This document shows, in pieces, positions 1 through 64,000 of a stretch of DNA of 64,000 nucleotides; position 1 is the stretch's first letter; each line of letters starts with the position of its first letter. The stretch comes from Thermoactinomyces vulgaris (GTDB lineage: Bacteria; Bacillota; Bacilli; Thermoactinomycetales; Thermoactinomycetaceae): contig NZ_REFP01000014.1 of assembly GCF_003688725.1 (NCBI RefSeq), positions 1 to 64,000 on the forward strand. Reading direction: 5' to 3'. The notes beneath the pieces are model-generated. The model had not been told where the DNA came from and did not search any database. It was given only the letters and a program-made list of their open reading frames with translations. Made by a program: the position numbers and the translations under genes.

Positions 1-387
1 TTTACCCAATCCTTTAAAGAAGCTGCCGACCACAATCACAACCGACGTTAACAAGGACAAGATTTTCTCAAATGCTTCCAAGAAATCCGCTACTTTTTCC
101 TTGGTCCAATGGATGAACTCTGAACCTTTCTCGCTGACCCACTCCCAGCCGTCTTTGAAAAATTCGGTCGTCTTGTCCCAGAATCCTTTTTCTTCAGCCT
201 GCACTTCTGTGTTATGGATCGGTTGTTGCTTTTGCGGCGCGGGAGTGTGTTCAAACTGATCAAAATCTTCATTCACCTTGGGAACATCAAATCCCCCGGG
301 TTCGGCATAACCCGTGCCGCCAACCAATGCGAATGACCCGGCCAACAGAATCAGAAGGACAAAAAACGAGCGCAAAAACCTGTTCAC
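1..387 (-). CDS. Secreted protein of unknown function (3' end outside window)
   Basis: The first 129 codons of a gene that runs off the left edge. I chose the GTG at 385-387 because a GGGAGG ribosome-binding site lies a few bases upstream. The N-terminus is a clear signal peptide: basic start (NRFLR), a leucine/alanine-rich core, then an AEP-type cleavage region near residue 29. An acidic, Pro/Gln-rich linker follows, then a Trp- and Lys-rich amphipathic stretch (WDKTTEFFKDGWEWVSE) and a hydrophobic segment near residues 112-125. I do not recognise the family. It has its own promoter with an overlapping palindrome. Secretion is well supported; function is unknown. Confidence 0.6.
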   Translation of the reverse strand, partial: MNRFLRSFFVLLILLAGSFALVGGTGYAEPGGFDVPKVNEDFDQFEHTPAPQKQQPIHNTEVQAEEKGFWDKTTEFFKDGWEWVSEKGSEFIHWTKEKVADFLEAFEKILSLLTSVVIVVGSFFKGLGK

Positions 388-463
388 GCTGTCAAACCTC
401 CCGTGAAACCTTTTCGTTGTTGATCTTTGGTTCCCTTCAATTTTTATGTAACATTAGAAGGAT

Positions 464-496
464 ACCGAATATATTCGGTCTTCAAGGGGTTGTCAT
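464..496 (-). promoter_or_regulatory. Promoter with overlapping 16-bp palindrome
   Basis: On the minus strand ATGACA (491-496) and TATATT (468-473) are 17 bp apart, a good sigma-A promoter for the secreted protein starting at 387. The -10 box lies inside the perfect palindrome ACCGAATATATTCGGT at 464-479, so a dimeric repressor bound there would block RNA polymerase. The regulator is unknown. Confidence 0.5.
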
Positions 497-667
497 TTTT
501 TTTAAAATATTGCAAATTGATCAGAAGGAATGACAGAAGATTTCAAGTGGAGGGTATATCTCTTCAAGAGCCAGGCAATCCAAAACCCGGAAGTTAGGGA
601 TCGAGACGTATGTCCAGCATATTCCCGACGGGAAGGGAATGAATGGCCAATGCGATTCTAAAAAAGC
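497..667. other. Intergenic stretch without a recognised gene
   Basis: Together with 388-496 this makes a 325-base gap between the secreted-protein gene and putP. Beyond the promoter at 464-496 and the putP terminator at 668-700 I see no coding potential or RNA fold that I can name. Confidence 0.5.
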
Positions 668-700
668 AAAAAAGCCGCCTCAACATGAGAACGGCTTTTT
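668..700 (-). terminator. Rho-independent terminator of putP
   Basis: On the minus strand AAAAAGCCG and CGGCTTTTTT form a stem around a 14-base loop and end in a T run. It lies 12 bases past the putP stop. Confidence 0.85.
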
Positions 701-712
701 GGGATACGGACG

Positions 713-2176
713 TCATCCGGATTGTTTGACGGCTTGATCAAATTCTTCCAAGACTTTCGCGGAAGGTTTGGCGGTGAGCAGACTGACCACGATGATGGCA
801 ATGGTACAAGCGATAAATCCGGGAATCATTTCGTAAACTTCTGCAAAAGCTTCAATTTGTTCCCAAATGATGACCGTAACCGCCCCGGTGATCATTCCGG
901 CCAAGGCCCCCCACTTGTTCATCCGTTTCCAATACAAGCTCAACAATACCACGGGGCCAAACGCTGAACCGAATCCGGCCCAGGCATATCCGACCAGATT
1001 CAAAATGGTTTCGTTCGGATTCAAGGACAGATACAAAGCGATCAAGGCGACAATCAACAGGGAAATCCGTCCCACCAGCACCAGTTCTTTATCCGATGCC
1101 GAACGGCGCATAAACGCTTTATAAAAGTCTTCGGTCAACGCACTGGCGGTCACCAGCAATTGCGAAGAAATGGTGCTCATCACTGCCGCCAAAATGGCCG
1201 CCAGCATGAAACCGAAAATCAGGGGATGGAACAATACGTCCGACAAAACGATAAACACGGTTTCCGGATTGGCCAGATTTTGTGCGTTTTGATGAAAGTA
1301 AGCGATCCCGAGTAATCCGGTAAACATCGCTCCGACGATGGAGAAAATCATCCAACCCATTCCGATCCGGCGGGCACTTTTCATTTCCTTGACCGAAGTG
1401 ATGGCCATAAAGCGGACGATGATGTGGGGTTGTCCAAAATAACCCAATCCCCAGGCCAGGAAAGACAAAATGCCAATGACGCTCGTTCCTCTGAACGCAT
1501 CCAGCAACGCCGGATCAATGGATTTGATTTCCGAAACGGTGGTTCCCCATCCCCCGATTTCAAACAGGGTCACCAGCGGCACCAGAATGAGGGCGATAAA
1601 CATAATGGTTCCTTGCACAAAGTCCGTCCAGCTGACCGCCAGGAATCCCCCAAACAAGGTGTACAAAATGACGACGCTGGCGGTTAACCAGACGCCCCAC
1701 GCATAATCCATGCCAAATGCGGTTTTGAACAATTCGCCGCCGGAAACCATGCCCGACGAGGTATAAAAGGTAAAAAAGATAAAAATTACCAGCGCAGAGA
1801 CGATTCTGAGAACCCGCGAGGAATCCTGAAAGCGGTTTTCGAAATAGTCCGGAATCGTGATGGAATTATTTGCAATTTCCGTATAAGTCCGAAGACGGGG
1901 TGCCACATAAAGCCAGTTCAGATATGCCCCCAACGTCAGTCCGACCACAATCCAGCCGCTGCTCAGCCCGGCGGCGTACATGGCGCCCGGCAATCCCATC
2001 AACAACCATCCGCTCATGTCCGATGCCCCGGCACTCAACGCGGTGACCGCCGGCCCCAGGTTTCTCCCGCCCAACATGTAGTCCGACAAATCTTGTGTCC
2101 GGCGGTAAGCAAAATAACCAATTACCAACATGCCAATCATATAAATGCTTAATGAGACAATGACACCTGCATTCAT
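713..2176 (-). CDS. putP: Sodium/proline symporter PutP
   Basis: A 487-residue sodium:solute symporter (SSS family) that imports proline with Na+ across the cytoplasmic membrane. The protein is almost entirely hydrophobic, with about 13 membrane segments, and keeps family stretches such as YMLGGRNLGP near residue 33, ALSAGASDMSGWLLMGLPG near 43-61 and the FGGFLAVSWTDFVQG region. I placed the start at the ATG at 2176, preceded by GGGGGAG, rather than 45 bases further upstream where no ribosome-binding site is seen; the resulting N-terminus begins directly before the first membrane helix. It is a single-gene unit closed by its own terminator. Proline is the usual substrate of this subfamily; specificity is inferred. 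Confidence 0.88.
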   Translation of the reverse strand: MNAGVIVSLSIYMIGMLVIGYFAYRRTQDLSDYMLGGRNLGPAVTALSAGASDMSGWLLMGLPGAMYAAGLSSGWIVVGLTLGAYLNWLYVAPRLRTYTEIANNSITIPDYFENRFQDSSRVLRIVSALVIFIFFTFYTSSGMVSGGELFKTAFGMDYAWGVWLTASVVILYTLFGGFLAVSWTDFVQGTIMFIALILVPLVTLFEIGGWGTTVSEIKSIDPALLDAFRGTSVIGILSFLAWGLGYFGQPHIIVRFMAITSVKEMKSARRIGMGWMIFSIVGAMFTGLLGIAYFHQNAQNLANPETVFIVLSDVLFHPLIFGFMLAAILAAVMSTISSQLLVTASALTEDFYKAFMRRSASDKELVLVGRISLLIVALIALYLSLNPNETILNLVGYAWAGFGSAFGPVVLLSLYWKRMNKWGALAGMITGAVTVIIWEQIEAFAEVYEMIPGFIACTIAIIVVSLLTAKPSAKVLEEFDQAVKQSG

Positions 2177-2357
2177 CCAAGCTCCCCCTGGAATTAGATT
2201 TGTGAGCGTTTTCAATCTCAAAGAAAAGTCCGAAGAAAAAGGTTCAGCGGTACCGCCAAAGCAATTTCACATATAAATACTTTTCTTTAATGCAACAGTA
2301 TGTCATATTTGTGACATTTCGTCAACATTTGTGCATTTCGCCCCAATTTGTTCCATC

Positions 2358-3971
2358 CTATTTCCCGATTTTGGTATGTGGCACCGTTTTGGCTTCGCAT
2401 ACGATTTCCACCAAGGTGACACAAGGTTCGGAGAGAGCCTGTTGAATGACCGGTTCCAACTCCGCTTCGGTCTCCACCCGGTAAGCCTTTGCCCCCAGTC
2501 CGACGGCAACCGTGGACAAGTCGATATGGGCAAGTTCGGCGCCGAGCGTTTCCAGCCCTTCGGCGAGCATTTTGTTTCGCTCCATGGCATATGCCTGATT
2601 TTTCAGCACAAAGACGGTCAGCGCCAACTGCTGGTTCACCGCCGTGTTCAACTCGGCAATGGTTTGCAAGATTCCGCCGTCCCCGGCAATGGCGACCGAT
2701 TGCCGGCCGGGGGCGCATAATTTGGCGGCAATGGCCGCCGGCAAAGCAAATCCCAACGTTCTCCACTTGCCGGACAGCAAAATCTCTTGTTCCGCAAAAT
2801 GAAAAACCCGTTCAAACCATAGGGTGTGATCCCCCGTATCCACGGAAATCACGGCATCTGGATCCACCTGTTGATTGATGGCGTAAAGAACGCGCTGCGG
2901 GGCCAACGGCGATTGAATTTGTTGGATTTCGCCGGCCACTTTCAGATCCCACGCCGCTTTTTTCTCCTGAATCGTTTGCTCCCACTCCGGATTGGAATTC
3001 GTGGAGACATCGTTCACCAGTTCCGGGAGAAGCGAGCCGAGGTTCTCAACCAGTGCAGCTTTCGGGACATGGGTCCGCCCGATGTTTTCCGAAACACTGT
3101 CCACTTGGATCACGGGAAGATCCTGGGGCACGTAATCCTCCGGCCACCACGTCGCTCCCAGAATGAGGCACAAATCCGCCTCATGCAAAAGTTGGGTGGA
3201 AGCTTCCGATCCGCCTTGCCCCAAACCGCCGACAAACAAAGGATGATCATTGGGGACGCAGGATTTGGCCGGCATAGTGGTAATGATGGGAGCCGTCAAT
3301 TTTTCCGCCAACCGGACCACTTCCTCCCGCACATTTCGGATTCCCCTGCCTGCAAGCAATACAGGCCGCCCGGCCTGCTCCAAGAGCTTCAGCACCGTTT
3401 GGTACTCCTCCTGGTAAGCAATCACTGACGGATCCGGAGGTGGCAATGGAAACAGGCGGGACCGGACGGTTTGTTTCCACAGATCTTTGGGAATGCTCAA
3501 ATGCGCCACGGTGCCTCTGGCCAATGCAGTTTTTGCCGCCAGATTGAGTTGGGTGGGAAAAGCTTCAGGGTTCACCGTCGTTGCCGAATATTGCACAACG
3601 GGTTGAACCAAACGTTGTTGGTCGATTTCCTGATGGCTTCCCGTGCCCATGTTTTTCGTCGCCACTTGGCCGGTCACCGCCAATACCGGTGCACGGTCAA
3701 AATAAGCATCGGCCAACCCGTTTATGAGCAATGCGATCCCCGGGCCGCTGGTGGCCATGCACACCGCCAGCTTTCCGGTCAGTTTCGCTTCGGCGGAAGC
3801 CATCAAAGCGGCGGCCGTCTCATGGCGACAAGCGATATAACGGATCCGGTCTTGTTTGGCCAGTTCATCCAACAACTCCAAATTTGCATCGCCGATCACC
3901 CCGTAGATGCGCTCGCATCCCCATTCTGTCAACTGATCCAACAAATGTTTGGCAACGGTTCTGTCTTCCAT
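2358..3971 (-). CDS. Thiamine-diphosphate enzyme, pyruvate oxidase/acetolactate synthase-like
   Basis: A 537-residue protein with the three-domain layout of the family: the N-terminal pyrimidine-binding domain with the catalytic Glu (CRHETAAALMAS, about residue 50), a central domain, and a C-terminal diphosphate-binding domain with a GDG motif (AIAGDGGILQTIAELNTAV, about residue 430). The start with long similarity to Bacillus YdaP/PoxB-type proteins (VIGDANLELLDEL) favours pyruvate oxidase over acetolactate synthase, and no small regulatory subunit lies nearby. The ATG at 3971 has AAGGAT upstream. It stands alone between putP and a cation exporter. Family is certain; the exact reaction (oxidative or non-oxidative decarboxylation of pyruvate) is not. 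Confidence 0.75.
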   Translation of the reverse strand: MEDRTVAKHLLDQLTEWGCERIYGVIGDANLELLDELAKQDRIRYIACRHETAAALMASAEAKLTGKLAVCMATSGPGIALLINGLADAYFDRAPVLAVTGQVATKNMGTGSHQEIDQQRLVQPVVQYSATTVNPEAFPTQLNLAAKTALARGTVAHLSIPKDLWKQTVRSRLFPLPPPDPSVIAYQEEYQTVLKLLEQAGRPVLLAGRGIRNVREEVVRLAEKLTAPIITTMPAKSCVPNDHPLFVGGLGQGGSEASTQLLHEADLCLILGATWWPEDYVPQDLPVIQVDSVSENIGRTHVPKAALVENLGSLLPELVNDVSTNSNPEWEQTIQEKKAAWDLKVAGEIQQIQSPLAPQRVLYAINQQVDPDAVISVDTGDHTLWFERVFHFAEQEILLSGKWRTLGFALPAAIAAKLCAPGRQSVAIAGDGGILQTIAELNTAVNQQLALTVFVLKNQAYAMERNKMLAEGLETLGAELAHIDLSTVAVGLGAKAYRVETEAELEPVIQQALSEPCVTLVEIVCEAKTVPHTKIGK

Positions 3972-4045
3972 CCCGATCATCCTTCAACACTTTTTAACCC
4001 CATTTATTTCCATTTTCAGAACCCTTTATCCCGAAAGCCTGCAAC

Positions 4046-4070
4046 AAAAAAAGATGACCGGTTGGTCACC
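4046..4070 (-). terminator. Terminator of the CDF transporter gene
   Basis: Minus-strand stem GGTGACC/GGTCATC with a four-base loop, followed directly by seven T. It lies just downstream of the gene ending at 4093. Confidence 0.8.
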
Positions 4071-4092
4071 TTGCGTTGGATCATGGGGGTTG

Positions 4093-4992
4093 TCAGAGCG
4101 ATCGGATACATTTTTTCAACTCGCCGGCCGGTTCCACATGAACATGCACATGGCGGATGTTGTCAAAGCCGATTAACTGTTTTTCCACCTTTTCCGTGAT
4201 CTCATGGCTTTCTTCCACTGACAAAAAAGGATTCACTGCGATCGTGATTTCCACGAAAACATACGGACCGTGATAGCGTGCCCGGAGTTCCCGGACCTGG
4301 TCAATTCCGCTGATCTTTAGCACCTGTTGTTCGATTTTCTCCAGCTTCTCTTGATCAAATCCGTCCATCAGTTCGTCAACGGCCGGGCGGCCGATCTCCC
4401 AACCGGTTTTAAAAATCATACCTCCGACCACCACCGCCAGAAGCGGGTCCATCCAATGCCAGCCCCAATAAGCTCCCGCCATGCCCACCGCTGTCCCGAG
4501 ACTGACCAATCCATCGGACCGGTTGTCACAGGCGGCGGCTTCCAAGGCTTGGCTGCCGGTTTTTTTGCTCAACGAAAAATTGACATACGACACGCCGAAC
4601 ATGATCAGCGCCGAACCGATCGACACGGCAAAGGCCCACGGATGCGCCTCATTTTGTGGCGGACGCCACAGGGCCTGAAGCGCACGCACCCAAATTTCCA
4701 CCGCCACCAACACCATGAACGAAGCCGCCACCAGGGTGGCAATGGTTTCCGCCTTGCGATGGCCAAACGGATGGTTATGGTCTGCCGGTTGCTGTGAAAC
4801 TTTTAATCCGATCAGGATGGCAAAGGAAAGCAACAAATCGGAAACATTGTTCAATCCGTCCGCAAACATCGCTTCCGATTGGATATGTAACCCCGTCCAA
4901 CATTTCAAAAGAGACAAAACCAAGTAGGTGGCCATGCTGAGCCATGCCCCTTTTTGGGCACTCCTTGGGTCCGGTCCGGATAAATTCAACAA
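4093..4992 (-). CDS. Cation diffusion facilitator (CDF) family efflux protein
   Basis: A 299-residue divalent-metal/proton antiporter of the CDF family, expected to export Zn2+, Mn2+ or Fe2+. Six membrane segments fill the first 200 residues. Metal-site signatures are present: ADGLNNVSD in helix 2, HNHPFGHRKAE between helices 2 and 3, and CDNRSD in helix 5. The C-terminal cytoplasmic domain (about 205-299) ends with a His-rich strand (RHVHVHVEP) typical of the dimeric metal sensor. The start is a TTG at 4992 with AAAGGAG upstream. Which metal is moved cannot be read from sequence. Confidence 0.82.
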   Translation of the reverse strand: MLNLSGPDPRSAQKGAWLSMATYLVLSLLKCWTGLHIQSEAMFADGLNNVSDLLLSFAILIGLKVSQQPADHNHPFGHRKAETIATLVAASFMVLVAVEIWVRALQALWRPPQNEAHPWAFAVSIGSALIMFGVSYVNFSLSKKTGSQALEAAACDNRSDGLVSLGTAVGMAGAYWGWHWMDPLLAVVVGGMIFKTGWEIGRPAVDELMDGFDQEKLEKIEQQVLKISGIDQVRELRARYHGPYVFVEITIAVNPFLSVEESHEITEKVEKQLIGFDNIRHVHVHVEPAGELKKCIRSL

Positions 4993-5159
4993 ATTTCTCC
5001 ACTCCTTTTCCCTGCCAAAGCATTCTTATCATAAAAGGCAAACCGGCTTTTCGTCCAGAGCAACGTTTTTTGCCTTGGCAAGAAAAACTGACATCCCTCA
5101 TCTTTTTTGGATGCGTCCAAATTGCCCGATTGTCACCAGGCTTTGATAGAACTTTCCCG

Positions 5160-5188
5160 TTGACAAATGGTATGATGGAGACAGTATT
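5160..5188 (+). promoter_or_regulatory. Probable sigma-A promoter of the APH-like gene
   Basis: TTGACA at 5160-5165 and AGTATT at 5183-5188 with 17 bp between, 30 bases upstream of the start at 5218. The -35 is perfect and the -10 is weak. Confidence 0.4.
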
Positions 5189-5217
5189 GACTGAATGGAG
5201 ATAGGTGGGTTATTGGT

Positions 5218-6177
5218 ATGTGGAAAAAAGAAATCGTACAAGAAGCATGTCGCAAATTTCAGGGAAATGCAGATTCACTCCGGTTCCTGGGTGGATTTCA
5301 TGAAAATGTCTATGAGTATGAGCGGGACGGGGAACGGTTCATCTTAAAACTAATTCCAATTGCTCGAAAAGACGAAGGCCAATTGAATCTGGAACAGCAA
5401 TGGATCTCTTATCTCCGGTCCAACGGCGTCCGGCTGCCGGAACCCGTCTTGTCGGAAAACGGCCGGCCCGTTGAAACGATCATTCGATTGCCCATCCCCT
5501 GCTGCATCATATCTTATAAAAAGGAAAAAGGAGAAAAAATCCATGCATCCAATCCGTATGTATGGAACCCCCGATTGCTGCGCCGGATCGGACAAACGAT
5601 GGGAAAGATCCATTCGCTGTCATCCCGGTTTACGCAACGGGCCGCCATCCCGGCATATGAAGAATGGAACGAAGGAGAGATCTTTTACCGGGACTTCTCT
5701 TTTGTGGACGGCTGGATCGCCGACCGCTTCAGTTTATTTTTGCAAAAGGTCCGCTCCTTCCCCAAAAACAGCCAATCTTACGGTTTGATCCACAATGATT
5801 TTCAGCCCGGAGGTTTTTTGGTCGATCCGCATGATCAGGTGATTTTGTTTGACTTCAAGCACATAAAACACCATTTCTTTACATACGAGATTGCCACCCT
5901 TCTTTTCCACGCATTGGAAGGGTTTCCCGAAAAAAATCATGAAACACTGAAAGATTCGTTCCTCCACTCATTGATGGAAGGATATTTTTTGGAACACCAT
6001 CTGGAAGACGGCTGGCAGGAACAAGTGAGCTTTTTCTTGGAATACCGGCTGTTTTTCTTGTATATTTCCCTTCTCACCTTGATTCCGACCGAAAAATTGA
6101 ACCACTGGCAAAAGGAACAACTCCTTCGTTTGAAAAGCCGGTTGGAAAAACGGCAATTTTTGGTCCGAACGGAATAA
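5218..6177 (+). CDS. Aminoglycoside phosphotransferase-fold protein (CotS/YsxE-like), atypical active site
   Basis: A 319-residue protein with the APH/choline-kinase fold. The N-lobe has a lysine in the expected place (GERFILKLIP, about residue 44). The catalytic loop reads HNDFQPGGF (about residue 193), keeping His and Asp but with Gly where the family has a metal-binding Asn, and the following motif is FDFKHIKHH in place of an IDFD-type sequence. Related proteins in spore formers include the CotS/YtaA/YutH spore-coat group, which also have degraded kinase motifs. Preceded by GGTGGG eight bases from the ATG and by its own promoter; ends in a shared terminator. Substrate unknown; it may be a pseudokinase. 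Confidence 0.65.
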   Translation: MWKKEIVQEACRKFQGNADSLRFLGGFHENVYEYERDGERFILKLIPIARKDEGQLNLEQQWISYLRSNGVRLPEPVLSENGRPVETIIRLPIPCCIISYKKEKGEKIHASNPYVWNPRLLRRIGQTMGKIHSLSSRFTQRAAIPAYEEWNEGEIFYRDFSFVDGWIADRFSLFLQKVRSFPKNSQSYGLIHNDFQPGGFLVDPHDQVILFDFKHIKHHFFTYEIATLLFHALEGFPEKNHETLKDSFLHSLMEGYFLEHHLEDGWQEQVSFFLEYRLFFLYISLLTLIPTEKLNHWQKEQLLRLKSRLEKRQFLVRTE

Positions 6178-6210
6178 AAAAAAGCCACCTCGCCGGGTGG
6201 CTTTTTTTTT
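6176..6210. terminator. Bidirectional terminator between convergent genes
   Basis: AAAAGCCACC and GGTGGCTTTT form a stem flanked by A and T runs on both sides, serving the plus-strand kinase-like gene and the minus-strand M23 gene. Confidence 0.9.
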
Positions 6211-7231
6211 ATTGAATGTAGTTCCTCGGATTGACAGGCGTCCCGTTTTTATGTACCTCAAAGTGCAAGTGCGGGCCGGTCGACCGCCCGTTGTTCCCGA
6301 CGGCGGCAATTTGTTGCCCTCTGGAAACGCGCTGTCCGACACTGACATTTACTTGGTAACGGTACATATGGGCATAAAGGGTGCTCAATCCGTTGCCATG
6401 ATTAATGATCACGTAAATTCCGTACCCACCGGGGTTCGATTTAATCGATTGAACCACGCCGGATTCTGCGGCGTAAATCGGTGTCCCCACCGGACGGGGA
6501 ATGTCAATTCCCGCGTGCATGTGTGTCCCGCGGTTTTGGGAGAAGTTCCAATAAACCGTTCCGCGCGTGCTTGGAAAGGCAAGGATTCCGCCTCCCCCGC
6601 CAGAACCGGCGTATTTTTGCATCAGCTCTTTTTCCTTGGCTTCCAGCTTGTTCAATTCTTCCCGGTGTTTTTGAAGTTGCGCCTCGATTTCTTTTACTTT
6701 TGCTTCCGATTGTTCCAAAAGTTCAGATTGGGCTTTCTTTTTCTCTTCCAACTCTTTTTTGTTTTTTTCCAGATCCATTTTTGCCTTCACAAAAACATTG
6801 AGTTCGTTGGCCTGTTCTTTCATGAGAATGCGCATCACTTCAAACCGTTCCAAAAATCTGGAGAACGAATCCACAGTGAACAGGTGAGCCAAATGCGTCC
6901 CGTCCCCCTGTAGATACATGCGTCTCAAGTTTTCCCCGAACGACTTTTCATGCTTTTCCAAGTACGTTTGATTGGCTTCGATTTTCTTGTTGATCTCACC
7001 GATTTGTTGGTCCAATTGGGTGATTTCTTGTTCCACTTTCGCCAATTCTTTCTGGGTCTCTACCTTCATGTCCTGAATTTTTTCGATTTCGCTTTCCGAC
7101 TTCTTCTGTTGGTCACGCACTTCTTCCAGTTCTTTTTTTCCGGACTCCGCATTCACCTGTTGGGCACCGGTGATGAAGGATGCGGACAGGATACAGGCCG
7201 TAAGTAAAATGGAAAGCAGCTTCCTGACCAT
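6209..7231 (-). CDS. Secreted M23 peptidase with N-terminal coiled coil (EnvC/CwlO-like domain order)
   Basis: A 340-residue cell-wall hydrolase. Residues 1-28 form a signal peptide ending near the QVNAES stretch. Residues 30-210 are a long charged coiled coil (heptads rich in E, K, Q). A Gly-rich hinge at about 212-218 leads to a LytM/M23 domain with zinc ligands in MHAGID (His and Asp) and HLHFE (second His pair). Such proteins cut peptide cross-links in peptidoglycan; the coiled coil commonly binds an ABC regulator (FtsEX) or masks the active site. The ATG follows GGAGAG. It is a single-gene unit sharing a terminator with the convergent neighbour. Confidence 0.85.
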   Translation of the reverse strand: MVRKLLSILLTACILSASFITGAQQVNAESGKKELEEVRDQQKKSESEIEKIQDMKVETQKELAKVEQEITQLDQQIGEINKKIEANQTYLEKHEKSFGENLRRMYLQGDGTHLAHLFTVDSFSRFLERFEVMRILMKEQANELNVFVKAKMDLEKNKKELEEKKKAQSELLEQSEAKVKEIEAQLQKHREELNKLEAKEKELMQKYAGSGGGGGILAFPSTRGTVYWNFSQNRGTHMHAGIDIPRPVGTPIYAAESGVVQSIKSNPGGYGIYVIINHGNGLSTLYAHMYRYQVNVSVGQRVSRGQQIAAVGNNGRSTGPHLHFEVHKNGTPVNPRNYIQ

Positions 7232-7280
7232 CTGTCTCTCCTCTTTATTCTCAGTTTTTGAAGCTTTTACTATTCTACTA

Positions 7281-7308
7281 TTTTAGCAAAAATAATCCAA
7301 ACACCAAT
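7281..7308 (-). promoter_or_regulatory. Probable promoter of the M23 peptidase gene
   Basis: Minus strand TTGGTG (7303-7308) and TAAAAT (7281-7286) spaced 16 bp, with TGC before the -10 giving an extended -10. It lies 50 bases upstream of the ATG. Confidence 0.4.
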
Positions 7309-7686
7309 TACCAAAATTTATAACAGATTAGTGATACCAATCTGTCCTTTTTCAAGTATTTTTTACCAGATCCATCCATGACAGAATCTTATTCTCTTTC
7401 CAGAAACTCTAACTCTTTGACAGATCAAGGATATCTTTTAATCCAATCTTTGTCAAAGCCCCTTCCGGTTCATGACCTCCTTCAAAGCAAGCTCACTGGT
7501 GAATTTCCCGGCGATTGTGTCGATCCTTTGAACAAGAGAAAAGTTGCACTTAATCCAATATTTTAATTCGAATATAAACGTAGGATTGCTAAATGAAATA
7601 TAATTTTATTTTTAAAAAACGGAAAACCTGCAAAACCATTCATTCTTTACCAACTTCATGAAAGACACCTGAAGAGGTATTGCAAA
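7309..7686. other. AT-rich divergent intergenic region
   Basis: About 380 bases between divergent genes. It holds a short inverted repeat, ACAGATT/AATCTGT at 7323-7345 with a nine-base spacer, and the ribosome-binding site AGAGGT for the gene starting at 7687. I see no further gene; a 62-codon frame at 7378-7566 lacks a ribosome-binding site. Confidence 0.4.
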
Positions 7687-9954
7687 ATGAGACGAAAAAT
7701 TGCCAATATCATCTTTTCCTTGTTTTTTGTCGGTTCGTATCAGAAAAGAGCCGCCGGCGGAACACTCGGTGTATTGCTCGGGATCCTGCCGATCGGACAC
7801 ACGGCATGGATCATCGGACTCATCCTCAGCCTGGTCTTTCGTCTGAATCTGTTGGCGGTCTGTGTGGGAATTTGTGTTTCGCTTTTATATCCGCTTCTGC
7901 ATGTGGCGGTGTACCGGATGGGGATGGACCGGTTTTTTCCCACCGCGGATGAAACCATTCTTTATCTCTTGACCGGCGCCCTGTTTTTGCTTGTATGCCA
8001 CGGGATCTTTCTCTTTCTTTACAAAGACGTACATATCCGGACGCTGTCCAATGAAGAAAAAATGTTTGTCTTCCATGACCGGGGCAGAAGGTGGAGATTT
8101 TTAAAGCGGGCTTTCCTGATTTTAAGCCTTCTTTCCTTGGTCAGCCTGGCCGTATTCGGGATCAGCCTGTATGATCATCCGGTCGTTCCTCCGCTCTATT
8201 CAAACTCATGGGCGAAATCTTCCATTCAGCCGGCTGAACGGAATGACGTGTCTTCCGACGGCGAATCGCCTGTGTTCCCCGGGGAAATCGGAACACAAGA
8301 AGCAAAAGATTTCACAACTTATGCCTATTACGTCCCTTGGGATTCCAAAGGCTGGTTTGATTTGAACACACTGGGGCACATCAAAGACATCGACGTGCTG
8401 ATTCCGGAGTGGTATTCGCTCACCCCCGATTTGACGCTGGACATCAAACGGGACGAGAATGTGGACAAGCTGGCTGAGAAACATCATGTCAAAATCATTC
8501 CAAGACTGAATAATTTTTCCGGTCAAGAGTGGGACGAACCGGCGGTCCGGCGCCTGCTGGCCTCGCCGCAAAAGCGCGCCGCATTGATAGAAAATCTGCG
8601 CCAGGACGTAAAAAAACACGGTTATGCCGGGATCAACATTTATTTTGAAAAGGTCCGGGCTGAAGACAAACTGCGGTTTACCCAATTCATCAAAGAACTG
8701 TCTTTTGCCTTTCATCAGGACGGGCTCAAGGTGATCCACAGCGTCCCGATTCGCGATCCTGCTTATGATCTCCTCGCGCTGTCCAAATATGCCGATTATC
8801 TGGATGTCATTTTGCATGAAGAACATCATAAAGAAGGGTCTCCGGGGCCGGTTGCCTCCTTTGACTGGGTGAAACAATCCCTGGAGAATTTGCCGGTTCC
8901 TCCTTCCAAACGGATCATCAGTCTGGGGACTTACGGATACGACTGGACGGTTGGAAAGCAAACGCCAGCTGAATCCTTGACTTTCGACCAAGTCATGTTG
9001 CTGGCCCGACAGCATAATTTAAATATTGAATGGGACCGGGCAAGCAACAATCCCACCCTGCGTTACAAAAAAGGAAATGAAGAACACATTGTCTGGTTTT
9101 TGGATGCGCCGGCCTTTTACAATCAATTGCGCCTGATCCGGCAATATGGCGCCGAGGGAATTGCCTTTTGGCGGCTGGGTTCGGAAGACCAAGCGATTTG
9201 GCCGTTGATCAACCGGGATCCCGATGCCTTGGCCGACATCAAGCAAATCTCCAGCCCCATTCCTGAATACATCGGCAACGGGGAAATATTGTCTGTCGCG
9301 GACACCGAAAAAAAGGGAACCCGTGATATCACCATGCAAAACGAAAAATGGATCCAATCCGTCGACTACCGTCACCCGTCTTCCCCGCTTCTGATTCAGC
9401 GGTTTGGCTCAGTGGACGGGAAGAAAATCGCACTCACGTTTGATGACGGTCCCGACGGCACCTATACCGGGAAAATCCTGGACATTTTAAAAGAGCACAA
9501 CGTCAAAGCTTCTTTTTACATTACCGGCAGAAATGCCGTGTTACACCCGGATCTGGTGGAACGGTTGTATGAGGAAGGGCACGAGGTCGGCAACCATACG
9601 TACTTTCACCCTCATTTGGGACAAGTCCATCCGTTGCGCGTGCAGCTGGAGTTGCATGCAACCCAACGGTTGTTCCAAGCCTTTACCGACCACACCATGA
9701 CCACGTTCCGCCCTCCCTATCAAGTGGAGTCGGAACCGCAAACCTTGGATGAAATCCGGGCCATGGTGCGGGGAAGCGGATACGGATATACGATGATCAG
9801 CAAAAACATCGAAACGTTCGACTGGCAAAACCCCCCCCAGCGAACAAATCCAAAAACGCGTTTTATCCCAGTTGAATCTGGGACATATCGCGCTCATGCA
9901 CGATGCCGGCGGGGACCGCTCGGCAACGGTCCGTGCACTGCCCGGCTTGATTGA
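7687..9954 (+). CDS. Large envelope polysaccharide protein, N-terminal part: DUF2062-like membrane, GH18-like and NodB deacetylase domains (frameshifted)
   Basis: The useful reading runs from the ATG at 7687 (AGAGGT upstream) to about 9838. Residues 1-90 are a membrane domain resembling DUF2062 (QKRAAGGTLGVLLGILPIG). A second TM lies near 135-165. Residues about 210-510 resemble GH18 / spore hydrolase YaaH folds; the acidic motif is reduced to INIYFE, with only the final Glu kept. Residues about 570-715 are a NodB polysaccharide deacetylase with TFDDGP, HTYFHPH and FRPPY. The frame then breaks in a run of eight C and the last 38 codons here are out of frame. Repairing one base joins this to the glycosyltransferase that ends at 11344 and gives about 1218 residues. 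Likely role: synthesis and modification of an exported aminosugar polymer, as in PgaB/PgaC-type systems. Confidence 0.8.
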   Translation: MRRKIANIIFSLFFVGSYQKRAAGGTLGVLLGILPIGHTAWIIGLILSLVFRLNLLAVCVGICVSLLYPLLHVAVYRMGMDRFFPTADETILYLLTGALFLLVCHGIFLFLYKDVHIRTLSNEEKMFVFHDRGRRWRFLKRAFLILSLLSLVSLAVFGISLYDHPVVPPLYSNSWAKSSIQPAERNDVSSDGESPVFPGEIGTQEAKDFTTYAYYVPWDSKGWFDLNTLGHIKDIDVLIPEWYSLTPDLTLDIKRDENVDKLAEKHHVKIIPRLNNFSGQEWDEPAVRRLLASPQKRAALIENLRQDVKKHGYAGINIYFEKVRAEDKLRFTQFIKELSFAFHQDGLKVIHSVPIRDPAYDLLALSKYADYLDVILHEEHHKEGSPGPVASFDWVKQSLENLPVPPSKRIISLGTYGYDWTVGKQTPAESLTFDQVMLLARQHNLNIEWDRASNNPTLRYKKGNEEHIVWFLDAPAFYNQLRLIRQYGAEGIAFWRLGSEDQAIWPLINRDPDALADIKQISSPIPEYIGNGEILSVADTEKKGTRDITMQNEKWIQSVDYRHPSSPLLIQRFGSVDGKKIALTFDDGPDGTYTGKILDILKEHNVKASFYITGRNAVLHPDLVERLYEEGHEVGNHTYFHPHLGQVHPLRVQLELHATQRLFQAFTDHTMTTFRPPYQVESEPQTLDEIRAMVRGSGYGYTMISKNIETFDWQNPPQRTNPKTRFIPVESGTYRAHARCRRGPLGNGPCTARLD
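9831..9838 (+). other. Frameshift site: run of eight C
   Basis: With seven C the reading would continue ...DWQNPPSEQIQKRVLSQLN, matching the conserved end of NodB domains and leading without a stop into the glycosyltransferase. With eight C the frame shifts and ends at 9954. A sequencing error, a true null mutation, or slippage-based switching would all look like this. Confidence 0.85.
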
Positions 9955-11344
9955 AACCCTGAAAAAAGAAGGGTATCAATTTGTCACCGTCAGCGAGTTG
10001 ACCGGAAAAACGCGGGAGGAAGCCATGCCTTCCATCCAGCCGGAAGAAAAGATTTACATGCCGTTTGTCAAAGCCGTGTATACCGTATGGGGATTGTTTC
10101 AACACAGCTTCACCTTTCTCATCTATGCGGGCATCGGCATCGGGTTTGTCCGGGTCGCCTTTTTGATGTATTTCTCCTTCCGGCAACGGATCAAATTCAA
10201 AAGGCGGGTCAAATGGCTGAACCGGGGAGCGGAACTCGTCGATTTCCATCCGATGGTCAGCGTGGTGATCGCCGCTTACAACGAGGAAAAAGTGATTAAC
10301 AAAACCATCCATTCAGTATTGAAAAGCCGTTACGACCAGTTGGAAGTGATCATCGTCAATGACGGATCCACCGACCGGACCGAAGCGGTGATCAAACAGG
10401 AGTTTTACCATGATCCCAGAGTCCGGGTGATCACCCAGCCCAACAGCGGAAAAACAACGGCCATCAACCGGGGATACCGTCTGGCCAAAGGGGAAATCAT
10501 TGTGTCGATTGATGCCGACACCCTGATTACGGAAGACACCATCCCGCTTTTGGTCCGGCACTTCCAGGATGAAAAGGTGGCGGCAGTTTCCGGGAACGTC
10601 AAAGTGGGAAACGTCCGGAACCTGATCACGCTGTGGCAACATGTGGAATATATCACGGGCTTTAACTTGGAACGGAGGGCTTTTGACGATTTGAACTGCA
10701 TCCCGGTCGTTCCGGGAGCCATCGGTGCTTGGCGCAAAAAAGCCGTCGAAGAAGTCGGTTATTTCCAGCATGACACCTTGGCGGAGGACACCGACATCAC
10801 CATCACCCTGTTACGCCACGGCTACAAAGTGGAGTTCGAAGTGCGCGCGCTTGCTTACACCGAAGCGCCCGAAGACTTAAAAAGCCTCATCAAACAGCGG
10901 ACCCGCTGGATTTACGGAACGTTGCAATGTTTGTGGAAACACCGGGGCGCTCTTTTCTCCAGAGAGCAAAAAGCACTGGGATTTGTTTCCCTCCCCAATA
11001 TGTGGATCTTTCAATACGGGGTGCAAACTTTCTCGCTGTTTGTCGACTTGCTCTGCCTGTTGAGTTTGTTTACGGAACACGCCGTCACCACCATGATGTT
11101 TTATGCCGGATTCCTGCTGTTTGACCTTTTGGCGGCTTATTTCGCCTTCCAATTGGAAAAGGAAAGCCCCAAACCGTTGAAATGGCTGTTTATCCAGCGG
11201 TTTGTCTACCGGCAACTCATGTCTTACGTCGTCCTCCGTTCGTTCTACTATGCATTAAAAGGCGTCTCAGTCGGTTGGAACAAACTGAACCGGAACGGAA
11301 ATGTGCAGCTGGAAATGAAAGAGCCCGTCAAACGGACCGGATAA
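9872..11344 (+). CDS. Large envelope polysaccharide protein, C-terminal part: end of NodB domain and GT2 glycosyltransferase
   Basis: This frame is the continuation of the gene starting at 7687; the TTG at 9872 has no ribosome-binding site and is not a real start. Its first 40 residues complete the deacetylase domain (HIALMHDAGGDRSATVRALP). A membrane helix (about residues 75-105) leads to a processive family-2 glycosyltransferase with VSVVIAAYNEE, NDGSTDRT, IDADT, TLAEDTD and QRTRW, the set found in PgaC, hyaluronan and chitin synthases. Further membrane helices lie at about 370-470. A single polypeptide would thus both polymerise and deacetylate a beta-linked N-acetylhexosamine polymer; the polymer itself is inferred. 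Confidence 0.8.
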   Translation: MNLGHIALMHDAGGDRSATVRALPGLIETLKKEGYQFVTVSELTGKTREEAMPSIQPEEKIYMPFVKAVYTVWGLFQHSFTFLIYAGIGIGFVRVAFLMYFSFRQRIKFKRRVKWLNRGAELVDFHPMVSVVIAAYNEEKVINKTIHSVLKSRYDQLEVIIVNDGSTDRTEAVIKQEFYHDPRVRVITQPNSGKTTAINRGYRLAKGEIIVSIDADTLITEDTIPLLVRHFQDEKVAAVSGNVKVGNVRNLITLWQHVEYITGFNLERRAFDDLNCIPVVPGAIGAWRKKAVEEVGYFQHDTLAEDTDITITLLRHGYKVEFEVRALAYTEAPEDLKSLIKQRTRWIYGTLQCLWKHRGALFSREQKALGFVSLPNMWIFQYGVQTFSLFVDLLCLLSLFTEHAVTTMMFYAGFLLFDLLAAYFAFQLEKESPKPLKWLFIQRFVYRQLMSYVVLRSFYYALKGVSVGWNKLNRNGNVQLEMKEPVKRTG

Positions 11345-11352
11345 TGAGCATC

Positions 11353-11390
11353 AAAAACTCTCCTGGCCACTTGGATCAGGAGAGTTTTTT
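11353..11390 (+). terminator. Terminator of the polysaccharide gene
   Basis: Stem AAAACTCTCCTG/CAGGAGAGTTTT with an 11-base loop and a T run, nine bases past the stop at 11344. Confidence 0.9.
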
Positions 11391-11412
11391 GTTTCATTTC
11401 AACAAACACAAA

Positions 11413-11438
11413 AAAAACCTCCGAAAACGGAGGTTTTT
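11413..11438 (-). terminator. Terminator of the xylose genes
   Basis: AAAAACCTCCG/CGGAGGTTTTT stem with a four-base loop. On the minus strand it overlaps the stop codon of the transporter and ends in a T run. Confidence 0.88.
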
Positions 11439-12933
11439 AAACGGTGTCCGCTTTGCCTGCCGGACTTTGCTTTTCTTTTTTCCACAATGCTTCCATCTGC
11501 TCCAGTGTTTTTCCTTTGGTTTCCGGAACCATCTTCCAGATAAACAGCGCGGACAGTACGCTCATGGTTCCGTAAAAACCATAAGTGAACGCACCACTGA
11601 ATTCCATCATGGCCGGATAAGTCGAAGAAATGAAGAAATTGGCCAGCCATTGTGCGGCAACGGCCACCGCCATGGCCTGCCCCCGGATTTTGTTTGGGAA
11701 AATTTCAGACAACATCACCCAGCAAACCGGTCCCCAAGACATCATAAACGACGCGGTGTAAAATACCATGAAAAACAATGCCCAGATGCCGAACCATTGG
11801 AGTGATGCAAACGCCGCCATTCCGAACATGCCTGCGGCCATTCCGATTGAACCGGTAATCAGCAAAGGTTTTCTTCCCCATTTGTCCACCGTTTGAATGG
11901 CCACGATGGTGAAAATGACATTGACAGTCCCCATGACCACGGTTTGGACCATGGAGGCATTTTGGCCGGCACCCATGCTTTCAAAAATGCGCGGGGCATA
12001 ATAGAGCGCCACATTGATTCCGACGAATTGCTGGAAAACCGAAAGCAAAACCCCCACGGCAATCACAAGCTTCCCGTAGGAAAACAGGCGGCCGGCTTTC
12101 ACTTTTTGGCGCAACGACGCTTCGATTTCCGCCAAAATTCCCTGCGCCCGGTCTTTGGAGCCATAGATTTTCTTTAAGATGCCAAACGCCTGATCCCTGC
12201 GGCTTTTGGAAGCCAGGAACCTCGGAGTTTCCGGAACAAAAAACAATAAAACCAAAAACAGGGTGGCCGGAACCAGTTCGGATGCCATCATGTACCTCCA
12301 GCCACGGTCGACAATCCACTCCATCGAATGGCCGCTGGCAATCATCCAGTTCACAATGTATACCACCAATTGCCCGAAAATAATGGCAAATTGGTAGTAA
12401 GAAACAAGCCTTCCCCGGACGGATGCAGGGGCGATTTCCCCGATATACGTCGGTGAAGCGGCAGATGCGATTCCAACCCCGACCCCGCCAAGAATCCGGT
12501 AGAAGTTAAACATCCACAGCAATCCCATCGTGGGCTCCCCCGCTTGGAAAAACAAGAACTCCGGATACGCGGACCCCAAAGCCGACAAGATAAATAAAAC
12601 AGCCGATACCAACAATGCATTTTTGCGTCCGATGGAATTGGAAATCCATCCGGAAATCATGGCGCCAAGGATGCAACCAATCAATGCGGATGACACGGTT
12701 AACCCGTGGACGAATGAACCAAGCCCGAGACTTTGGATCAGGTATACTTCAATGGCTTGCTCCGCCCCGGAGATGACAGCCGTGTCATATCCGAACAAAA
12801 GTCCTCCCAATGCCGCGGTCAAAGTAAGCGATAAAATATAAAAGCGATGCGTGCCATCCTTCATCCGTTTTGAGGAACAAGCCCCCTTTTCGGGGGCCGG
12901 CCCTCCGCCTCCTCTCTTTGTCAAGGCATTCAC
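11437..12933 (-). CDS. xylE: D-xylose:H+ symporter (MFS sugar porter, XylE type)
   Basis: A 498-residue, twelve-helix sugar porter closely resembling E. coli XylE along its length (GGLLFGYDTAVISG, SPTYIGEIAPASVRG, QQFVGINVALYYAP, MSWGPVCWVMLSEIFP, PETKGKTLE). It would bring xylose into the cell for the isomerase encoded 18 bases upstream. The GTG at 12933 has an excellent AGGAGG nine bases before it; the conserved protein begins only at the Met near residue 24, so the first 23 residues (Gly- and Pro-rich) are an unusual extension. That extension is encoded by a small hairpin, GCCCCC/GGGGGC at 12881-12898. It is transcribed with xylA from the promoter at 14344-14372. Confidence 0.85.
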   Translation of the reverse strand: MNALTKRGGGGPAPEKGACSSKRMKDGTHRFYILSLTLTAALGGLLFGYDTAVISGAEQAIEVYLIQSLGLGSFVHGLTVSSALIGCILGAMISGWISNSIGRKNALLVSAVLFILSALGSAYPEFLFFQAGEPTMGLLWMFNFYRILGGVGVGIASAASPTYIGEIAPASVRGRLVSYYQFAIIFGQLVVYIVNWMIASGHSMEWIVDRGWRYMMASELVPATLFLVLLFFVPETPRFLASKSRRDQAFGILKKIYGSKDRAQGILAEIEASLRQKVKAGRLFSYGKLVIAVGVLLSVFQQFVGINVALYYAPRIFESMGAGQNASMVQTVVMGTVNVIFTIVAIQTVDKWGRKPLLITGSIGMAAGMFGMAAFASLQWFGIWALFFMVFYTASFMMSWGPVCWVMLSEIFPNKIRGQAMAVAVAAQWLANFFISSTYPAMMEFSGAFTYGFYGTMSVLSALFIWKMVPETKGKTLEQMEALWKKEKQSPAGKADTV

Positions 12934-12951
12934 CGGAAGAAACCTCCTGCT

Positions 12952-14277
12952 TTACCTTTGGGCAACAATATTTAACAAGTATTGGTTGATGGTGGCTTTG
13001 ATCTGTTCCAGCCGCCCGGATTCATTCCGGATTTCGTTTAAGCCCAGCGCATATTCCTCCAATTTGTGGAAATCGACTTTCCCTTCGACAATCTCTTTTC
13101 CGATTCCATCCCGATAACTCGCGTACCGTTTTTCGATCCATCCATCCAGCACTTGATCATCAATCAATTTTTGTGCCACTTTGAGCCCCACGGCAAAGCT
13201 GTCCATTCCGACGATATGGGCCAGGAATAAATCATCCGGTTCGAACGAACCACGGCGCACTTTGGCGTCAAAGTTCAATCCGCCCGGCTTCAAGCCACCA
13301 TTTTTCAGAATTTCATACATGGCCAGGGTTGTTGCATACAAATCCGACGGAAATTCATCGGTATCCCAACCCAACAGAGGATGCCCCTGGTTGGCATCCA
13401 CAGACCCCAGCAAGCCGTGAATCCGTGCATAGCGCAGTTCATGTTCAAAGGTGTGGCCGGCAAGGGTGGCATGGTTGGCTTCGATATTTAATTTGAAATC
13501 ATCTTGAAGGTCATAATGTTGCAAAAACGCATAGCAACTGGCCGCATCAAAATCATATTGGTGCGAGGTCGGCTCTTTGGGTTTCGGCTCCAGCAACAAC
13601 TGCCCTTCAAAGCCGATTTCTTTGGCATAATCCACCGCCATGCGGAAGAAACGGGCCAAATTGTCCAACTCCAGCTTCATGTCGGTATTCAAAAGCGTTT
13701 CATATCCTTCGCGCCCGCCCCAAAACACATAATTTTCCGCTTCCAGCTCTTTGGCAATTTCCAACCCTTTTTTCACTTTGGCTGCTGCATAGGCAAACAC
13801 ATCCGCCTGGTTGGAAGAGGCCGCCCCGTGCACGAAACGCGGGTGCGTAAAGTTGTTCACGGTGTTCCACAGCAATTTAACCTTGCTGTCTTTCATGTAA
13901 TCCTTAATCATCGACACAATGATATCCAGATTTCGATTGGTCTCTCTTAAATTGCTTCCTTCCGGCGCGATATCCACATCATGGAAGCAGAAATAAGGAA
14001 CCCCCAGTTTTTCAAAAAATTCAAAGGCCGCTTCCACCCTCGCTTTGGCCAAATCCAGCCCCTGATACCGGTCCCATGGCCTGAGCGCCGTTCCGCTCCC
14101 GAACGGATCGGATAAATCTTCGGTAAAGGTATGCCAATAAGCCACACTGAACCGCAAGATCTCTTCCATGGTTTTGCCGCCGACTTTTTCCTCCGGATTG
14201 TAGTGCTTGAATGCAAAAGGATTGGATGACCCCGGACCCTCATACCGGATTTTTTCAATATTAGGGAAAAAGCTCAT
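12952..14277 (-). CDS. xylA: Xylose isomerase
   Basis: A 441-residue class II xylose isomerase that converts D-xylose to D-xylulose. Catalytic and metal-binding motifs are visible: [12 protein letters not shown] with the catalytic His (about residue 102), [44 protein letters not shown] and [20 protein letters not shown]. Length matches the long class II enzymes of Bacillus and Thermoanaerobacter. The ATG follows AAGGAGAAGAGG. It is the first gene of a two-gene unit with the transporter. Neither xylulokinase (xylB) nor xylR lies in the window. Confidence 0.95.
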
Positions 14278-14321
14278 CTACCTCTTCTCCTTTCATGATC
14301 TGCGATGGAAAAAAACTTCAA

Positions 14322-14346
14322 ACTTTGTTTATTCTTTAAATTAAGT
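14322..14346 (-). promoter_or_regulatory. Putative XylR operator
   Basis: Imperfect palindrome ACTTTGTTTA - 5 bp - TAAATTAAGT (8 of 10 positions pair) that overlaps the -10 region of the xylA promoter. The TTTGTTT half-site resembles known Bacillus XylR operators. Xylose would relieve repression. Confidence 0.45.
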
Positions 14347-14372
14347 TAATCGCAAAATGAAAACGTTGTCAA
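14344..14372 (-). promoter_or_regulatory. xylA promoter
   Basis: Minus strand TTGACA (14367-14372) and TTAACT (14344-14349) spaced exactly 17 bp. The -35 sits inside the cre site and the -10 touches the putative XylR operator. Confidence 0.65.
14357..14372. promoter_or_regulatory. Catabolite-responsive element (cre)
   Basis: ATGAAAACGTTGTCAA matches the Bacillus cre consensus (WTGNAANCGNWNNCW) at every defined position. It covers the -35 box of the xylA promoter, so CcpA bound there would shut off xylose genes when glucose is present. Confidence 0.8.
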
Positions 14373-14473
14373 TATAAAATACTCATATAAACAAAGATAT
14401 TCCGTTATACACACCAGATATTTCTTGTCGACTTTATTCATCGGTTAAACTATTCATATCAAAAAACGGATAG

Positions 14474-14513
14474 AAAAAGAGGCCTTCCATTCAATGAATG
14501 GAGGCCTCTTTTT
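14474..14513 (-). terminator. Terminator of groES-groEL
   Basis: Long stem AAAAAGAGGCCTTCCATT / AATGGAGGCCTCTTTTT with a five-base loop, 25 bases past the groEL stop. Confidence 0.9.
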
Positions 14514-14538
14514 CAGATCAACGGGCTTCAGGGCTTGA

Positions 14539-16182
<1,644 letters not shown>

Positions 16183-16235
16183 TCACCGTCCCCTTTCCAT
16201 ATGTAAGTGAAATTTTTATATCTCAATGACTGAGA

Positions 16236-16520
16236 TCAGTCAACGATTGCGAGGATATCACTTTCACGCAAGATGAGGTATTCTTTGTCGCCGTATTTTA
16301 CTTCGGTTCCGGCATATTTGGAGAAGATCACATGGTCTCCTTCTTTGACTTCCAATGCGATCCGGTTTCCATTGTCATCCAAGCGGCCGCTTCCAACCGC
16401 AACAATGCGTCCTTCTTGCGGTTTTTCTTTGGCGGTGTCCGGCAAAACGATGCCGCTGGCTGTTTTTTCTTCTTTTTCTACTGCTTCCAAGACAACACGA
16501 TCACCCAAAGGTTTGATCAT
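16236..16520 (-). CDS. groES: Co-chaperonin GroES (10 kDa)
   Basis: A 94-residue lid of the GroEL chamber. It starts [12 protein letters not shown], carries the mobile loop that contacts GroEL ([18 protein letters not shown], residues 17-34) and ends with the [17 protein letters not shown] strand. The ATG at 16520 follows GGAGGG. First gene of the heat-shock operon; a CIRCE element and sigma-A promoter lie just upstream. Confidence 0.97.
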
Positions 16521-16562
16521 TGCGAAACCCTCCTTTGTTCAGTGGATGAATTTGTCATATTG

Positions 16563-16589
16563 TTAGCACTCATCAAAGCCGAGTGCTAA
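16563..16589. promoter_or_regulatory. CIRCE element (HrcA operator)
   Basis: TTAGCACTC, nine bases, GAGTGCTAA: a perfect CIRCE inverted repeat between the promoter and groES. HrcA bound here represses groESL until heat or misfolded protein titrates GroEL. hrcA is not in the window. Confidence 0.97.
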
Positions 16590-16601
16590 CATCCATTAAA
16601 T

Positions 16602-16630
16602 ATAATATTCCTCTCGCCTTCATTTTTCAA
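16602..16630 (-). promoter_or_regulatory. groESL promoter
   Basis: Minus strand TTGAAA (16625-16630) and TATTAT (16602-16607) spaced 17 bp, immediately upstream of CIRCE. Confidence 0.7.
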
Positions 16631-16676
16631 GTGGGGAGCCAAAAAAACTATCAAAAATCCCGTTCAGGCAAAAATG

Positions 16677-16703
16677 AAAGCGATTCCCAACCCGAATCGC
16701 TTT
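16677..16703 (-). terminator. Likely terminator of the small membrane-protein gene
   Basis: AAAGCGATT/AATCGCTTT stem with a GGGTTGGG-type loop; on the minus strand it is followed by CATTTTTG. The T run is short, so termination may be partial. Confidence 0.5.
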
Positions 16704-16759
16704 CCAAATCCCGGTCTGCTTTTTTGTTTGTGAAATGCTCCTTATAATAAATAAACATC

Positions 16760-16993
16760 TCATATTGACTGGTTTAAATCAAGACGGATTTTAAAATCAT
16801 CTTCCGGGCCGCCCGATGACGAATGGCCGGAAGAACCGCCATCCTGGCGCTTTCCGCCTTTGAACAAAGAGAGCAACCGGTCTTCAAAAAATTGGGAGAC
16901 ACACTGCCTGACCGATGGTATGGCCAACAGCGTCATCAAGACAAAGGCGAAAAAATACACCTTTGGGAAACGGTCTTTTGAACATGAACTCAT
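16760..16993 (-). CDS. Small single-pass membrane protein, function unknown
   Basis: A 77-residue protein I do not recognise. The ATG at 16993 has a strong GGAAGGAGGAG ribosome-binding site, which supports it being real. Residues 10-27 form one membrane helix (VYFFAFVLMTLLAIP), residues 30-45 look amphipathic, and the tail is Gly/Ser-rich then acidic. It lies between tatC and groES where B. subtilis has the unrelated ydiK/ydiL. No TatA hallmark (Phe-Gly after the helix) is present, so I do not call it TatA. A terminator separates it from tatC. Confidence 0.5.
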   Translation of the reverse strand: MSSCSKDRFPKVYFFAFVLMTLLAIPSVRQCVSQFFEDRLLSLFKGGKRQDGGSSGHSSSGGPEDDFKIRLDLNQSI

Positions 16994-17049
16994 GGTACTC
17001 CTCCTTCCATCAGGAATTGTTCCCCAATCCATATCAACCTATGTAACGC

Positions 17050-17079
17050 AAAAACTCCCGTCAGAGGACGGGAGTTTTT
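17050..17079. terminator. Strong terminator after tatC
   Basis: AAAAACTCCCGTC/GACGGGAGTTTTT with a four-base loop. It ends the rex-tatC unit on the minus strand, and could also work in the other direction. Confidence 0.9.
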
Positions 17080-17085
17080 CGCCAA

Positions 17086-17832
17086 TCATTGATTTTCTTT
17101 TTCCCACTCAGCATCTTGGCGCTCCATGCGCCGTGACAAAATCGTTGAAATGGAAATACTTACTTCATATAACAAGATCAGCGGAATGGAGACGAGGATG
17201 TTGGCGATCGGCTCGGGTGGCGTGATCAAAGCCGCGACGATCACCAGCCCCAGGTATGCATAACGCCGCACTTTGCGCAACAAATCCGGCGTCACCAAGC
17301 GGATGCGCGTCAAAAACAAAGTGATCACCGGCAATTCAAAAAACAGCGCGAGCGGCAGGATCACTCCGAACAAAAAACTGAAAGCATATTGTACGCTGAA
17401 GTTTTCCTGCAACCCCATCTGTCCGCCAAGCAACACCAAAAAATCAAGGATATAAGGAAAAATGACAAAATACCCGAAAGCAACGCCCGTTAAAAACAAT
17501 CCCAATGAGACCGGAATATAAATCAACGCGGCCCTTTGTTCATTCGGGTGAAGACCCGGGCGGACAAAGCGCCAAAGGTGATACATCCAGAAAGGCGAAC
17601 TGATCACCAAGGCTATAATGACCGATATTTGCATATAAATACGAATCGGATCAACCGGATTCAAGATGACGATTTTGTAATCGGAAAACAAGTCCTGCTT
17701 AATGAACAAGAACACATCCTGCGAATAAAAAAAGCTTCCGATTAAGGCGACGAAAAAAAAGACCAGACTCCATATAATACGGCGTCGAAGCTCCCCTAAA
17801 TGCTCTGTGATCGGCTGTTGTTCATCGCTCAT
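17086..17832 (-). CDS. tatC: Twin-arginine translocase subunit TatC
   Basis: A 248-residue membrane protein with six helices, the receptor for twin-arginine signal peptides that exports folded proteins. It shows the conserved N-terminal HLGELRRRI motif (about residue 10), FVRPGLHPNE in the first loop and an FGVILPLALFFELPV stretch in helix 4. I chose the ATG at 17832 (AAGGGAG nine bases upstream) because the conserved protein begins there. It follows rex by 33 bases as in Bacillus, but no tatA gene lies beside it; its partner must be encoded elsewhere. Confidence 0.93.
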   Translation of the reverse strand: MSDEQQPITEHLGELRRRIIWSLVFFFVALIGSFFYSQDVFLFIKQDLFSDYKIVILNPVDPIRIYMQISVIIALVISSPFWMYHLWRFVRPGLHPNEQRAALIYIPVSLGLFLTGVAFGYFVIFPYILDFLVLLGGQMGLQENFSVQYAFSFLFGVILPLALFFELPVITLFLTRIRLVTPDLLRKVRRYAYLGLVIVAALITPPEPIANILVSIPLILLYEVSISISTILSRRMERQDAEWEKENQ

Positions 17833-17865
17833 GATCCAATGCTCCCTTACAATCATCTGTGGCAA

Positions 17866-18543
17866 TCATTTTTCCGTCGTCAAAGACTCTTCTTCGCTGT
17901 CCCCCGGGTTCCCTTCCGGAAAGTTTTTGAGGAAGTAAATCAATGTCTGCAGTTCGATCGTCAAATCGATATTGTGAATACGCACATAAGGTGGCGCCGT
18001 CAAACGGGCCGGCGTGAAGTTTAAAATCCCCCGGATCCCGTTCTTGACCAAAAAATCAGCCGTGGATTGAGCCGCATTCAGCGGAACAGTCAAAATCGCC
18101 ACTTCCACATTGTGCAACTGGGTCACTTCCGCCAGGCGATCCATGGAATAGACCGGAATGCCATCCACATCTTTTCCCACTTTGTTCGGATCCTGGTCAA
18201 AACCGGCAACGATCTTGGTATTGTGGCTGCGATAAAAATTATATCTCAATAATGCCGTTCCGAGATTTCCCACTCCAACCAACACCACATTGGTGACCTC
18301 GTCTTGTTTCAAGAAATCCCGTAAAAATTGAAGCAGATAAGTAACATTATAACCGTAACCTTTTTTCCCGAGCTCACCCAGGTAAGAAAAATCGCGGCGA
18401 ATCGTCGCCGGATCTATATGCAATGCATCGCTCAAATCCGCTGAAGAAACGCGTTGTTTCCCGATCGCATGCAATTTCTCCAAATAACGGTAATATAAAG
18501 GCAACCGCTTTGCCGTCACCTGCGGTATTTTATTTTCAGGCAT
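17866..18543 (-). CDS. rex: Redox-sensing transcriptional repressor Rex
   Basis: A 225-residue repressor that reads the NADH/NAD+ ratio and represses fermentation and respiration genes. The N-terminal winged helix ([18 protein letters not shown] to about residue 75, with [35 protein letters not shown]) precedes a Rossmann domain with the [10 protein letters not shown] dinucleotide motif near residue 90. The start is placed at the ATG at 18543, with GGAGGTG upstream, because Rex proteins begin just before KIPQ. Position beside tatC is conserved in Bacillus. Confidence 0.95.
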
Positions 18544-18632
18544 CGTGCCAACATACACCTCCATAAATGTGAATCAACGCACAAAAGTTTTGCAAAAAAC
18601 ATCATACCATAAAACTTGTAAATTCGGGTGGT

Positions 18633-19217
18633 TCACTTAATTTTTAACCGGGTGAATTCCAATATTTTCCGCGGGGAAACCAACCAGTCCATCCTGCAAT
18701 CATGAGGTTCTGCCTTCACATCATTTACAATTTGTTCATCATAAGCGACGCCCATACGGACCGCTCCGGGGTGCCGGGATAAAAACCGGTCATAATATCC
18801 GCCGCCGTATCCCAGGCGAAACCCTGAAACATCGAAGCCGACGCCCGGTACGATCACCAATTCCACTTTCTGAACGACAATCTCCTGACAAAGGGATGCG
18901 TCCGGTTCCAAAATGCCGTAGGCTCCTTCGGTCAAATCCTTCAATCCCCGAATCCGGAAGCAACGGATGGACTTCTTTTCTTTTTCGGTTTTTGGCAAAA
19001 TCACCCGTTTGCCGGATGAAAGCGCTTCTTTCAGGGCAGGCAAAACATCCGCTTCACCACGAACCGGCATATAAAACATCACCGTCTTTGCCTGCTTGTA
19101 AGCCGGATGGCCCGTCACCTTCCGGCAGATAATATCAGAACATTCTTTCTTATATGCAGAAGAAAGACGGCTGCGGACTTCAAGCAAATGCCGGCGCAGT
19201 TCCTTTTTATTTTTCAT
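18633..19217 (-). CDS. 5-formyltetrahydrofolate cyclo-ligase
   Basis: A 194-residue enzyme that converts 5-formyl-THF to 5,10-methenyl-THF with ATP. The C-terminal substrate/ATP signature (VPGVGFDVSGFRLGYGGGYYDRFL, about residues 125-148) is intact, and the N-terminal KKELRRHLLEVRSRL helix is typical. The second ATG (19217) is preferred over the one at 19226 since GAAGGA sits nine bases upstream of it. In B. subtilis the orthologue (yqgN) lies elsewhere; here it occupies the slot between rex and ydiF. Confidence 0.92.
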   Translation of the reverse strand: MKNKKELRRHLLEVRSRLSSAYKKECSDIICRKVTGHPAYKQAKTVMFYMPVRGEADVLPALKEALSSGKRVILPKTEKEKKSIRCFRIRGLKDLTEGAYGILEPDASLCQEIVVQKVELVIVPGVGFDVSGFRLGYGGGYYDRFLSRHPGAVRMGVAYDEQIVNDVKAEPHDCRMDWLVSPRKILEFTRLKIK

Positions 19218-19371
19218 GTTATTCATTCCTTCAAGGCAATGAAAAAACAGTGATTGATTCTTACATTATAACCTTTCTTTTTTCAATAATCCACCGGATA
19301 TAAGGGCCGTCATGAATAATTTGCCCTGCGGCAAAGACTCGATTACACTGGACATGAGCGAGGTGGACCGA

Positions 19372-21300
19372 ATGCTGTTACAAGCGAAAAACATAGAAAA
19401 AACATTTGGAGGAAACATCATTTTTCAAAATGTGGACCTGAAAATCAATGAAGGTGAACATATCGGACTCATCGGCCCGAACGGCGCCGGCAAATCCACG
19501 CTTTTAAGAATTTTGATCCGGGAACTGCTTCCCGATGAAGGCGAAATCCATCTTTCCAAAAAAGCCAGAGTCGGCTATTTGGCGCAAAACAGCGGACTTC
19601 AGTCTGAAAAAACGGTCTGGGATGAACTTTTGCTCCCGTTTCAAGAACTGATCGGGATGGAAAAGCAGCTCCGCCTGTTGGAAACGGAAATGGGCAAAGA
19701 AGAAGTATACACCCGGCCGGACATCTATGAAAAGACGTTGGAAAAATATTCCTCATTACAATCCGCATTCGAAGAAAAAGGCGGATATGCTTATGAAGCC
19801 AAAATCCGGAGAGCTTTAACCGGATTGGGAATGGGCGGCATTGACTGGAAAGCGACACCGGTCCAATCCTTGAGCGGAGGGCAAAAAACCCGGGTGGCGC
19901 TGGCCAAATTGCTTTTGGAAGAACCGGATTTACTCATCCTGGATGAGCCGACCAACTATCTGGACATGGACGCGATGTCCTGGTTGGAGCAAATGCTCGC
20001 CAATTACCCGGGGGCTTTGCTTTTGGTTTCCCACGACCGGTATTTTCTCGACCGTCTGGTCACCATCATCTATGAACTGGAACACCATCAGATCACCCGG
20101 TATGTGGGGAATTATTCTTCCTATGTGAAACAGAAAGAAGCGAGATGGGAACAACAACAAAAACTATATGAAAAGCAACAAGCCGAAATCAAAAGGATGG
20201 AAGAATTCATCGAGCGAAACATCGCCCGGGCTTCCACCACCAAGCGGGCACAAAGCCGCCGCAAAGCGCTGGAAAAAATGGAACGCATCCAACCGCCATC
20301 CCCGCGCCCGCGCAAAGCGGCCATCCGGTTTGAACCGGCCGTCCGAAGCGGCAAAGAGATTTTGGAAGTCAAAAATTTAACCATCGGATACGAAAAGCCG
20401 CTCATCCAAAACCTCGACTTCCGCATCGAACGGGGAGAACACATTGCACTGATCGGTCCGAACGGGCTGGGAAAATCAACATTGTTAAAAACCATCGCCG
20501 GCAAGCTTCCTCCGCTCAGCGGGACGTGGAAGTGGGGAACGCAAGTGGAAATGGACTATTATGACCAGGAACAACAAGAGTTGAATCCGGATCTTTCAGT
20601 GATTGACGAATTGTGGAATGATCACCCACGCCTGGATCAGACCACCATCCGTTCAGCACTCGGGCAGTTTCTGTTTTACGGGGACCATGTTTTTAAAAAG
20701 GTGAGCAGTTTGAGCGGCGGGGAAAAAGCGCGCCTTTCCTTATGTAAACGCATGTTAAACCAGGCAAATTTTTTGCTGATGGATGAACCGACCAACCATT
20801 TGGATATGCCCAGCAAAGAACGGTTGGAGCAAGCCTTGGAAGAATTTCCGGGAACCCTGCTGTTCATTTCGCACGACCGGTATTTCATCCGGCGCCTGGC
20901 CACCCGCATCTGGGAATTGACCCCCGACGGCATACGGGATTATCAGGGGAATTATGATTGGTACTTGGAGAAAAAGGCATTGGAGCAATTTGAAGACAAA
21001 ACCGCCCCTCCCGCGCAGGGCACTTCATCCGCCCCTTCGCGGACTGAAGCAGATGCCTACCGGAAGCGGGAAAAAGAAAAGCAACGCAAACAAAAACAAC
21101 GCCGGCAGAAGTTGGAACGGCTGGAACAAGAAATCGAACAACTGGAATCAAAAATTGAAGAGATTCACGCCAAGTTGTGCGATCCGGAAATTTATAACGA
21201 TCCGTCCGCCAGTGCGCCTTTGCAACAGAAACTGGCAAAACTGGAAGAAAAATTGGAGGAAACCACCAATGAATGGGCGGACTTGGCGGATGAATCTTAG
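19372..21300 (+). CDS. ydiF: ABC-F family ATPase (YdiF type)
   Basis: A 642-residue soluble protein with two ATP-binding cassettes and no membrane part. Cassette 1: GPNGAGKST (about residue 36), LSGGQKTR, LLILDEPTN. Cassette 2: GPNGLGKST (about residue 363), LSGGEKAR, LLMDEPTNHLD. The inter-domain linker is long and charged, and a C-terminal coiled coil (about 560-635) follows. ABC-F proteins act on ribosomes; this group is a housekeeping translation factor rather than a drug-resistance determinant. The ATG at 19372 (GAGGTGG upstream) puts the protein start just before the first cassette. Location beside rex and the tsa genes matches ydiF of B. subtilis. Confidence 0.9.
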   Translation: MLLQAKNIEKTFGGNIIFQNVDLKINEGEHIGLIGPNGAGKSTLLRILIRELLPDEGEIHLSKKARVGYLAQNSGLQSEKTVWDELLLPFQELIGMEKQLRLLETEMGKEEVYTRPDIYEKTLEKYSSLQSAFEEKGGYAYEAKIRRALTGLGMGGIDWKATPVQSLSGGQKTRVALAKLLLEEPDLLILDEPTNYLDMDAMSWLEQMLANYPGALLLVSHDRYFLDRLVTIIYELEHHQITRYVGNYSSYVKQKEARWEQQQKLYEKQQAEIKRMEEFIERNIARASTTKRAQSRRKALEKMERIQPPSPRPRKAAIRFEPAVRSGKEILEVKNLTIGYEKPLIQNLDFRIERGEHIALIGPNGLGKSTLLKTIAGKLPPLSGTWKWGTQVEMDYYDQEQQELNPDLSVIDELWNDHPRLDQTTIRSALGQFLFYGDHVFKKVSSLSGGEKARLSLCKRMLNQANFLLMDEPTNHLDMPSKERLEQALEEFPGTLLFISHDRYFIRRLATRIWELTPDGIRDYQGNYDWYLEKKALEQFEDKTAPPAQGTSSAPSRTEADAYRKREKEKQRKQKQRRQKLERLEQEIEQLESKIEEIHAKLCDPEIYNDPSASAPLQQKLAKLEEKLEETTNEWADLADES

Positions 21301-21315
21301 TCAAACAACGGTTGC

Positions 21316-21350
21316 GGCTGCCATCTGAAAAAGATGGCAGCCTTATTTTT
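21316..21350 (+). terminator. Terminator of ydiF
   Basis: GGCTGCCATC/GATGGCAGCC stem with a seven-base loop and a TTATTTTT tail, 15 bases after the stop. Confidence 0.88.
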
Positions 21351-22296
21351 GGTTATGGGCGCTTAATTGTTTTAAAAAGCGGTCTTGTTCCACCAACGCT
21401 TCCCTCGCTTCCCCAAGGGACACGGGGCAAAAACGGATCCGGTCGCCCGGCATCAACTGGGCGATCTTCGTGAAATCCGCACGAATCACCGTCGCAATTT
21501 GTGTGTAACCGCCGGTCGTCTGGCGATCTGCCAACAGAATAAAGGGCTGTCCGTCCGCCGGAACTTGAATGGATCCAAACGTGACCCCGGCGGATATGAT
21601 ATCCGCTCCGTTTTTGTGTTCCACCGGCTCACCCAAACATTGAAGGCCCATGCGGTTCATCCGGTGAGAACATTGGAATGTGGCGGAAGTAAACCGTTCT
21701 TTTCCTTTTTGGGTGAAGGCATCATCATGCGGACCGAAAACCACCCGGACTTTTTCCGGTTCTTTCTTTTTTTTCTTTCGGAACCACACCGGCGAAAGCC
21801 TTCGCCCCTTTAAAACCGAAGGATCCATCCTCTTTTCCCCCACTTTCAGCTTGTCCCCTTTTTTAAGAGCCCGTCCGCCGGTTCCGCCGATTCCGGCGAT
21901 GAGATCCGTGGACGCACTCTTTAACACTTCGGGCACATCAATTCCTCCGGACACGGTGAGATAACAGCGGGCACCATCCGGTTTTCCTTTCAGGGAGAGC
22001 AGACTTCCTTCCGGCCACAAAAAGACGGTTCCAAGCGGCATGTCCTTCCCGTCCAGCTTGGCCGAAAAATCCGCCCCGGTCAGGGTGGCCGCCAATGTTT
22101 CATGCGCACGGAAAACCGCTCCGATCAGGTTCATCTCAATGCCGGGGGCATCGGGATGATTTCCGACCAACAAATTTCCGGTGTTTAACGAAAAACGGTC
22201 CACGGCCCCACCGACCGTCACGCCCCATGCCTGGTAACCCGTTCTTCCCCCGTCTTGCACCGTGGTCAAGAGTCCCGGATCCACCACTTCAATCAT
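21343..22296 (-). CDS. pxpC: 5-oxoprolinase subunit PxpC
   Basis: A 317-residue protein of the KipA/urea-amidolyase family, one part of the three-subunit ATP-dependent 5-oxoprolinase that recycles pyroglutamate to glutamate. It begins IEVVDPGLLTTVQDGGRTGYQAWGV, the family signature, and later has QVPADGQPFILLADRQTTGGY. It starts with an ATG that overlaps the end of pxpA by 8 bases, so the two are translated together. A Lys-rich run (KKKKKEPEK) near residue 176 is a lineage feature. It is the last gene of pxpB-pxpA-pxpC. Confidence 0.9.
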   Translation of the reverse strand: MIEVVDPGLLTTVQDGGRTGYQAWGVTVGGAVDRFSLNTGNLLVGNHPDAPGIEMNLIGAVFRAHETLAATLTGADFSAKLDGKDMPLGTVFLWPEGSLLSLKGKPDGARCYLTVSGGIDVPEVLKSASTDLIAGIGGTGGRALKKGDKLKVGEKRMDPSVLKGRRLSPVWFRKKKKKEPEKVRVVFGPHDDAFTQKGKERFTSATFQCSHRMNRMGLQCLGEPVEHKNGADIISAGVTFGSIQVPADGQPFILLADRQTTGGYTQIATVIRADFTKIAQLMPGDRIRFCPVSLGEAREALVEQDRFLKQLSAHNQK

Positions 22297-23071
22297 CCAA
22301 ACGTTCCCCTGCCGGACGAAGCACAATCCCCTCGTCCTCCAATTGTTTGCGCAAACGGGATACGAAAAAAACCGCCCCCGGATGGTCGCCGTGCACACAG
22401 ATTGTATCCGCTCTTAACGGAACAGCGGTTCCTTCGACCGTGGTCACCATTCCGTCTTTCACCATGGAAATCACTTGCCGGGCGGCTGAACGGATGTCAT
22501 GGATCACGGCTTTCGGATGGCGGCGGGGGGTTAACGATCCGTCCGGCTGGTAAGTGCGGTCGGCAAATCCTTCTTCGGCCACTGTCAATCCGGCCCGTCG
22601 TCCGGCTTTGACCAGTTCGCTTCCGGACAGTGCAAACAAGATCAACTGCTTGTCCAAATCGCGGACGGCTTCGGCAATCGCCCGGGCCAGTTCGGGTTGG
22701 ACGGTGGCAAGATTGTACAACGCTCCGTGGGGTTTCACATGTCTCACCCGAACCCCTTCCACATCGGCAAATGCTTTTAATGCCCCCACCTGATAAATCA
22801 CCATATGGTACACCTCGTCTGCCGACATCTTCAACTCACGCCGCCCGAATCCCATCAAATCGGGAAATCCCGGATGCGCCCCCAGGGACACGCCGTATTG
22901 TTTGGCCAGTTTGACGCTGTGATACATGGTTTCCGGATCTCCGGCGTGATAACCGCAGGCCACGTTGCAGGAAGTAATCCACTTCATGATTTCTTCATCG
23001 TTTCCCAGACGGTAATGCCCGAAACTTTCCCCCAGATCACAATTTAAGTCAACGGATGCTTGACGATTCAC
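22289..23071 (-). CDS. pxpA: 5-oxoprolinase subunit PxpA (LamB/YcsF family)
   Basis: A 260-residue subunit with the family's conserved residues DLNCDLGESFG, SCNVACGYHAGDP, LGAHPGFPD, VKPHGALYN, FADRTYQPDGSLTPR and CVHGDHPGA. I use the GTG at 23071, which has AAAGGAGGG upstream, and which gives the usual length; a longer frame upstream is the shadow of pxpB. The gene overlaps pxpB by 23 bases and pxpC by 8 bases. Confidence 0.93.
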   Translation of the reverse strand: MNRQASVDLNCDLGESFGHYRLGNDEEIMKWITSCNVACGYHAGDPETMYHSVKLAKQYGVSLGAHPGFPDLMGFGRRELKMSADEVYHMVIYQVGALKAFADVEGVRVRHVKPHGALYNLATVQPELARAIAEAVRDLDKQLILFALSGSELVKAGRRAGLTVAEEGFADRTYQPDGSLTPRRHPKAVIHDIRSAARQVISMVKDGMVTTVEGTAVPLRADTICVHGDHPGAVFFVSRLRKQLEDEGIVLRPAGERLDD

Positions 23072-23801
23072 TTCCCTTCCCTCCTTTGACATAACGAATT
23101 TCAACGGGAATTTCCCCATGATTGCATTTCTCTTTGATGGCGTGGTACACTGGCTCGTCAATGGGGACAAATTGCACCAGGTCCCCGGCGCGCAATAACG
23201 ATGGAGGAGATTGATCCGGGAGAAACAAAGGCAGCGGCGTCCTGCCGATGATCCTCCAACCGCCCGGCACCTCCAGTGGATAAACGCCGGTTTGTTCGCC
23301 GGCAATCCCGACGGAACCGGCCGGAATTTTCGGGCGGGGCGAATCCCGCCTCGGCATCGCGATCCGGGAAGACATCCCTCCCAAATAAGCGAACCCCGGA
23401 ACAAATCCGATCATATAGACAAGGTAAGTTCCGCCGGCATGAATCCGGATCACCTCTTTGGCATCCATCCGACAGAAGCGGGCCAGTTCCTCCAAATCGG
23501 GGCCAAATTCCCCTCCATAACAAACCGGGATTCCGATCATCCGCACCCGATCTTGCCCGTCGCCGGCGGATTCGGCGGAAAAATCCGCCAACTTTGATTG
23601 AAGTTCAAAAGAGGATAATAAAAATGGATCAAAATGAATGGTCACCCCTGTATACGAAGGAACCCATTCCACCACCCCGTTGATCTTTTGTTGCTCAAGC
23701 CATTTGCAAAAAGCCAGCACCTTCCGGTGAACGGCCGGATCAATCCGATCCCCCAGTTCAACAATCAGGGCTTGTTCTCCCAAGCATCGAAACCGGATCA
23801 T
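23049..23801 (-). CDS. pxpB: 5-oxoprolinase subunit PxpB (KipI family)
   Basis: A 250-residue protein with RCLGEQALIVELGD at the start and the C-terminal KipI/Ahs1 motif (GFVPGFAYLGGM, RRDSPRPKIPAGSVGIAGEQTGVYP). In B. subtilis the homologue KipI also inhibits the sporulation kinase KinA; here, next to pxpA and pxpC, the metabolic role is more likely. The ATG at 23801 follows GGAGGGGG. First gene of the unit. No transporter gene accompanies the operon. Confidence 0.92.
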   Translation of the reverse strand: MIRFRCLGEQALIVELGDRIDPAVHRKVLAFCKWLEQQKINGVVEWVPSYTGVTIHFDPFLLSSFELQSKLADFSAESAGDGQDRVRMIGIPVCYGGEFGPDLEELARFCRMDAKEVIRIHAGGTYLVYMIGFVPGFAYLGGMSSRIAMPRRDSPRPKIPAGSVGIAGEQTGVYPLEVPGGWRIIGRTPLPLFLPDQSPPSLLRAGDLVQFVPIDEPVYHAIKEKCNHGEIPVEIRYVKGGKGSESSSIR

Positions 23802-23902
23802 GTTCCCCCTCCCTGACCAGTCTTCATCTGACTTCGTAATTTATTTTAATTTTAACATAATTTTACCTAAAATCTGATTATTCTTATCCTTATCTTTAAA
23901 AT

Positions 23903-23930
23903 AAAAAAACCAATGTCGTCGGACATTGGT
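23903..23930 (-). terminator. Terminator of the thiL-tsa operon
   Basis: Stem ACCAATGTC/GACATTGGT with a four-base loop; minus-strand tail TTTTTTTATTTT. It lies 22 bases past the tsaD stop. Confidence 0.88.
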
Positions 23931-23951
23931 CAGTCTTCTTTTTGTCTATAT

Positions 23952-24977
23952 TTAGTTTTCCCCAATCAGCGGGAGGTTGGCATCGGCATTTAAGGTTAAA
24001 CCGGCCGTTTTCCCGTCCATCAGCTGATAGGTTCCCGCCGCAGCAATCATGGCCGCATTATCCGTACAAAGTTCCAACGGAGGCATTTGAAACCGGATGC
24101 CTTCTTGTCCGGCCCGCTCCTGCAAACGTTTCCGCAAGCCTTTGTTGGCCGAAACCCCGCCGGCGAGCAACAAATGTTTCGCTCCGGTTTGATGAACCGC
24201 CCGCATCGCCTTTTCAATCAACACCTCGAGCACCGCTTCCTGGAAGCTGGCCGCCAAATTGGCTTCATTGATTTCTTCCCCTCGTTGCTTGGCGTTGTTC
24301 ACCAAATTCATGACAGCCGATTTCAACCCGCTAAAGCTGAAATCCAAAGAATCCGGTTCCAGCCAGGCCCGCGGCAGATCATATTCAGGCGTTCCCATTG
24401 CCGCCAGACGGTCGATGTGCGGCCCTCCCGGATAAGGGAGATTCATCAACCGCGCCACTTTGTCAAACGCTTCCCCGGCGGCGTCATCCCTTGTTTTTCC
24501 CAAAAGCTGAAACCGATTGTGTTCTTCCATGTAGATCAATTCCGTATGTCCGCCGGAGACCACTAGTGCGACCAACGGGAAGGAGAGCGGTTGCACCAGG
24601 TGATTGGCATAAATGTGCCCTGCAATATGGTGCACCGGGATCAACGGTTTTCCGGTGGCAAACGATAACGCTTTGGCTGCAGCCACCCCGATCAACAGCG
24701 CCCCGACCAACCCCGGGCCCTGGGTCACGGCAATCCCGTCCACTTCCTCCATGCTGACCTTGGCATCATGCAAAGCTTTTTCAATAATCAACGTGATCCG
24801 TTCCACATGGCGTCTGGAAGCCACTTCCGGCACCACGCCGCCAAATTTGCGGTGGATGTCCATCTGTGATGAAATCACATTGGATAACACAGTGGTTCCG
24901 TTTTCCACGACGGCGGCGGATGTTTCATCACAACTTGTCTCAATTCCCAGAATGATGGTCCTTCTGTTCTCGTTCAT
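23952..24977 (-). CDS. tsaD: tRNA N6-threonylcarbamoyladenosine synthase subunit TsaD
   Basis: A 341-residue ASKHA-fold enzyme that transfers the threonylcarbamoyl group to A37 of tRNAs reading ANN codons, with TsaB and TsaE. Visible motifs: [15 protein letters not shown] at the N-terminus, the metal-binding [12 protein letters not shown] pair (about residue 111), VSGGHTELI, and [13 protein letters not shown]. The ATG at 24977 overlaps the 3' end of rimI by 38 bases. Last gene of the five-gene unit thiL-tsaE-tsaB-rimI-tsaD. Confidence 0.97.
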
Positions 24978-25437
24978 TTAATGTCACCCACATAATCATC
25001 GCATCTTCTTTATTGTCAGTATAATAGCCTTTTCGAATTCCCGAGCGGACAAATCCCAGTTTCTCATACATTTTTTTGGCCACTTCATTGGATACCCGCA
25101 CTTCCAAGGTCATTTTTTCCGCACCCAATTTTTTCGCCAAATCCATCACATAACTCAACGTCGCTTCACCAATCCCTCTGCCCCGGTAATCCGGGTGAAT
25201 GGCGATGTTGGTAATGTGCGCCTCATCCAAAATCAGCCAGAACCCGCAGTAGCCGATCACTTTCTCATCGTACGTGGCAACGGTGTAGTAAGCAAACTGG
25301 TTAAACATCAACTCATTATAAAACGCCTTGCGCGGCCAAGGGGTGGGAAATGAGCTTTTCTCCACCAATTCAATCTGCGGCAAATCCATGATTTCCATCG
25401 GACGAAAAGCCACCGGACCCAGCGATTGTTTAGCCAT
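24940..25437 (-). CDS. rimI: Ribosomal-protein-alanine N-acetyltransferase RimI
   Basis: A 165-residue GNAT acetyltransferase that modifies the N-terminus of ribosomal protein S18. The acetyl-CoA loop reads [14 protein letters not shown] (about residue 81), followed by [19 protein letters not shown]. The ATG at 25437 follows GGAAGGGG and overlaps the end of tsaB by 8 bases. Its place between tsaB and tsaD is conserved in Bacillota. Confidence 0.92.
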
Positions 25438-26155
25438 TCGCCCCTTCCTTCCGTTGTTTTTTTAACCAATTGGCCTCGGCTTCGGTCATCTGCAAATACT
25501 CCGGGGAGAAATCCGGTGGTTCCGGTTGTTCTTGCCGGCTCCATTTTTGATAAGCCAACCAGGCCAACGATGCCGGGCGGGGAATGTTCTCCTGCGGGGT
25601 GCCGAAACATGCCTGTTTGCCGAGCGTGGACCGGATTTCTTCTTCAAAGCGAACCACGTCATCCCCCAAAAACAAAACCGGTTCGCCGGATTCTTTCAAT
25701 TGTTGTAACCAAGCATTCAAGGTAATCACTTGCTGGGGCAATTTTTCACGGATTTCATGGTTGTCCATCCGAAATGCCCCGGTATAAACCCTGCGCCGGC
25801 GCGCATCAAACATGGGAACCACCCATCCGCCAAAACGGGCACCGTTTAACGCCAACACCGCCAAGCTGGACGCACTGTAAAGCGGAATTTGTCTTGCCCA
25901 GGACATGGCCTTGGCGGTGGTCACTCCGATGCGAATGCCGGTGTAAGAACCCGGTCCCCGTGTCACCGCCAAATGGGTGAGATCATCCACGGCGAGATCC
26001 AGGTCATTTAACAGCTGCTCAATGGTGGGCATTAAGCGGACCGAATGGTTCTTGTGTAAATTGGTCACCGTCTCTCCCAAAATTTTTTGGTTTTCCAGAT
26101 CCATCACGGCCACACCCATCACCAGCGTGGAGGTATCCATGGCGAGTAATTTCAT
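25430..26155 (-). CDS. tsaB: tRNA threonylcarbamoyladenosine biosynthesis protein TsaB
   Basis: A 241-residue paralogue of TsaD without its metal site; it forms the TsaBD core that builds t6A37. The N-terminus is MKLLAMDTSTLVMGVAV and the RGPGSYTGIRIG motif near residue 65 is typical. The ATG at 26155 overlaps the tsaE stop by 4 bases (ATGA), which indicates coupled translation. The longer upstream frame has no family similarity. Confidence 0.95.
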   Translation of the reverse strand: MKLLAMDTSTLVMGVAVMDLENQKILGETVTNLHKNHSVRLMPTIEQLLNDLDLAVDDLTHLAVTRGPGSYTGIRIGVTTAKAMSWARQIPLYSASSLAVLALNGARFGGWVVPMFDARRRRVYTGAFRMDNHEIREKLPQQVITLNAWLQQLKESGEPVLFLGDDVVRFEEEIRSTLGKQACFGTPQENIPRPASLAWLAYQKWSRQEQPEPPDFSPEYLQMTEAEANWLKKQRKEGANG

Positions 26156-26610
26156 CGGGCTGCCAACTCCTTCATCAATGAATTCCAACGCGAATCTTTG
26201 GATCGAATCCGGATGCTCCTCCGGTCCGGCTTTACCGTCAAAAACATCCACAACGTGGAATCCGGCAGGAGCGGCTTTACATGGGATGCCCATTCCACCA
26301 GACAAACCCCGTCCCCGTAAAAATACTCTTCCAATCCCAACTCTTCTTCCGGGGAATCAATGCGGTACACATCCATGTGATAAAGGGGAAGCGTTCCTTC
26401 ATATTCTTTGATAATGGTAAAGGTCGGGCTGTCCACCGGTCCCGAAATCCCCAGCGCTTTGGCAATCCCTTGGGCAAGTGTCGTTTTGCCGGCTCCCAAA
26501 TCCCCCTCCAGCGCAATGACATCCCCGGGTTTCAAATACCGTGCAATGGTTCGGGCCAATGCCTTCGTCTCTTCTTCGCTGAACGTGTCAACCGTGCATT
26601 CTTTTTCCAC
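26152..26610 (-). CDS. tsaE: tRNA threonylcarbamoyladenosine biosynthesis ATPase TsaE
   Basis: A 152-residue P-loop ATPase that drives turnover of the TsaBD complex. Walker A is GDLGAGKTTLAQGIA (about residue 37), with SPTFTIIKEYEG and the MDVYRI metal-site region after it. The GTG at 26610 has AGGTGA upstream; another GTG nine bases earlier has no spacing for it. It begins 5 bases after the thiL stop. Confidence 0.95.
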   Translation of the reverse strand: MEKECTVDTFSEEETKALARTIARYLKPGDVIALEGDLGAGKTTLAQGIAKALGISGPVDSPTFTIIKEYEGTLPLYHMDVYRIDSPEEELGLEEYFYGDGVCLVEWASHVKPLLPDSTLWMFLTVKPDRRSIRIRSKDSRWNSLMKELAAR

Positions 26611-26615
26611 AAATA

Positions 26616-27614
26616 TCACCTGTTTGCAAAATGATTGTAACCGGATTTCTCCACTTTCAACCTTTGTTTATCCACTATTTTTTCAACACCAGGTTCCCCG
26701 GATTCCACTTGTCCGATGGCAGCGATTTTCCAATTTCTTCTCTTTGCCTCCCATTCAAAAGCCTCCCAGTGCTGGAACGGAACGGTTCCCAACAATTGAA
26801 AATCCTCTCCTCCGCTCCATACCCACTGATACGGATCTTGCCCGGAACTTTCCGCATAAGAGAGCAAAGCCGGGGACAAAGGGATTTTGTCTTCTTCAAT
26901 CACAATCTTGACGCCGCTGGCTTCGGCAATTTCCCAAGCTTCCCGCGCCAGCCCGTCACTGATGTCATTCAGGGACACGCGGCTGTAAAAAGGAGAATCC
27001 GAGAGCCAAGGTCCGATTTGCAGCGGGGGATCAGGGCGACGGTGCGCCTCAATCAACAGCTTCTCCCCGTCAGAAGCTGCCCGGTTCTTCAACAACAAAT
27101 CCAATCCTGCCGCAGAATCCCCCAAAGTGCCCGTGACAAACAAAATATCCCCCGGTTTTGCCGCCGAACGCCGGAGCGCACGCCCTTTCTCCACTTCCCC
27201 CGTCAAGGTCAACGTGAGGGTCAAAGGTCCGTCGGTACGGGTCGTGTCCCCGCCGATCAGGGCCACTTTGATTTCTTCTGCATACGCATACAATCCCTCG
27301 TAAATTTGGAGCAATTCGTCTTCCTGCCATCCATCCGGAACCGATGCACTGATCAGGGCATAAACCGGCACCCCGCCCATCGCATTGATGTCACTTGCAT
27401 TGACGGCAAGCAGTTTGCGCCCGATTTCCTTAAATGAAAGGGTATCCCTGCGAAAATGAACGGTTTCCACCATCGTATCACAAGTCAAGACCATGGAATT
27501 TCCGGAAAGAGGTTGGACAACCGCCGCATCATCCCCGATATCCACTTCGATGTGCCTGTCGGGAGTCGGACGCCGGCTCAACCAAGACCGAATGAGCGCA
27601 AATTCGTCTTGCAC
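26616..27614 (-). CDS. thiL: Thiamine-monophosphate kinase
   Basis: A 332-residue enzyme that phosphorylates thiamine monophosphate to the active diphosphate. Conserved stretches: VDIGDDAAVV (about residue 25), LLAVNASDINAMGGVP, ALIGGDTTRTDGPL, GTLGDSAAGL and SLNDISDGLAREA. The GTG at 27614 with AAAGGAG upstream is chosen, giving the normal N-terminus (QDEFALI). First gene of the thiL-tsa operon, immediately downstream of the tRNA cluster. Confidence 0.95.
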   Translation of the reverse strand: MQDEFALIRSWLSRRPTPDRHIEVDIGDDAAVVQPLSGNSMVLTCDTMVETVHFRRDTLSFKEIGRKLLAVNASDINAMGGVPVYALISASVPDGWQEDELLQIYEGLYAYAEEIKVALIGGDTTRTDGPLTLTLTLTGEVEKGRALRRSAAKPGDILFVTGTLGDSAAGLDLLLKNRAASDGEKLLIEAHRRPDPPLQIGPWLSDSPFYSRVSLNDISDGLAREAWEIAEASGVKIVIEEDKIPLSPALLSYAESSGQDPYQWVWSGGEDFQLLGTVPFQHWEAFEWEAKRRNWKIAAIGQVESGEPGVEKIVDKQRLKVEKSGYNHFANR

Positions 27615-27689
27615 CTTGAATCTCTCCTTTGACGGTAAAAAAATAAGGATCGCAGCAGTCACCGCGATCCGTGTTTCTCATCTCTATTT

Positions 27690-27763
27690 TGGAGCGGGTG
27701 AAGGGAATCGAACCCTCGCATTCGGCTTGGAAGGCCGATGTTCTACCACTGAACTACACCCGC
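27690..27763 (-). tRNA. tRNA-Gly (TCC)
   Basis: Complete cloverleaf with encoded CCA. Anticodon TCC in loop CTTCCAA; T-loop GGTTCGATTCC. Last tRNA of the twelve-gene cluster in the direction of transcription. Confidence 0.95.
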
Positions 27764-27774
27764 AAATATAAAAA

Positions 27775-27851
<77 letters not shown>

Positions 27852-27869
27852 ATATAAGAATTCTTTGCT

Positions 27870-27956
27870 TGGTGCGGTCGGCGAGACTCGAACTCGCACG
27901 GCCAAAGGGCCACTACCCCCTCAAGATAGCGTGTCTGCCAATTCCACCACGACCGC
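27870..27956 (-). tRNA. tRNA-Leu (GAG)
   Basis: 87 bases with a long variable arm (class II) and encoded CCA; anticodon GAG in loop TTGAGGG. Confidence 0.9.
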
Positions 27957-27968
27957 CCGGTTGACGTT

Positions 27969-28053
27969 TGGTGCGGGTGGAGGGAGTTGAACCCCCACGC
28001 CCGAAGGCGCTAGAACCTAAATCTAGTGCGTCTGCCAATTCCGCCACACCCGC
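27969..28053 (-). tRNA. tRNA-Leu (TAG)
   Basis: 85 bases with a long variable arm and CCA; anticodon stem CTAGA/TCTAG around TTTAGGT gives TAG. Confidence 0.93.
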
Positions 28054-28167
28054 ATGACTGCTATTACGCACTGTCAGCTCTCATATCGACAAAAAACAGA
28101 ATAACATGCTTTCGGGATAAAGTCAATAGAAAATTTATTTTTTATCGCATGTCCATTCATCATGAAA

Positions 28168-28198
28168 GCCTCCTCAGTGAAAACCCCACCAAGGAGGC
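28168..28198 (-). terminator. Hairpin between tRNA-Lys and tRNA-Leu
   Basis: GCCTCCT/AGGAGGC stem with a 17-base loop inside the 154-base gap between two tRNA genes. Only a short T stretch follows, so it may be a partial terminator or a processing signal. Confidence 0.4.
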
Positions 28199-28207
28199 CA
28201 AACACTG

Positions 28208-28283
28208 TGGTGAGCCATGAAGGACTCGAACCTTCGACACCCTGATTAAAAGTCAGGTGCTCTACCAACTGAGCTAATGGCTC
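28208..28283 (-). tRNA. tRNA-Lys (TTT)
   Basis: 76 bases with CCA; loop CTTTTAA gives anticodon TTT. Confidence 0.95.
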
Positions 28284-28293
28284 AAATTTGAAA

Positions 28294-28368
28294 TGGCTGG
28301 GGAAGCAGGATTCGAACCTGCGCATCACGGAGTCAAAGTCCGTTGCCTTACCGCTTGGCTATTCCCCA
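28294..28368 (-). tRNA. tRNA-Gln (TTG)
   Basis: 75 bases with CCA; acceptor TGGGGAA, anticodon stem around TTTGACT gives TTG. Confidence 0.94.
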
Positions 28369-28372
28369 TCAA

Positions 28373-28449
28373 TGGGGCGACCGGTGGGAATCGAACCCAC
28401 GAATGCCGGAGCCACAATCCGGTGCGTTAACCACTTCGCCACGGCCGCC
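28373..28449 (-). tRNA. tRNA-His (GTG)
   Basis: Anticodon stem CCGGA/TCCGG around TTGTGGC gives GTG. The extra 5' G (position -1) opposite C typical of tRNA-His is encoded, as is CCA. Confidence 0.94.
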
Positions 28450-28460
28450 ACGCATAAAAT

Positions 28461-28537
28461 TGGCGGAGCTGACGGGATTCGAACCCGCGATCTCCTGCGT
28501 GACAGGCAGGCATGTTAGGCCTCTACACCACAGCTCC
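28461..28537 (-). tRNA. tRNA-Asp (GTC)
   Basis: 77 bases with CCA; stem CCTGC/GCAGG around CTGTCAC gives GTC. Confidence 0.95.
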
Positions 28538-28554
28538 GCATCATCATATTGAAA

Positions 28555-28630
28555 TGGTGGACGCTGACGGGATCGAACCGCCGACCCTCTGCTTGTAAGG
28601 CAGATGCTCTCCCAGCTGAGCTAAGCGTCC
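28555..28630 (-). tRNA. tRNA-Val (TAC)
   Basis: 76 bases with CCA; loop CTTACAA gives TAC. Confidence 0.95.
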
Positions 28631-28634
28631 GTTT

Positions 28635-28711
28635 TGGTGACCCGTAGGGGATTCGAACCCCTGCATGCCAGCGTGAAAGGCTGGTGTGTTAAACCGCTTC
28701 ACCAACGGGCC
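28635..28711 (-). tRNA. tRNA-Glu (TTC)
   Basis: 77 bases with CCA; stem CCAGC/GCTGG around CTTTCAC gives TTC. Confidence 0.95.
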
Positions 28712-28718
28712 ACGTGAA

Positions 28719-28812
28719 TGGCGGAGAGAGAGGGATTCGAACCCTCGCGGGGCCAGTAAGACCCCCTAACGGTTTAGCAAACCGTCCTCTTCAGCCACTT
28801 GAGTATCTCTCC
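28719..28812 (-). tRNA. tRNA-Ser (GCT)
   Basis: 94 bases, class II with long variable arm and CCA; stem ACGGT/ACCGT around TTGCTAA gives GCT. Confidence 0.95.
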
Positions 28813-28815
28813 GCG

Positions 28816-28890
28816 TGGCTCCTCAGGCAGGACTCGAACCTGCAACCTACCGGTTAACAGCCGGGCGCTCTACCATTGAGCTACTGAGGA
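28816..28890 (-). tRNA. tRNA-Asn (GTT)
   Basis: 75 bases with CCA; loop CTGTTAA gives GTT. The outermost pair of the anticodon stem is a C-T mismatch. First tRNA in the direction of transcription. Confidence 0.92.
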
Positions 28891-29047
28891 TCATCAACAA
28901 GAGACGGATTGTATTATATCAAATCCCCAGCCAAATGGCAAGAGATTTTTTTATTTTTCTTTCGTCCTCATCAGTGACAATTAATAAATTACCACGCTCC
29001 ACATCTTTCGTCAAGAGTTTTTTTAAAAAAATAATTTTTATTTTACA

Positions 29048-29071
29048 GCCCTCCTGCTTTCGCAAGAGGGC
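29048..29071 (-). terminator. Hairpin after the BI-1 family gene
   Basis: Perfect ten-base-pair stem (GCCCTCTTGC/GCAGGAGGGC on the minus strand) closed by a GAAA tetraloop. The tail is TGTAAAATAAAAATT, weaker than a classical T run. Confidence 0.6.
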
Positions 29072-29082
29072 CTTTGTTGCCA

Positions 29083-29787
29083 TCAGTCATCACTGCTTAA
29101 GATCGACAAAAGGTTTTTAAAGATGATGATAAAATCAAGGTACAACATCAGCGCGCCGAAAATGGCCAATTTGGTTGCCGTTTTTTCATCATATGCCCTT
29201 TCGCTCATTCTTTTGATGTTTTGAATGTCATAAGCCGTGACAATACAAAAGACCAAAACCAAGAGATAAGAAATCACCAGTTCCACAACGGAGCTTTTCA
29301 GGAAGAACAAATTGACCAGTGACGCCAAAACGAGGCCGATCGCCGCCATAATGGCAATAGAACCGATTTTGGTCAAATTGATTTTGGTCACATAACCGAT
29401 GAACGCAAACAAACCAAACATCCCGGCCGCAATGAGAAATGCCGTCCCGACCAGGGCCAAACCAAACTGCGCCAGGATCAATGTGAAGGTAACCCCGTTT
29501 AAAGCGGCATAGAGAAAGAAAGCGAAGGTGGCCATAAACGGAGTCAGCTTGTGAAGAAGCGCAGACAATCCGAACACCACAATTAATTCGGCAATCAAAA
29601 TCCCCCAGAAAACTCCGGGAGTGGAAGCCAAAAAGAACGGCACATCCGGATTGCTGTACAAAGCCATCGCGATAATCGCGGTCATGGACAAACCGGCAAA
29701 CATCCAGGAAAACACACGTTGCATCAACCGTTGTTGAATTTGTACCGCAGTGGTTTCATTCATACCGGGAAAACGGGTTTGTTCCAC
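29083..29787 (-). CDS. Bax inhibitor-1 / YccA family membrane protein
   Basis: A 234-residue protein with seven membrane helices. Its C-terminal half shows LVFCIVTAYDIQNIKRM and YLDFIIIFKNLL, positions where this family has conserved Asp residues of a pH-gated Ca2+ leak. B. subtilis YetJ is the studied bacterial member. I chose the GTG at 29787, which has GAGGGGG upstream, giving a short soluble N-terminus before helix 1. Single-gene unit. The transport role is known for relatives and inferred here. Confidence 0.85.
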   Translation of the reverse strand: MEQTRFPGMNETTAVQIQQRLMQRVFSWMFAGLSMTAIIAMALYSNPDVPFFLASTPGVFWGILIAELIVVFGLSALLHKLTPFMATFAFFLYAALNGVTFTLILAQFGLALVGTAFLIAAGMFGLFAFIGYVTKINLTKIGSIAIMAAIGLVLASLVNLFFLKSSVVELVISYLLVLVFCIVTAYDIQNIKRMSERAYDEKTATKLAIFGALMLYLDFIIIFKNLLSILSSDD

Positions 29788-29903
29788 GGAAATCCCCCTC
29801 ATCTTGATCTTTATCAAAAAATTAGTATATTTCCAATCCCCCATAAAATCAAGCCGGCTTCCCCGGCAAAGAAAGCAAGGATCCCGTTCTTTCCCGTCAG
29901 GAT

Positions 29904-30233
29904 TTACCGGATCACCCCGATTTCCCGCAATTGCTCCCGGGTCTTTTCGGTTCCCAATTGGTAAATCATTTGGTAGATCCTGTTGATTTCTCTGTCTTCT
30001 TCCGCATTTTCCGCCGCTTCATTATCCAAAAACGGAACATGGGCTTTGGCGAAAAACTGCAACTCCGTTTCCTGGGCCTCGGCAAATAACTTTTCCAACT
30101 GCTCAACCTCTTGCGGGGTGGCTTCAATCTCATATTGGAAAACAGGGCTGTTTTCATCTTTTTGTGCCTGTATTTCGCCCGTGTGCGTTCCGAACTCAAG
30201 CGATACATAGTATTTTCTTTTTTCCTGCTCCAC
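29904..30233 (-). CDS. Hypothetical cytoplasmic protein
   Basis: 109 residues, strongly acidic (many Glu) with no signal or membrane segment. Residues 8-45 look like beta strands (KYYVSLEFGTHTGEI) and residues 45-109 are helical with Glu/Gln runs. A very good ribosome-binding site (GAGGAGGTGATC) precedes the GTG at 30233. It is divergent from the ThiF/MoeB-like gene across 131 bases. I do not recognise the family. Confidence 0.6.
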   Translation of the reverse strand: MEQEKRKYYVSLEFGTHTGEIQAQKDENSPVFQYEIEATPQEVEQLEKLFAEAQETELQFFAKAHVPFLDNEAAENAEEDREINRIYQMIYQLGTEKTREQLREIGVIR

Positions 30234-30364
30234 CTGATCACCTCCTCTCTTTTTCACTGTTTCCTTTTCTCTAAACATTGATGCACCCAAACTCTCCATT
30301 CTCAGTTTCATCCTTCTGTGAGAAAATAAGGATATGCGAAAATCAAAGGAGGAACATCAGGAAA

Positions 30365-31393
30365 GTGGACCAGCAACGATACTCCAGACAAATTCTTTTT
30401 GCCCCGATCGGTGAAGAAGGACAAAAAAAATTGTCCCAAGCCCGGGTGGCCGTCGTGGGAATGGGGGCGCTCGGCACCGCCCTTTCCAACCACATGGCCC
30501 GGGCCGGCGTCAAATTCTTGCGCCTGATCGACAGGGATTTTGTCGAAGCGAGCAATTTACAACGGCAAATGCTTTATGACGAAACCGATTCCCGGCAACA
30601 TTTGCCGAAAGTGATCGCTGCCAAAAACAAATTGCAAGCCATCCGTTCCGATCTTGAACTGGAAGCGCACATCGCCGATCTGACCTGGCGCAATGCGGAA
30701 GAATTGTTGTCCGATGTGGACCTGATTTTGGACGGAACGGATAACTTTCACGTGCGTTATCTCATCAATGACTTGAGCATCAAACATCAAATCCCCTGGA
30801 TCTACGGAGGCGTCGTCGGTTCCCGGGGAATGTCCTTTACGATCCGGCCGGGAAAAACGCCTTGCTTGCGTTGCCTCTTTCCGGAAACGCCTGCTCCGGG
30901 AGCCGCGGAAACTTGTGACACCGCTGGCGTCATCGGTCCGGCCGTGCAAGTGATTACCGCTTTTCAAGGGGCGGAAGCGATCAAACTGTTGACCGGAAAT
31001 GAAGAGGCTTGCGAAACGCACCTGCGCCATATCGACTTGTGGTCCAACCATTTTCAATCCTTGGATGTCAGCCATCAAAAAGACGAAGACTGCCCGGCAT
31101 GCGGCCGCAAACAATGGGATTTCCTTCATCCGGCCCGCAAAGGCCCGCAAGAAGTATCCATGTGCGGAAGACAGTCGGTGCAAATCACGCTTTCCCAACC
31201 TCTGGATCTGGACATTCTGGAAAGCCGGCTGCAAAAAGTGGGAAAGACCAACAGAAATCCCTTTTTGTTAAAAGCAGATCTGTCTGAAGACGGGCACGAA
31301 TTGGCCATCTTTCCGGACGGGCGCATCTTGGTGCAAGGAACCACGGACATTCAGACGGCCAAAGCGGTGGTCGCCCGTTATGTGGGCATTTAA
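30365..31393 (+). CDS. ThiF/MoeB/HesA family adenylyltransferase
   Basis: A 342-residue E1-like enzyme that would activate the C-terminus of a small sulfur carrier (ThiS or MoaD) with ATP. It shows QRYSRQILF at the start, the nucleotide-binding VVGMGALGTALSNHMARAGV (about residue 30), DRDFVEASNLQRQMLY, DGTDNFHVRYLIND and a zinc site made of CLRC and CPAC pairs. After about residue 260 comes an 80-residue C-terminal part that is not the rhodanese of MoeBR. GTG start at 30365 with GGAGG about 12 bases upstream, a little far. No thiS or moaD is adjacent, so the carrier is unknown. Confidence 0.85.
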   Translation: MDQQRYSRQILFAPIGEEGQKKLSQARVAVVGMGALGTALSNHMARAGVKFLRLIDRDFVEASNLQRQMLYDETDSRQHLPKVIAAKNKLQAIRSDLELEAHIADLTWRNAEELLSDVDLILDGTDNFHVRYLINDLSIKHQIPWIYGGVVGSRGMSFTIRPGKTPCLRCLFPETPAPGAAETCDTAGVIGPAVQVITAFQGAEAIKLLTGNEEACETHLRHIDLWSNHFQSLDVSHQKDEDCPACGRKQWDFLHPARKGPQEVSMCGRQSVQITLSQPLDLDILESRLQKVGKTNRNPFLLKADLSEDGHELAIFPDGRILVQGTTDIQTAKAVVARYVGI

Positions 31394-31395
31394 AA

Positions 31396-31429
31396 AAGGA
31401 GCGGATGGATGCCGCTCCTTATTTTTTAT
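31396..31429. terminator. Bidirectional terminator
   Basis: AAGGAGCGG/CCGCTCCTT stem with A and T runs on both sides, shared by the convergent ThiF-like and dehydrogenase genes; it overlaps the stop region of the latter. Confidence 0.88.
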
Positions 31430-32324
31430 CCACTATCTCGACATTCCCCAGCTTTTCCATCACCCGGATCAATGATTGGGTCCCGTCCTCATTTCCTCCA
31501 TAGGCTTGGACCGAACGGAGAAGTTGTTGAACCACGGCCGTCCCCGGAAGGGGCAATGCCATTTTTTCCGCTTCCTCCAAAACAATCCGCAAATCTTTTT
31601 GCTGGAACCGGACCGTGAATCCGGGCGAGAGATCCCCTTTGATCAACCGGGGACCGTAATTGGACAAAGCCCAGGATCCAGCGGCCCCCCGGGTCGTCAC
31701 CTCCAACATTTTTTCCAAATCCACCCCGGACTTTTTGGCAAACGCAAACGCTTCAACCATGGCCAGCAAGTTCAATCCGCACAAAATCTGGTTGCAGGCT
31801 TTGACGGTTTGCCCGGCACCCACGGGCCCGCAATGGGTGATGGAAGACCCCATCGCTTGAAAAACCGGCATCACCCGCTTTACATCTTCTTTTTCTCCGC
31901 CAACCATGATCGATAACGTCCCGTTTTTCGCCCCGGTGTCCCCGCCGCTGACGGGGGCATCCATCATGATGATGCCTTTCTTTTTGGCCCGTTCGGCAAA
32001 GTCCCGGGTGGCATCGGGAGAGATGGTGCTCATATCGATCCAATAAGTCCCCGGCCGGGCCCCGTGAATCAATCCGTTTTCCCCTTCCGCCACTTGCCGC
32101 ACGTCATCGGTGTCCCCGACCATGGTGATCACCAAATGGCAGGTTTTGGACAGCTCTTTGGGAGAAGAAGCGGTTTTTGCCCCCCATTTTTCAGCTTCTT
32201 TCACTTTGGACTCCGTCCGGTTCCACACCGTAACGTCAAACCCTGCGCGGTAAAGGTTATAAGCCATTGACCGTCCCATGATCCCCAAACCGATAAAACC
32301 GATTTTCCACGATTGATCCATCAT
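31419..32324 (-). CDS. NAD(P)-dependent beta-hydroxyacid dehydrogenase (3-hydroxyisobutyrate dehydrogenase/GarR-like)
   Basis: A 301-residue oxidoreductase with an N-terminal Rossmann domain (IGFIGLGIMGRSMAYNL, residues 8-24), the substrate-binding DAPVSGGDTGAKNGTLSIMVGG motif near residue 122, and the catalytic Lys in GAGQTVKACNQIL near residue 170. Family members act on 3-hydroxyisobutyrate, tartronate semialdehyde or related acids; the substrate cannot be read from sequence. Two consecutive ATG codons follow GGAAGAGG; either could be used. Single gene. Confidence 0.85.
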   Translation of the reverse strand: MMDQSWKIGFIGLGIMGRSMAYNLYRAGFDVTVWNRTESKVKEAEKWGAKTASSPKELSKTCHLVITMVGDTDDVRQVAEGENGLIHGARPGTYWIDMSTISPDATRDFAERAKKKGIIMMDAPVSGGDTGAKNGTLSIMVGGEKEDVKRVMPVFQAMGSSITHCGPVGAGQTVKACNQILCGLNLLAMVEAFAFAKKSGVDLEKMLEVTTRGAAGSWALSNYGPRLIKGDLSPGFTVRFQQKDLRIVLEEAEKMALPLPGTAVVQQLLRSVQAYGGNEDGTQSLIRVMEKLGNVEIVDKK

Positions 32325-32449
32325 CCTCTTCCTTTCTTCGAACCAATATTCACACTTTTTATCTTACAAAATCCGTCCGGGAAGCGGAGCACATCGACCT
32401 CATTTTTACATATGTATAAATAAAAGTTTTTTTAGGGGGACCGGAAACA

Positions 32450-32584
32450 ATGCCTAAGTGGCTGATCAAGCAACTCATGCAAGCTTTTTTCAACAAAGAC
32501 CGCCGGCAAATTATTTTTTTAAACCAATGTTGGTTTGAATACCACAAGCAAGGAAAAATCCGGCTTGATTCGCCACAAGCCTGA
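32450..32584 (+). CDS. cmpA: Cortex morphogenetic protein CmpA
   Basis: A 44-residue protein that starts MPKWLIKQLMQAFFNKDRRQ and has LNQCWFEY in the middle, which fits the short sporulation protein CmpA of Bacillus (PNWLKKQ...LNQCWYFY). CmpA works with ClpXP as a checkpoint on SpoIVA and the spore envelope. It has AGGGGG ten bases before the ATG and a terminator directly after the stop. It lies next to tex (ydcI), the same neighbourhood as in B. subtilis. It is evidence that the organism forms endospores. Confidence 0.85.
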   Translation: MPKWLIKQLMQAFFNKDRRQIIFLNQCWFEYHKQGKIRLDSPQA

Positions 32585-32594
32585 TTTTTAAAAA

Positions 32595-32620
32595 AAGCGC
32601 CCGCAACCGGGCACTTTTTT
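32595..32620. terminator. Bidirectional terminator between cmpA and tex
   Basis: GCCCG/CGGGC stem with flanking A and T runs, overlapping the tex stop region. Confidence 0.8.
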
Positions 32621-34761
32621 CAGCTTAAGGGAACCATGCTCAATCCGACTCTTTCCCGTTCAATATCCACTTCGGTCACCCACACGTCCACAATGTCACC
32701 GACCGTGACGACATCCATCGGGTTTTTCACATACTTTTCACTCATTCTCGAGATATGAACCAAACCGTCATTTTTCAGCCCGATATCCACAAAGGCGCCA
32801 AAGTCCACAACGTTCCGGACCGTTCCTTTCAAATGCATGCCGGGACTGAGGTCTTCCAGCTTCAACACATCCGAACGGAGAAGCGGTTTCGGCATTTCAT
32901 CGCGGGGATCCCGACCCGGACGCAACAAAGCTTCAATGATATCCTTTAATGTGGGAACCCCGCAGCCTAACTCAGCGGCCGTTTTTTCGACATCCACTTT
33001 TTTTAACATTTCTTTGCATTCATCGGTACCGATTTGTTCCGGCTTTAATCCCGACAGGTTCAAAAGACCTTCTGCAATATGGTAAGACTCGGGGTGAATC
33101 GGGGTTTGATCCAGCGGGTTGCTCCCGTCATGAATGCGTAAAAACCCGATGCATTGCTCATATGTTTTGACCCCCAGGCGGGGAACGTCTTTCAACTCGG
33201 TGCGATCCATGAAACGGCCTTTTTCTTCTCTTTGTTTCACAATATTTTTGGCAACCGACGTACTGATCCCGGATACATATTGCAAAAGTGACGGGGAAGC
33301 GGTGTTGACATCCACCCCCACATAGTTCACGACCGATTCCACCACATTGGTCAAACTGCGGCTCAACTCTTTTTGCGAAACATCATGTTGGTATTGTCCC
33401 ACGCCCACCGATTTCGGGTCGATTTTCACCAATTCCGCCAAGGGATCTTGAAAGCGGCGGGCAATGGAGACCGCGCTGCGCCGGGCGGCATCCAAATCCG
33501 GAAACTCTTCTTTGGCCAATTTGGATGCCGAGTAAACACTTGCTCCCGCTTCATTGACAATCACATAATAAACCGGGCGCGGTGCTTCTTGAATCACTTG
33601 GGCGACAAAAGCCTCCGTTTCGCGGGATGCCGTTCCGTTTCCAATGGTAATGACTTCAATCGGATACCGGTCAATCAGCGCCAACACCGTGGCTTTGGCT
33701 TCTTCCACCTTTTCCTGGGGCTTGGTCGGGTAGATCACGCCGACTTCGAGCATTTTTCCCGTTTCATCCACCACCGCCCATTTGCAACCGGTACGGTAAG
33801 CCGGATCGATCCCCAATACCGTTTTTCCGCGGACCGGCGGCTGCAACAATAAATGCCTCAGGTTTTCGGAAAAAATCTGAATGGCGTGTTCTTCCGCTTC
33901 CTCCGTCATCCGGGAACGCACTTCCCGCTCGATGGACGGGGCAATCAGCCGCTTGTAGCTGTCTTGAATCACCGATTCTAAAAAAGGATGGACCGGAATG
34001 GAAAACCACCGGGCCAACCGCTCATAAATTTTTTCTTCGTCCACGGTGATCTTGATTTTGAGGATTTCTTCGCGTTCTCCCCGGTTTACCGCCAAGATCC
34101 GGTGGGACGGCATCTTATGTACAGGCTCCGAATAATCATAATACATTTCATAAACGGACCGGGTTTCTTTATCTTTGGCGGCGGAAACCAGAATGCCCGT
34201 CTTCCAGGTGAATTCGCGCACCCATTTGCGGATCTCCGCATCCTCGGACAATTCCTCCGCCAAAATGTCCATCGCTCCCTGCAACGCTTTTTCTTTTGAA
34301 TCAATTTCCTTTTCCTCATTGATAAATTGAAGCGCGGCTTCTTCAATCGCAGAAGGATCGGTCGTCTCCGCCATGATGCGCGCCAGAGGTTCCAGCCCTT
34401 TTTCACGGGCAATGGACGCTCTGGTTTTTCGCTTCGGCCGATAGGGAAGATACAAATCCTCCACTTCCTGCAACTTGGTCGCCTGCTCAATTTTTTGCCG
34501 CAACTCTTCGGTCAACTTTCCTTGTTCGTCAATGAGGCGGATCACTTCTTCTTTGCGGGTGGCAAGTTGCGTTAAATAATGATATCTTTCTTCAATCTGC
34601 CGTAATTGTTCTTCGTCCAGTTCCCGGGTCTTCTCTTTGCGGTAACGGGCAATGAAAGGAATGGTGTTTCCTTCTTCCATCAATTGGACAGCAGCTTGCA
34701 CCTGTTCTGTCAAAATCCCCATCTCTTTGGCGATCAGGGAAAACATTCGTTGTTGATCCAT
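32620..34761 (-). CDS. tex: Transcription accessory protein Tex (S1 RNA-binding)
   Basis: A 713-residue Tex/YdcI protein. The N-terminal helical domain (FIARYRKEKTRELDEEQLRQI, about residue 40) is followed by the YqgF RNase-H-like domain (GIDPAYRTGCKWAVVDETGKML, about residue 325), helix-hairpin-helix units (about 500-560) and an S1 RNA-binding domain near the C-terminus (GMHLKGTVRNVVDFGAFVDIGLKNDGLVHIS, about residues 640-670). The ATG at 34761 with AGGTGAT upstream is chosen over an ATG 30 bases earlier. Tex acts on RNA and transcription; its exact role in Bacilli is uncertain. Confidence 0.93.
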   Translation of the reverse strand: MDQQRMFSLIAKEMGILTEQVQAAVQLMEEGNTIPFIARYRKEKTRELDEEQLRQIEERYHYLTQLATRKEEVIRLIDEQGKLTEELRQKIEQATKLQEVEDLYLPYRPKRKTRASIAREKGLEPLARIMAETTDPSAIEEAALQFINEEKEIDSKEKALQGAMDILAEELSEDAEIRKWVREFTWKTGILVSAAKDKETRSVYEMYYDYSEPVHKMPSHRILAVNRGEREEILKIKITVDEEKIYERLARWFSIPVHPFLESVIQDSYKRLIAPSIEREVRSRMTEEAEEHAIQIFSENLRHLLLQPPVRGKTVLGIDPAYRTGCKWAVVDETGKMLEVGVIYPTKPQEKVEEAKATVLALIDRYPIEVITIGNGTASRETEAFVAQVIQEAPRPVYYVIVNEAGASVYSASKLAKEEFPDLDAARRSAVSIARRFQDPLAELVKIDPKSVGVGQYQHDVSQKELSRSLTNVVESVVNYVGVDVNTASPSLLQYVSGISTSVAKNIVKQREEKGRFMDRTELKDVPRLGVKTYEQCIGFLRIHDGSNPLDQTPIHPESYHIAEGLLNLSGLKPEQIGTDECKEMLKKVDVEKTAAELGCGVPTLKDIIEALLRPGRDPRDEMPKPLLRSDVLKLEDLSPGMHLKGTVRNVVDFGAFVDIGLKNDGLVHISRMSEKYVKNPMDVVTVGDIVDVWVTEVDIERERVGLSMVPLS

Positions 34762-35087
34762 AACTTCTATCACCTGCTTTCTTCCTCTCAAACAAAACCG
34801 AGCATTTACGGCCCAACTTTATTTATTGTAACGAAAATGCAACCGGACCGGTCCGCAGCCTGGAACAAAAGATGGAAGATTCGTTGACAAAACAATAAAA
34901 CGATTTCTCCGGCCCCTGCGGAAATACCTGCCTCAACGGCGGACGACCCCTCCGGGTTTCTTGCCACCCCCGGATAAAATCCATAAAATCCGCCTTCTCC
35001 TTCCGGAAAGCCCGATAACGCAAAAACGGCTTCATATGGTTTGGCAAGTCCCATATAAAGCCGTGGCATTGTTTTTTGATCCGGGAA
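34762..35087. other. Intergenic region without a recognised gene
   Basis: 326 bases between tex and the helveticin-J-like gene. An 87-codon minus-strand frame at 34806-35069 has Gly-rich, low-complexity content, no good ribosome-binding site and no similarity I know, so I leave it out. No clear terminator for the gene ending at 35088. Confidence 0.4.
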
Positions 35088-36062
35088 TTATTCTTTTGAA
35101 GCGCTGTAATCGTTAAAATAAGCGACATTGTCCGAAGCCGTGTCTCCGGAAGATTTTCTCCGGTTGGCATGGAACCAGAGTTTATCCCCGTTGGCAATTC
35201 CGACCCCCTCAATCTCGAAAAGATCCGGATATTGACCGGACGTGATGCGGAAAGACAGATCATCATCGGCATGGATCGTGCCGGAAGCCGTGGAGATATT
35301 CCGGTAAACGAGGATGATGCTGACGTTCTTGTATTTTTCCACCGTATTGCCAGTCAAAGGGAAATATAATGTATTGTTGTAATAACCGATTCCCTGAGTG
35401 GCGAATTCCGTGATTTCTGTAGGGACGGGCTGATGATTGACCAACGCATCTTTAATATTTATTTGAAAAGCCTTGGTCACGTTGATCGTGCCGCTGGTTG
35501 CATTCAAAGGAAGTGAACCCCGGTAAAAAGTGGTTCCGGATTTAAAGAGAAAGTGGATGTTGTCGGCATCTTTTCCGGTGATCGCCACTCCCGACATCGC
35601 TTTATTTTCGCCATTGTATTTGATGGTGTAGTTTCCGGCTTTATAATACTTCGTCCCTTCATACTTCAGTTTCACCAGACTCATACTGCCGGCTTTCATG
35701 GTGACAACAAACATATAATAATTTCCGTTGTTGCTGTGAAGGGCAATGTCATTGGCGTGGCCAAGGTAGTTTGCATAAGTGGTTCCGTTATCCCCGTTCG
35801 TCATGAGTGTCGTGGTTCCGTCACTCATTCTCGTCCGGTAAATCACCGCCTTGGTTTCATCATTGTTGATTTTGATGGAATAGGTGTAAGTCGATCCCAC
35901 GGCAAATCCTTGCGCGGCGTAACAACTGTTGGCATTGCCGAGAAGCGAAACGGTGGTATACGTGTTGTAATAAGCAGCCCCGGCCGTGTCCGGAAGCAGG
36001 ATCGAAACGCACAAGGTAATCACCACAAACATCAGAAAACGCTTCATCTTTCCTGTTTTCAT
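35088..36062 (-). CDS. Secreted helveticin-J-like protein
   Basis: A 324-residue exported protein: signal peptide (KMKRFLMFVVITLCVSILLP, cleavage near the AGAA stretch at about residue 30) then an all-beta region. Several motifs align by eye with the class III bacteriocin helveticin J: QGFAVGSTYTYSIKIN, LGHANDIALHSNNGNYYMFVVTMK, QGIGYYNNTLYF and FEIEGVGIANGDKLWFHANR, suggesting the same propeller-like fold. Start is the ATG at 36062 with AAGGGGGG five bases before it. It lies 74 bases after a histidine-kinase gene on the same strand, so its expression may depend on that two-component system. Antibacterial activity is only an inference; other lineages carry such proteins with unknown roles. 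Confidence 0.55.
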   Translation of the reverse strand: MKTGKMKRFLMFVVITLCVSILLPDTAGAAYYNTYTTVSLLGNANSCYAAQGFAVGSTYTYSIKINNDETKAVIYRTRMSDGTTTLMTNGDNGTTYANYLGHANDIALHSNNGNYYMFVVTMKAGSMSLVKLKYEGTKYYKAGNYTIKYNGENKAMSGVAITGKDADNIHFLFKSGTTFYRGSLPLNATSGTINVTKAFQINIKDALVNHQPVPTEITEFATQGIGYYNNTLYFPLTGNTVEKYKNVSIILVYRNISTASGTIHADDDLSFRITSGQYPDLFEIEGVGIANGDKLWFHANRRKSSGDTASDNVAYFNDYSASKE

Positions 36063-36136
36063 AAAGACCCCCCTTATGAATAATATTCTATGCATTTCTC
36101 TAATTCCTCTTTATATTCAAAATAAACAAACGATAT

Positions 36137-37567
36137 TTACTCTGCAGGAAGACGAATATGAAACCGGATCATCCCCTCCCTTTGACAGGCTTGAATCGTT
36201 CCTTGATGCATTTCCACAATCCGCTTCACGATTGCCAACCCCAATCCCGATCCGCCTTTGGACCTGGAGGGATCCCCCGTGACAAACATCCCGAACAGTT
36301 GTTGAAACGTGTCCGGATCGACCGGTTCAGCCGGATTCCCGATTTCGATCACCGCTTTCTTTTCTTGTTGATGTGTCATGATTTCCAAAAACCCCGGCCT
36401 CTTTGCATAGCGAACGGCATTTTGAATGAGATTGTCAAACAACCGCACCATCAAAAGCGGATCTCCTTTGACTCGCAGTTCCCCGTTGCATAACATCTTT
36501 TTTATTTCCAAGTCATTCTGCTCCCTCAACATGAATGATTCTTCCAATAACTGTTCCAACAAAGTATTTAAGGATATGGTTTCTTTTTGGATTTGGATTT
36601 GATCATGCGTCAACCTGGCATAATCAAACAAGTCATCGATCATTTGTTTCATCTTTTCAGCTTTTGAAAGGGCGATCTTAACAGATGAAACCAATTCTTC
36701 TTTTTTCATGTCTGAATGGTCCTGCACGAATCTCAAATAGCCGATGACAGAAGTCAGAGGAGTCCGAAGGTCATGGGAAATGCCGGTGATGAGTCCGGTG
36801 CGTTCCCGCTCCGCTTTTTGTTCTTGCTCCCGGTTTTTTTCCAATTGTTCCGCCATCCGGTTCACATGAACCGCCATCGAGGCAATTTCATCCCGTCCCG
36901 TCTCTTGCAAACGACAGCTGAAGTTCCCTGCTGCAATCTCATTCATTCCTTGAACAACCATTTTTATCTGCTTTAATTTCTTATTTGTCAGAAGGAAATA
37001 AACCATGATGAAGATAAGAACAGCGGTAAGCGACGTCAGGACAGAATTAACTCTTTGATAAGCCCCGGTGACCGGACGATCCTTCTTGCCGGCAATAAAA
37101 TAAACATCCTTATTCTTTAACGAAAAAGGGTACAATGCAACAATTTCTCTTGATCCCGAGTCATGACGGACGGCTTCTTCTTGTCGGGCCATCTTCATCT
37201 GTATTTGATAAAGATCCACTTTGGTTTCCGAAACATTTCCCGAATGATAAAGAACATCCCCTTCCTTGCTTACAATCATCAGCTTCATGCCTGTTTTTTT
37301 CATTTGCCGGTTTAAGGAATGATTGATTTCATCCGGTTGCATTTGTTGAATGACGGGAGCCAAACCTTTGATTCTTTGTTGTAATCCAAAGTTAGACGGA
37401 TAAGTATAATAGGGTTCAGTCGTATAAAAAATATATTTTGTGAATCCAAATGAAAGCCATGCACAAACCGCGCTTATCAGGACCATCCCGACCATTTGGA
37501 TCCTGAAACTGCCCGCAATCCTTTGGTACAAATATAGAAAAGCTTGAGGGATCCACTTTTTAACCAC
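36137..37567 (-). CDS. Sensor histidine kinase
   Basis: A 476-residue membrane sensor. Helix 1 (about 20-42) and helix 2 (about 170-192) flank a 125-residue extracellular domain; a HAMP region follows. The kinase core has the H-box GISHDLRTPLTSVIGYLRF (about residue 268), the N-box FDNLIQNAVRYA and the G-box GGSGLGLAIVKRI. The GTG at 37567 overlaps the end of the response-regulator gene by 8 bases, so the pair is translationally coupled. Signal unknown; by analogy with similar OmpR-partner kinases, envelope stress is plausible. Confidence 0.87.
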   Translation of the reverse strand: MVKKWIPQAFLYLYQRIAGSFRIQMVGMVLISAVCAWLSFGFTKYIFYTTEPYYTYPSNFGLQQRIKGLAPVIQQMQPDEINHSLNRQMKKTGMKLMIVSKEGDVLYHSGNVSETKVDLYQIQMKMARQEEAVRHDSGSREIVALYPFSLKNKDVYFIAGKKDRPVTGAYQRVNSVLTSLTAVLIFIMVYFLLTNKKLKQIKMVVQGMNEIAAGNFSCRLQETGRDEIASMAVHVNRMAEQLEKNREQEQKAERERTGLITGISHDLRTPLTSVIGYLRFVQDHSDMKKEELVSSVKIALSKAEKMKQMIDDLFDYARLTHDQIQIQKETISLNTLLEQLLEESFMLREQNDLEIKKMLCNGELRVKGDPLLMVRLFDNLIQNAVRYAKRPGFLEIMTHQQEKKAVIEIGNPAEPVDPDTFQQLFGMFVTGDPSRSKGGSGLGLAIVKRIVEMHQGTIQACQREGMIRFHIRLPAE

Positions 37568-38285
37568 GGGAATCCCGGGCCGGTGATGACTGAACTTTAT
37601 AACCAACCCCCCATACTGTTTGAATCACCATTGGCCGTTTGGGATCCAGTTCAACCTTTTCCCGAATCTTTCGAATATGAACCATAATGGTGTTATTGGA
37701 TGTCAACATCGGTTCATTCCATACCCTTTCATAAATTTGTTCAGCGGTAAAAACCACTCCGGGATGGCGGGCCAGCAAAACCAAGATATCAAATTCTCTG
37801 GGGGTGAGCCGGACTTCTTTTTCATTGGCAAAAACTTGTCTTGAAAGCAGATGGATGGTCAGATGCTGAACCGTAATCACATCATCTTGACGGAAACTTT
37901 TCGTATCAAAATGAAGATACCTTCGCAAATGAGCTTTGATCCGGGCCACCAGCTCCAATGGATTGAAAGGTTTGGTCACATAATCGTCGGCCCCGATACT
38001 CAACCCCTGAATTTTATCCAAGTCATTCGTTTTCGCAGTCAGCATGATAATCGGCATCCAGTATTTTTCCCGTATGCGGATACAGGCTTCCAACCCGTCC
38101 ATTTCCGGCATCATCAAGTCCAACACCATTAAGTCAATGGCATGGGAATCGGCCAACTGCAATGCTTCCTTTCCATTGGTCGCCTGTAAAATGCGATATC
38201 CTTCGTTGTGTAAATAAAGTTGCATGAACTGTCGGATTTCTTGATCATCATCGACGAGCAGAATCACCGGTTGATCATTTCTCAT
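37560..38285 (-). CDS. OmpR/PhoB-family response regulator
   Basis: A 241-residue regulator: receiver domain with ILLVDDDQ acidic pair, phospho-acceptor Asp in DLMVLDLMMPEMDG (about residue 55), and Lys in ADDYVTKPFNP; then a winged-helix DNA-binding domain (about 135-235, with LTPREFDILVLLARHPG). The ATG at 38285 lacks a well-spaced ribosome-binding site (AAGGCGG is 13 bases away), and a short upstream frame with a strong site overlaps it, so coupled translation is likely. Pairs with the kinase downstream. Confidence 0.88.
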   Translation of the reverse strand: MRNDQPVILLVDDDQEIRQFMQLYLHNEGYRILQATNGKEALQLADSHAIDLMVLDLMMPEMDGLEACIRIREKYWMPIIMLTAKTNDLDKIQGLSIGADDYVTKPFNPLELVARIKAHLRRYLHFDTKSFRQDDVITVQHLTIHLLSRQVFANEKEVRLTPREFDILVLLARHPGVVFTAEQIYERVWNEPMLTSNNTIMVHIRKIREKVELDPKRPMVIQTVWGVGYKVQSSPARDSRG

Positions 38286-38385
38286 CGTGTTTTTCCAACC
38301 GCCTTTTTCTTTGAGTTTGAACCATCCAAGTGTCAAGTGCCAAAAAAACAGCACAGCGCTTGCAGGAAGAGATGAAACTTTCCAT
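38275..38385 (-). CDS. Candidate 36-residue leader ORF overlapping the response regulator
   Basis: ATG at 38385 with GAGGGGGTG just upstream, much better than the site of the regulator itself. It encodes a short Cys/Arg-containing peptide with a brief hydrophobic core (CAVFLALDTWM) and stops 11 bases inside the regulator gene. Ribosomes ending here could restart on the regulator ATG. Whether the peptide is made is unproven. Confidence 0.35.
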   Translation of the reverse strand: MESFISSCKRCAVFLALDTWMVQTQRKRRLEKHDEK

Positions 38386-38604
38386 GAACACCCCCTCAAA
38401 CAGGGCATCATCTGTCGAGGAAAACCGTTCCCCGCATTCTGTCAGATCCTTTTTCCAACGGCCCCCAAATTCTCCCCTGTGACCCGGTGACAATCCGAAA
38501 AAACACGCTCCCCGGCCATAACAGAAAAAAACAGAGCAGCATGATCTTATTCAACACCCACCCCCCAATAAATCACTTCTCTTGGATCCAATAAATCCTC
38601 CTCC

Positions 38605-39165
38605 TTATTTTGAACATACATAAACAAAACCAGGGGGCAAATTCGCGGGTACAAACCGCACTTCCACTTTTCCGAAACAACTTCTGAGCATTGGCAACAT
38701 GTGCAAAGAATATTGATAAGCCACAAACACCCCGTTACAAGACAATACTTTCTGTATTTCATCCAATATCTTCAAGCAATCTTGTTTGGAAAAATTGGCA
38801 AAAGGCAACGAAGAAACCACACAATCCGCCTCATTCATTCCCTGCAGGCGTAATTCCTGTTTCAGATTTCTTGCATCACAACAGTGAACAAACCTTGGAA
38901 ATTGATTTTTTAAATACCGGCGGAGTTCAGGATCCAGTTCAAAAGTGATCACCCGGCAGGAATGATTCACCCGGTTTGCAATTTCCCGGGTCACAACTCC
39001 GGTTCCCGCTCCCAATTCCAATACCGTTTTGGTTTGGTCCCAATTTACCGGTTTCAACAAGGAATTGACAAGATACTTGGAACTCGGGGTGATACTGCCG
39101 ATGGTTCTTGGCGAAGACATGAATTTCGAGAAAAAAAGGATTCTTTGCATGAGCGATTGCATCAT
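38605..39165 (-). CDS. SAM-dependent methyltransferase, phospholipid N-methyltransferase-like
   Basis: A 186-residue class I methyltransferase. The SAM-binding motif is TVLELGAGTGVVTREIA (about residue 46), followed by an acidic strand (VITFELDPELRRYL) and DCVVSSLPFANFSK. The opening FFSKFMSSPRTIGSITPSSKYL is typical of PmtA-like phospholipid methyltransferases and rRNA-dimethylase relatives. The ATG at 39165 follows AGGGGA. It lies about 220 bases upstream of the two-component genes on the same strand. Substrate not known. Confidence 0.75.
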   Translation of the reverse strand: MMQSLMQRILFFSKFMSSPRTIGSITPSSKYLVNSLLKPVNWDQTKTVLELGAGTGVVTREIANRVNHSCRVITFELDPELRRYLKNQFPRFVHCCDARNLKQELRLQGMNEADCVVSSLPFANFSKQDCLKILDEIQKVLSCNGVFVAYQYSLHMLPMLRSCFGKVEVRFVPANLPPGFVYVCSK

Positions 39166-39756
39166 TTCGCATCCCCTTTTTGTGAATTTGAATACAAGAT
39201 AAATCATGATTCTTAAAATAAATAAAGCTTTTTTCTTATCATTTCCTTAAGAAACATTTTCTTGCGCAAAGCCCCTTCTTCGTCAGCTTGTCCCAACCAA
39301 TCATCTTAATATTCTTAAAAAACGAAGATGAAACGCCTTCGTTCCTTTATGCCGGACAATGTTAAAAAGGGAGAAGCCATTATGAACAGGCAAGTCCCCT
39401 TTTGAAACAGGAGATTGTTCAACTCAGCACATACCAATGATAGCGCATTCATAAATAAAATTTATCATTCCAAAACAAAACTCATAAAAATACAAATCAA
39501 TTAAAAAATCATACGGACTGAAATTCATTTTTCATTCGAACCGGCTCTTTCATAAAACTGCTTTTTTTAAAGACCAAAACAAAGGAAATATGTGGTAAAC
39601 GCTGTGATGCTTATAACTTCTGGTTTTGGAAAACATTAATAAACGGGTTCTCTCGTGCAATCCTTTGCTTGAAAAAGAAAAATTATACAATTAGAAATTA
39701 AGTGTGGAAGAAACCCATGGATGTTTGGTAAACTATTTTATATAAATATTTATTCA
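39166..39756. other. AT-rich intergenic region upstream of glutamate dehydrogenase
   Basis: About 690 bases (to 39853) without a convincing gene, notably more AT-rich than the surroundings. A seven-codon frame with GGGAG upstream begins near 39382 (MNRQVPF) and could be a leader, but nothing supports it further. The palindrome at 39757-39795 is listed separately. Confidence 0.4.
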
Positions 39757-39795
39757 TTTTGATTAATAGAATGTTATTAATTCTATTAATCAAAA
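39757..39795. promoter_or_regulatory. Long inverted repeat upstream of gdh
   Basis: TTTTGATTAATAGAAT and ATTCTATTAATCAAAA are perfect 16-base inverted arms around a seven-base spacer, ending 58 bases before the TTG start. A dimeric regulator operator or an RNA stem in the leader would both fit; its AT-rich stem makes a terminator less likely. Confidence 0.55.
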
Positions 39796-39853
39796 AATTT
39801 ATTATCTAAAAGTTTTTTGTGAACAATTTTACTAATGAAAGGATGATTCAACA

Positions 39854-41134
39854 TTGCCAGTATCCACCGTTACGTCTGACAAACTTGAGTCTTTGAATCC
39901 GTATGAAATTGTTCAGATTCAGATTGATCAAGCTGGCAAGAAGCTGGGGGTTTCCGAGGATATTCTTAATATTCTTAAAAAGCCGAAACGCGTTTTGAGT
40001 GTCTCCTTCCCCGTCAAAATGGATGATGGTTCCATCCGTGTCTTTGAAGGATTCCGCTCCCAGCACACCGATGCCATGGGGCCGACCAAAGGGGGCATCC
40101 GCTTTCATCCCGATGTCACGATGGATGAAGTCAAAGCTTTGTCCATGTGGATGAGTTTCAAATGTGCGGTGACCGATGTTCCTTATGGCGGCGGAAAAGG
40201 AGGCGTCATCTGCGATCCGCGCAAGTTGAGCAAAGGTGAGATTGAGCGTGTCAGCCGCGGCTTCATTGAAGCCATTGCCGATATCGTCGGGCCGGAAAAA
40301 GACATTCCTGCTCCCGATGTCTATACCAATGCCCAAACCATGGGTTGGATGATGGATACTTACAGCCGGATGAAAGGAAAATTCAGCCCCGGAGTCATCA
40401 CCGGAAAACCCCTCAGCCTGGGCGGATCCAAAGGACGCAATGAAGCAACGGCAAGAGGTTGTGCCTTTGCCATTGAGCAGGCAATGGAAAAGTTAAACAA
40501 CCCCCTCCAAGGCGCCACTGTGGCGGTGCAAGGATTCGGAAATGCCGGCCGCATCGTTGCCGATTTGTTGGCCGAAAAAGGTTGCAAAATTGTTGCCGTC
40601 AGTGACACCTCGGGCGCCATTTACCAAAAAGACGGTTTAAACCTTCAAGAAGTCAAAAAATTGAAGGATGACAAAAACAGCAAAATCACCGATCTCCCCG
40701 ATGCACAGATCCTCGAAAATCCGGAAGAAATCTTGGAATTGGATGTGGACATTCTCGTTCCGGCCGCACTGGAAAATGTGATTACCCGCAAAAACGCTGA
40801 TCGCATCCAAGCCAAGGTTGTCGCCGAAGCAGCCAACGGACCGACAACCCCCAAAGCTGACGAAGTTTTATTCAAAAAAGGAGTGCATTTGATCCCCGAC
40901 ATTCTGGCCAATGCCGGAGGAGTCATTGTCTCTTATTTCGAATGGGTGCAAAACCTGATGCATTATTATTGGACCGAAGAAGAAGTCAACAGCAAACTGA
41001 AAGAAAAAATCGTGCGTTCTTACAATGAGGTCTACGATCTTGCCCAAAAAGAAAACACGGATCTGCGCACGGCAGCATATATGGTGGCCATCAAACGGAT
41101 TACGGAAGCCATTGAAGCCAGAGGCTGGATCTGA
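39854..41134 (+). CDS. Glutamate dehydrogenase (Glu/Leu/Phe/Val family)
   Basis: A 426-residue enzyme that interconverts glutamate and 2-oxoglutarate plus ammonia, most like the catabolic RocG/GudB type of Bacilli. Substrate residues appear in GPTKGGIRFHPDVT and KCAVTDVPYGGGKGGV (catalytic Lys), with the nearby VPAPDVYT-type motif; the dinucleotide domain has VAVQGFGNAGRIVADLL (about residue 225). The start is TTG at 39854 with AAAGGATG upstream. It ends in its own terminator. The long inverted repeat upstream suggests tight control. Confidence 0.93.
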   Translation: MPVSTVTSDKLESLNPYEIVQIQIDQAGKKLGVSEDILNILKKPKRVLSVSFPVKMDDGSIRVFEGFRSQHTDAMGPTKGGIRFHPDVTMDEVKALSMWMSFKCAVTDVPYGGGKGGVICDPRKLSKGEIERVSRGFIEAIADIVGPEKDIPAPDVYTNAQTMGWMMDTYSRMKGKFSPGVITGKPLSLGGSKGRNEATARGCAFAIEQAMEKLNNPLQGATVAVQGFGNAGRIVADLLAEKGCKIVAVSDTSGAIYQKDGLNLQEVKKLKDDKNSKITDLPDAQILENPEEILELDVDILVPAALENVITRKNADRIQAKVVAEAANGPTTPKADEVLFKKGVHLIPDILANAGGVIVSYFEWVQNLMHYYWTEEEVNSKLKEKIVRSYNEVYDLAQKENTDLRTAAYMVAIKRITEAIEARGWI

Positions 41135-41219
41135 TCAAGCGTTCTCTCCTTCCCTCTTTTGAAAGCGGGAACCGGTCATTCCTCACGCTTCATCCCTCTG
41201 TCTGTTTCTGAAAAGCACG

Positions 41220-41270
41220 GCTCCTCCAGGCTCCTCTGATCGAACCCGGAACCTGGAGGAGCATTTTTTT
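41220..41270 (+). terminator. Terminator of gdh
   Basis: GCTCCTCCAGG/CCTGGAGGAGC stem with a 21-base loop and a run of seven T. Confidence 0.88.
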
Positions 41271-41278
41271 CCCAAAAT

Positions 41279-41302
41279 AAAAAAGCATACCTCAACAAGG
41301 TA
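41279..41302 (-). terminator. Terminator of the rsb-sigB operon
   Basis: Minus-strand TACCT/AGGTA stem followed by TGCTTTTTT, just past the sigB stop. Short stem. Confidence 0.6.
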
Positions 41303-41306
41303 CACT

Positions 41307-42092
41307 TCATATCACTTCGGAAGGCTCCATCCGGATTGCCTGCCTCAATTTTTGCAAGGCCCGGCGCTGCAAACGGGATACATGCATCTGGGAAATTCCC
41401 AACCGGTCCCCTGCCTGTTTTTGGCTGAGGTTTTCAAAAAAGGTTAATTTTAATATCTCTTGTTCCCTTTCACTTAAAGCTGAAAAAATTTTCTCCAATA
41501 ACAATTTCCGGTCAATTTGTTCGAATTCTTTATCCTCTGTTCCCACCAGATCCAGCAGGGTCACCTGACTTCCGTCATTGCTTGCCTCGATGGGGTTATC
41601 CACAGAAACCGCATGATAACTTCGTCCCATCTCCATCGTTTCCAAGACTTCCTCATCACTGACTCCCAAATACTCCGCGATCTCATTCACACGAGGCGAA
41701 CGCTGCAATTGAGCCGTCAAGTCTTCCACCGCCTTTTTGATCCGGGGCCCCAGCTCCTTAATCCGCCTGGGAACGTGAACGCTCCAGGTTTTATCCCGCA
41801 TATGCCGTTTGATTTCGCCTACAATGGTAGGGACGGCAAAACTTTCAAAGTTCCGCCCCATGGACAAATCAAATCGTTTCAGCGATGCAATCAATCCGAT
41901 CATTCCCACTTGCACCAAATCTTCATACGGTTCATTGCCGTATGCAAATTTATGCGCAATGGTTTCGACCAGATCGCGATAATGATGGATCAAGGTTTCC
42001 TGTGCTTTTGAATCCTCATTTTTCTGAAAGCGGCTGATCAAATCCAGTATTTGGTCATCGGTTAGTGGGGAAGGATGTGGACGTTTCGACAT
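41307..42092 (-). CDS. sigB: RNA polymerase sigma-B factor
   Basis: A 261-residue sigma-70 family factor of the SigB/F/G group. Region 2 contains YEDLVQVGMIGLIASLKRFD and FESFAVPTIVGEIKRHMRDKTWSVHVPRR; region 3 has VNEIAEYLGVSDEEVLETMEMG, and region 4 ends with GDRLGISQMHVSRLQRRALQKLR. Overall it is closest to B. subtilis SigB. It overlaps rsbW by 38 bases, so anti-sigma and sigma are made together. Controls the general stress response when RsbW releases it. No rsbX follows. Confidence 0.92.
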   Translation of the reverse strand: MSKRPHPSPLTDDQILDLISRFQKNEDSKAQETLIHHYRDLVETIAHKFAYGNEPYEDLVQVGMIGLIASLKRFDLSMGRNFESFAVPTIVGEIKRHMRDKTWSVHVPRRIKELGPRIKKAVEDLTAQLQRSPRVNEIAEYLGVSDEEVLETMEMGRSYHAVSVDNPIEASNDGSQVTLLDLVGTEDKEFEQIDRKLLLEKIFSALSEREQEILKLTFFENLSQKQAGDRLGISQMHVSRLQRRALQKLRQAIRMEPSEVI

Positions 42093-42543
42093 GATTTTCC
42101 ACCACGTCCTTTCGGATATACTTGGTCATTCTCACAATGACTCCGTTATCACCTTTGATATCGACGTGATCCATCAAGGATTTAATCAAGTACAACCCCA
42201 ACCCGCGTTCACGGATCCCGTTCATGGAACCGCTCATTTTAATCGGGCCGGTTCTCTTTTGCACTTCATCCAGATCAAAACTGTTTCCGCGGTCGATCAC
42301 TTCAATCTGAATGCGGTTGGGGAAAATATTGCAAGTCACCTCAATTTCGCCTTCACCGCCGCAATAAGCATGATCGACAGCATTGGTGCAAGCTTCGGAA
42401 ACTGCCAATTTCAGATCCTCGATGTCATCATAAGAAAACCCCATGCGATTGGCAATTCCAGATACAGTCAATCTTGCAATCCCAACATAATCCGGTTTGG
42501 CGGGAATCATCAAATTAACCAAATCCAAGGGTTTATCACTCAT
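42055..42543 (-). CDS. rsbW: Anti-sigma-B factor, serine kinase RsbW
   Basis: A 162-residue GHKL-fold kinase that binds SigB and inactivates RsbV by phosphorylation. N-box: LAVSEACTNAVDHAY (about residue 46); G1 box: VIDRGNSFD; G2 box: RERGLGLYLIKSLMD (about residue 110). The start overlaps the rsbV stop by 4 bases (ATGA), and the end overlaps sigB. Confidence 0.93.
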   Translation of the reverse strand: MSDKPLDLVNLMIPAKPDYVGIARLTVSGIANRMGFSYDDIEDLKLAVSEACTNAVDHAYCGGEGEIEVTCNIFPNRIQIEVIDRGNSFDLDEVQKRTGPIKMSGSMNGIRERGLGLYLIKSLMDHVDIKGDNGVIVRMTKYIRKDVVENHVETSTSFPTNR

Positions 42544-42875
42544 TTGCGGCCATCCTCCTGCGCTTGATCTTCAATTTCCATAATCTCATACAAACCTGTG
42601 ATTTTAAAAAGACGGGACAACCGGGGATTCATACCGGATATGATCAGTTTTCCTGCCGTTTGCCTTTGTGCTTTGTATGCCCCGATTAAAACGCCGAGCC
42701 CGGTGCTGTCGATATAATCCACTTGTGACAAATTGACCGTGATCCGTTTTTTTCCGTCACAAAGAGGCAGTAACTTTTCCCTTAACTTGGGAGCAGTATA
42801 TACGTCAACTTCCCCTTCCACCATGACTGTGATCTGATTCTCTTTCTCCTTTTTTTCGTGCACAACCAGATTCAT
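42540..42875 (-). CDS. rsbV: Anti-anti-sigma factor RsbV
   Basis: A 111-residue STAS-domain protein. The regulatory serine lies in VDYIDSTGLGVLIGA (about residue 57), the site RsbW phosphorylates and RsbU dephosphorylates. Unphosphorylated RsbV pulls RsbW off SigB. Overlaps rsbU and rsbW by 4 bases each. Confidence 0.93.
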   Translation of the reverse strand: MNLVVHEKKEKENQITVMVEGEVDVYTAPKLREKLLPLCDGKKRITVNLSQVDYIDSTGLGVLIGAYKAQRQTAGKLIISGMNPRLSRLFKITGLYEIMEIEDQAQEDGRK

Positions 42876-43933
42876 TCACCCACGACCTCCTTCTGCTCTG
42901 GGTCCCCCGTATCCATTTCATCTGCGTCACGTTTTAAAATAACAATCGTTTGATCATCTCGAATTTTATAACCACACATATCATAAAGTGCTTGGTGAAT
43001 GGTTTCAACAGATTCTTGCGCCGGGAGATGAATATGCGTGCGGATAATCTCTTTCAACATATCCCGATCAATAAATCGGCCATCCACTTTACACTCCGTT
43101 ACCCCGTCGGAAAATAATATAATCGCATCTTGAGGTGATAACCGGATTTTATATTCCGGATACCTGACTTCCCTGGATACGCCAAGCACAAGCCCCTTGG
43201 TCTCCAGATCAACAAACTCGCCGGTTTCATGGCAATAATAGAGCCCGGGTTCATGCCCGGCGGTAGCATACCGAAAATGATGGTTCAACGAATCATATAC
43301 CCCGTAAACCATGGTGATAAACATACTCGGATCCACATTGCGCTCCACCACGGTGTTTAAATCGCGCAAAACCTGGGACGGCGATAAAGGAGCGGACGGT
43401 TGATCATCCAGCCGGTCCATCGCATATTTAATCATCGACATACAAAGAGCCGCGGGAATCCCTTTTCCGATAATATCGGCAATAGCGATGCCCAGCGATC
43501 CCGAACCATGATCAACGAAGTTATAGTAATCGCCGCTCATCTGTTTGGCGGCCACACTCACCACGCCAATATCGACGCCTCCCAACTTCGGAGGCCCGTC
43601 CGGCAACAAAGTTTGTTGCATTCCGACCGCCACTTCGATCTCATTTTCCAATTCCCGGTGCCGATTGACCAGTTTCTCTTTTTCACGATAAGAAATGCCG
43701 TAACCGATCATGATCTCAATCAACAGATCAAACGAGGCTTTCAGATCATCCGACATATCGGGATATTGCTCTTTCATGGCATTGACATGCATGTTTACCA
43801 CTTCGTCCGGAGGAATCCGCTTTTCCAAAAACCATTTACTCAGCTGCTGCACACTATACAAATGATCTTCTTTTTTTGAAGTAATATATGAAGCCAAAAG
43901 CTTCTGATATAACTTTTTTAAATGAATGTCCAT
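42872..43933 (-). CDS. rsbU: Serine phosphatase RsbU
   Basis: A 353-residue PP2C-type phosphatase that dephosphorylates RsbV. The N-terminal 80 residues (KKLYQKLLASYITSKKEDHLY...) look like the four-helix RsbU_N domain that binds RsbT in B. subtilis; a coiled linker follows (about 85-105); the catalytic part has SGDYYNF, IADIIGKGIPAAL, TAGHEPGLYY, LFSDGVTE and RDDQTIVIL. ATG at 43933 with AAGGAGA. First gene of the four-gene unit with its own promoter. rsbR, rsbS and rsbT, normally just upstream, are missing. Confidence 0.9.
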   Translation of the reverse strand: MDIHLKKLYQKLLASYITSKKEDHLYSVQQLSKWFLEKRIPPDEVVNMHVNAMKEQYPDMSDDLKASFDLLIEIMIGYGISYREKEKLVNRHRELENEIEVAVGMQQTLLPDGPPKLGGVDIGVVSVAAKQMSGDYYNFVDHGSGSLGIAIADIIGKGIPAALCMSMIKYAMDRLDDQPSAPLSPSQVLRDLNTVVERNVDPSMFITMVYGVYDSLNHHFRYATAGHEPGLYYCHETGEFVDLETKGLVLGVSREVRYPEYKIRLSPQDAIILFSDGVTECKVDGRFIDRDMLKEIIRTHIHLPAQESVETIHQALYDMCGYKIRDDQTIVILKRDADEMDTGDPEQKEVVGE

Positions 43934-44043
43934 ATTGGTCTCCTTGATCCGCCTTCAATATTAAACAGAACAATCCATTTTGGAAATAAAATAACACAGA
44001 TATAAAAGAAATAAAATATGCACACGACTTGCTGAACGATTCT

Positions 44044-44052
44044 ATTATACCA
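44044..44052 (-). promoter_or_regulatory. Extended -10 promoter of rsbU-sigB
   Basis: TGGTATAAT on the minus strand, 111 bases upstream of rsbU. No good -35 is found at 17 bp. No sigma-B-type promoter (GTTTAA/GGGTAT) is seen here. Confidence 0.45.
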
Positions 44053-44141
44053 CCCTTTTCTTTTGTTGGCTGAATCCAAGGATTGCAAAACGGATGAGAT
44101 CAACCATGCGAAAAAAACCCGGCAAACACCATCCCGCAAAG

Positions 44142-44166
44142 AAAAAAACCGGGGCCTTCCCCGATT
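44142..44166 (-). terminator. Terminator of ndoAI-ndoA
   Basis: TCGGGG/CCCCGG stem with a four-base loop and seven T on the minus strand; it separates ndoA from the rsb genes. Confidence 0.85.
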
Positions 44167-44206
44167 TTCGCACAAAAAAAGAATGGACGGCTCCATCCAT
44201 TCTTTG

Positions 44207-44557
44207 CTAGAAGTTAATCATACCCAAACTGATCATTAACGCTTCATTGACACGATTCATCATTTCATCATCCAGATGAGTGATTTTATCCGTCAGCCTT
44301 TGCTTATCGATCGTTCGGATTTGTTCCAACAATATGACCGAGTCACGATCAAACCCGTATGCTTTGGCATCGATTTCCACATGCGTAGGTAATTTGGCCT
44401 TTTGAATTTGAGCTGTAATCGCGGCGACGATCACGGTGGGGCTGAACCGATTGCCAATATCATTTTGAATCACCAAAACAGGCCGAACCCCACCTTGTTC
44501 GGATCCGACCACAGGGGATAGATCAGCAAAATAAACATCGCCACGTTTCACAATCAA
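44207..44557 (-). CDS. ndoA: MazF-family endoribonuclease toxin NdoA
   Basis: A 116-residue MazF/PemK toxin that cuts mRNA at short specific sites (UACAU for the B. subtilis enzyme). The sequence is nearly the same as B. subtilis Ndo[39 protein letters not shown] with the catalytic region, and [13 protein letters not shown] start at 44557 with GGGGTG upstream. It begins 5 bases after the antitoxin stop and the two form an operon. Confidence 0.95.
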
Positions 44558-44562
44558 ATCAA

Positions 44563-44835
44563 TTACACCCCACTAACCAATCGATCCAAAGTATCTTCAG
44601 CCTCTTCTTCTGCCTCAAATGCTTCCGAAGCGATGTTGAGATTGATGCGTGCCATCTCCATGTAGCCGCGTTGCATCATTTCACGAATCAGACGCTTTTT
44701 CCGCTCTTGGAGATACATTCTCATCGCTTGGCGGATAAACTCACTCCGATTGGAATTTTCCCTCGCCACAACGCCATCCACTTCTTGAAGCAATTTTGTT
44801 GGCAGGCTGATCATGATTCTTTTTGTACCGGACAA
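44563..44835 (-). CDS. ndoAI: Antitoxin NdoAI (ribbon-helix-helix)
   Basis: A 90-residue CopG/MetJ-type antitoxin. The first half is a ribbon-helix-helix DNA-binding domain ([32 protein letters not shown]), the second half ([33 protein letters not shown]) is the part that blocks NdoA. The TTG at 44835 is preferred because GGGGGTG lies six bases before it; a TTG 15 bases earlier has no site. Confidence 0.9.
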
Positions 44836-44880
44836 ATGAAGCACCCCCAACCAATCATCACCGTTTAAATTCCCCTATCA

Positions 44881-44909
44881 ATACTACCATTATGATGAAG
44901 ATGTTGCAA
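44881..44909 (-). promoter_or_regulatory. Promoter of ndoAI-ndoA
   Basis: TTGCAA (44904-44909) and TAGTAT (44881-44886) on the minus strand with 17 bp between. Confidence 0.6.
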
Positions 44910-45037
44910 AAATATACTTATCATTCATCAATAAACCAACATAAAAGCAAAAACCTAGTTTAATCTATTCGCTCAAGTATATAAAATTCCTTCACTCAAC
45001 ATGTTTATACATAAAATATTAACAGTTGTCCATGCTG

Positions 45038-46246
45038 TCAAGTAAGACACTGCATCCGCACCGGCTCCCGCAACCGGTTGACGATTCCCGTCACTTTCCC
45101 GTCACGCAAGTAAACCCTCGGAATACGGTGGCTCAACATACAGGTGACTTCATAATGAATGGTTCCAAGCATATCGGCCACTTCATCCACCGAAATGACA
45201 TTTTGCTGTTGTCTTCCGTACAGCACCACTTCCTGTCCGACTTCAACAGGCATCACCCCGGTCACATTCAACATCAATTGGTCCATGCAGATGCGGCCCA
45301 CAATCGGCACCTTTTGCCCGTGAATCAGTGCATGCCCGCGATTGGACAAGTGGCGGTTGATCCCGTCGGCATACCCAACCGGAATCGCGGCAATCCACTC
45401 TTCCCCGTTGACGACATACGTTTTTCCGTAACTGATTCCGGTGCCGGCGGGCGGTTTCTTGACGGAAGAAACTTTGGTTTTTAGAGTCAAAACCGGTTTT
45501 AGCGAAACCGATTTGCGGTTCACTTCCGCCGAAGGGTAAAAACCGTACACACTGACTCCCAACCGCACCATGTCGTATGCGTATTCATTGAGATCAATGG
45601 CCCCTGCGCTGTTGGCGATATGCACCAGCGGCGGCCGGAGATGATTTTCGGACAAGATTTCAATCACTTTCCGAAACTTTTGCTCCTGGCTCAGAGCGTA
45701 ATCCTTGTCGGCCTCGTCAGCCGTCGCATAATGGGTAAAGATTCCTTCCCATTCAATGTGTGGCGACTGTTCCAGTTTCCGTGCAAAAGACAACACTTCT
45801 TCCGGAGCCAGTCCCAATCTTCCCATGCCGGTGTCCACTTTGACATGAACACGCAAGGGTTTGCCCGCTTTGATCGCGGCCTCTTCCATCTTCCGCAAAT
45901 GCTCCGGCAAATAAACCGTGCAGGTCAAGTCGTAATCAACCGCCGTTTGATACGCATGCGGCGGCGTATAACCCAAAATCAAAATGGGGGCGGTGATCCC
46001 TGCATTCCTCAGTTCAACCGCTTCATCCACAAAGGCTACCGCCAAATAAGAAGCCCCTGCCGACAAAGCAGTTTTGGATACTTCCACCGCTCCATGCCCG
46101 TAAGCGTCCGCTTTCACGACAACCATCATTTTGACTTGTTTCTCCAAATGCCTGCGAAATTCATAAATGTTGTGTGTAAGCGCATCCAAATCCACTTCAA
46201 CGACTGTATCCCTGCCCATATAATCTGCCCAATTCAATTCAGCCAT
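45038..46246 (-). CDS. alr: Alanine racemase
   Basis: A 402-residue PLP enzyme that makes D-alanine for peptidoglycan. The PLP lysine lies in MVVVKADAYGHGAVEV (about residue 45) and the second catalytic base, Tyr, in GTGISYGKTYVV (about residue 272); VGRICMDQLMLNV is the carboxylate-binding region. It overlaps the 3' end of the upstream membrane-protein gene by 8 bases. Placement beside ndoAI is conserved in Bacilli. Confidence 0.97.
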   Translation of the reverse strand: MAELNWADYMGRDTVVEVDLDALTHNIYEFRRHLEKQVKMMVVVKADAYGHGAVEVSKTALSAGASYLAVAFVDEAVELRNAGITAPILILGYTPPHAYQTAVDYDLTCTVYLPEHLRKMEEAAIKAGKPLRVHVKVDTGMGRLGLAPEEVLSFARKLEQSPHIEWEGIFTHYATADEADKDYALSQEQKFRKVIEILSENHLRPPLVHIANSAGAIDLNEYAYDMVRLGVSVYGFYPSAEVNRKSVSLKPVLTLKTKVSSVKKPPAGTGISYGKTYVVNGEEWIAAIPVGYADGINRHLSNRGHALIHGQKVPIVGRICMDQLMLNVTGVMPVEVGQEVVLYGRQQQNVISVDEVADMLGTIHYEVTCMLSHRIPRVYLRDGKVTGIVNRLREPVRMQCLT

Positions 46247-46655
46247 ATTTTATCACTTCCAATTGACCGTTTAACTTTTCTAAAAAATGATTGCTTACCA
46301 GTAAGTATTCCCTTTTGCCACGAATTACATATCCATACGGTAAATCAAAATCTTTTGTCATCTCCTGCAAAGGAATCGTTTCGGTGCGGGATCTCATCCG
46401 AATTTCCAAACGGTCAGGATAAAGCGTGTAGTGCGGGCGCAACCAACATCGGTAAAGACAGGGAAAACCAAAGAAAACGACCATGGCAAGTCCAATGACC
46501 GAAAATATGAAAGGCTGACTGCGAAAGGGAAAAAACATGAGGATGACGAGAAGCCCCAAAACAAAAGCAAACGACTCCATCATCCGCATCCAGCGCTTTT
46601 TCCGATAAAGAAGGGTCCAGTACGAAGTGTGCTCTTTTACAATCTGTCGGTTCAT
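46239..46655 (-). CDS. Membrane protein of unknown function (PH-like C-terminus)
   Basis: A 138-residue protein with two membrane helices (about 28-65, MMESFAFVLGLLVILMFF then FIFSVIGLAMVVFFGFPCLY) and a C-terminal strand-rich part (YTLYPDRLEIRMRSRTETIPLQEMTKDFD) that looks like a bacterial PH fold. The ATG at 46655 has AAAGGG at a long distance. It overlaps alr and is probably co-transcribed with it. No function known. Confidence 0.6.
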   Translation of the reverse strand: MNRQIVKEHTSYWTLLYRKKRWMRMMESFAFVLGLLVILMFFPFRSQPFIFSVIGLAMVVFFGFPCLYRCWLRPHYTLYPDRLEIRMRSRTETIPLQEMTKDFDLPYGYVIRGKREYLLVSNHFLEKLNGQLEVIKYG

Positions 46656-46692
46656 GATTTGCTTCATCCCTTTACCGCAAACGCTAGAAAGT

Positions 46693-46721
46693 ATTATACC
46701 AGCTTTCTTTTCTTCTTGAAA
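46693..46721 (-). promoter_or_regulatory. Promoter of the alr unit
   Basis: Minus strand TTTCAA (46716-46721), 17 bp, TATAAT (46693-46698) with TGG in front of it (extended -10). Confidence 0.55.
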
Positions 46722-46736
46722 GAAAAATGAATGCAT

Positions 46737-46759
46737 GCGGGCTTCTCTCAGAAACCCGC
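46737..46759 (-). terminator. Hairpin after the ydcC-like gene
   Basis: Perfect ten-base-pair stem (GCGGGTTTCT/AGAAGCCCGC, one G-T pair) with a GAG loop; tail ATGCATTCATTTTTC is only partly T-rich. Confidence 0.5.
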
Positions 46760-46776
46760 CGTTTCAGCAGGAATCA

Positions 46777-47799
46777 TTATTTGACCAGCTGATCAAAGGT
46801 GGAATTGGCGATTTTCACCATTTCCTCCTCCGCCAGCTTTCCAATCATTTCAAATTCCACCCCTTGATAAGTCCATGCCAGCCGTTTCATCTCCCCGGAC
46901 TCCAACAAGACTCCGATGGCGCTTTTTAATTCAACAGGTTTTCCCATCAGCGGCAGGCTGGTGGCGACGGTTTGCGGCTTCCGTTGGGTCAAAGTAAAAT
47001 TTTTTTCCCCTTGAAAACGCATGATTTGAACCGGTCCCTCCGGGGTTTGGATCGTTTGTTCACTCACCAGATGGCTCTTTTCCGGAATATAGCCGGGCAA
47101 CACGGACGCCAATTCGTTATTATCCGGTTTCGCGGGAGCGACGACTTGTTTTTCCATTGACGGGAGATCCTTCATGTTCCGCTCCGTATCAAAAGCATCG
47201 TCGTCAAAGGTCGCATCCAATCGGAAACGGTCAAATTGCACTTGCATCAGCTTTTGGTTTTGTTCACTCAGAACTTCCAGACGGGTCGGCAACAGTTTGG
47301 AATCCAACCAGATTTTTTGTTTGGCGGCTTCCTGATTAAACGGATATTTTGCGGATACTTCCAATTGATATGCTTTTTTCTCTGCCTGAAACATACGTTC
47401 TTCATCGTCAATAATGCTTTGGATGATGGATTGGTATAAATAAATCTGCCCGTTCGTTTGCGGCCAGTCGCTTTGAAAACGAAAGCTTTTTTTCAGATGG
47501 GGAGTCAACACAAAGACCCCTTCATCATTCCGCAAAATAATTTGAGTGATGTTTTTCTTTACATTTTTAATGGAAACCCGATAAAAAGAAGGTTTCTTAT
47601 ACCAGACTTCAATGTCATAGACTTGTGGCTCGGAGCTGGTTAAAATCGTCATTTTCCCGTGGCTGATGTATGACTCCATTTTTTCCGTCCGCTGTGCCAG
47701 TTCACTGACCACATCTTGTTCATTTTTGACACCACATCCGGCCACTGCCAATAGCATGAGGCAGATCCAAAAACAGAAAAATGGTTTCTTCCGACACAT
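46777..47799 (-). CDS. LolA-like lipoprotein (YdcC family)
   Basis: A 340-residue lipoprotein: hydrophobic signal then lipobox LAVAGC near residue 22. The rest has the LolA/LolB-type half-barrel pattern (YISHGKMTILTSSEPQVYDIEVWYKKPSFYRVS and later beta strands). B. subtilis ydcC occupies the same place between acpS and alr. ATG at 47799 with AAAGGGATGG upstream. Likely on the outer side of the membrane; role in Gram-positives unknown, possibly in spore or envelope lipoprotein traffic. Confidence 0.8.
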   Translation of the reverse strand: MCRKKPFFCFWICLMLLAVAGCGVKNEQDVVSELAQRTEKMESYISHGKMTILTSSEPQVYDIEVWYKKPSFYRVSIKNVKKNITQIILRNDEGVFVLTPHLKKSFRFQSDWPQTNGQIYLYQSIIQSIIDDEERMFQAEKKAYQLEVSAKYPFNQEAAKQKIWLDSKLLPTRLEVLSEQNQKLMQVQFDRFRLDATFDDDAFDTERNMKDLPSMEKQVVAPAKPDNNELASVLPGYIPEKSHLVSEQTIQTPEGPVQIMRFQGEKNFTLTQRKPQTVATSLPLMGKPVELKSAIGVLLESGEMKRLAWTYQGVEFEMIGKLAEEEMVKIANSTFDQLVK

Positions 47800-47852
47800 A
47801 GAACCATCCCTTTCGTCAATTTCCCGGGAAATGTGTCGGCTAGCGAGGGACA

Positions 47853-49391
47853 TCACTCGACAAATTCCTGGCGGACCGCGCGTTGAATCCCGTCCAGCAA
47901 ATCAGTATACACCATACTGTGCGGATGGGTTCCGCTCAACCCGGCGGCTTTTCCATGCAGGTAAACGGCCATGGCCGCCGCTTCCAGCGGCGAAACCTTT
48001 TGTGCCAGAAGGGAACCGATCATCCCGGTCAACACGTCGCCGGAACCGGCTTTGGCCAGTGCAGGACTTCCTGTCGGATTCAGAAACACCGTGCCGTCAG
48101 GATGGGCAATCAATGTAAACCTTCCTTTTAAAACAACAATCATTCCGGTATGCTTGGCAAATGAACGGGCCACATCCACCCGGCCGGCCTCCACTTCCTT
48201 TACCGACAGGGAGGTCAGGCGGGCCATTTCTCCAGGATGAGGCGTGATAATCGCCGGCGCCTTTCTGTGCCGGAGATCTCCGAGCAAATCCGGATAAGCC
48301 GCCAAAATATTCAATGCATCCGCATCCAGCACCAGCGGTCCTTGCATGGAAGAAAGGACGTCCCGCAACCATTTGTCTTCCCCCTCAAACCTTCCAAGCC
48401 CCGGACCGATGGCCATTGCAGAAATTTGACCGGCTTTTTCTTGGAACCTGTCAGCACTGTTGGGATGAAAGGTGCCTTCTCCCGGCCACGGCCAAATCAA
48501 CGGCTGCGTGACTTTGGCAGCCAGTGCGTGTCTTTCCGACTCCGGAACGGCGAGGGTCACATAACCCGCTCCCATCCGGTAAGCCGCTTCGCCTGCCATG
48601 CATATGGCGCCGAGCATCCCTTTGCTTCCGCCGATCAGGAGCAAGTGGCCGTGGCTTCCTTTGTGTGACCAAGGATCGCGGGGAGACCAGCTTTTTTTCC
48701 ACCATACCGGATCATTCAACCTTCCCTTTGGTTTCAACTCCGGCTTTAATACCGGAGGCAATCCGATCTCTTTGATGACCAATTCGCCGCTCAATTCTTT
48801 TCCTTGCCGTGAAAAATGCCCCCATTTGGGATATTGGAACGTGACAGTCAAGTCTGCTTTTACTTTTTCTGAATCAATGCTTGCTCCATCTGTATGAAGT
48901 CCTGTCGGCAAATCGACGGAAACCACCCATTTCCCGGAAGCATTGATTTGTTCCACCACTTCTTTTACAGGCGGACGCAAACTTCCGTTCACTCCTGTCC
49001 CCAAAAGGGCATCCACAATCACATCGGCCTGGCTGAGCTCTGATTTCAATGCATCCCGTTTCCCGGAATGATACGTTTGAATGGGGTTAAACGATTGCAG
49101 CACGTGATAGAAAACCTTTGCATCCGGGGTGAGTTGATCCGGATCTCCGACAAGCCAGCAAGCCACATCCCAATTTCGGTACAAGAGATAACGGGCGATC
49201 ACCCAACCGTCTCCCCCGTTATTCCCTTTTCCCGCCAGGATCACCGCTTTTTGCGGTTTGGGAAACCGTTTTGTAATTTCATCCGCGACCGATCTCCCGG
49301 CATTTTCCATCAACACCGTTCCGGGAAGGCCGGTTTCATCCATGAGCCGTTCCTCAATCCTCCGCATTTCTTCTGCCGTGACCAAATACAA
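47853..49391 (-). CDS. nnr: Bifunctional NAD(P)HX epimerase / ADP-dependent NAD(P)HX dehydratase
   Basis: A 512-residue fusion that repairs hydrated NADH and NADPH. The N-terminal YjeF-N epimerase domain (about 1-215) contains VLMENAGRSVAD and ILAGKGNNGGDGWVIARYL; the C-terminal ribokinase-like dehydratase (about 235-505) has GGSKGMLGAICMAGEAAYRMGAGYV, ITPHPGEMARL and the catalytic GSGDVLTGMIGSLLAQ. TTG start at 49391 with GGAGGG upstream. Lies between acpS and ydcC in the same direction. Confidence 0.93.
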   Translation of the reverse strand: MYLVTAEEMRRIEERLMDETGLPGTVLMENAGRSVADEITKRFPKPQKAVILAGKGNNGGDGWVIARYLLYRNWDVACWLVGDPDQLTPDAKVFYHVLQSFNPIQTYHSGKRDALKSELSQADVIVDALLGTGVNGSLRPPVKEVVEQINASGKWVVSVDLPTGLHTDGASIDSEKVKADLTVTFQYPKWGHFSRQGKELSGELVIKEIGLPPVLKPELKPKGRLNDPVWWKKSWSPRDPWSHKGSHGHLLLIGGSKGMLGAICMAGEAAYRMGAGYVTLAVPESERHALAAKVTQPLIWPWPGEGTFHPNSADRFQEKAGQISAMAIGPGLGRFEGEDKWLRDVLSSMQGPLVLDADALNILAAYPDLLGDLRHRKAPAIITPHPGEMARLTSLSVKEVEAGRVDVARSFAKHTGMIVVLKGRFTLIAHPDGTVFLNPTGSPALAKAGSGDVLTGMIGSLLAQKVSPLEAAAMAVYLHGKAAGLSGTHPHSMVYTDLLDGIQRAVRQEFVE

Positions 49392-49433
49392 CGTTTGTCC
49401 CTCCTAACCGCGTTATATATGTATGTCCACCAT

Positions 49434-49814
49434 TTATGAGTTATGATCGATTTCAATCACCGCCATCGCCATGGCGTAGTGTTCGCTGTGAGAAATGGAC
49501 AGATGGATGGAAACCGCACCGGTTCCGTACAATGCCTGAAGCACCCGGGGAGAAACGGTCACCACCGGTTTTCCCTGCTCATTGTTTAAAACTTCGATAT
49601 CCTGAAACGAACACATTTTGCCAATGCCGGACCCCATCGCTTTGGATACGGCCTCCTTGGCCGCAAACCTTCCGGCGACAAATTCCAAGCGGCGCCCGGG
49701 GGCTTCGGGCAAAGCGGCCTGTTCGTTTGGCGTCAGAATCCGCTTTGTCAACCGGGAAATCACTTTTTCCACTCTGTTCAGTTCAATCAAGTCCGTTCCG
49801 ATTCCGGCAATCAT
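49434..49814 (-). CDS. acpS: Holo-[acyl-carrier-protein] synthase AcpS
   Basis: A 126-residue trimeric phosphopantetheinyl transferase that activates ACP for fatty acid synthesis. Signature residues: GIGTDLIELNRVEKV at the start, FVAGRFAAKEAVSKAMGSGIG (Mg2+/CoA site, about residue 47) and SISHSEHYAMA. The ATG lies directly after the stop of the upstream permease gene. Its neighbours match the acpS-ydcC-alr order of Bacilli. Confidence 0.95.
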   Translation of the reverse strand: MIAGIGTDLIELNRVEKVISRLTKRILTPNEQAALPEAPGRRLEFVAGRFAAKEAVSKAMGSGIGKMCSFQDIEVLNNEQGKPVVTVSPRVLQALYGTGAVSIHLSISHSEHYAMAMAVIEIDHNS

Positions 49815-50911
49815 TCATTTCACATCCCATTGAAAAGTCCATGCCGCGATAGCAAACGATCCTGCCGCCCAGGCAATCAGGATGGAGACGGGAACCATCA
49901 ACTGACCGAGTGCCAAGCCGTCATTCATCACACTGCGCAAAGCATCCGTCAAATGCACGATTGGAATCACCTGAACCACCGACTGGAGAATCCCCGGCAA
50001 ATCCCGGACCGGAAAAAAGATGCCTCCCACAAAAATCATCGGAAACGAGATCAATCCGGCAATGGGGGCTGCACTTTCCGGGGTTTTGGACAAACCGGCC
50101 ACAATAAAACCCATCGACATAAATGTCAGGGTCCCGAGAAAAATCAATAAAATCAAAGTGCCCCAGGATCCGTACACATGAACATCAAACAGAAAGAAGG
50201 CCACCAGCAAGACCACGATCACCTGGATGGCATTCAACAAAATCCGGGCCGTCATTTGCCCTGCAATAAAAGTGGAACTTTTCAGCGGCGTCCCCTGCAT
50301 CCGGCGCAAAATCCCGCGCTCCCGCCAAGACGCGATCGTGGCGGCGACACCGTTTAAATTGTTGCTCATCATCATTAAAGACAAGATGCCCGGCACCAAA
50401 AAATCGATATACGACAGCGTCCTGCTTTGAATGGATACCACTTCCGTCAAAATTACAGGTTGAAAGCGGGTTTTTTCTTTATTCATGGCATCCACTGTCT
50501 GATCCACAAGCAGCCGGGCCATGTCCGCTTGGGTTTTGTTCACCGGATCCATGTAGATCAACACTTTTTTCGCGCTTTGTTTGGTTTGATAAGCTTTTTC
50601 AAATCCTTTTTCAATCTTCACCACAAAATCAACATCCCCGGATTTCAACTTCTTCATCAGTTCCGCCTCGGACCCGGATGCCGGTTTGACGGTTTCCTGC
50701 CGGAAAAAATTTTGCTTCCATTCTTCGGACAGAGACGATTGATCCAGATCCACCACTCCGGCTTTCAAAGAAATTTGGGAACTCCCGTCCCCTAAAAACA
50801 ATCCCAGGCCAAGCATCATCAAAACCGGCAAAAAAAGGACCAGATCACTGTGTTTTTGTTGCGGAAAAACAAAAGAAGCTGCGCCCTCACCAACTGCCAA
50901 TATGCTTTCAT
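49815..50911 (-). CDS. ABC-2 type transporter permease (frameshifted near the N-terminus)
   Basis: The real start is the ATG at 50909-50911, which overlaps the ATPase stop (ATGA) and reads [20 protein letters not shown]. After codon 25 the frame breaks in a run of seven T (minus strand, 50830-50836); one more T would restore FFLPVLMMLGLG and give 365 residues. The rest is intact: an extracellular domain (about 45-165), then five membrane helices with the ABC-2 pattern (MMSNNLNGVAATIASWRERGILRRMQGTPL). Without repair the only long frame begins without a ribosome-binding site. Together with the ATPase it forms an exporter of unknown substrate (drug, lipid or peptide). Confidence 0.8.
50830..50836 (-). 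other. Frameshift site: run of seven T (minus strand)
   Basis: Eight T would join the conserved N-terminus from 50911 to the main frame as ...TVIWSFFLPVLMM. This is the second homopolymer frameshift in the window, so a sequencing error must be considered. Confidence 0.8.
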
Positions 50912-51822
50912 TTCCCTCTCAACCTCTCTCCCGTTTTATGGAGAAACACATCCTCCAGCGTTGCGCTTCTTGTGCGAAGCCCGGTTAACGGAATCAAATG
51001 GCGGTTTGCCCATGGAACCAGCTCTTGCAGGGTTTGGGATAAATCATTGGTGTGGATGGACACGACTTCATTTTCTTCCCGGCTGACTTTCATCACCCCC
51101 GGCAGTTCAGACAATTCTTGATCCAAACCGGAGTCCGGCAGCACAAATTCGATCCGGCTTTGGGAAGCCAAGCCGCGAATCAAACCGGCAGGAGAATCCA
51201 CCTCCAGCATCCGGCCTTGACTCATGATCGCCACTTGGTCACACAGGACTTCCGCTTCTTCCATGTAATGGGTTGATAAAACAATGGTTCTTCCTTCATC
51301 GCGAAGCTGAAAAATAAGATCCCACAAACGCCGTCTTGCCTGGGGATCCAGTCCCGTCGTGGGTTCATCCAAAAAAATCACTTTGGGATCATGCACCACC
51401 GCGATCGCAATCGCCAGTTTTTGCCGTTGCCCTCCGGACAGATGTTTCACCTGTGTTTTTTCCTTTTCTTGAAGATCAAATGATTGTAGAAGTTCCAGAA
51501 CCGGACGGGCTTTCGGGTAAAAACCGGCATAAAGCTCCAGACTTTCCCGGACGGTCAAATGCTCAAACAATGCGGTGGACTGCAGTTGCACACCGATGAT
51601 TTGCTTCAACCGATCCCGGTCTCTGACCGCATCCACCCCGGCAATTTCAATGCTTCCATCATCGGAATTCCTTAATCCTTCCATCATTTCCATGGTCGTT
51701 GTCTTTCCGGCACCATTGGGGCCCAGCAATCCAAAAATGTGATGTTCTTTCACTGTAAAAGAAATGCCGTTGACAACCACCTGATCCCCGTATTTTTTCG
51801 TTAAATTTTTAACCTTGATCAA
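50908..51822 (-). CDS. ABC transporter ATP-binding protein
   Basis: A 304-residue ATPase with Walker [10 protein letters not shown] (about residue 36), signature [13 protein letters not shown] (about residue 127), Walker [15 protein letters not shown], and switch His in STHYMEEAE. The C-terminal 80 residues are the extension typical of drug/lipid exporters of the DrrA/CcmA type. It precedes the permease and overlaps it by 4 bases. ATG at 51822; a divergent IsdG-like gene lies upstream. Confidence 0.92.
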
Positions 51823-51906
51823 TTCCCATCACTTCTGTTTCATTTTTTATTTCAGTATACACTTTCCCGTCTCTCTTAAAAATGGGTTCTGTTCTCTTAA
51901 ATCTTT

Positions 51907-51936
51907 TTGATTATGGGGAGGAGAATGGTATATACT
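51907..51936 (+). promoter_or_regulatory. Promoter of the IsdG-like gene
   Basis: TTGATT (51907-51912), 18 bp, TATACT (51931-51936), 41 bases before the ATG at 51978. Confidence 0.55.
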
Positions 51937-51977
51937 ATAAATGAATGACTAATTTTGTCCCGGGAAGGAGGACCTAC

Positions 51978-52265
51978 ATGTATCTGGTCAACAATCATAT
52001 CAAGATCCAATCCGAAGAGCATTTGAAGCACTTGAAGGAAGGTTTCAGCCGGGCTCCTGAATCCATGAAACAAGTACCGGGTTTTGTCTCTTTCCGTCTG
52101 CTTCTGTCTGAAGATGAATCGCATGTCGTTGCCGAAACCGTCTTTGCTTCCAAAGAGGATTTTATAAATTGGATCCAAAGCGAACATTTCGAAAGAGCAC
52201 ACGGTGGGCGCAAAGGGGATGTCGAACGGCAGGAACTGTCCGCTTATCATATCATCGTGGAATGA
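51978..52265 (+). CDS. IsdG/HmoA-like heme-degrading monooxygenase (ABM domain)
   Basis: A 95-residue protein with the antibiotic-biosynthesis-monooxygenase fold. Residues matching the IsdG catalytic triad are present: Asn in YLVNNHIKI (about residue 5-6), Trp and His in FINWIQSEHFERAH, ten residues apart as in IsdG. Such enzymes open heme and free iron. AAGGAGG precedes the ATG. The stop overlaps the ATG of a possible longer form of the next gene, so they are likely coupled. Confidence 0.72.
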   Translation: MYLVNNHIKIQSEEHLKHLKEGFSRAPESMKQVPGFVSFRLLLSEDESHVVAETVFASKEDFINWIQSEHFERAHGGRKGDVERQELSAYHIIVE

Positions 52266-52279
52266 AAGGGGTTTATCCA

Positions 52280-52732
52280 GTGACTGCCTACGGTATCATC
52301 AAGTTTTTGCATATCGCCTTTATTGCTACTTGGTTTGGCGGAGCCTCACTGATGGCCATGCTTTTAAGGGATGCCATCCGCACCGGCGAGACGGGACGGA
52401 TGGATCATGCGTTGAATCGAGCCCAACGCTGGAATCTGACCATGTTTGTCCCCATCTCTGTCATTGTTCTCCTGACGGGGATCTACATGACGCTGCAATT
52501 CGCCGTGGACAAGCCGCTGTGGCTGTTGGTGAAAGAACGTTTTGGAGGTTTGTTTATCCTTGCGTTCATTCTCGTCGTTGTCTTGTACGGCCGCAAGGCG
52601 TTGGCAAAAGTCCAATCCGACGGCATCGAAAAAGAACAAGTGATCGGAACCGTCAAACGCTATATCATGCTGCTGAATATTTCGGTTTTGTGCATGGCGG
52701 TTTTAATATTCTTTGCATCGGTCAAACTCTGA
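52280..52732 (+). CDS. Four-helix membrane protein (DUF2269/CopD-like)
   Basis: A 150-residue integral membrane protein with four predicted helices (about 8-28, 50-70, 80-100, 125-145). An N-terminal His lies in IIKFLHIAFIATWFGG, as in relatives of the CopD/DUF2269 group that may bind heme. The GTG at 52280 has AAAGGGG nine bases upstream; an ATG at 52262 overlapping the previous stop is the alternative. Coupling to the IsdG-like gene suggests a link to heme. Confidence 0.6.
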   Translation: MTAYGIIKFLHIAFIATWFGGASLMAMLLRDAIRTGETGRMDHALNRAQRWNLTMFVPISVIVLLTGIYMTLQFAVDKPLWLLVKERFGGLFILAFILVVVLYGRKALAKVQSDGIEKEQVIGTVKRYIMLLNISVLCMAVLIFFASVKL

Positions 52733-52739
52733 TGACCCC

Positions 52740-52773
52740 AAAAAACCTGCTGACCAAAGTCAGCAGGTTTTTT
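52740..52773. terminator. Bidirectional terminator
   Basis: AAAACCTGCTGAC/GTCAGCAGGTTTT stem with a CAAA loop between convergent genes. Confidence 0.9.
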
Positions 52774-52774
52774 C

Positions 52775-54229
52775 TTACTCCTGATCCGGTTCCAGTTGAC
52801 AAGATTCAAGCGGAACCACTTTTGTTTTATTTTTCCATTTGTAACCGAGCCACAGGCAAATAAAGATCGGCAGACCGATATAGGAGACCACGAGCCGGTA
52901 CCAGTCGACGGCTTCTCCTGTGAAAGCCTGATAATCTTGTCCCAGGATCACCACCAAACACAGGAAGAAGGCAAACAACGGCCCAAACGGGAACAATCTG
53001 GCCCGGTAAGGAAGGACATCCAGGCTTTTTCCCTGGGCAACAAAAGCGCGTCGGAACCGATAATGGCTGACCGCAATGCCGAGCCAAGCCAAAAATCCGG
53101 ACAGCCCCGAAGCATTGAGCAACCAGATGTAAATGGTTCCGTCACCGACCAGCGAAGCCAAAAACGCAAACGCCCCGACCAGTGCCGTTAAAAGCAATGC
53201 ATAAACAGGCACTCCACGCCGGTTCACCTTGCTGAACACTTTCGGCGCTTTTCCTTCTTTCGCCAACTGCCACAACATCCGGGTGGATGCATACATGCCG
53301 GAATTCCCCGCGGAAAGGACCGCCGTCAGAATCACCGCGTTCATCACCGAAGCGGCAAAGGCAAAACCGGCACGTTCAAAAACCATGGTAAACGGGCTTT
53401 TGGCAACCTGATCCACATCGCCGCCCGCCAGATTCGGGTGGGTGTAAGGCAAAATCAAACCGATCACAAGGATGGTCAGTGTATAAAAAAGCAAAATTCT
53501 CCAGAAAATCTGTCGGACCGCCTTCGGGATGTTTTTGCCGGGATTTTCACTTTCTCCCGCTGCAATCCCGACCAACTCCGTTCCCTGGAATGAAAAACCT
53601 GCAATCATAAACACGCCGACAGTGGCCACCCATCCGCCATGAAACGGAGCGTCACCGATGGTGAAATTCTTGAAGCCGATCGGTTCTCCTCCCATGATAC
53701 CGAGAATCATTAAAAATCCGATAACCAAAAAGATGATGACGGTCGATACTTTGATAAAAGAGAACCAATATTCTGACTCCCCGTACCCTTTGACGGAAAG
53801 AAGATTCAATCCCAACATCAATGCCAGGAAAATGGCACTCCAAATCACACCCGGCACATCCGGGAACCAATATTTCATAATCAACGCGCCGGCAGACAAT
53901 TCAACTGCAATGGTAATGGCCCAGTTATACCAATAATTCCATCCCATCGCAAATCCCAATGCCGGATCCACAAACCGGCTTGCATACGTGCTGAAAGAAC
54001 CGGAAACCGGCATATAAGCAGCCATTTCTCCCAGGCTGGTCATCAAAAAGTAAACCATCATGCCGATCGCCATATAAGCAACCAGCGCGCCCCCCGGGCC
54101 GGCTTCCTGAATCGCCGCTCCGCTGGCGAGAAAGATCCCTGTCCCGATGGATCCGCCAATGGCGATCATCGACATATGCCTGGACTTTAATCCTTTTTTT
54201 AATTGTTGGTCATCACTTGAATTGGACAT
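52775..54229 (-). CDS. lysP: Lysine permease (APC amino-acid transporter family)
   Basis: A 484-residue, twelve-helix permease of the amino-acid transporter family: LKSRHMSMIAIGGSIGTGIFLASGAAI at the start, GEMAAYMPVSGSFSTYASRFVDPALGFAMGWNYW, and GFSFQGTELVGIAAGESENP, all shared with E. coli LysP. The lysine riboswitch upstream supports lysine as substrate. ATG at 54229 with GGGAGAG about 12 bases before it. A LysE-type exporter gene diverges from the same region. Confidence 0.9.
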   Translation of the reverse strand: MSNSSDDQQLKKGLKSRHMSMIAIGGSIGTGIFLASGAAIQEAGPGGALVAYMAIGMMVYFLMTSLGEMAAYMPVSGSFSTYASRFVDPALGFAMGWNYWYNWAITIAVELSAGALIMKYWFPDVPGVIWSAIFLALMLGLNLLSVKGYGESEYWFSFIKVSTVIIFLVIGFLMILGIMGGEPIGFKNFTIGDAPFHGGWVATVGVFMIAGFSFQGTELVGIAAGESENPGKNIPKAVRQIFWRILLFYTLTILVIGLILPYTHPNLAGGDVDQVAKSPFTMVFERAGFAFAASVMNAVILTAVLSAGNSGMYASTRMLWQLAKEGKAPKVFSKVNRRGVPVYALLLTALVGAFAFLASLVGDGTIYIWLLNASGLSGFLAWLGIAVSHYRFRRAFVAQGKSLDVLPYRARLFPFGPLFAFFLCLVVILGQDYQAFTGEAVDWYRLVVSYIGLPIFICLWLGYKWKNKTKVVPLESCQLEPDQE

Positions 54230-54273
54230 AAAAAAGTATCTCTCCCTTTCTTCAGCCGAGGTCCGGCAGGAAA

Positions 54274-54307
54274 AAACAAAAAAACCGTCACTTCTGGATG
54301 GGACGGT
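54274..54307 (-). terminator. Riboswitch terminator upstream of lysP
   Basis: ACCGTC/GACGGT stem followed by a long T run on the minus strand, 45 bases before the lysP ATG. It is the expression platform of the lysine riboswitch: lysine binding should favour it. Confidence 0.75.
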
Positions 54308-54333
54308 ATGATGAAACCCACACCAAACCCCCG

Positions 54334-54526
54334 CAAGATAGCGCACCACGTTTGTCTGGGCAAAGAACAAACGTGACAGTGCTGACCCTGTTTGGAATCA
54401 GCCCCAGCTTGTCCGCCTGGAGCGGGCGAACAAACTTCGGCGACTTTTCCTTTCCCTTGCAGTCATCAAATGAAACTCCAAATTCTCGTGCAAAGTACTG
54501 ATAAAAGCCGCAACCTCTACCTCACC
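54334..54526 (-). ncRNA. Lysine riboswitch (L box)
   Basis: Read on the minus strand the leader has the conserved L-box blocks in order: GGTGAGGTAGAGGTTGCGG at the 5' side, AAGTCGCCGAAG, GGGGCTGATT...CACTGTCACG, and GTGCGCTATCTTGC at the 3' side. P1 pairs AGGTAG with CTATCT. These agree with the aptamer known from B. subtilis lysC. It sits between a sigma-A promoter and a terminator, so it works by transcription control. Confidence 0.92.
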
Positions 54527-54570
54527 GAGAGAAATCGATGAGGGTGAATATGCACTTGTTAGTTATTATT

Positions 54571-54599
54571 AGTATAAATAAAAACATATGAATTTACAA
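54571..54599 (-). promoter_or_regulatory. Promoter of the lysP leader
   Basis: Minus strand TTGTAA (54594-54599), 17 bp, TATACT (54571-54576). Confidence 0.65.
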
Positions 54600-54712
54600 T
54601 GGTAATTCCTTCAACCCCCTTTCCATCCCGTCCATGCTGATCGATTTTGTTGTTGTTTTTTCCCAAGACAAGCATAAATATAGTGATAAGTTGTCATAAA
54701 GGAGTCGTATGC

Positions 54713-55309
54713 ATGGAAACGTGGATGGGCTATTTTATCTTGGGATTTGCTTTGTCCACCCCAATCGGACCGGTCAACATCGAGATGATCCGGCAAGGGA
54801 TTTCAAGCGGTTTTTATCCTTCCTGGCTGGTCGGCTTGGGAGATGTGATCTCCAATCTGTTGATTGTCGGCATCATTTTTTCCGGCTTTTCCAGCGGCAT
54901 TATGGATTTGTCGTATCTGTCGTTCATAGCGATCGCAGGCGGCGCTTACCTGATTTATTTGGGGTCGTCGAATCTGAAAACCAAGGTGTCGATTTCCTCA
55001 TGGCCCCGGCCTGTCCATCTCCTTGCCAAGGGATTTGTCCTTGGTTTCATCAATCCCATGGATTTTCTCTCCTGGTCCGGTGTGTACAGCACCATTCATG
55101 AGCAACCCCTGTCGTTTCTGATCACGGCATTTGCTTATCTGATGATCGGTTGCGGAATGTGGAACCTCCTCTTATCTTTGTCGGTCAGTTGGTGCCGGCA
55201 TTATATCAAGCCGGCCTTTATCCGGGGATTCCAACTAATTTCCGGTCTCATTCTTTGTGGTTACGGCATTTTTTTGGCTTGGTTCGGCTTCAAAATGCTT
55301 GTTCAATAA
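54713..55309 (+). CDS. LysE-family amino-acid exporter
   Basis: A 198-residue protein with six membrane helices, the LysE/RhtB layout: GFALSTPIGPVNIEMIRQG at residues 10-28 is the family signature, and GFVLGFINPMDFLSW contains the second conserved Asn-Pro. It would expel lysine or another amino acid. AAAGGAG lies eight bases before the ATG at 54713. It diverges from the riboswitch-controlled lysine permease, which supports lysine as a possible substrate; other amino acids remain possible. Confidence 0.82.
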   Translation: METWMGYFILGFALSTPIGPVNIEMIRQGISSGFYPSWLVGLGDVISNLLIVGIIFSGFSSGIMDLSYLSFIAIAGGAYLIYLGSSNLKTKVSISSWPRPVHLLAKGFVLGFINPMDFLSWSGVYSTIHEQPLSFLITAFAYLMIGCGMWNLLLSLSVSWCRHYIKPAFIRGFQLISGLILCGYGIFLAWFGFKMLVQ

Positions 55310-55321
55310 TCCTTTCCGTCA

Positions 55322-55846
55322 TTACCGGCTTTCAGGTTTTGGTTTTCTTTTAATCTTCCCGAAAGGTTTATAATAGGTGACCAGGGTCATCATGACCATC
55401 GCCGCCACATTGAAGATTGCGCCTAAAGTCAAAGAAATGCTGGTCCGATGAAAAGAGGCGTTTTGCAAAGCCGCCAAATGATCCTTCTCCGCAGTCGCGA
55501 TCAAAAAAGACAACCCGTCACTCAGAAACAGGATACCGAGCATTATTATGAAGAAAGTCGATACCAACTTGATCAATACCCAGTAATGCTTTGTCAACCC
55601 CCAATGGGTCCAGACCGACAGCATCAAGCCGGTGATCAGAACCACCATGGCCGGATACTTGATCAGCGTGCCATCAATCATGTGCATACTGGAAAGCGTG
55701 TAATAAAGCTGTTCTCCATTTTCCGCATTTCCCATGTAAATCCCCAGGATCAACATCCCCAGCGTACCGCCAAACCATGCCATGGCCCCCAGCACATGAA
55801 TGGAAACCAATAAATTCTTTTTTCTCATATTTAACCGGTAACGCAC
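55322..55846 (-). CDS. DUF2269-like four-helix membrane protein
   Basis: A 174-residue membrane protein with four helices, beginning VSIHVLGAMAWFGGTLGM; the His and Trp-Phe-Gly-Gly pattern is shared with the protein at 52280-52732, so the two are distant paralogues. The C-terminus is strongly basic (KIKRKPKPESR). GTG at 55846 with GGAGGAG upstream. Function unknown; heme or redox sensing is possible for the family. Confidence 0.65.
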   Translation of the reverse strand: MRYRLNMRKKNLLVSIHVLGAMAWFGGTLGMLILGIYMGNAENGEQLYYTLSSMHMIDGTLIKYPAMVVLITGLMLSVWTHWGLTKHYWVLIKLVSTFFIIMLGILFLSDGLSFLIATAEKDHLAALQNASFHRTSISLTLGAIFNVAAMVMMTLVTYYKPFGKIKRKPKPESR

Positions 55847-55881
55847 TAAAATCTCCTCCTTTCTGCTTCATTCCTCCAACT

Positions 55882-56112
55882 TCACTTATTTTCAGCCGAT
55901 CCATTCTTGGATGAACGGCGATGTTGCCATTGGCGCCGGTCAATAACGGGAACGGCAACCGCGCCCGCCAGCGCACAGAGATAGGGAAGAAACGGAATTC
56001 CAAACGGTTTGAAAAATAATTGGAAACTGAGAATGCCAATGATGCTGGACAACAGAACGCCGATGATAAATCCGCCAAAGATTCCCGTGACAGCGGCAAT
56101 CATGGTTCTCAT
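55882..56112 (-). CDS. Small membrane protein (DUF5957-like)
   Basis: A 76-residue protein with two membrane helices: TMIAAVTGIFGGFIIGVLLSSIIGI and FLPYLCALAGAVAVPVI, then a basic tail. Strong GGAGGGGAAAGGGG precedes the ATG at 56112. It resembles short Bacillus membrane proteins of unknown role. It lies 35 bases upstream of the DUF2269-like gene and may be co-transcribed with it. Confidence 0.55.
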   Translation of the reverse strand: MRTMIAAVTGIFGGFIIGVLLSSIIGILSFQLFFKPFGIPFLPYLCALAGAVAVPVIDRRQWQHRRSSKNGSAENK

Positions 56113-56282
56113 CCCCTTTCCCCTCCTTCCGGTTATGACATAAAAGCGGTGCAAGCGATGCATGAAAAACGCCTGATCCCTTTAAAATCTTTTGATTCTG
56201 GGCGGTGCTTTTCTCTCAACCGCTTCAAATGCAGTTTAGCAAACCAAAATAAACACCACTCAAACGCAACCTTAACAGCACC

Positions 56283-57368
56283 TTAATTTTTATATGGAAA
56301 CCAAAGAGTGATCCGGGTGCCTTCATTCCGCTTGCTTTCCACTTGGATTATGCCCCGCATTCTCTCGATAAATTGCTTGGCAATCACCATGCCGAGCCCG
56401 GAACCCAGCGCGGTCCGGTCGGTGGGGGTTCCCCGGTAATAACGGTCAAACAAATGTTGAATGGTTTTTTGGTCCATTCCCGTGCCATTGTCCTGAATTA
56501 CAATCAAAAGCCTGTCTTCTTTCAATTCGGTTGTCACCTGAATGGTTGTTTCCGGGGGATTGTGGTGGATGGCATTCATGATGAGGTTTTCCAGTGCCCG
56601 TTTGAGCAAATGTTCGTCAAACGTCCACCGGATCTCCCCGGGCGGAGATTTTAATTGAATTTCATACCGGTCTGCCAGGGGATGTTTTTTAAGATCGCCC
56701 AAAACCCGTTTTAAAAAGGAAATCAAGTCCAATACGCGCTCATTCAAGGGGATTTGACTTTCTTCCAATTGATAAACGATGCTCAAGTCTTGGATCAACT
56801 GCTCAATATGGATCGATTTTTCCTCAATGATCCGGCTGAACTCTTTCACTTCTGCTTCTTCCCAAGCATGATCCGAGCGGAGCATCGCTGCATACCCTTT
56901 GATGTAAGATAAAGGGGTTTTCAAATCGTGGGTGATGCCGGAGGCCCAGCTTCTCCTCGATTCTTCAAGTGCTTTGCGCTCTTGTTCGACGGAATGAAGC
57001 CGGGCGGTCAAATTGTCCAGTTTCGATTCCAATTCCAAAAACACCCCGAACTTCCGGGCAGCCAGGTCTGGAAAATCCGGCTTTTGATAATTCCCTTCCG
57101 AAAGGTTCTCAATCCATTGAATCAGAAAAAAGAGCGGCTTGCTGATTTTCCGCCCCAAAAAGATCCCGATCATCATAAATATCACGATAAAGGAACTTAA
57201 ATACAAACCGATCAACAGAGGGACACGGGTTCCCACCGGGATCTGAAGAAGTTTGTGAATCCCCATGACAACAACCGGAACCACCGTCAGCCCCGAAAGC
57301 AAAAGAACGCCTCCGATGGCGAGCAAAACCGCCACAAACTGGAGGGATATTTTGTGTTTGAGATCCAT
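56283..57368 (-). CDS. Sensor histidine kinase
   Basis: A 361-residue kinase with two membrane helices close together (about 8-30 and 45-67), so only a short loop faces outside; such intramembrane-sensing kinases often work with drug exporters. HAMP region, then H-box SGITHDLKTPLSYIKGYAAML (about residue 143), N-box LENLIMNAIHHNP, DNGTGMD and GSGLGMVIAKQF. Start overlaps the regulator stop; GTG (57371) and ATG (57368) are both possible, with AAGGAGAG upstream. Confidence 0.87.
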   Translation of the reverse strand: MDLKHKISLQFVAVLLAIGGVLLLSGLTVVPVVVMGIHKLLQIPVGTRVPLLIGLYLSSFIVIFMMIGIFLGRKISKPLFFLIQWIENLSEGNYQKPDFPDLAARKFGVFLELESKLDNLTARLHSVEQERKALEESRRSWASGITHDLKTPLSYIKGYAAMLRSDHAWEEAEVKEFSRIIEEKSIHIEQLIQDLSIVYQLEESQIPLNERVLDLISFLKRVLGDLKKHPLADRYEIQLKSPPGEIRWTFDEHLLKRALENLIMNAIHHNPPETTIQVTTELKEDRLLIVIQDNGTGMDQKTIQHLFDRYYRGTPTDRTALGSGLGMVIAKQFIERMRGIIQVESKRNEGTRITLWFPYKN

Positions 57369-58075
57369 CACCGTCTCTCCTTGTCCGAAACTGCGAGCAT
57401 ATATCCCAATCCCCTGATGTTTTTTAAATACTCAGGGTGTTTCGGGTCTTTTTCAATTTTTTGCCGCAACCGCCTGATATGCACCATGACGGTGTTTTCC
57501 TTTCCCACCGTCGGGTAATCCCCCCATACGTGCTGATAAAGGCTGTCCACACTGAACACTTGATTGGGATGCTCACACAAGAATTTCAGCAACTCAAATT
57601 CCTTTGCCGGGCATTTCACTTCTTTCCCGTCCACCACCAATTTCGCCTGTTCCAAGTACAATACAAAATGACCGGTACGAAATTCGCGAAGCCGGGAATT
57701 CAAGCGCCTTTGCCGGTGCAAAATCGCTTTGATCCGGGCAACCACCTCCAACGGATTAAACGGTTTCGTGATATAATCGTCCCCTCCCATGGAAAAACCG
57801 GTCAACTTATCCATATCCGCCGTGCGAGCCGTCAAAAAAAGGATGGGGACGTCGGTCATTTCCCTGATTTGCTGACACAGCCGGAAGCCGTCTGTATCCG
57901 GCAGCATCACATCCAGCAAAATCAAATCCACCGGGTGTTTCCTGATTTTCTCCAACGCTTCTTCGCCGGAGGTGGCCTCAAGGATCCCTTCGAATCCTTC
58001 TTTTTCGAGCAGCCGTTTCATCATTTGGATGATGCCGATCTCATCATCCACCATCAACAGCGTTTCCCTCATCAT
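57368..58075 (-). CDS. OmpR/PhoB-family response regulator
   Basis: A 235-residue regulator with acidic pair in LLMVDDE, phospho-acceptor Asp in DLILLDVMLPDTDG (about residue 53), Lys in GDDYITKPFNP, and a winged-helix domain (about 130-230). ATG at 58075 with AAGGGGG upstream. Partner of the downstream kinase. It is 80 bases after the MFS gene; a hairpin lies between. Confidence 0.88.
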   Translation of the reverse strand: MMRETLLMVDDEIGIIQMMKRLLEKEGFEGILEATSGEEALEKIRKHPVDLILLDVMLPDTDGFRLCQQIREMTDVPILFLTARTADMDKLTGFSMGGDDYITKPFNPLEVVARIKAILHRQRRLNSRLREFRTGHFVLYLEQAKLVVDGKEVKCPAKEFELLKFLCEHPNQVFSVDSLYQHVWGDYPTVGKENTVMVHIRRLRQKIEKDPKHPEYLKNIRGLGYMLAVSDKERR

Positions 58076-58105
58076 TTTTCCCCCTTCTTCTTCATTCATG
58101 AGAGC

Positions 58106-58140
58106 AACCCCCTGAAGCCGCGTTCCCCTTCAAGGGGGTT
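58106..58140. repeat. Inverted repeat between MFS and response-regulator genes
   Basis: AACCCCCTGAAG and CTTCAAGGGGGTT pair almost fully around a ten-base loop. No T run follows, so it is more likely an RNA-stability or processing element than a terminator. Confidence 0.55.
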
Positions 58141-58155
58141 GGATCCAAGATGAAA

Positions 58156-59388
58156 TCAAGCTGGTTTTCCTGCTTTCAACAGCACTTTGTTCCTTCCCAA
58201 AAACATGGCAAGCATGCACATCAACAAACCCGTGCCGGCCAAAATCCATTCAATTTCGATCCAATCGGCAACCGGCCCGAATACAAGCATCCCCACCGGC
58301 ATCATGGAAGTGGAGATCATGCTGAATACCCCAAATACCCTTCCTGTATAATTTTCTTCAATCTTTTCTTGCAACAAGACCGTCGTCGGTGTATTGAAAA
58401 AGGGCATGGCCACCCCGAATAAGGCCATGACCAACAAGTAAATCCAAAAGTCGGGAACCAATCCCAGCGCCAATGTGCAAACCCCCATGATAAAGCCGGA
58501 GAGAGCCATCGTATGGACTTTATTGCCAAAGCCTCCCCACAAGGCGATCAACCCTCCCCCTGCCATCATCCCGACGGAAAAGGTGATTTCAATGGCCGTC
58601 AACCGCCACACATCATCCCCAAAGCTCCGGGTCACCTGCAAAGGGGTTAAAAACGAAGCCGGTGCAATCAATACAAAAAAAACAGCGAAGAACAAAAAGA
58701 AGCTCTTTAAAAAAGCATGTTTTTTAATATACGCGATGCCTTCGGTGACATCACTGTAATAAGTGGTTTTCTGTTTTTCGGACGCCTTTTCGTGAACCGG
58801 AATGTGAACCCATGCCATCATGATGAAAACAGCAACGGCGGCCGTGAGAACATCCACAAAGAAAACCGCTTCAATGGAGGCCATGGTGATGAGTGCCGCA
58901 CTCACCATGGGGGAAACCAACATAATCAATGATTGAAGGCTTCCGTTGATTCCATTCACTTTCGTCAGTTGATCCTTCGGAACCATTTGCGGCAAAACCG
59001 CGCCAATGGTGGGAGTTTGGAATCCGGTCCCAATTGCGCGGACAGCCGAGATGGCAAAAAGCAGCCATATCGCATCGTATCCCGCAAGAAAAAGAATGGC
59101 GAGGACCAACGTGGCCATGGCAATCATTGCATCCGACCCGATGATCAGCATTTTGCGGTTGAAACGGTCTGCCCACACCCCGGCAACCGGCGAGAGAAGA
59201 AAAGTGGGGACAAAACCGCAAAGAATATAGATGGTCATCATCACACCGGATCGGGTATCCAAGGTGATATACCACATAATGGCATATTGCACGAGCGACG
59301 AGCCCAACAGGGAAATCGTCTGGCTGGTTAAAAAAAGGAAAATCTCCCGTTTCCAATGTTCTTTCCTCTCTTCATGGATGAAATTCAT
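58156..59388 (-). CDS. MFS multidrug/macrolide-type efflux transporter
   Basis: A 410-residue transporter with twelve helices, of the MFS_3 group that includes macrolide exporters of the Mef type. Visible: SLLGSSLVQYAIMWYITLDTRSG in helix 1, the motif-A relative GVWADRFNRKMLII and AIGTGFQTPTIGAVLPQMVPKDQLTKVNG. It starts 34 bases after the ABC-F gene, so both are in one unit. Drug specificity unknown. Confidence 0.83.
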   Translation of the reverse strand: MNFIHEERKEHWKREIFLFLTSQTISLLGSSLVQYAIMWYITLDTRSGVMMTIYILCGFVPTFLLSPVAGVWADRFNRKMLIIGSDAMIAMATLVLAILFLAGYDAIWLLFAISAVRAIGTGFQTPTIGAVLPQMVPKDQLTKVNGINGSLQSLIMLVSPMVSAALITMASIEAVFFVDVLTAAVAVFIMMAWVHIPVHEKASEKQKTTYYSDVTEGIAYIKKHAFLKSFFLFFAVFFVLIAPASFLTPLQVTRSFGDDVWRLTAIEITFSVGMMAGGGLIALWGGFGNKVHTMALSGFIMGVCTLALGLVPDFWIYLLVMALFGVAMPFFNTPTTVLLQEKIEENYTGRVFGVFSMISTSMMPVGMLVFGPVADWIEIEWILAGTGLLMCMLAMFLGRNKVLLKAGKPA

Positions 59389-59422
59389 TCGGTTTCACAC
59401 CTTTTTCTTGTCGCTGAACGTT

Positions 59423-60985
59423 TTAATCTGTTTCCAATTTCTTTTTTTCTGCCAACAGCCTTTGAAATTCCTTTTCCAGCTCTTCAGATGGCTCCACGCT
59501 CAACCGGCTGAGCACCTCGGATATTTTGGTCTCAATCAACAGCCGCCGGTCCTCCCCGGCATCCTTTTCTTTTTGCCGCCCAGGCTGCCGTTTCTCTTCA
59601 TCAAGACGGTCTAAAAAACGAATTTCCCGGTTTTTGATCTCCAGGATCCGGGTTGCCAGCTTTTGCACAAAACGCCGGTCGTGAGTGACAAAGATGACCG
59701 TGCCTTCGTACTCTTGAAGAAGGGATTCCAAAGCTTCCACCGCTTCAATATCCAGGAAGTTCGTCGGTTCGTCCAAAACGAGGGTGTTAATGTCACTGAC
59801 AAATACTTTGGCCAATGCCACTTTGACCCGTTCCCCGCCACTTAACACCTCCACTTTTTTATAAACATCGTCCCTCCGGAAATGCAACCGGGCCAGGACA
59901 GTGCGTATCAACGTTTCATCCTGCTTGGAGGTGGAACGGACATTTTCCAAAATCGATTCTTTCAGATCAAGAATATTGAGATTCTGGCTGAAATAACCGA
60001 TTTTCACAGACGGCGAAACTGTGATTCCCTCATCCTGGCGGATGATCTTTCGGATCAGCGTGGTTTTTCCGGCACCATTCGGTCCGGTGACGGCCAGTTT
60101 CTCCCCTCCGCGCACATCAAAACGAGCCGGCTTCCACAAAAGCTTGTTTCCCGCCGTTCCGGAAACATCTTGCACCCGGATCACCACTCTCCCCTTCATA
60201 GCTTCCTGGTGGGGCAAACTCAACTTGACCGGCTTGATTTCTCTCGGCTTTTCCACCTTCTCCAATTTTTCCAGACGGGTTTCCATGGCTTTTTTGGCTT
60301 TCTCCAGTTTCTTTTGTTTTTTGGCAAAGTAGGGTTTGGCCATCTTCGCTTCGGACCGGTTTGTTTTTTTCGGTGTTTTGGTCGCTCTCTGTGCTTTTTG
60401 TTCTTTCATTCGCAGCGCTTCTTCCAACTGCCTTTTCTTTTTTGCATATTTTTCGTATGCCTGGATCTGTTGTTCTCTTTCCAACTCCTTTTGGCGGACG
60501 TAATCCGAATAACTCCCTTTATAGGTTTTGATCTTGCCTTCATCGATCTCCCAAATTGTTGTACAAAGAGTATCCAGGAACACCCTGTCATGGGAAACGA
60601 CCACAAAAGCTCCCGGCCAGTTTTTCAGCTTCTTTTCCAACCATTCGATATGCCCGGTGTCCAAATGTGTGGTCGGCTCATCCAAAAACAAAATCTCCGG
60701 CTCCTTCCCCAAGGCTTGCAAAAGATATTCCCGGGCCAACTCACCGCCGCTTTTGGTTGAATCCTGCCGTTTGATCTGCGGCAAAAATTCAACCGTGGCA
60801 CGGGTAATCACTTGGCCTTGATCGGGAACCGCCCGACCGGTCAACGTTTTGATCAACGTGGTTTTTCCACAGCCATTTTTGCCGACCAAACCGATCCGGT
60901 CCCGGTGATCAATGAATAACCTTTTCACGTCAAACAACAAACGGTCTTTGACATACAGCTTCAAATCACGCGCTTCCAGCAACAT
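59423..60985 (-). CDS. ABC-F ribosomal protection protein (Vga/VmlR/Msr-like)
   Basis: A 520-residue soluble ABC-F protein. Cassette 1: GKNGCGKTTL (about residue 35); its signature is SGGELAREYLLQAL, followed by ILFLDEPTTHLDTGHIEWLEKKL, very like Vga(A) and VmlR. The linker (about 190-270) is Lys/Glu-rich and helical, the part that reaches the ribosomal peptidyl-transferase centre. Cassette 2: [34 protein letters not shown]. Expected to dislodge lincosamides, streptogramin A or pleuromutilins. ATG at 60985 with GGAG nine bases upstream. The 300-base leader contains an attenuator. Confidence 0.85.
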   Translation of the reverse strand: MLLEARDLKLYVKDRLLFDVKRLFIDHRDRIGLVGKNGCGKTTLIKTLTGRAVPDQGQVITRATVEFLPQIKRQDSTKSGGELAREYLLQALGKEPEILFLDEPTTHLDTGHIEWLEKKLKNWPGAFVVVSHDRVFLDTLCTTIWEIDEGKIKTYKGSYSDYVRQKELEREQQIQAYEKYAKKKRQLEEALRMKEQKAQRATKTPKKTNRSEAKMAKPYFAKKQKKLEKAKKAMETRLEKLEKVEKPREIKPVKLSLPHQEAMKGRVVIRVQDVSGTAGNKLLWKPARFDVRGGEKLAVTGPNGAGKTTLIRKIIRQDEGITVSPSVKIGYFSQNLNILDLKESILENVRSTSKQDETLIRTVLARLHFRRDDVYKKVEVLSGGERVKVALAKVFVSDINTLVLDEPTNFLDIEAVEALESLLQEYEGTVIFVTHDRRFVQKLATRILEIKNREIRFLDRLDEEKRQPGRQKEKDAGEDRRLLIETKISEVLSRLSVEPSEELEKEFQRLLAEKKKLETD

Positions 60986-61022
60986 CCGCATCATCTCCGT
61001 ACCGTTATGTTTTTGGGAGACG

Positions 61023-61056
61023 AAAAAAGCCTCCCATCTTTTTAAGAATAGGAGGC
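61023..61056 (-). terminator. Attenuator terminator in the ABC-F leader
   Basis: Minus strand GCCTCC and GGAGGC form a stem with a 16-base loop, followed by TTTTTT, 38 bases before the ABC-F start. Its left arm and loop (61040-61053) are complementary to 61143-61156. Confidence 0.85.
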
Positions 61057-61142
61057 ATAAAAAAGGCACGGGTGCACAGACCGTCATCAGACAAAAGATC
61101 CATACCACCGGATTCACTTTTTATAAAAATGGGTGATGCCAA

Positions 61143-61156
61143 TCCTATTCTTAAAA
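61143..61156 (-). promoter_or_regulatory. Antiterminator arm in the ABC-F leader
   Basis: TTTTAAGAATAGGA on the minus strand is a perfect 14-base complement of TCCTATTCTTAAAA at 61040-61053, which covers the left arm of the terminator. Pairing of the two would prevent termination. Confidence 0.75.
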
Positions 61157-61177
61157 GACACATTGAAGGCAGCACAA
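61151..61177 (-). CDS. Candidate upstream ORF of the attenuator (8 residues)
   Basis: TTG start at 61177 with AAGGAG (61187-61192) nine bases upstream; encodes MCCLQCVF and stops at TAA inside the antiterminator arm. A ribosome ending here would cover that arm and let the terminator form; a drug-stalled ribosome at the start would leave it free. Short upstream ORFs like this are known for vmlR and other antibiotic-induced ABC-F genes. Confidence 0.5.
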   Translation of the reverse strand: MCCLQCVF

Positions 61178-61290
61178 AGAAGCAGACTCCTTCTCTGCCA
61201 AAAAAAATCCTTCAATCCATCTGCTTTCAAAAATAGGATTAGCACTTCATCGTCCCGATGTTCACCCTTCCGTACATAATATTTATCAGT

Positions 61291-61320
61291 ATCATAAACC
61301 AGAAAGAAAAGATTTGTCAA
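61291..61320 (-). promoter_or_regulatory. Promoter of the ABC-F/MFS/two-component unit
   Basis: Minus strand TTGACA (61315-61320), 18 bp, TATGAT (61291-61296). Transcription would begin near 61284, leaving a leader of about 300 bases. Confidence 0.75.
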
Positions 61321-61555
61321 ATGATAAGACGCAATTCGCATCCTGTTTTCCCAAAAACCGCCCGGTTTTCTCCTTCTGGCTCCGTCTGTGCCTTTTTAAT
61401 CTTTCAATCCCTCCTTTGCTGATGTACTCCAGATTTTGATGAATCCTTTCCATATCCAGTTCCGCATGAATGGACACTCGTATCCACTGAAAAAACTGAC
61501 AATCAATCATTTATAAGCGGAAAAGACAAGTTGCCTGAACCTTCTCTCCGAACAT
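61321..61555. other. Region upstream of the ABC-F promoter
   Basis: A 72-codon minus-strand frame at 61292-61510 runs through here (MIDCQFFQWIRVSIHAE...); it ends inside the promoter, has no clear ribosome-binding site and no family I know, so I do not call it a gene. Confidence 0.35.
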
Positions 61556-61596
61556 AAAAAAAATAACCTCTTGCGGTTGATGGCAACCGAAGAGGT
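61556..61596 (-). terminator. Terminator of glmS
   Basis: Minus strand ACCTCTT...AAGAGGT with an inner CGGTTG/CAACCG stem and a run of eight T. Confidence 0.9.
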
Positions 61597-61635
61597 GATG
61601 TTCGAACAGGTTCCGTTCCGTCAATTTTCCTTTCT

Positions 61636-63462
61636 TTATTCCACAGTCACGCTTTTTGCCAGATTCCGCGGTTTATCCACATCGAAGCCACGCTCCAGGC
61701 AAGCATAGTAGGCGAACAATTGCAGCGGGATGACCGTCAATACCGGAGCCAAAAGATCCAGTGTCGACGGGATGTGGATCACTTCATCCACGGATTTAAT
61801 CATCTCCGTGTCTCCTTCCCCGGCAAACCCGAGAACATAAGCGCCACGTGCTTTGACTTCCTGGATATTGCTGATCATCTTTTCGTAGACACTGCTTTGG
61901 GTGGCCAGCGCAATGACCGGGATGTTTTCTTCAATCAAAGCCAAGGTGCCGTGTTTCAATTCACCGGCCGCATAAGCTTCGGAATGAATGTAGGAAATCT
62001 CTTTTAATTTAAGCGAACCTTCCAAGGCAACAGCATAATCCAAGCCGCGTCCCAGGAAGAAGAGATGTTCATGGCTGGCGATGTCCCGTGCAAATTGTTC
62101 AACCACCTTGGTTTGGCCGAGTATCTGCTCTGCTTTTTCCGGCAATTCTTCCAAGTGACGGATAATTTCCGCCAGTTCTTCGCGGCTTTTTCCACCGCGA
62201 ACCTGAGCCAGATAAACTCCCAGCATATAAATGGCAATCAATTGCGAAGTATAGGCTTTGGTGGAAGCCACCGCGATTTCCGGTCCGGCCCAGGTGATGA
62301 TCACATCATCGGCTTCCCGGGAAACGCTGGATCCAACCACGTTCGTAATGGCAAGAACCCGCGCGCCGTGCTTTTTCGCCTCCCTGAGGGCAGCCAGTGT
62401 ATCTGCTGTTTCCCCGGATTGGCTGATCACGACAACCAGCGTTTTTTCGGTAATGAGCGGATTGCGATACCGGTATTCGGACGCCACATCCACTTCCACC
62501 GGAATCCGTGCGAGATCTTCCAACACATATTTCCCGACCAGTCCGGCGTGATAAGCCGTGCCGCAAGCCACGAAATGAATTTTTTCGATCTCTTGGATTT
62601 GTTCCTTGGTCAGCTTCACTTCGTTGGATAAATCCACTTCTCCGTCTTTCAGACGACCGGACAACGTGTCGCGGATCGCTTTGGGTTGTTCGTGGATTTC
62701 CTTCAGCATGAAGTGGTCATAACCGCCTTTTTCCGCTGTTTCAATATCCCATTTGACATTCATGACTTCCCGTTCCACAGGCGTCCCGTCCACTTTCATC
62801 AGGGTCACCTGGTTTTCTTTCAGAACAGCCATTTCCCCGTCTTCCAAAATGTACACATCGCGGGTGTGCTGCAAAATCGCCGGGATATCGGAAGCAATAA
62901 AGTTTTCCGATTCGCCGACCCCGACAATCAGAGGGCTTGCCTGGCGAACAGCCACCAATTTATCCGGTTCCAATTCGCTGATAATCCCCAAGGCATAGGC
63001 CCCTTCCAAGCGGGCCACCACGTCCCGCACAGTGGAAACCAAGTCGCCGTTCCACATGTCAGCCAGCAGTTTGGCCACCACTTCCGAGTCCGTTTCGGAT
63101 TCAAAGGTAAATCCTTTGGCGATCAATTCTTCTTTCAATTCAATGTAGTTTTCGATAATCCCGTTATGAACCACCGCAAAACGACCCGTTTGGTCCGTAT
63201 GGGGATGGGAGTTTTGGTCTGAAGGCTTCCCGTGTGTCGCCCACCGGGTATGTCCGATCCCCAAAGTACCCGGCAGGGATTTAGCACGGAGTTTTTCTTC
63301 GAGATTGGTCAGCCGTCCTTCGTTTTTTTGCACACCAATCGTTTCCCCGTTGTAAACCGCCAGACCGGCCGAATCATATCCGCGATATTCCAATTTGCTC
63401 AAACCTTCAAGCAACAGATTTTGAGCCTCTTTGGAGCCAATATATCCAACAATTCCGCACAT
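61636..63462 (-). CDS. glmS: Glutamine-fructose-6-phosphate aminotransferase GlmS
   Basis: A 608-residue enzyme that makes glucosamine-6-phosphate, the first step to UDP-GlcNAc. Cys2 (MCGIVGYIG) is the glutaminase nucleophile; GIGHTRWATHGKPSDQNSHPH lines the glutamine site. Two sugar-isomerase domains follow, with VACGTAYHAGLVGKYVLED, ISQSGETADTLAALREA and the C-terminal FDVDKPRNLAKSVTVE. ATG at 63462 with GGGGG upstream. Controlled by the glmS ribozyme in its leader. Confidence 0.98.
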   Translation of the reverse strand: MCGIVGYIGSKEAQNLLLEGLSKLEYRGYDSAGLAVYNGETIGVQKNEGRLTNLEEKLRAKSLPGTLGIGHTRWATHGKPSDQNSHPHTDQTGRFAVVHNGIIENYIELKEELIAKGFTFESETDSEVVAKLLADMWNGDLVSTVRDVVARLEGAYALGIISELEPDKLVAVRQASPLIVGVGESENFIASDIPAILQHTRDVYILEDGEMAVLKENQVTLMKVDGTPVEREVMNVKWDIETAEKGGYDHFMLKEIHEQPKAIRDTLSGRLKDGEVDLSNEVKLTKEQIQEIEKIHFVACGTAYHAGLVGKYVLEDLARIPVEVDVASEYRYRNPLITEKTLVVVISQSGETADTLAALREAKKHGARVLAITNVVGSSVSREADDVIITWAGPEIAVASTKAYTSQLIAIYMLGVYLAQVRGGKSREELAEIIRHLEELPEKAEQILGQTKVVEQFARDIASHEHLFFLGRGLDYAVALEGSLKLKEISYIHSEAYAAGELKHGTLALIEENIPVIALATQSSVYEKMISNIQEVKARGAYVLGFAGEGDTEMIKSVDEVIHIPSTLDLLAPVLTVIPLQLFAYYACLERGFDVDKPRNLAKSVTVE

Positions 63463-63603
63463 ATGTGAATACCCCCTGAAATTTGCAGAAACAATGACGA
63501 ACCACGGGTATCCAAAGTCTGTCTGTCTTTGACCCGTTCATCATCATTTCCATGCTTTCTCTTTTTTCTATTTTTTGTATCCAACCGACCTCTCTTAGCA
63601 TCA

Positions 63604-63755
63604 TATCGCAACTTTTGTACAACGGGTCACCCCGCTGTTTTGTGTCGCGATTCCTCGGCTTTGATGCGAAGCCGGGAGGTATCCGCCGATCACTCGATAC
63701 TCCTCCTCCTCGTCAACTGCAGATCCACGTCTCCTCTGCAGTCCAGGCGCTTTAC
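63604..63755 (-). ncRNA. glmS ribozyme / riboswitch
   Basis: The leader on the minus strand carries the conserved core: AAAGCGCC at the cleavage site, GTTGACGAGGAGGAGGAG, TATCGA, ATCGGCGGAT, CCTCCCGGCT, then AGCCG, and the P3/P4 part (GGAATCGCGAC...GCGGGGTGACCCG...GTTGCGAT). This matches the B. subtilis glmS ribozyme element by element. It cuts its own mRNA when glucosamine-6-phosphate binds, lowering glmS expression. Confidence 0.94.
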
Positions 63756-63797
63756 GGCAAACTTTTGATGCATCCGTGAGATTCCCCCTGCTTCCAT
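63690..63797 (-). CDS. Candidate 35-residue upstream ORF entering the glmS ribozyme
   Basis: ATG at 63797 with AAGGAGGTG, close to the full anti-16S complement, six bases upstream. It encodes a basic 35-residue peptide (MEAGGISRMHQKF...) and crosses the ribozyme cleavage site before stopping at 63690-63692. A second ATG at 63801 opens a longer frame through the whole ribozyme but is too close to the site. Confidence 0.4.
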   Translation of the reverse strand: MEAGGISRMHQKFAVKRLDCRGDVDLQLTRRRSIE

Positions 63798-63850
63798 TCA
63801 TCACCTCCTTAAAATGATGCTTTATCCAATGGAAAATCACTCATGTAACT

Positions 63851-63879
63851 ATGGTATGCAAAGATGCTTTCTGTGTAAA
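63851..63879 (-). promoter_or_regulatory. Possible promoter of glmS
   Basis: Minus strand TTTACA (63874-63879), 17 bp, TACCAT (63851-63856), about 90 bases upstream of the ribozyme. A TATAAT at 63942-63947 without a good -35 is an alternative. Confidence 0.4.
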
Positions 63880-64000
63880 GTGCCGGGTTAAAAATGATCC
63901 CGCCAAAATTTAAAAATAAGATTTATCCGCATCTTACTTCTATTATAAAGAATGATTTCAGCTATTTATGATGAAAAATAACATTTTTCCAAAATATAAA
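63880..64000. other. AT-rich end of the window
   Basis: No gene recognised between the glmS promoter region and the right edge. Confidence 0.4.

Follow-up and report, generated by a model that had tools for sequence, protein, structure and literature searches.

A predicted five-bladed beta-propeller protein with remote similarity to helveticin J behind a two-component system of Thermoactinomyces vulgaris

A regulator, a kinase and a propeller gene in series

The window, a stretch of 64,000 nucleotides from Thermoactinomyces vulgaris, carries genes for a response regulator, a sensor kinase and a predicted propeller protein in series, all three on the minus strand. The OmpR/VanR-type regulator (37560..38285, minus strand; ATG start, 241 aa) consists of a receiver and a winged-helix domain (Response_reg, E 2e-33; Trans_reg_C, E 1.8e-26), and the histidine kinase (36137..37567, minus strand; GTG start, 476 aa) contains HAMP, HisKA and HATPase_c domains, as is characteristic of an OmpR-type two-component system. 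The best NCBIfam relatives of both proteins were VanR and VanS, under all cut-offs. VanR/VanS-like systems share the domain make-up of the window system, which differs in that, among its relatives, it is accompanied by genes for a lipid methyltransferase and a DedA protein. A lipid N-methyltransferase-like gene, nearest to OlsG and PmtA at scores below cut-off, is located at 38605..39207 on the minus strand.

Regulator and kinase genes overlap by 8 bases, and a gap of 74 bases (36063..36136, minus strand) separates the kinase from the propeller gene; the coordinates thus agree with the row of genes described in the sequence-only reading. The gap contains the strong ribosome-binding site AAGGGGGG of the propeller gene, and neither a terminator-like nor a sigma-70-like site was listed on its minus strand. 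This arrangement makes co-transcription of kinase and propeller gene possible. No RNA elements were found at the locus, and a repeat search of the propeller gene region revealed nothing notable.

The propeller gene (35088..36062, minus strand) starts with ATG and encodes 324 aa. AlphaFold (AF2) modelling and hhalign comparison, described below, assign the product as a putative secreted five-bladed beta-propeller protein of the helveticin J/phage receptor-binding-propeller superfamily. A signal peptide is predicted at residues 1–29 (35976..36062, minus strand) from a hydrophobic stretch with a mean hydropathy of 2.96 (residues 9–22), with low pLDDT at residues 23–31 and an AxA-type cleavage site after AGA assigned by eye. 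The calculated mass of the mature protein is 32.4 kDa, compared with more than 30 kDa for the heat-labile antibacterial proteins of the helveticin J family.

Distribution and genomic neighbourhood

Homologues of the propeller protein are encoded at 29 loci in other genomes, 28 of them at 57–74% and one at 48% identity, and the ORF is therefore a genuine gene. The host is a soil-type bacterium. Across the 30 sequences, 62 of 292 mature columns are invariant. The family is absent from the common collections: the window protein had no match in Pfam, Helveticin_J included, and only noise below cut-offs in NCBIfam. The Helveticin_J model PF17312 gave no match above cut-off to the window protein, to its genome or to any of the 30 members, which excludes simple membership, and the phage model PF21311 gave none to the window protein and the 30 members. 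Positive controls were recognized by both models (L067 by PF17312 at 1.9e-207, phi11 by PF21311 at 1.3e-118). Pfam noise among members, for example TATR in 14 of 30 (best E 0.003), was disregarded. A sequence search of the PDB yielded no credible relatives, and PHROGs and PADLOC returned noise or no match. A phage cargo gene was rejected, as the protein had no match in phage records or viral contigs.

In the sequence-only reading, two-component system and secreted protein had been regarded as a possible functional unit. Comparison of the loci did not sustain this view. A two-component system adjoined the propeller gene at none of the 29 other loci, a count based on crude gene calls (longest ORFs) and on approximate target limits for L027 and L029. 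Moreover, each of the five relatives that were read has the same system behind genes for a methyltransferase and a DedA protein and lacks the propeller, whose gene is therefore probably a later arrival than the system. Neighbour listings covered 27 of the 29 loci, the target ORF being hidden by a longer antisense ORF in L027 and L029. Among these 27, no neighbour family recurred in more than four loci, which speaks against a conserved operon; neighbour clusters found at three loci mostly stem from three closely related Paenibacillus with one common site.

The same 27 loci displayed no recurring gene dedicated to immunity or transport beside the propeller gene. To this extent, the earlier remark that no immunity gene was obvious holds true. 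The methyltransferase, which had been named as the one exception, belongs with the two-component system in the five relatives lacking the propeller gene; it is therefore a partner of that system and not an immunity gene. A convincing DedA remnant between methyltransferase and regulator was not detected.

The propeller gene might be a chance neighbour of the two-component system, read from its own promoter and not under control of the system, an explanation that fits any function and for which we consider the chances evenly balanced. The 0 of 29 adjacency, the propeller-free systems of the five relatives and the strong ribosome site of the gene itself argue for it, while the common strand, the short gap of 74 bases and the lack of a listed terminator-like or sigma-70-like site in between argue against it.

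Distribution also bears on a role in the producer itself. A wall-associated housekeeping protein, which binds the teichoic acid or another polymer of its own cell and aids mycelial growth, sporulation or wall turnover, would be in keeping with strong conservation, with stand-alone genes and with a position behind a two-component system whose relatives accompany genes for a lipid methyltransferase and a DedA/UptA-like protein. Furthermore, several phage relatives among the 40 matches listed of 361 are named teichoic acid biosynthesis protein C. However, of 23 genomes from the family only 2 carry the propeller gene, as does 1 of 398 in the phylum sample; the gene is therefore dispensable for most relatives, and we regard a housekeeping function as rather unlikely.

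Predicted fold and remote relatives

The structure prediction proposed earlier for a beta-propeller gave such a fold: the AF2 model of the window protein reached a pLDDT of 89.8 and was read as five blades, and the model of a second member (49% identical) reached 88.4. Alignment of the window model to PDB structures with VIA-align placed it close to the receptor-binding proteins of the phages phi11 (Z 17.0, rmsd 8.6, 267 aligned) and 80-alpha (Z 16.8, rmsd 4.2, 248 aligned). Corresponding values for the second model were Z 17.4 for 80-alpha (rmsd 4.6, 265 aligned), 16.9 for phi11 (rmsd 4.5, 253 aligned) and 16.8 for P68 (rmsd 3.9, 251 aligned). Both models are thus predicted to adopt the five-bladed fold of PF21311 (Z 16.8–17.4). 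Foldseek TM-scores of the window model were below 0.5 in nearly all of the 50 matches listed.

The closest structures in VIA-align were glutaminyl cyclases (PF05096) and the C-terminal domain of YjiK, which ranked ahead of the phage proteins with Z up to 19.0 and 19.5, respectively; the sequence relation of glutaminyl cyclase to the propeller family, however, was unconvincing (profile probability 2.9–12%). Propeller enzymes (GH43, GH62, glutaminyl cyclase) are common among the structural neighbours, and acidic and histidine residues are invariant in the family. A secreted enzyme whose substrates are glycans of walls or plants, with His102, Asn104-Asp105, Glu283/285 and Asn300-Arg301 as catalytic centre, is nevertheless improbable, given the weak profile similarity to glutaminyl cyclase (alignment of 15 of 20 places) and the absence of any to GH43 (14 of 30 listed places), membership of which was rejected at 0.6% and 1.1%. 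SGL (PF08450), represented by two loci only, was excluded as a control.

Motif resemblance to helveticin J, a class III bacteriocin or bacteriolysin of lactobacilli, had been noted from the sequence alone, and it was borne out at the profile level (hhalign 93–96%), though not by the PF17312 model. The window family was compared with an alignment of 18 of 25 helveticin places, from which near-duplicates and some sequences that were short or poorly framed had been excluded. The comparison gave a probability of 95.8% (E 6.9e-9), or 93.1% with the signal region cut off, and the alignments span 237–248 columns, which points to homology over the whole domain. The score of 57.7 compares with at most 23.6 in 60 column shuffles and 13.8 for the reversed profile, and GH43 controls remained at 0.3–1.5%. 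The value depends on the helveticins used, dropping to 74% with nine divergent ones alone and to 3.7% with nine close ones alone. Consistent with the profile comparison, the helveticin HMM scored up to 31.9 bits on members of the window family (controls at most 1.6). Judged by these profiles, the propeller protein is a remote relative of helveticin J.

Helveticin J in turn appears from hhalign to be related to the phage receptor-binding propeller PF21311, whose alignment comprised seven sequences (6 of 361 records plus phi11; probability 94.7%, E 5.8e-8, 229 columns). Direct comparison of window and phage families gave only 0.4% and 1.3%, and the chain between them passes via helveticin J. The merged window and helveticin profile matched the phage family at 96.1%, and the phage HMM scored 14.1 bits on the window protein and up to 19.5 on another member, against a maximum of 6.4 in controls. 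Direct evidence linking window and phage families is weaker than that for either of the other two links.

The window protein resembles helveticin J (PF17312) in its length of about 320 aa, in the conserved Q, GH, QG and E-x-E positions, which occur in the same order, and in being encoded by a stand-alone gene. In contrast to the full-length helveticins examined, in which none was evident, it has a predicted N-terminal signal peptide, and it lacks the R-x-E-A motif found in blade 3 of helveticin. The platform domain of phi11 Gp45 (PF21311) is similar in its five-bladed fold (Z about 17), but forms part of a trimeric tail protein that also has a stem and a tower (PMC4901313), whereas the window protein is a single predicted secreted domain.

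A putative conserved pocket and a proposed wall-glycan binder

Phi11 Gp45 binds GlcNAc-modified wall teichoic acid (PMC4876445), and Gln165, Thr211 and Gln330 line its proposed GlcNAc cavity (PMC4901313). In the alignments, these three residues, together with an E-x-E pair, match conserved positions of the window, helveticin J and phage families, the window family being aligned via helveticin J. Gln51 (35910..35912, minus strand; Q in 28 and E in 2 of 30 sequences) corresponds to phi11 Gln165 via helveticin Gln14. Asn104 of the GHAND motif His102-Asp105 (35748..35759, minus strand; H, N and D invariant in 30 of 30) corresponds to Thr211 via helveticin Gln64, and Gln223-Gly224 (35391..35396, minus strand; invariant in 30 of 30) to Gln330-Gly331 via Gln211-Gly212. 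Glu283-x-Glu285 (35208..35216, minus strand) aligns with phi11 Glu385/Glu387 via helveticin Glu274/Glu276, and E-x-E is invariant in all 30 window, 18 helveticin and 7 phage sequences. The helveticin Q, GHxQ, QG and E-x-E positions are thus represented by Q51, GH101-102, QG223-224 and E283/E285, with Asn104 standing where GHxQ has its final Q. Conserved columns coincided significantly between helveticin and phage families (8 of 214 aligned pairs, P 1.7e-5) and not significantly between window and helveticin families (13 of 221, P 0.061).

Fold and kinship with helveticin J and the phage teichoic-acid propeller suggest that the protein binds cell-wall sugars. We lean, with modest confidence, towards an exported propeller with a sugar-binding pocket, encoded by a mobile stand-alone gene that settled behind an older two-component system. 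The protein would be exported by the Sec route and fold into one five-bladed propeller, whose central pocket would bind a sugar from the wall polymer (teichoic acid or a similar glycan) of Gram-positive bacteria, in the manner proposed for the phi11 platform domain. Bound to the polymer, it might either harm neighbouring bacteria in a helveticin-like fashion or coat and remodel the wall of the producer. The gene, as a self-standing unit behind the kinase of an envelope two-component system, may now be read together with the kinase. An antibacterial or envelope-binding protein had been the original guess; of its two halves, attachment to a polymer of the envelope has the better support.

A helveticin-type antibacterial, which binds the wall polymer of competitors and damages their wall and membrane while the producer is spared by a differing polymer, is a doubtful candidate. 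Remote homology to helveticin J and a patchy distribution with transfer would suit it, as would two publications, in which helveticin J homologues can likewise be single genes outside operons (PMC4015849) and Helveticin-M damages wall and membrane (review, PMC8538875). On the other hand, neither an immunity gene nor a conserved neighbour was found, no member exceeds the Helveticin_J cut-off, and 62 invariant columns of 292 in 30 sequences are unlike an arms-race toxin.

Beyond this locus, we tentatively propose, with slightly less confidence than for the wall-glycan binder itself, that the secreted family, helveticin J and the phage propellers that grip teichoic acid form one five-bladed lectin-like superfamily sharing a sugar pocket (Q / T-N-Q / Q plus E-x-E), and that bacteria deploy the phage adhesin domain in a free, secreted form, to act against competitors or to bind walls. 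A search of the accessible literature found no text combining 'helveticin' and 'propeller', and 'helveticin' with 'receptor-binding protein' returned a single review, on bacteriocins. Through the alignments, helveticin J and a family that neither Pfam nor NCBIfam covers are linked to a phage domain with a known receptor, GlcNAc on wall teichoic acid, and five residues (Gln51, Asn104, Gln223, Glu283 and Glu285) are singled out. If the proposal is true, helveticin J would recognize a glycopolymer of the wall; this would account both for its strain range and for the absence of a clear immunity gene. A bacteriocin known for a long time would then have a directly testable target, and secreted wall-sugar binders could be mined from relatives in Paenibacillus, Micromonospora and Thermoactinomyces.

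Gene layout and predicted fold

Regulator, kinase and secreted protein had been read from the sequence as lying in a row, with an overlap of 8 bases followed by a gap of 74, and this layout was recovered on the minus strand. The OmpR-type response regulator (37560-38285) overlaps the sensor kinase (36137-37567, GTG start) by 8 bases, and the gene of the secreted protein (35088-36062) starts 74 bases after the kinase. Domain matches identified regulator and kinase as an ordinary OmpR-type pair, whose nearest NCBIfam relatives, below cut-offs, were VanR/VanS. The secreted protein consists of a signal-peptide-like N-terminus and a single domain, and gave no Pfam match and no usable NCBIfam match. 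The genome carrying the window measures 2.56 Mb; a cluster of twelve tRNA genes occupies the minus strand at 27690-28890.

The AlphaFold model of the secreted protein (pLDDT 89.8, pTM 0.84) contained 21 strands of at least three residues, read as five propeller blades, and a second model of a member 49% identical reached a pLDDT of 88.4. Foldseek against the PDB returned generic propellers in the top rows, with TM-scores mostly below 0.5. With VIA-align, glutaminyl cyclases and YjiK scored best (Z up to 19.5), followed by the phage receptor-binding proteins of phi11 (Z 17.0) and 80-alpha (Z 16.8). The second model gave 80-alpha 17.4, phi11 16.9 and P68 16.8. GH43, GH62 and others ranked below the phage proteins at Z about 15-16.

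Relationship to helveticin J and phage propellers

The resemblance to helveticin J, proposed earlier from motifs, was borne out as remote homology in profile comparison, and the predicted fold agreed with it. PF17312 matched 21 of 251 Lactobacillaceae genomes, and 18 of the helveticins collected there were aligned. The profile of 30 window-family sequences matched this alignment at 95.8% (E 6.9e-9, 238 columns). Removal of the signal region left 93.1% and a score of 57.7; 60 column shuffles scored at most 23.6 and the reversed profile 13.8. Addition of a Ruminococcus relative gave 92.9% over 248 columns. The result leans on the nine more divergent helveticins, which alone matched at 74%, as against 3.7% for the nine close ones.

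Gp45 of phage phi11 belongs to PF21311. A profile from seven phage propellers matched helveticin J at 94.7% (E 5.8e-8, 229 columns), and the direct hhalign comparison with the window family was not significant (0.4% and 1.3%). The merged window and helveticin profile matched the phage family at 96.1% and GH43 at 0.3%; the GH43 control profile reached 0.3-1.5% with the three families. Scored with the phage HMM, window-family proteins reached at most 19.5 bits and the window protein itself 14.1; no control exceeded 6.4. With glutaminyl cyclase as a further control, the match to helveticin J was 0.3% and that to the window family 2.9-12%; against the phage family it reached 52%, over 64 columns. 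Owing to these partial matches, a deeper common ancestry of the propellers including glutaminyl cyclase is possible. Judged from profiles and models, the secreted window family, unnamed so far, appears to join a helveticin/phage-adhesin propeller superfamily. Judged from searches of one open-access library, this link appears to be unpublished.

Distribution and genomic context

The protein is present in two of the 23 genomes of the family and at full length in three of 42 of the order, where the remaining matches were mainly to a C-terminal extra domain. A phylum-wide sample yielded 1/398, the window's own genome. Scanning genome contigs brought up 29 further loci (identity 48-74%), mostly in Paenibacillus and also in two Micromonospora, Actinocatenispora, Polycladospora, a Clostridiales, an Opitutia and a Dysosmobacter. 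The propeller gene was absent from the phage records and viral contigs searched. The Polycladospora homologue, without an accepted Pfam or NCBIfam match, carries an extra C-terminal domain of ~100 residues (L023:8949-9269), which many genomes of the order also encode separately from the propeller (e.g. loci L035-L045). Three Paenibacillus genomes each hold two separate copies (L006/L015, L019/L028, L012/L020). Locus L020 (5851-10360) displays 445-aa ORFs with the same printed start and in one ORF cluster on both sides of the gene, reflecting either recombination or an assembly artefact.

A tree, whose long branches and arbitrary root limit conclusions on transfer, placed both Micromonospora proteins together with proteins from the window's order (support 97/93), and codon-end G+C of the propeller genes tracks each host (0.37 to 0.94). 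Both observations suggest that the gene was likely passed between phyla, though not recently. A Ruminococcus albus plasmid encodes a relative at 31% identity. This copy (L063:5140-10084) is flanked by IS200/IS605 genes, with TnpB and TnpA on opposite sides, a possible transfer vehicle.

The sequence-only reading had considered a controlled secreted protein possible; a unit of two-component system and secreted protein found no support beyond their adjacency in this genome. With crude longest-ORF gene calls, a two-component gene adjoined the propeller gene in 0/29 other loci, the nearest regulator-like ORF being 829 bases off, and no gene family recurred beside it in more than four of the 27 loci listed. 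Relatives of the kinase occur in 11 of the 23 family genomes, the window's own counted. Five with kinase and methyltransferase matches close together were inspected (G014, G015, G018, G019 and G021; blocks L117, L118, L119, L116 and L115, respectively). All showed the order lipid N-methyltransferase, DedA-type gene, regulator, kinase, and the propeller gene was absent from each block. Their DedA-type gene encodes a VTT domain, and its closest NCBIfam models, DedA and UptA, scored below cut-off; the gene was not found in the window block, which retains the other three members. The block without propeller gene in five relatives argues that the two-component system, an envelope unit, is the older part and that the propeller gene settled beside it later. 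Since neither a terminator-like nor a sigma-70-like site was listed in the 74-base gap on the minus strand, read-through from the kinase is possible.

Candidate sugar pocket and function

In the study of the phi11 structure, GlcNAc was modelled into a cavity whose lining includes Gln165, Thr211 and Gln330; soaking with GlcNAc had failed (PMC4901313). In the alignment these residues fall on the xxQ, GGHGT and QG motifs. Their helveticin J counterparts are Gln14, Gln64 and Gln211 (each 18/18), through which alignment points to Gln51 (28/30, otherwise Glu), Asn104 (30/30) and Gln223 (30/30) of the window protein. An E-x-E pair, the GH-motif His and the QG-motif Gly are invariant in all three families (30, 18 and 7 sequences). 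Between helveticins and phage proteins, 8 of the 214 aligned column pairs were conserved on both sides, a significant coincidence (P 1.7e-5); phi11 Gln165 fell outside the jointly conserved pairs because one of the seven phage sequences has His there. The coincidence between window family and helveticins (13/221, P 0.061) was not significant, owing to the high number of conserved columns in the window family.

Gp45 binds GlcNAc-modified wall teichoic acid (PMC4876445), and Helveticin-M reportedly impairs both the wall and the membrane of the cells it targets (PMC8538875). Helveticin homologues of lactobacilli reportedly have no ascribed function beyond narrow-spectrum activity (PMC5471241), and one homologue was a lone gene that had neither signal peptide nor operon (PMC4015849). 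Teichoic acid binding by Gp45 and the helveticin reports lead us to favour slightly a role of the window protein as a secreted binder of wall glycan. An enzymatic role would be less likely than either antibacterial or self-directed use, and these two uses appear about equally likely.

Follow-up and report, generated by a model that had tools for sequence, protein, structure and literature searches.

Vga proteins act against pleuromutilins, lincosamides and streptogramin A. An attenuator has been described for vga(A) of Staphylococcus (Vimberg et al. 2020, as cited in PMC12421871), and for vmlR of Bacillus subtilis, which has a MIN upstream open reading frame (uORF), a mechanism involving an anti-antiterminator, an antiterminator and a terminator has been shown (PMC9226507). 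The leaders of the related genes for VmlR2 and CplR carry uORFs of the types MK[L/Q] and MR[I/M] (PMC10201436).

In the 64,000-nucleotide stretch of Thermoactinomyces vulgaris DNA analysed here (the window), a leader of this kind precedes an ABC-F gene on the minus strand. We assign a probability of about 0.93 to the reading that it belongs to the ribosome-mediated transcription attenuators of the vga(A)/vmlR class, with the three-codon uORF MKC as its putative sensor, a judgement made from the sequence and supported by the anatomy of the leader, its conservation, covariation in each of the two competing helices, the switch seen in computed folds and the identity of the gene. The vga(A)/vmlR mechanism has already been published, and the copy in the window is a further, chromosomal example. 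The leader comprises the following features, in the order of transcription:

61291-61320, minus strand: sigma-A-type promoter TTGACA-N18-TATGAT, with 11 of 12 consensus matches the top site of the scan
61262-61271, minus strand: ribosome-binding sequence GGAAGGGTGA of the leader uORF, AAGGGTG being near-invariant among relatives
61239-61250, minus strand: conserved three-codon uORF ATG AAG TGC TAA (MKC and stop), with homologous uORFs in relatives and aligned with AUGAUUAACUAA of RF02452
61232-61242, minus strand: arm A (CTAATCCTATT), the 5′ arm of the anti-antiterminator, which overlaps the MKC stop codon and covaries with its partner
61157-61218, minus strand: apical stem and loop (GGATTGAAGG / CCTTCAATGTGTC) at the top of the anti-antiterminator hairpin in the minimum-energy fold
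61151-61177, minus strand: open reading frame (ORF) MCCLQCVF, TTG...TAA, with GGAG upstream, rejected as the regulatory uORF
61139-61156, minus strand: arm B, which pairs either with A, as the 3′ arm of the anti-antiterminator, or with C, as the 5′ arm of the antiterminator
61040-61053, minus strand: arm C, which serves the antiterminator as its 3′ arm and the terminator as its 5′ arm, and covaries with B
61023-61056, minus strand: intrinsic terminator hairpin (stem 61056-61029, U-tract to 61023), found by sequence scan and fold, standing before the resistance gene
61015-61021, minus strand: arm E (GTCTCCC), which could pair with the ABC-F Shine-Dalgarno (SD) sequence or with the freed 3′ arm of the terminator
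60993-60998, minus strand: ABC-F SD sequence GGAGAT, its position kept in relatives

The original prediction had also placed the promoter here; 41 of 44 relatives have a comparably placed one with at least 9 of 12 matches, compared with 11 of 45 control windows. Two further elements of that prediction are present as described, namely a 14-nucleotide antiterminator arm, TTTTAAGAATAGGA (61156-61143), perfectly complementary to 61053-61040, and a terminator containing this complement; the terminator stem and the antiterminator both use arm C. Arm A pairs with 61149-61139 in arm B, and in the minimum-energy fold the helix running from arm A onwards with the antiterminator arm reaches ~20 bp. The anti-antiterminator, antiterminator and terminator are mutually exclusive structures with common arms. 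The folding energy of the whole leader is –97 kcal/mol, compared to –65 ± 4.4 kcal/mol for shuffled sequences (z = –7.3, with 0 of 200 shuffles reaching it), and many relatives carry a motif similar to the apical GAAGG...CCTTCA.

The leader is followed, on the same strand, by these genes and one further hairpin:

59423-60985, minus strand: Vga-family ABC-F ribosome-protection protein of 520 amino acids (NF000170)
58156-59388, minus strand: MFS exporter (2A0121/Mef-like, under the family cut-offs including that of Mef), 34 nt past the ABC-F gene
58106-58140, minus strand: stable hairpin separating the MFS gene from the response-regulator gene, lacking a U-tract and with a z of only –1.5
57368-58099, minus strand: OmpR/PhoB-type response regulator, absent at the corresponding place in the same-genus genome G018
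56283-57371, minus strand: sensor histidine kinase, identified by sequence analysis, with a 4-nt overlap with the regulator gene

The ABC-F protein scores 769.4 bits against the NCBIfam model of the Vga family of ABC-F proteins (ARE1; NF000170), above the cut-off of 725, and its start is set at 60985, where relatives begin M-L-L-E-A, with an SD sequence, GGAG, 9 nt ahead of this codon. Among solved structures, VgaA-LC is the nearest (7nhl; 672 bits), with VmlR (PDB 6ha8) at 229 bits. Tyr223, Phe224 and Lys227 of VgaA-LC, which follow the ARD loop and are required for resistance (PMC8196190), are conserved in the window protein as Y219, F220 and K223. The window protein is ~60% identical to Vga(A) and to Vga(C), both of which are plasmid-borne; membership of the Vga family and this identity to Vga(A) therefore make pleuromutilins, lincosamides and streptogramin A the likely inducers, and the same three classes would be the presumed substrates.

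The comparison extends to the leaders. Those of staphylococcal vga(A)/vga(C) plasmids share with the window the same SD sequence, a three-codon uORF (MIN in vga(A)-LC, MKY in vga(C)), the CTAATCCTATT arm, arm B and a terminator arm of CCTATTCTG type, and likewise stand before a Vga protein; the window differs from vga(A) in being chromosomal, in its MKC uORF, in a longer apical hairpin and in the MFS gene that follows. The vmlR leader has the same three-structure logic, a three-codon uORF in the 5′ arm of SL-1 and a possible SD-sequestering hairpin (PMC9226507), whereas VmlR itself is more distant and the match of the window to RF02452 falls below the cut-off. VmlR2 and CplR are similar in their three-codon MK/MR-type uORFs before ABC-F genes and in their drug spectrum, but belong to other ABC-F subgroups, and cplR adds translational attenuation (PMC10201436). 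The mef(E)/mel system also places an attenuator before an operon of MFS exporter and ABC-F genes, but with an 8-codon peptide (MTASMRLR), macrolide specificity and the order MFS then ABC-F (PMC4335068).

The predicted regulatory uORF is MKC, which lies upstream of MCCLQCVF and was, like arm A, absent from the original prediction. It is a short, SD-led reading frame with its 3′ end inside the 5′ arm of the anti-antiterminator, and it begins ~11 nt beyond GGAAGGGTGA (from GGGTGA to ATG), a long spacing that is common to relatives. The block of AAGGGTG, spacer, three-codon ORF and TAATCCTAT stop/arm junction stands before nearly all Vga-like ABC-F genes examined; ABC-F genes from this bacterial family that are less closely related (≤46% identity) have a different SD motif and were set apart. 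The uORF peptides of relatives are mostly MKY, with MKF, MKN, MIY, MLN, MIN, MHN and MDN also represented, and Cys at codon 3 is rare among them. An MRLR-like stall motif, typical of macrolide-type Mef/Msr/ErmK leaders, occurs in neither MKC nor MCCLQCVF. With this assignment, the sensor that controls a Vga-type resistance unit on the chromosome would be located to the codon. The MKC start codon lies within a small hairpin, CATCG-GGA-CGATG (61260-61248), which is missing from a same-genus leader and might damp initiation at the uORF.

We infer that RNA polymerase would start near 61284. When no drug is present, ribosomes would clear the three-codon uORF quickly, arm A (61242-61232) and arm B (61149-61139) would pair as the anti-antiterminator, the default state, and the terminator (61056-61029) would form, such that the transcript ends near 61023. 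A drug that halts ribosomes at or just after initiation, for which pleuromutilins, lincosamides and streptogramin A are candidates, would leave a ribosome parked on MKC with a footprint, reaching about +16 from the A of AUG, that covers arm A. Arm B, now freed, would pair with arm C (61053-61040) before the 3′ arm of the terminator is made, and the polymerase would then read into the ABC-F gene and probably into the MFS gene too. The original prediction had thus recognized the kind of element, an antibiotic-responsive attenuator of vmlR type before an ABC-F gene, but not the mechanism proposed here, in which MKC would act as sensor and arm A would hold arm B by default.

Covariation was counted on 44 distinct leader rows, with the arms anchored on a sequence alignment of leaders (rows L104, L105, L107 and L111 by hand). 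The two arms singled out by the original prediction do covary among these relatives. Specifically, 96.2% of cells in the antiterminator helix B:C are paired and 8 of its 12 pairs show two-sided changes; two-sided cells number 35, where shuffles give 6.6 ± 2.2 and slid controls no more than 13; the window itself contributes one compensated pair, A-U where 37 of the 44 rows show C-G. The anti-antiterminator helix A:B is paired in 96.1% of cells, with two-sided changes in 4 of 11 pairs (1.2 in shuffles) and in 8 cells (1.4 in shuffles).

A different emphasis would be mainly translational attenuation, in which arm E (61021-61015) sequesters the SD sequence of the ABC-F gene (helix E:F), and translation is controlled rather than termination. 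The two segments are complementary in the window and paired in 84% of cells in relatives, and precedents exist in the SD-sequestering SL-4 of vmlR (PMC9226507) and in cplR, which combines both layers (PMC10201436). However, a covariation excess for E:F was sought in the leaders of relatives and none was found, whereas the terminator and antiterminator are strongly supported. Control mainly at this level is unlikely, and SD sequestration could be a layer added to transcription attenuation, not a replacement for it.

Switching between the helices was evaluated by constrained folding, with the ribosome modelled as a blocked footprint from –15 to +16 around the AUG. In the absence of a ribosome, a transcript ended after arm C forms 11 A:B pairs and 0 B:C pairs; with the footprint on the MKC AUG, A:B is gone and B:C reaches 12.8 pairs. 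The same exchange of anti-antiterminator for antiterminator upon blocking the MKC-type uORF is obtained in 44 of 47 leaders, the window included. When the RNA stops exactly at 61023, the terminator is thermodynamically preferred even if MKC is blocked; for the antiterminator to prevail in these calculations, either kinetics must favour it or the RNA must extend to 61000. At equilibrium the antiterminator can lose to the terminator once the 3′ arm of the latter exists, so antitermination is expected to depend on the order of synthesis, a dependence that is also part of the published vmlR model (PMC9226507).

The original prediction had instead taken the 8-codon ORF MCCLQCVF (61177-61151) as the sensor, with ribosomes that complete it covering the antiterminator arm and allowing termination, and stalled ribosomes leaving the arm free. 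The ORF does exist, with GGAG upstream and its stop codon inside arm B, and a length of 8 codons is also known from macrolide leaders, Mef(E)L (MTASMRLR) among them (PMC4335068), but it is not conserved: any SD-preceded ORF ending in arm B occurs in 3 of 47 homologous leaders (window included), none of them similar to MCCLQCVF. Nor does it drive the switch. A footprint on its start leaves the 11 A:B pairs in place and the terminator forms, while a footprint at its stop codon abolishes A:B without forming B:C, and the terminator still forms; the MCCLQCVF model therefore predicts termination in both states. It also ignores arm A, the default partner of arm B. On its non-conservation and the lack of a fold switch when its start is blocked, MCCLQCVF was rejected as the sensor, a role that we regard as highly improbable.

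The leader was also recognized independently. When 25 further leaders, with the window and the same-genus relative left out, were used to build a covariance model and the whole genome was scanned with it, the window leader scored 94.5 bits (E about 1e-15), and there was no second site apart from the reverse strand of the leader itself. Rfam returns no match to the leader at the gathering threshold; below it, the one near match of note, RF02452 (ncr1575), extends over its full length at 61022-61282, with 29 bits against a gathering cut-off of 60 and with the uORFs aligned. RF02452 holds AUGAUUAACUAA (a MIN uORF) and GCUAUUU, strings also given for the vmlR leader, and because these are common to both, RF02452 is probably a vmlR-type attenuator with a MIN uORF, and its label as a Bacillus sRNA looks wrong. 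This weak match and the Rfam filing might point to an independent small RNA, or to a short transcript made constitutively up to the terminator. That is the least probable reading of all, since in relatives the leader sits directly before resistance genes, the uORF is conserved, the two covarying helices exclude each other, and RF02452 itself carries vmlR-leader strings.

To gauge the spread of the attenuator, a pattern of SD sequence, uORF and arm was run on 400 genomes of the class, of which 37 matched, compared with 2 for a reversed control pattern. The genes downstream are mostly Vga-like ABC-F genes, with Vat, Vgb-like and MFS genes in other Bacilli. Specifically, a Vat-family streptogramin A acetyltransferase follows the leader at L111 (NF000311, 351 bits) and, by similarity, at L142 and L143, and a Vgb-like streptogramin B lyase at L104 and L145 and, by similarity, at L146. 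Constrained folding reproduced the blocked-uORF switch in three Vat leaders, two Vgb leaders and one MFS leader. The leader class (AAGGGTG, three-codon uORF, TAATCCTAT arm) is likely to be a portable sensor of peptidyl-transferase-centre drugs, placed on unrelated resistance genes of Bacilli (Vga-like ABC-F, Vat, Vgb and MFS) and, in the window, on an ABC-F and MFS unit, with RF02452 as a member. That Vat, Vgb and MFS genes have this leader too suggests that environmental Bacilli hold a shared pool of inducible resistance cassettes, and that one sequence signature might serve to find genes induced by such drugs.

Further loci among those where the module precedes Vgb-like, Vat or MFS genes are L124-L127 and L147. 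The automatic terminator picker selected a wrong hairpin in L104, L124 and L127; in L106, L125 and L130 it yielded no terminator or arm pairing that could be used. The module at L130 precedes a short-chain dehydrogenase gene, an unexpected target; that at L106 precedes a gene for a DinB-like protein, has a terminator but no predicted A:B helix, and may be a decayed copy. Within the family, the pattern search found no leaders before those MFS homologues that are located away from ABC-F genes.

In the window, the MFS gene is probably co-transcribed and co-regulated with the ABC-F gene, and the adjacency of the two is kept in G018 at 72% identity. The original prediction had extended the cluster to the two-component genes and described the arrangement as new. 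Neither proposal fares well: the two-component genes are not beside the pair in G018, a stable hairpin follows the MFS gene, and operons of MFS and ABC-F genes behind attenuators are known (mef/mel, PMC4335068). On its lack of conservation in G018, the two-component system was discarded as part of the regulated unit, of which it is at most a putative member. In G018, the place of these genes after the ABC-F and MFS pair is taken by an Erm 23S rRNA methyltransferase gene (L123:7043-7798, minus strand; NF000499, 227 bits, cut-off 212). Elsewhere, the window contains two ordinary riboswitches, a glmS ribozyme (63595-63762) before glmS and a lysine riboswitch (54331-54527) before an amino acid permease gene.
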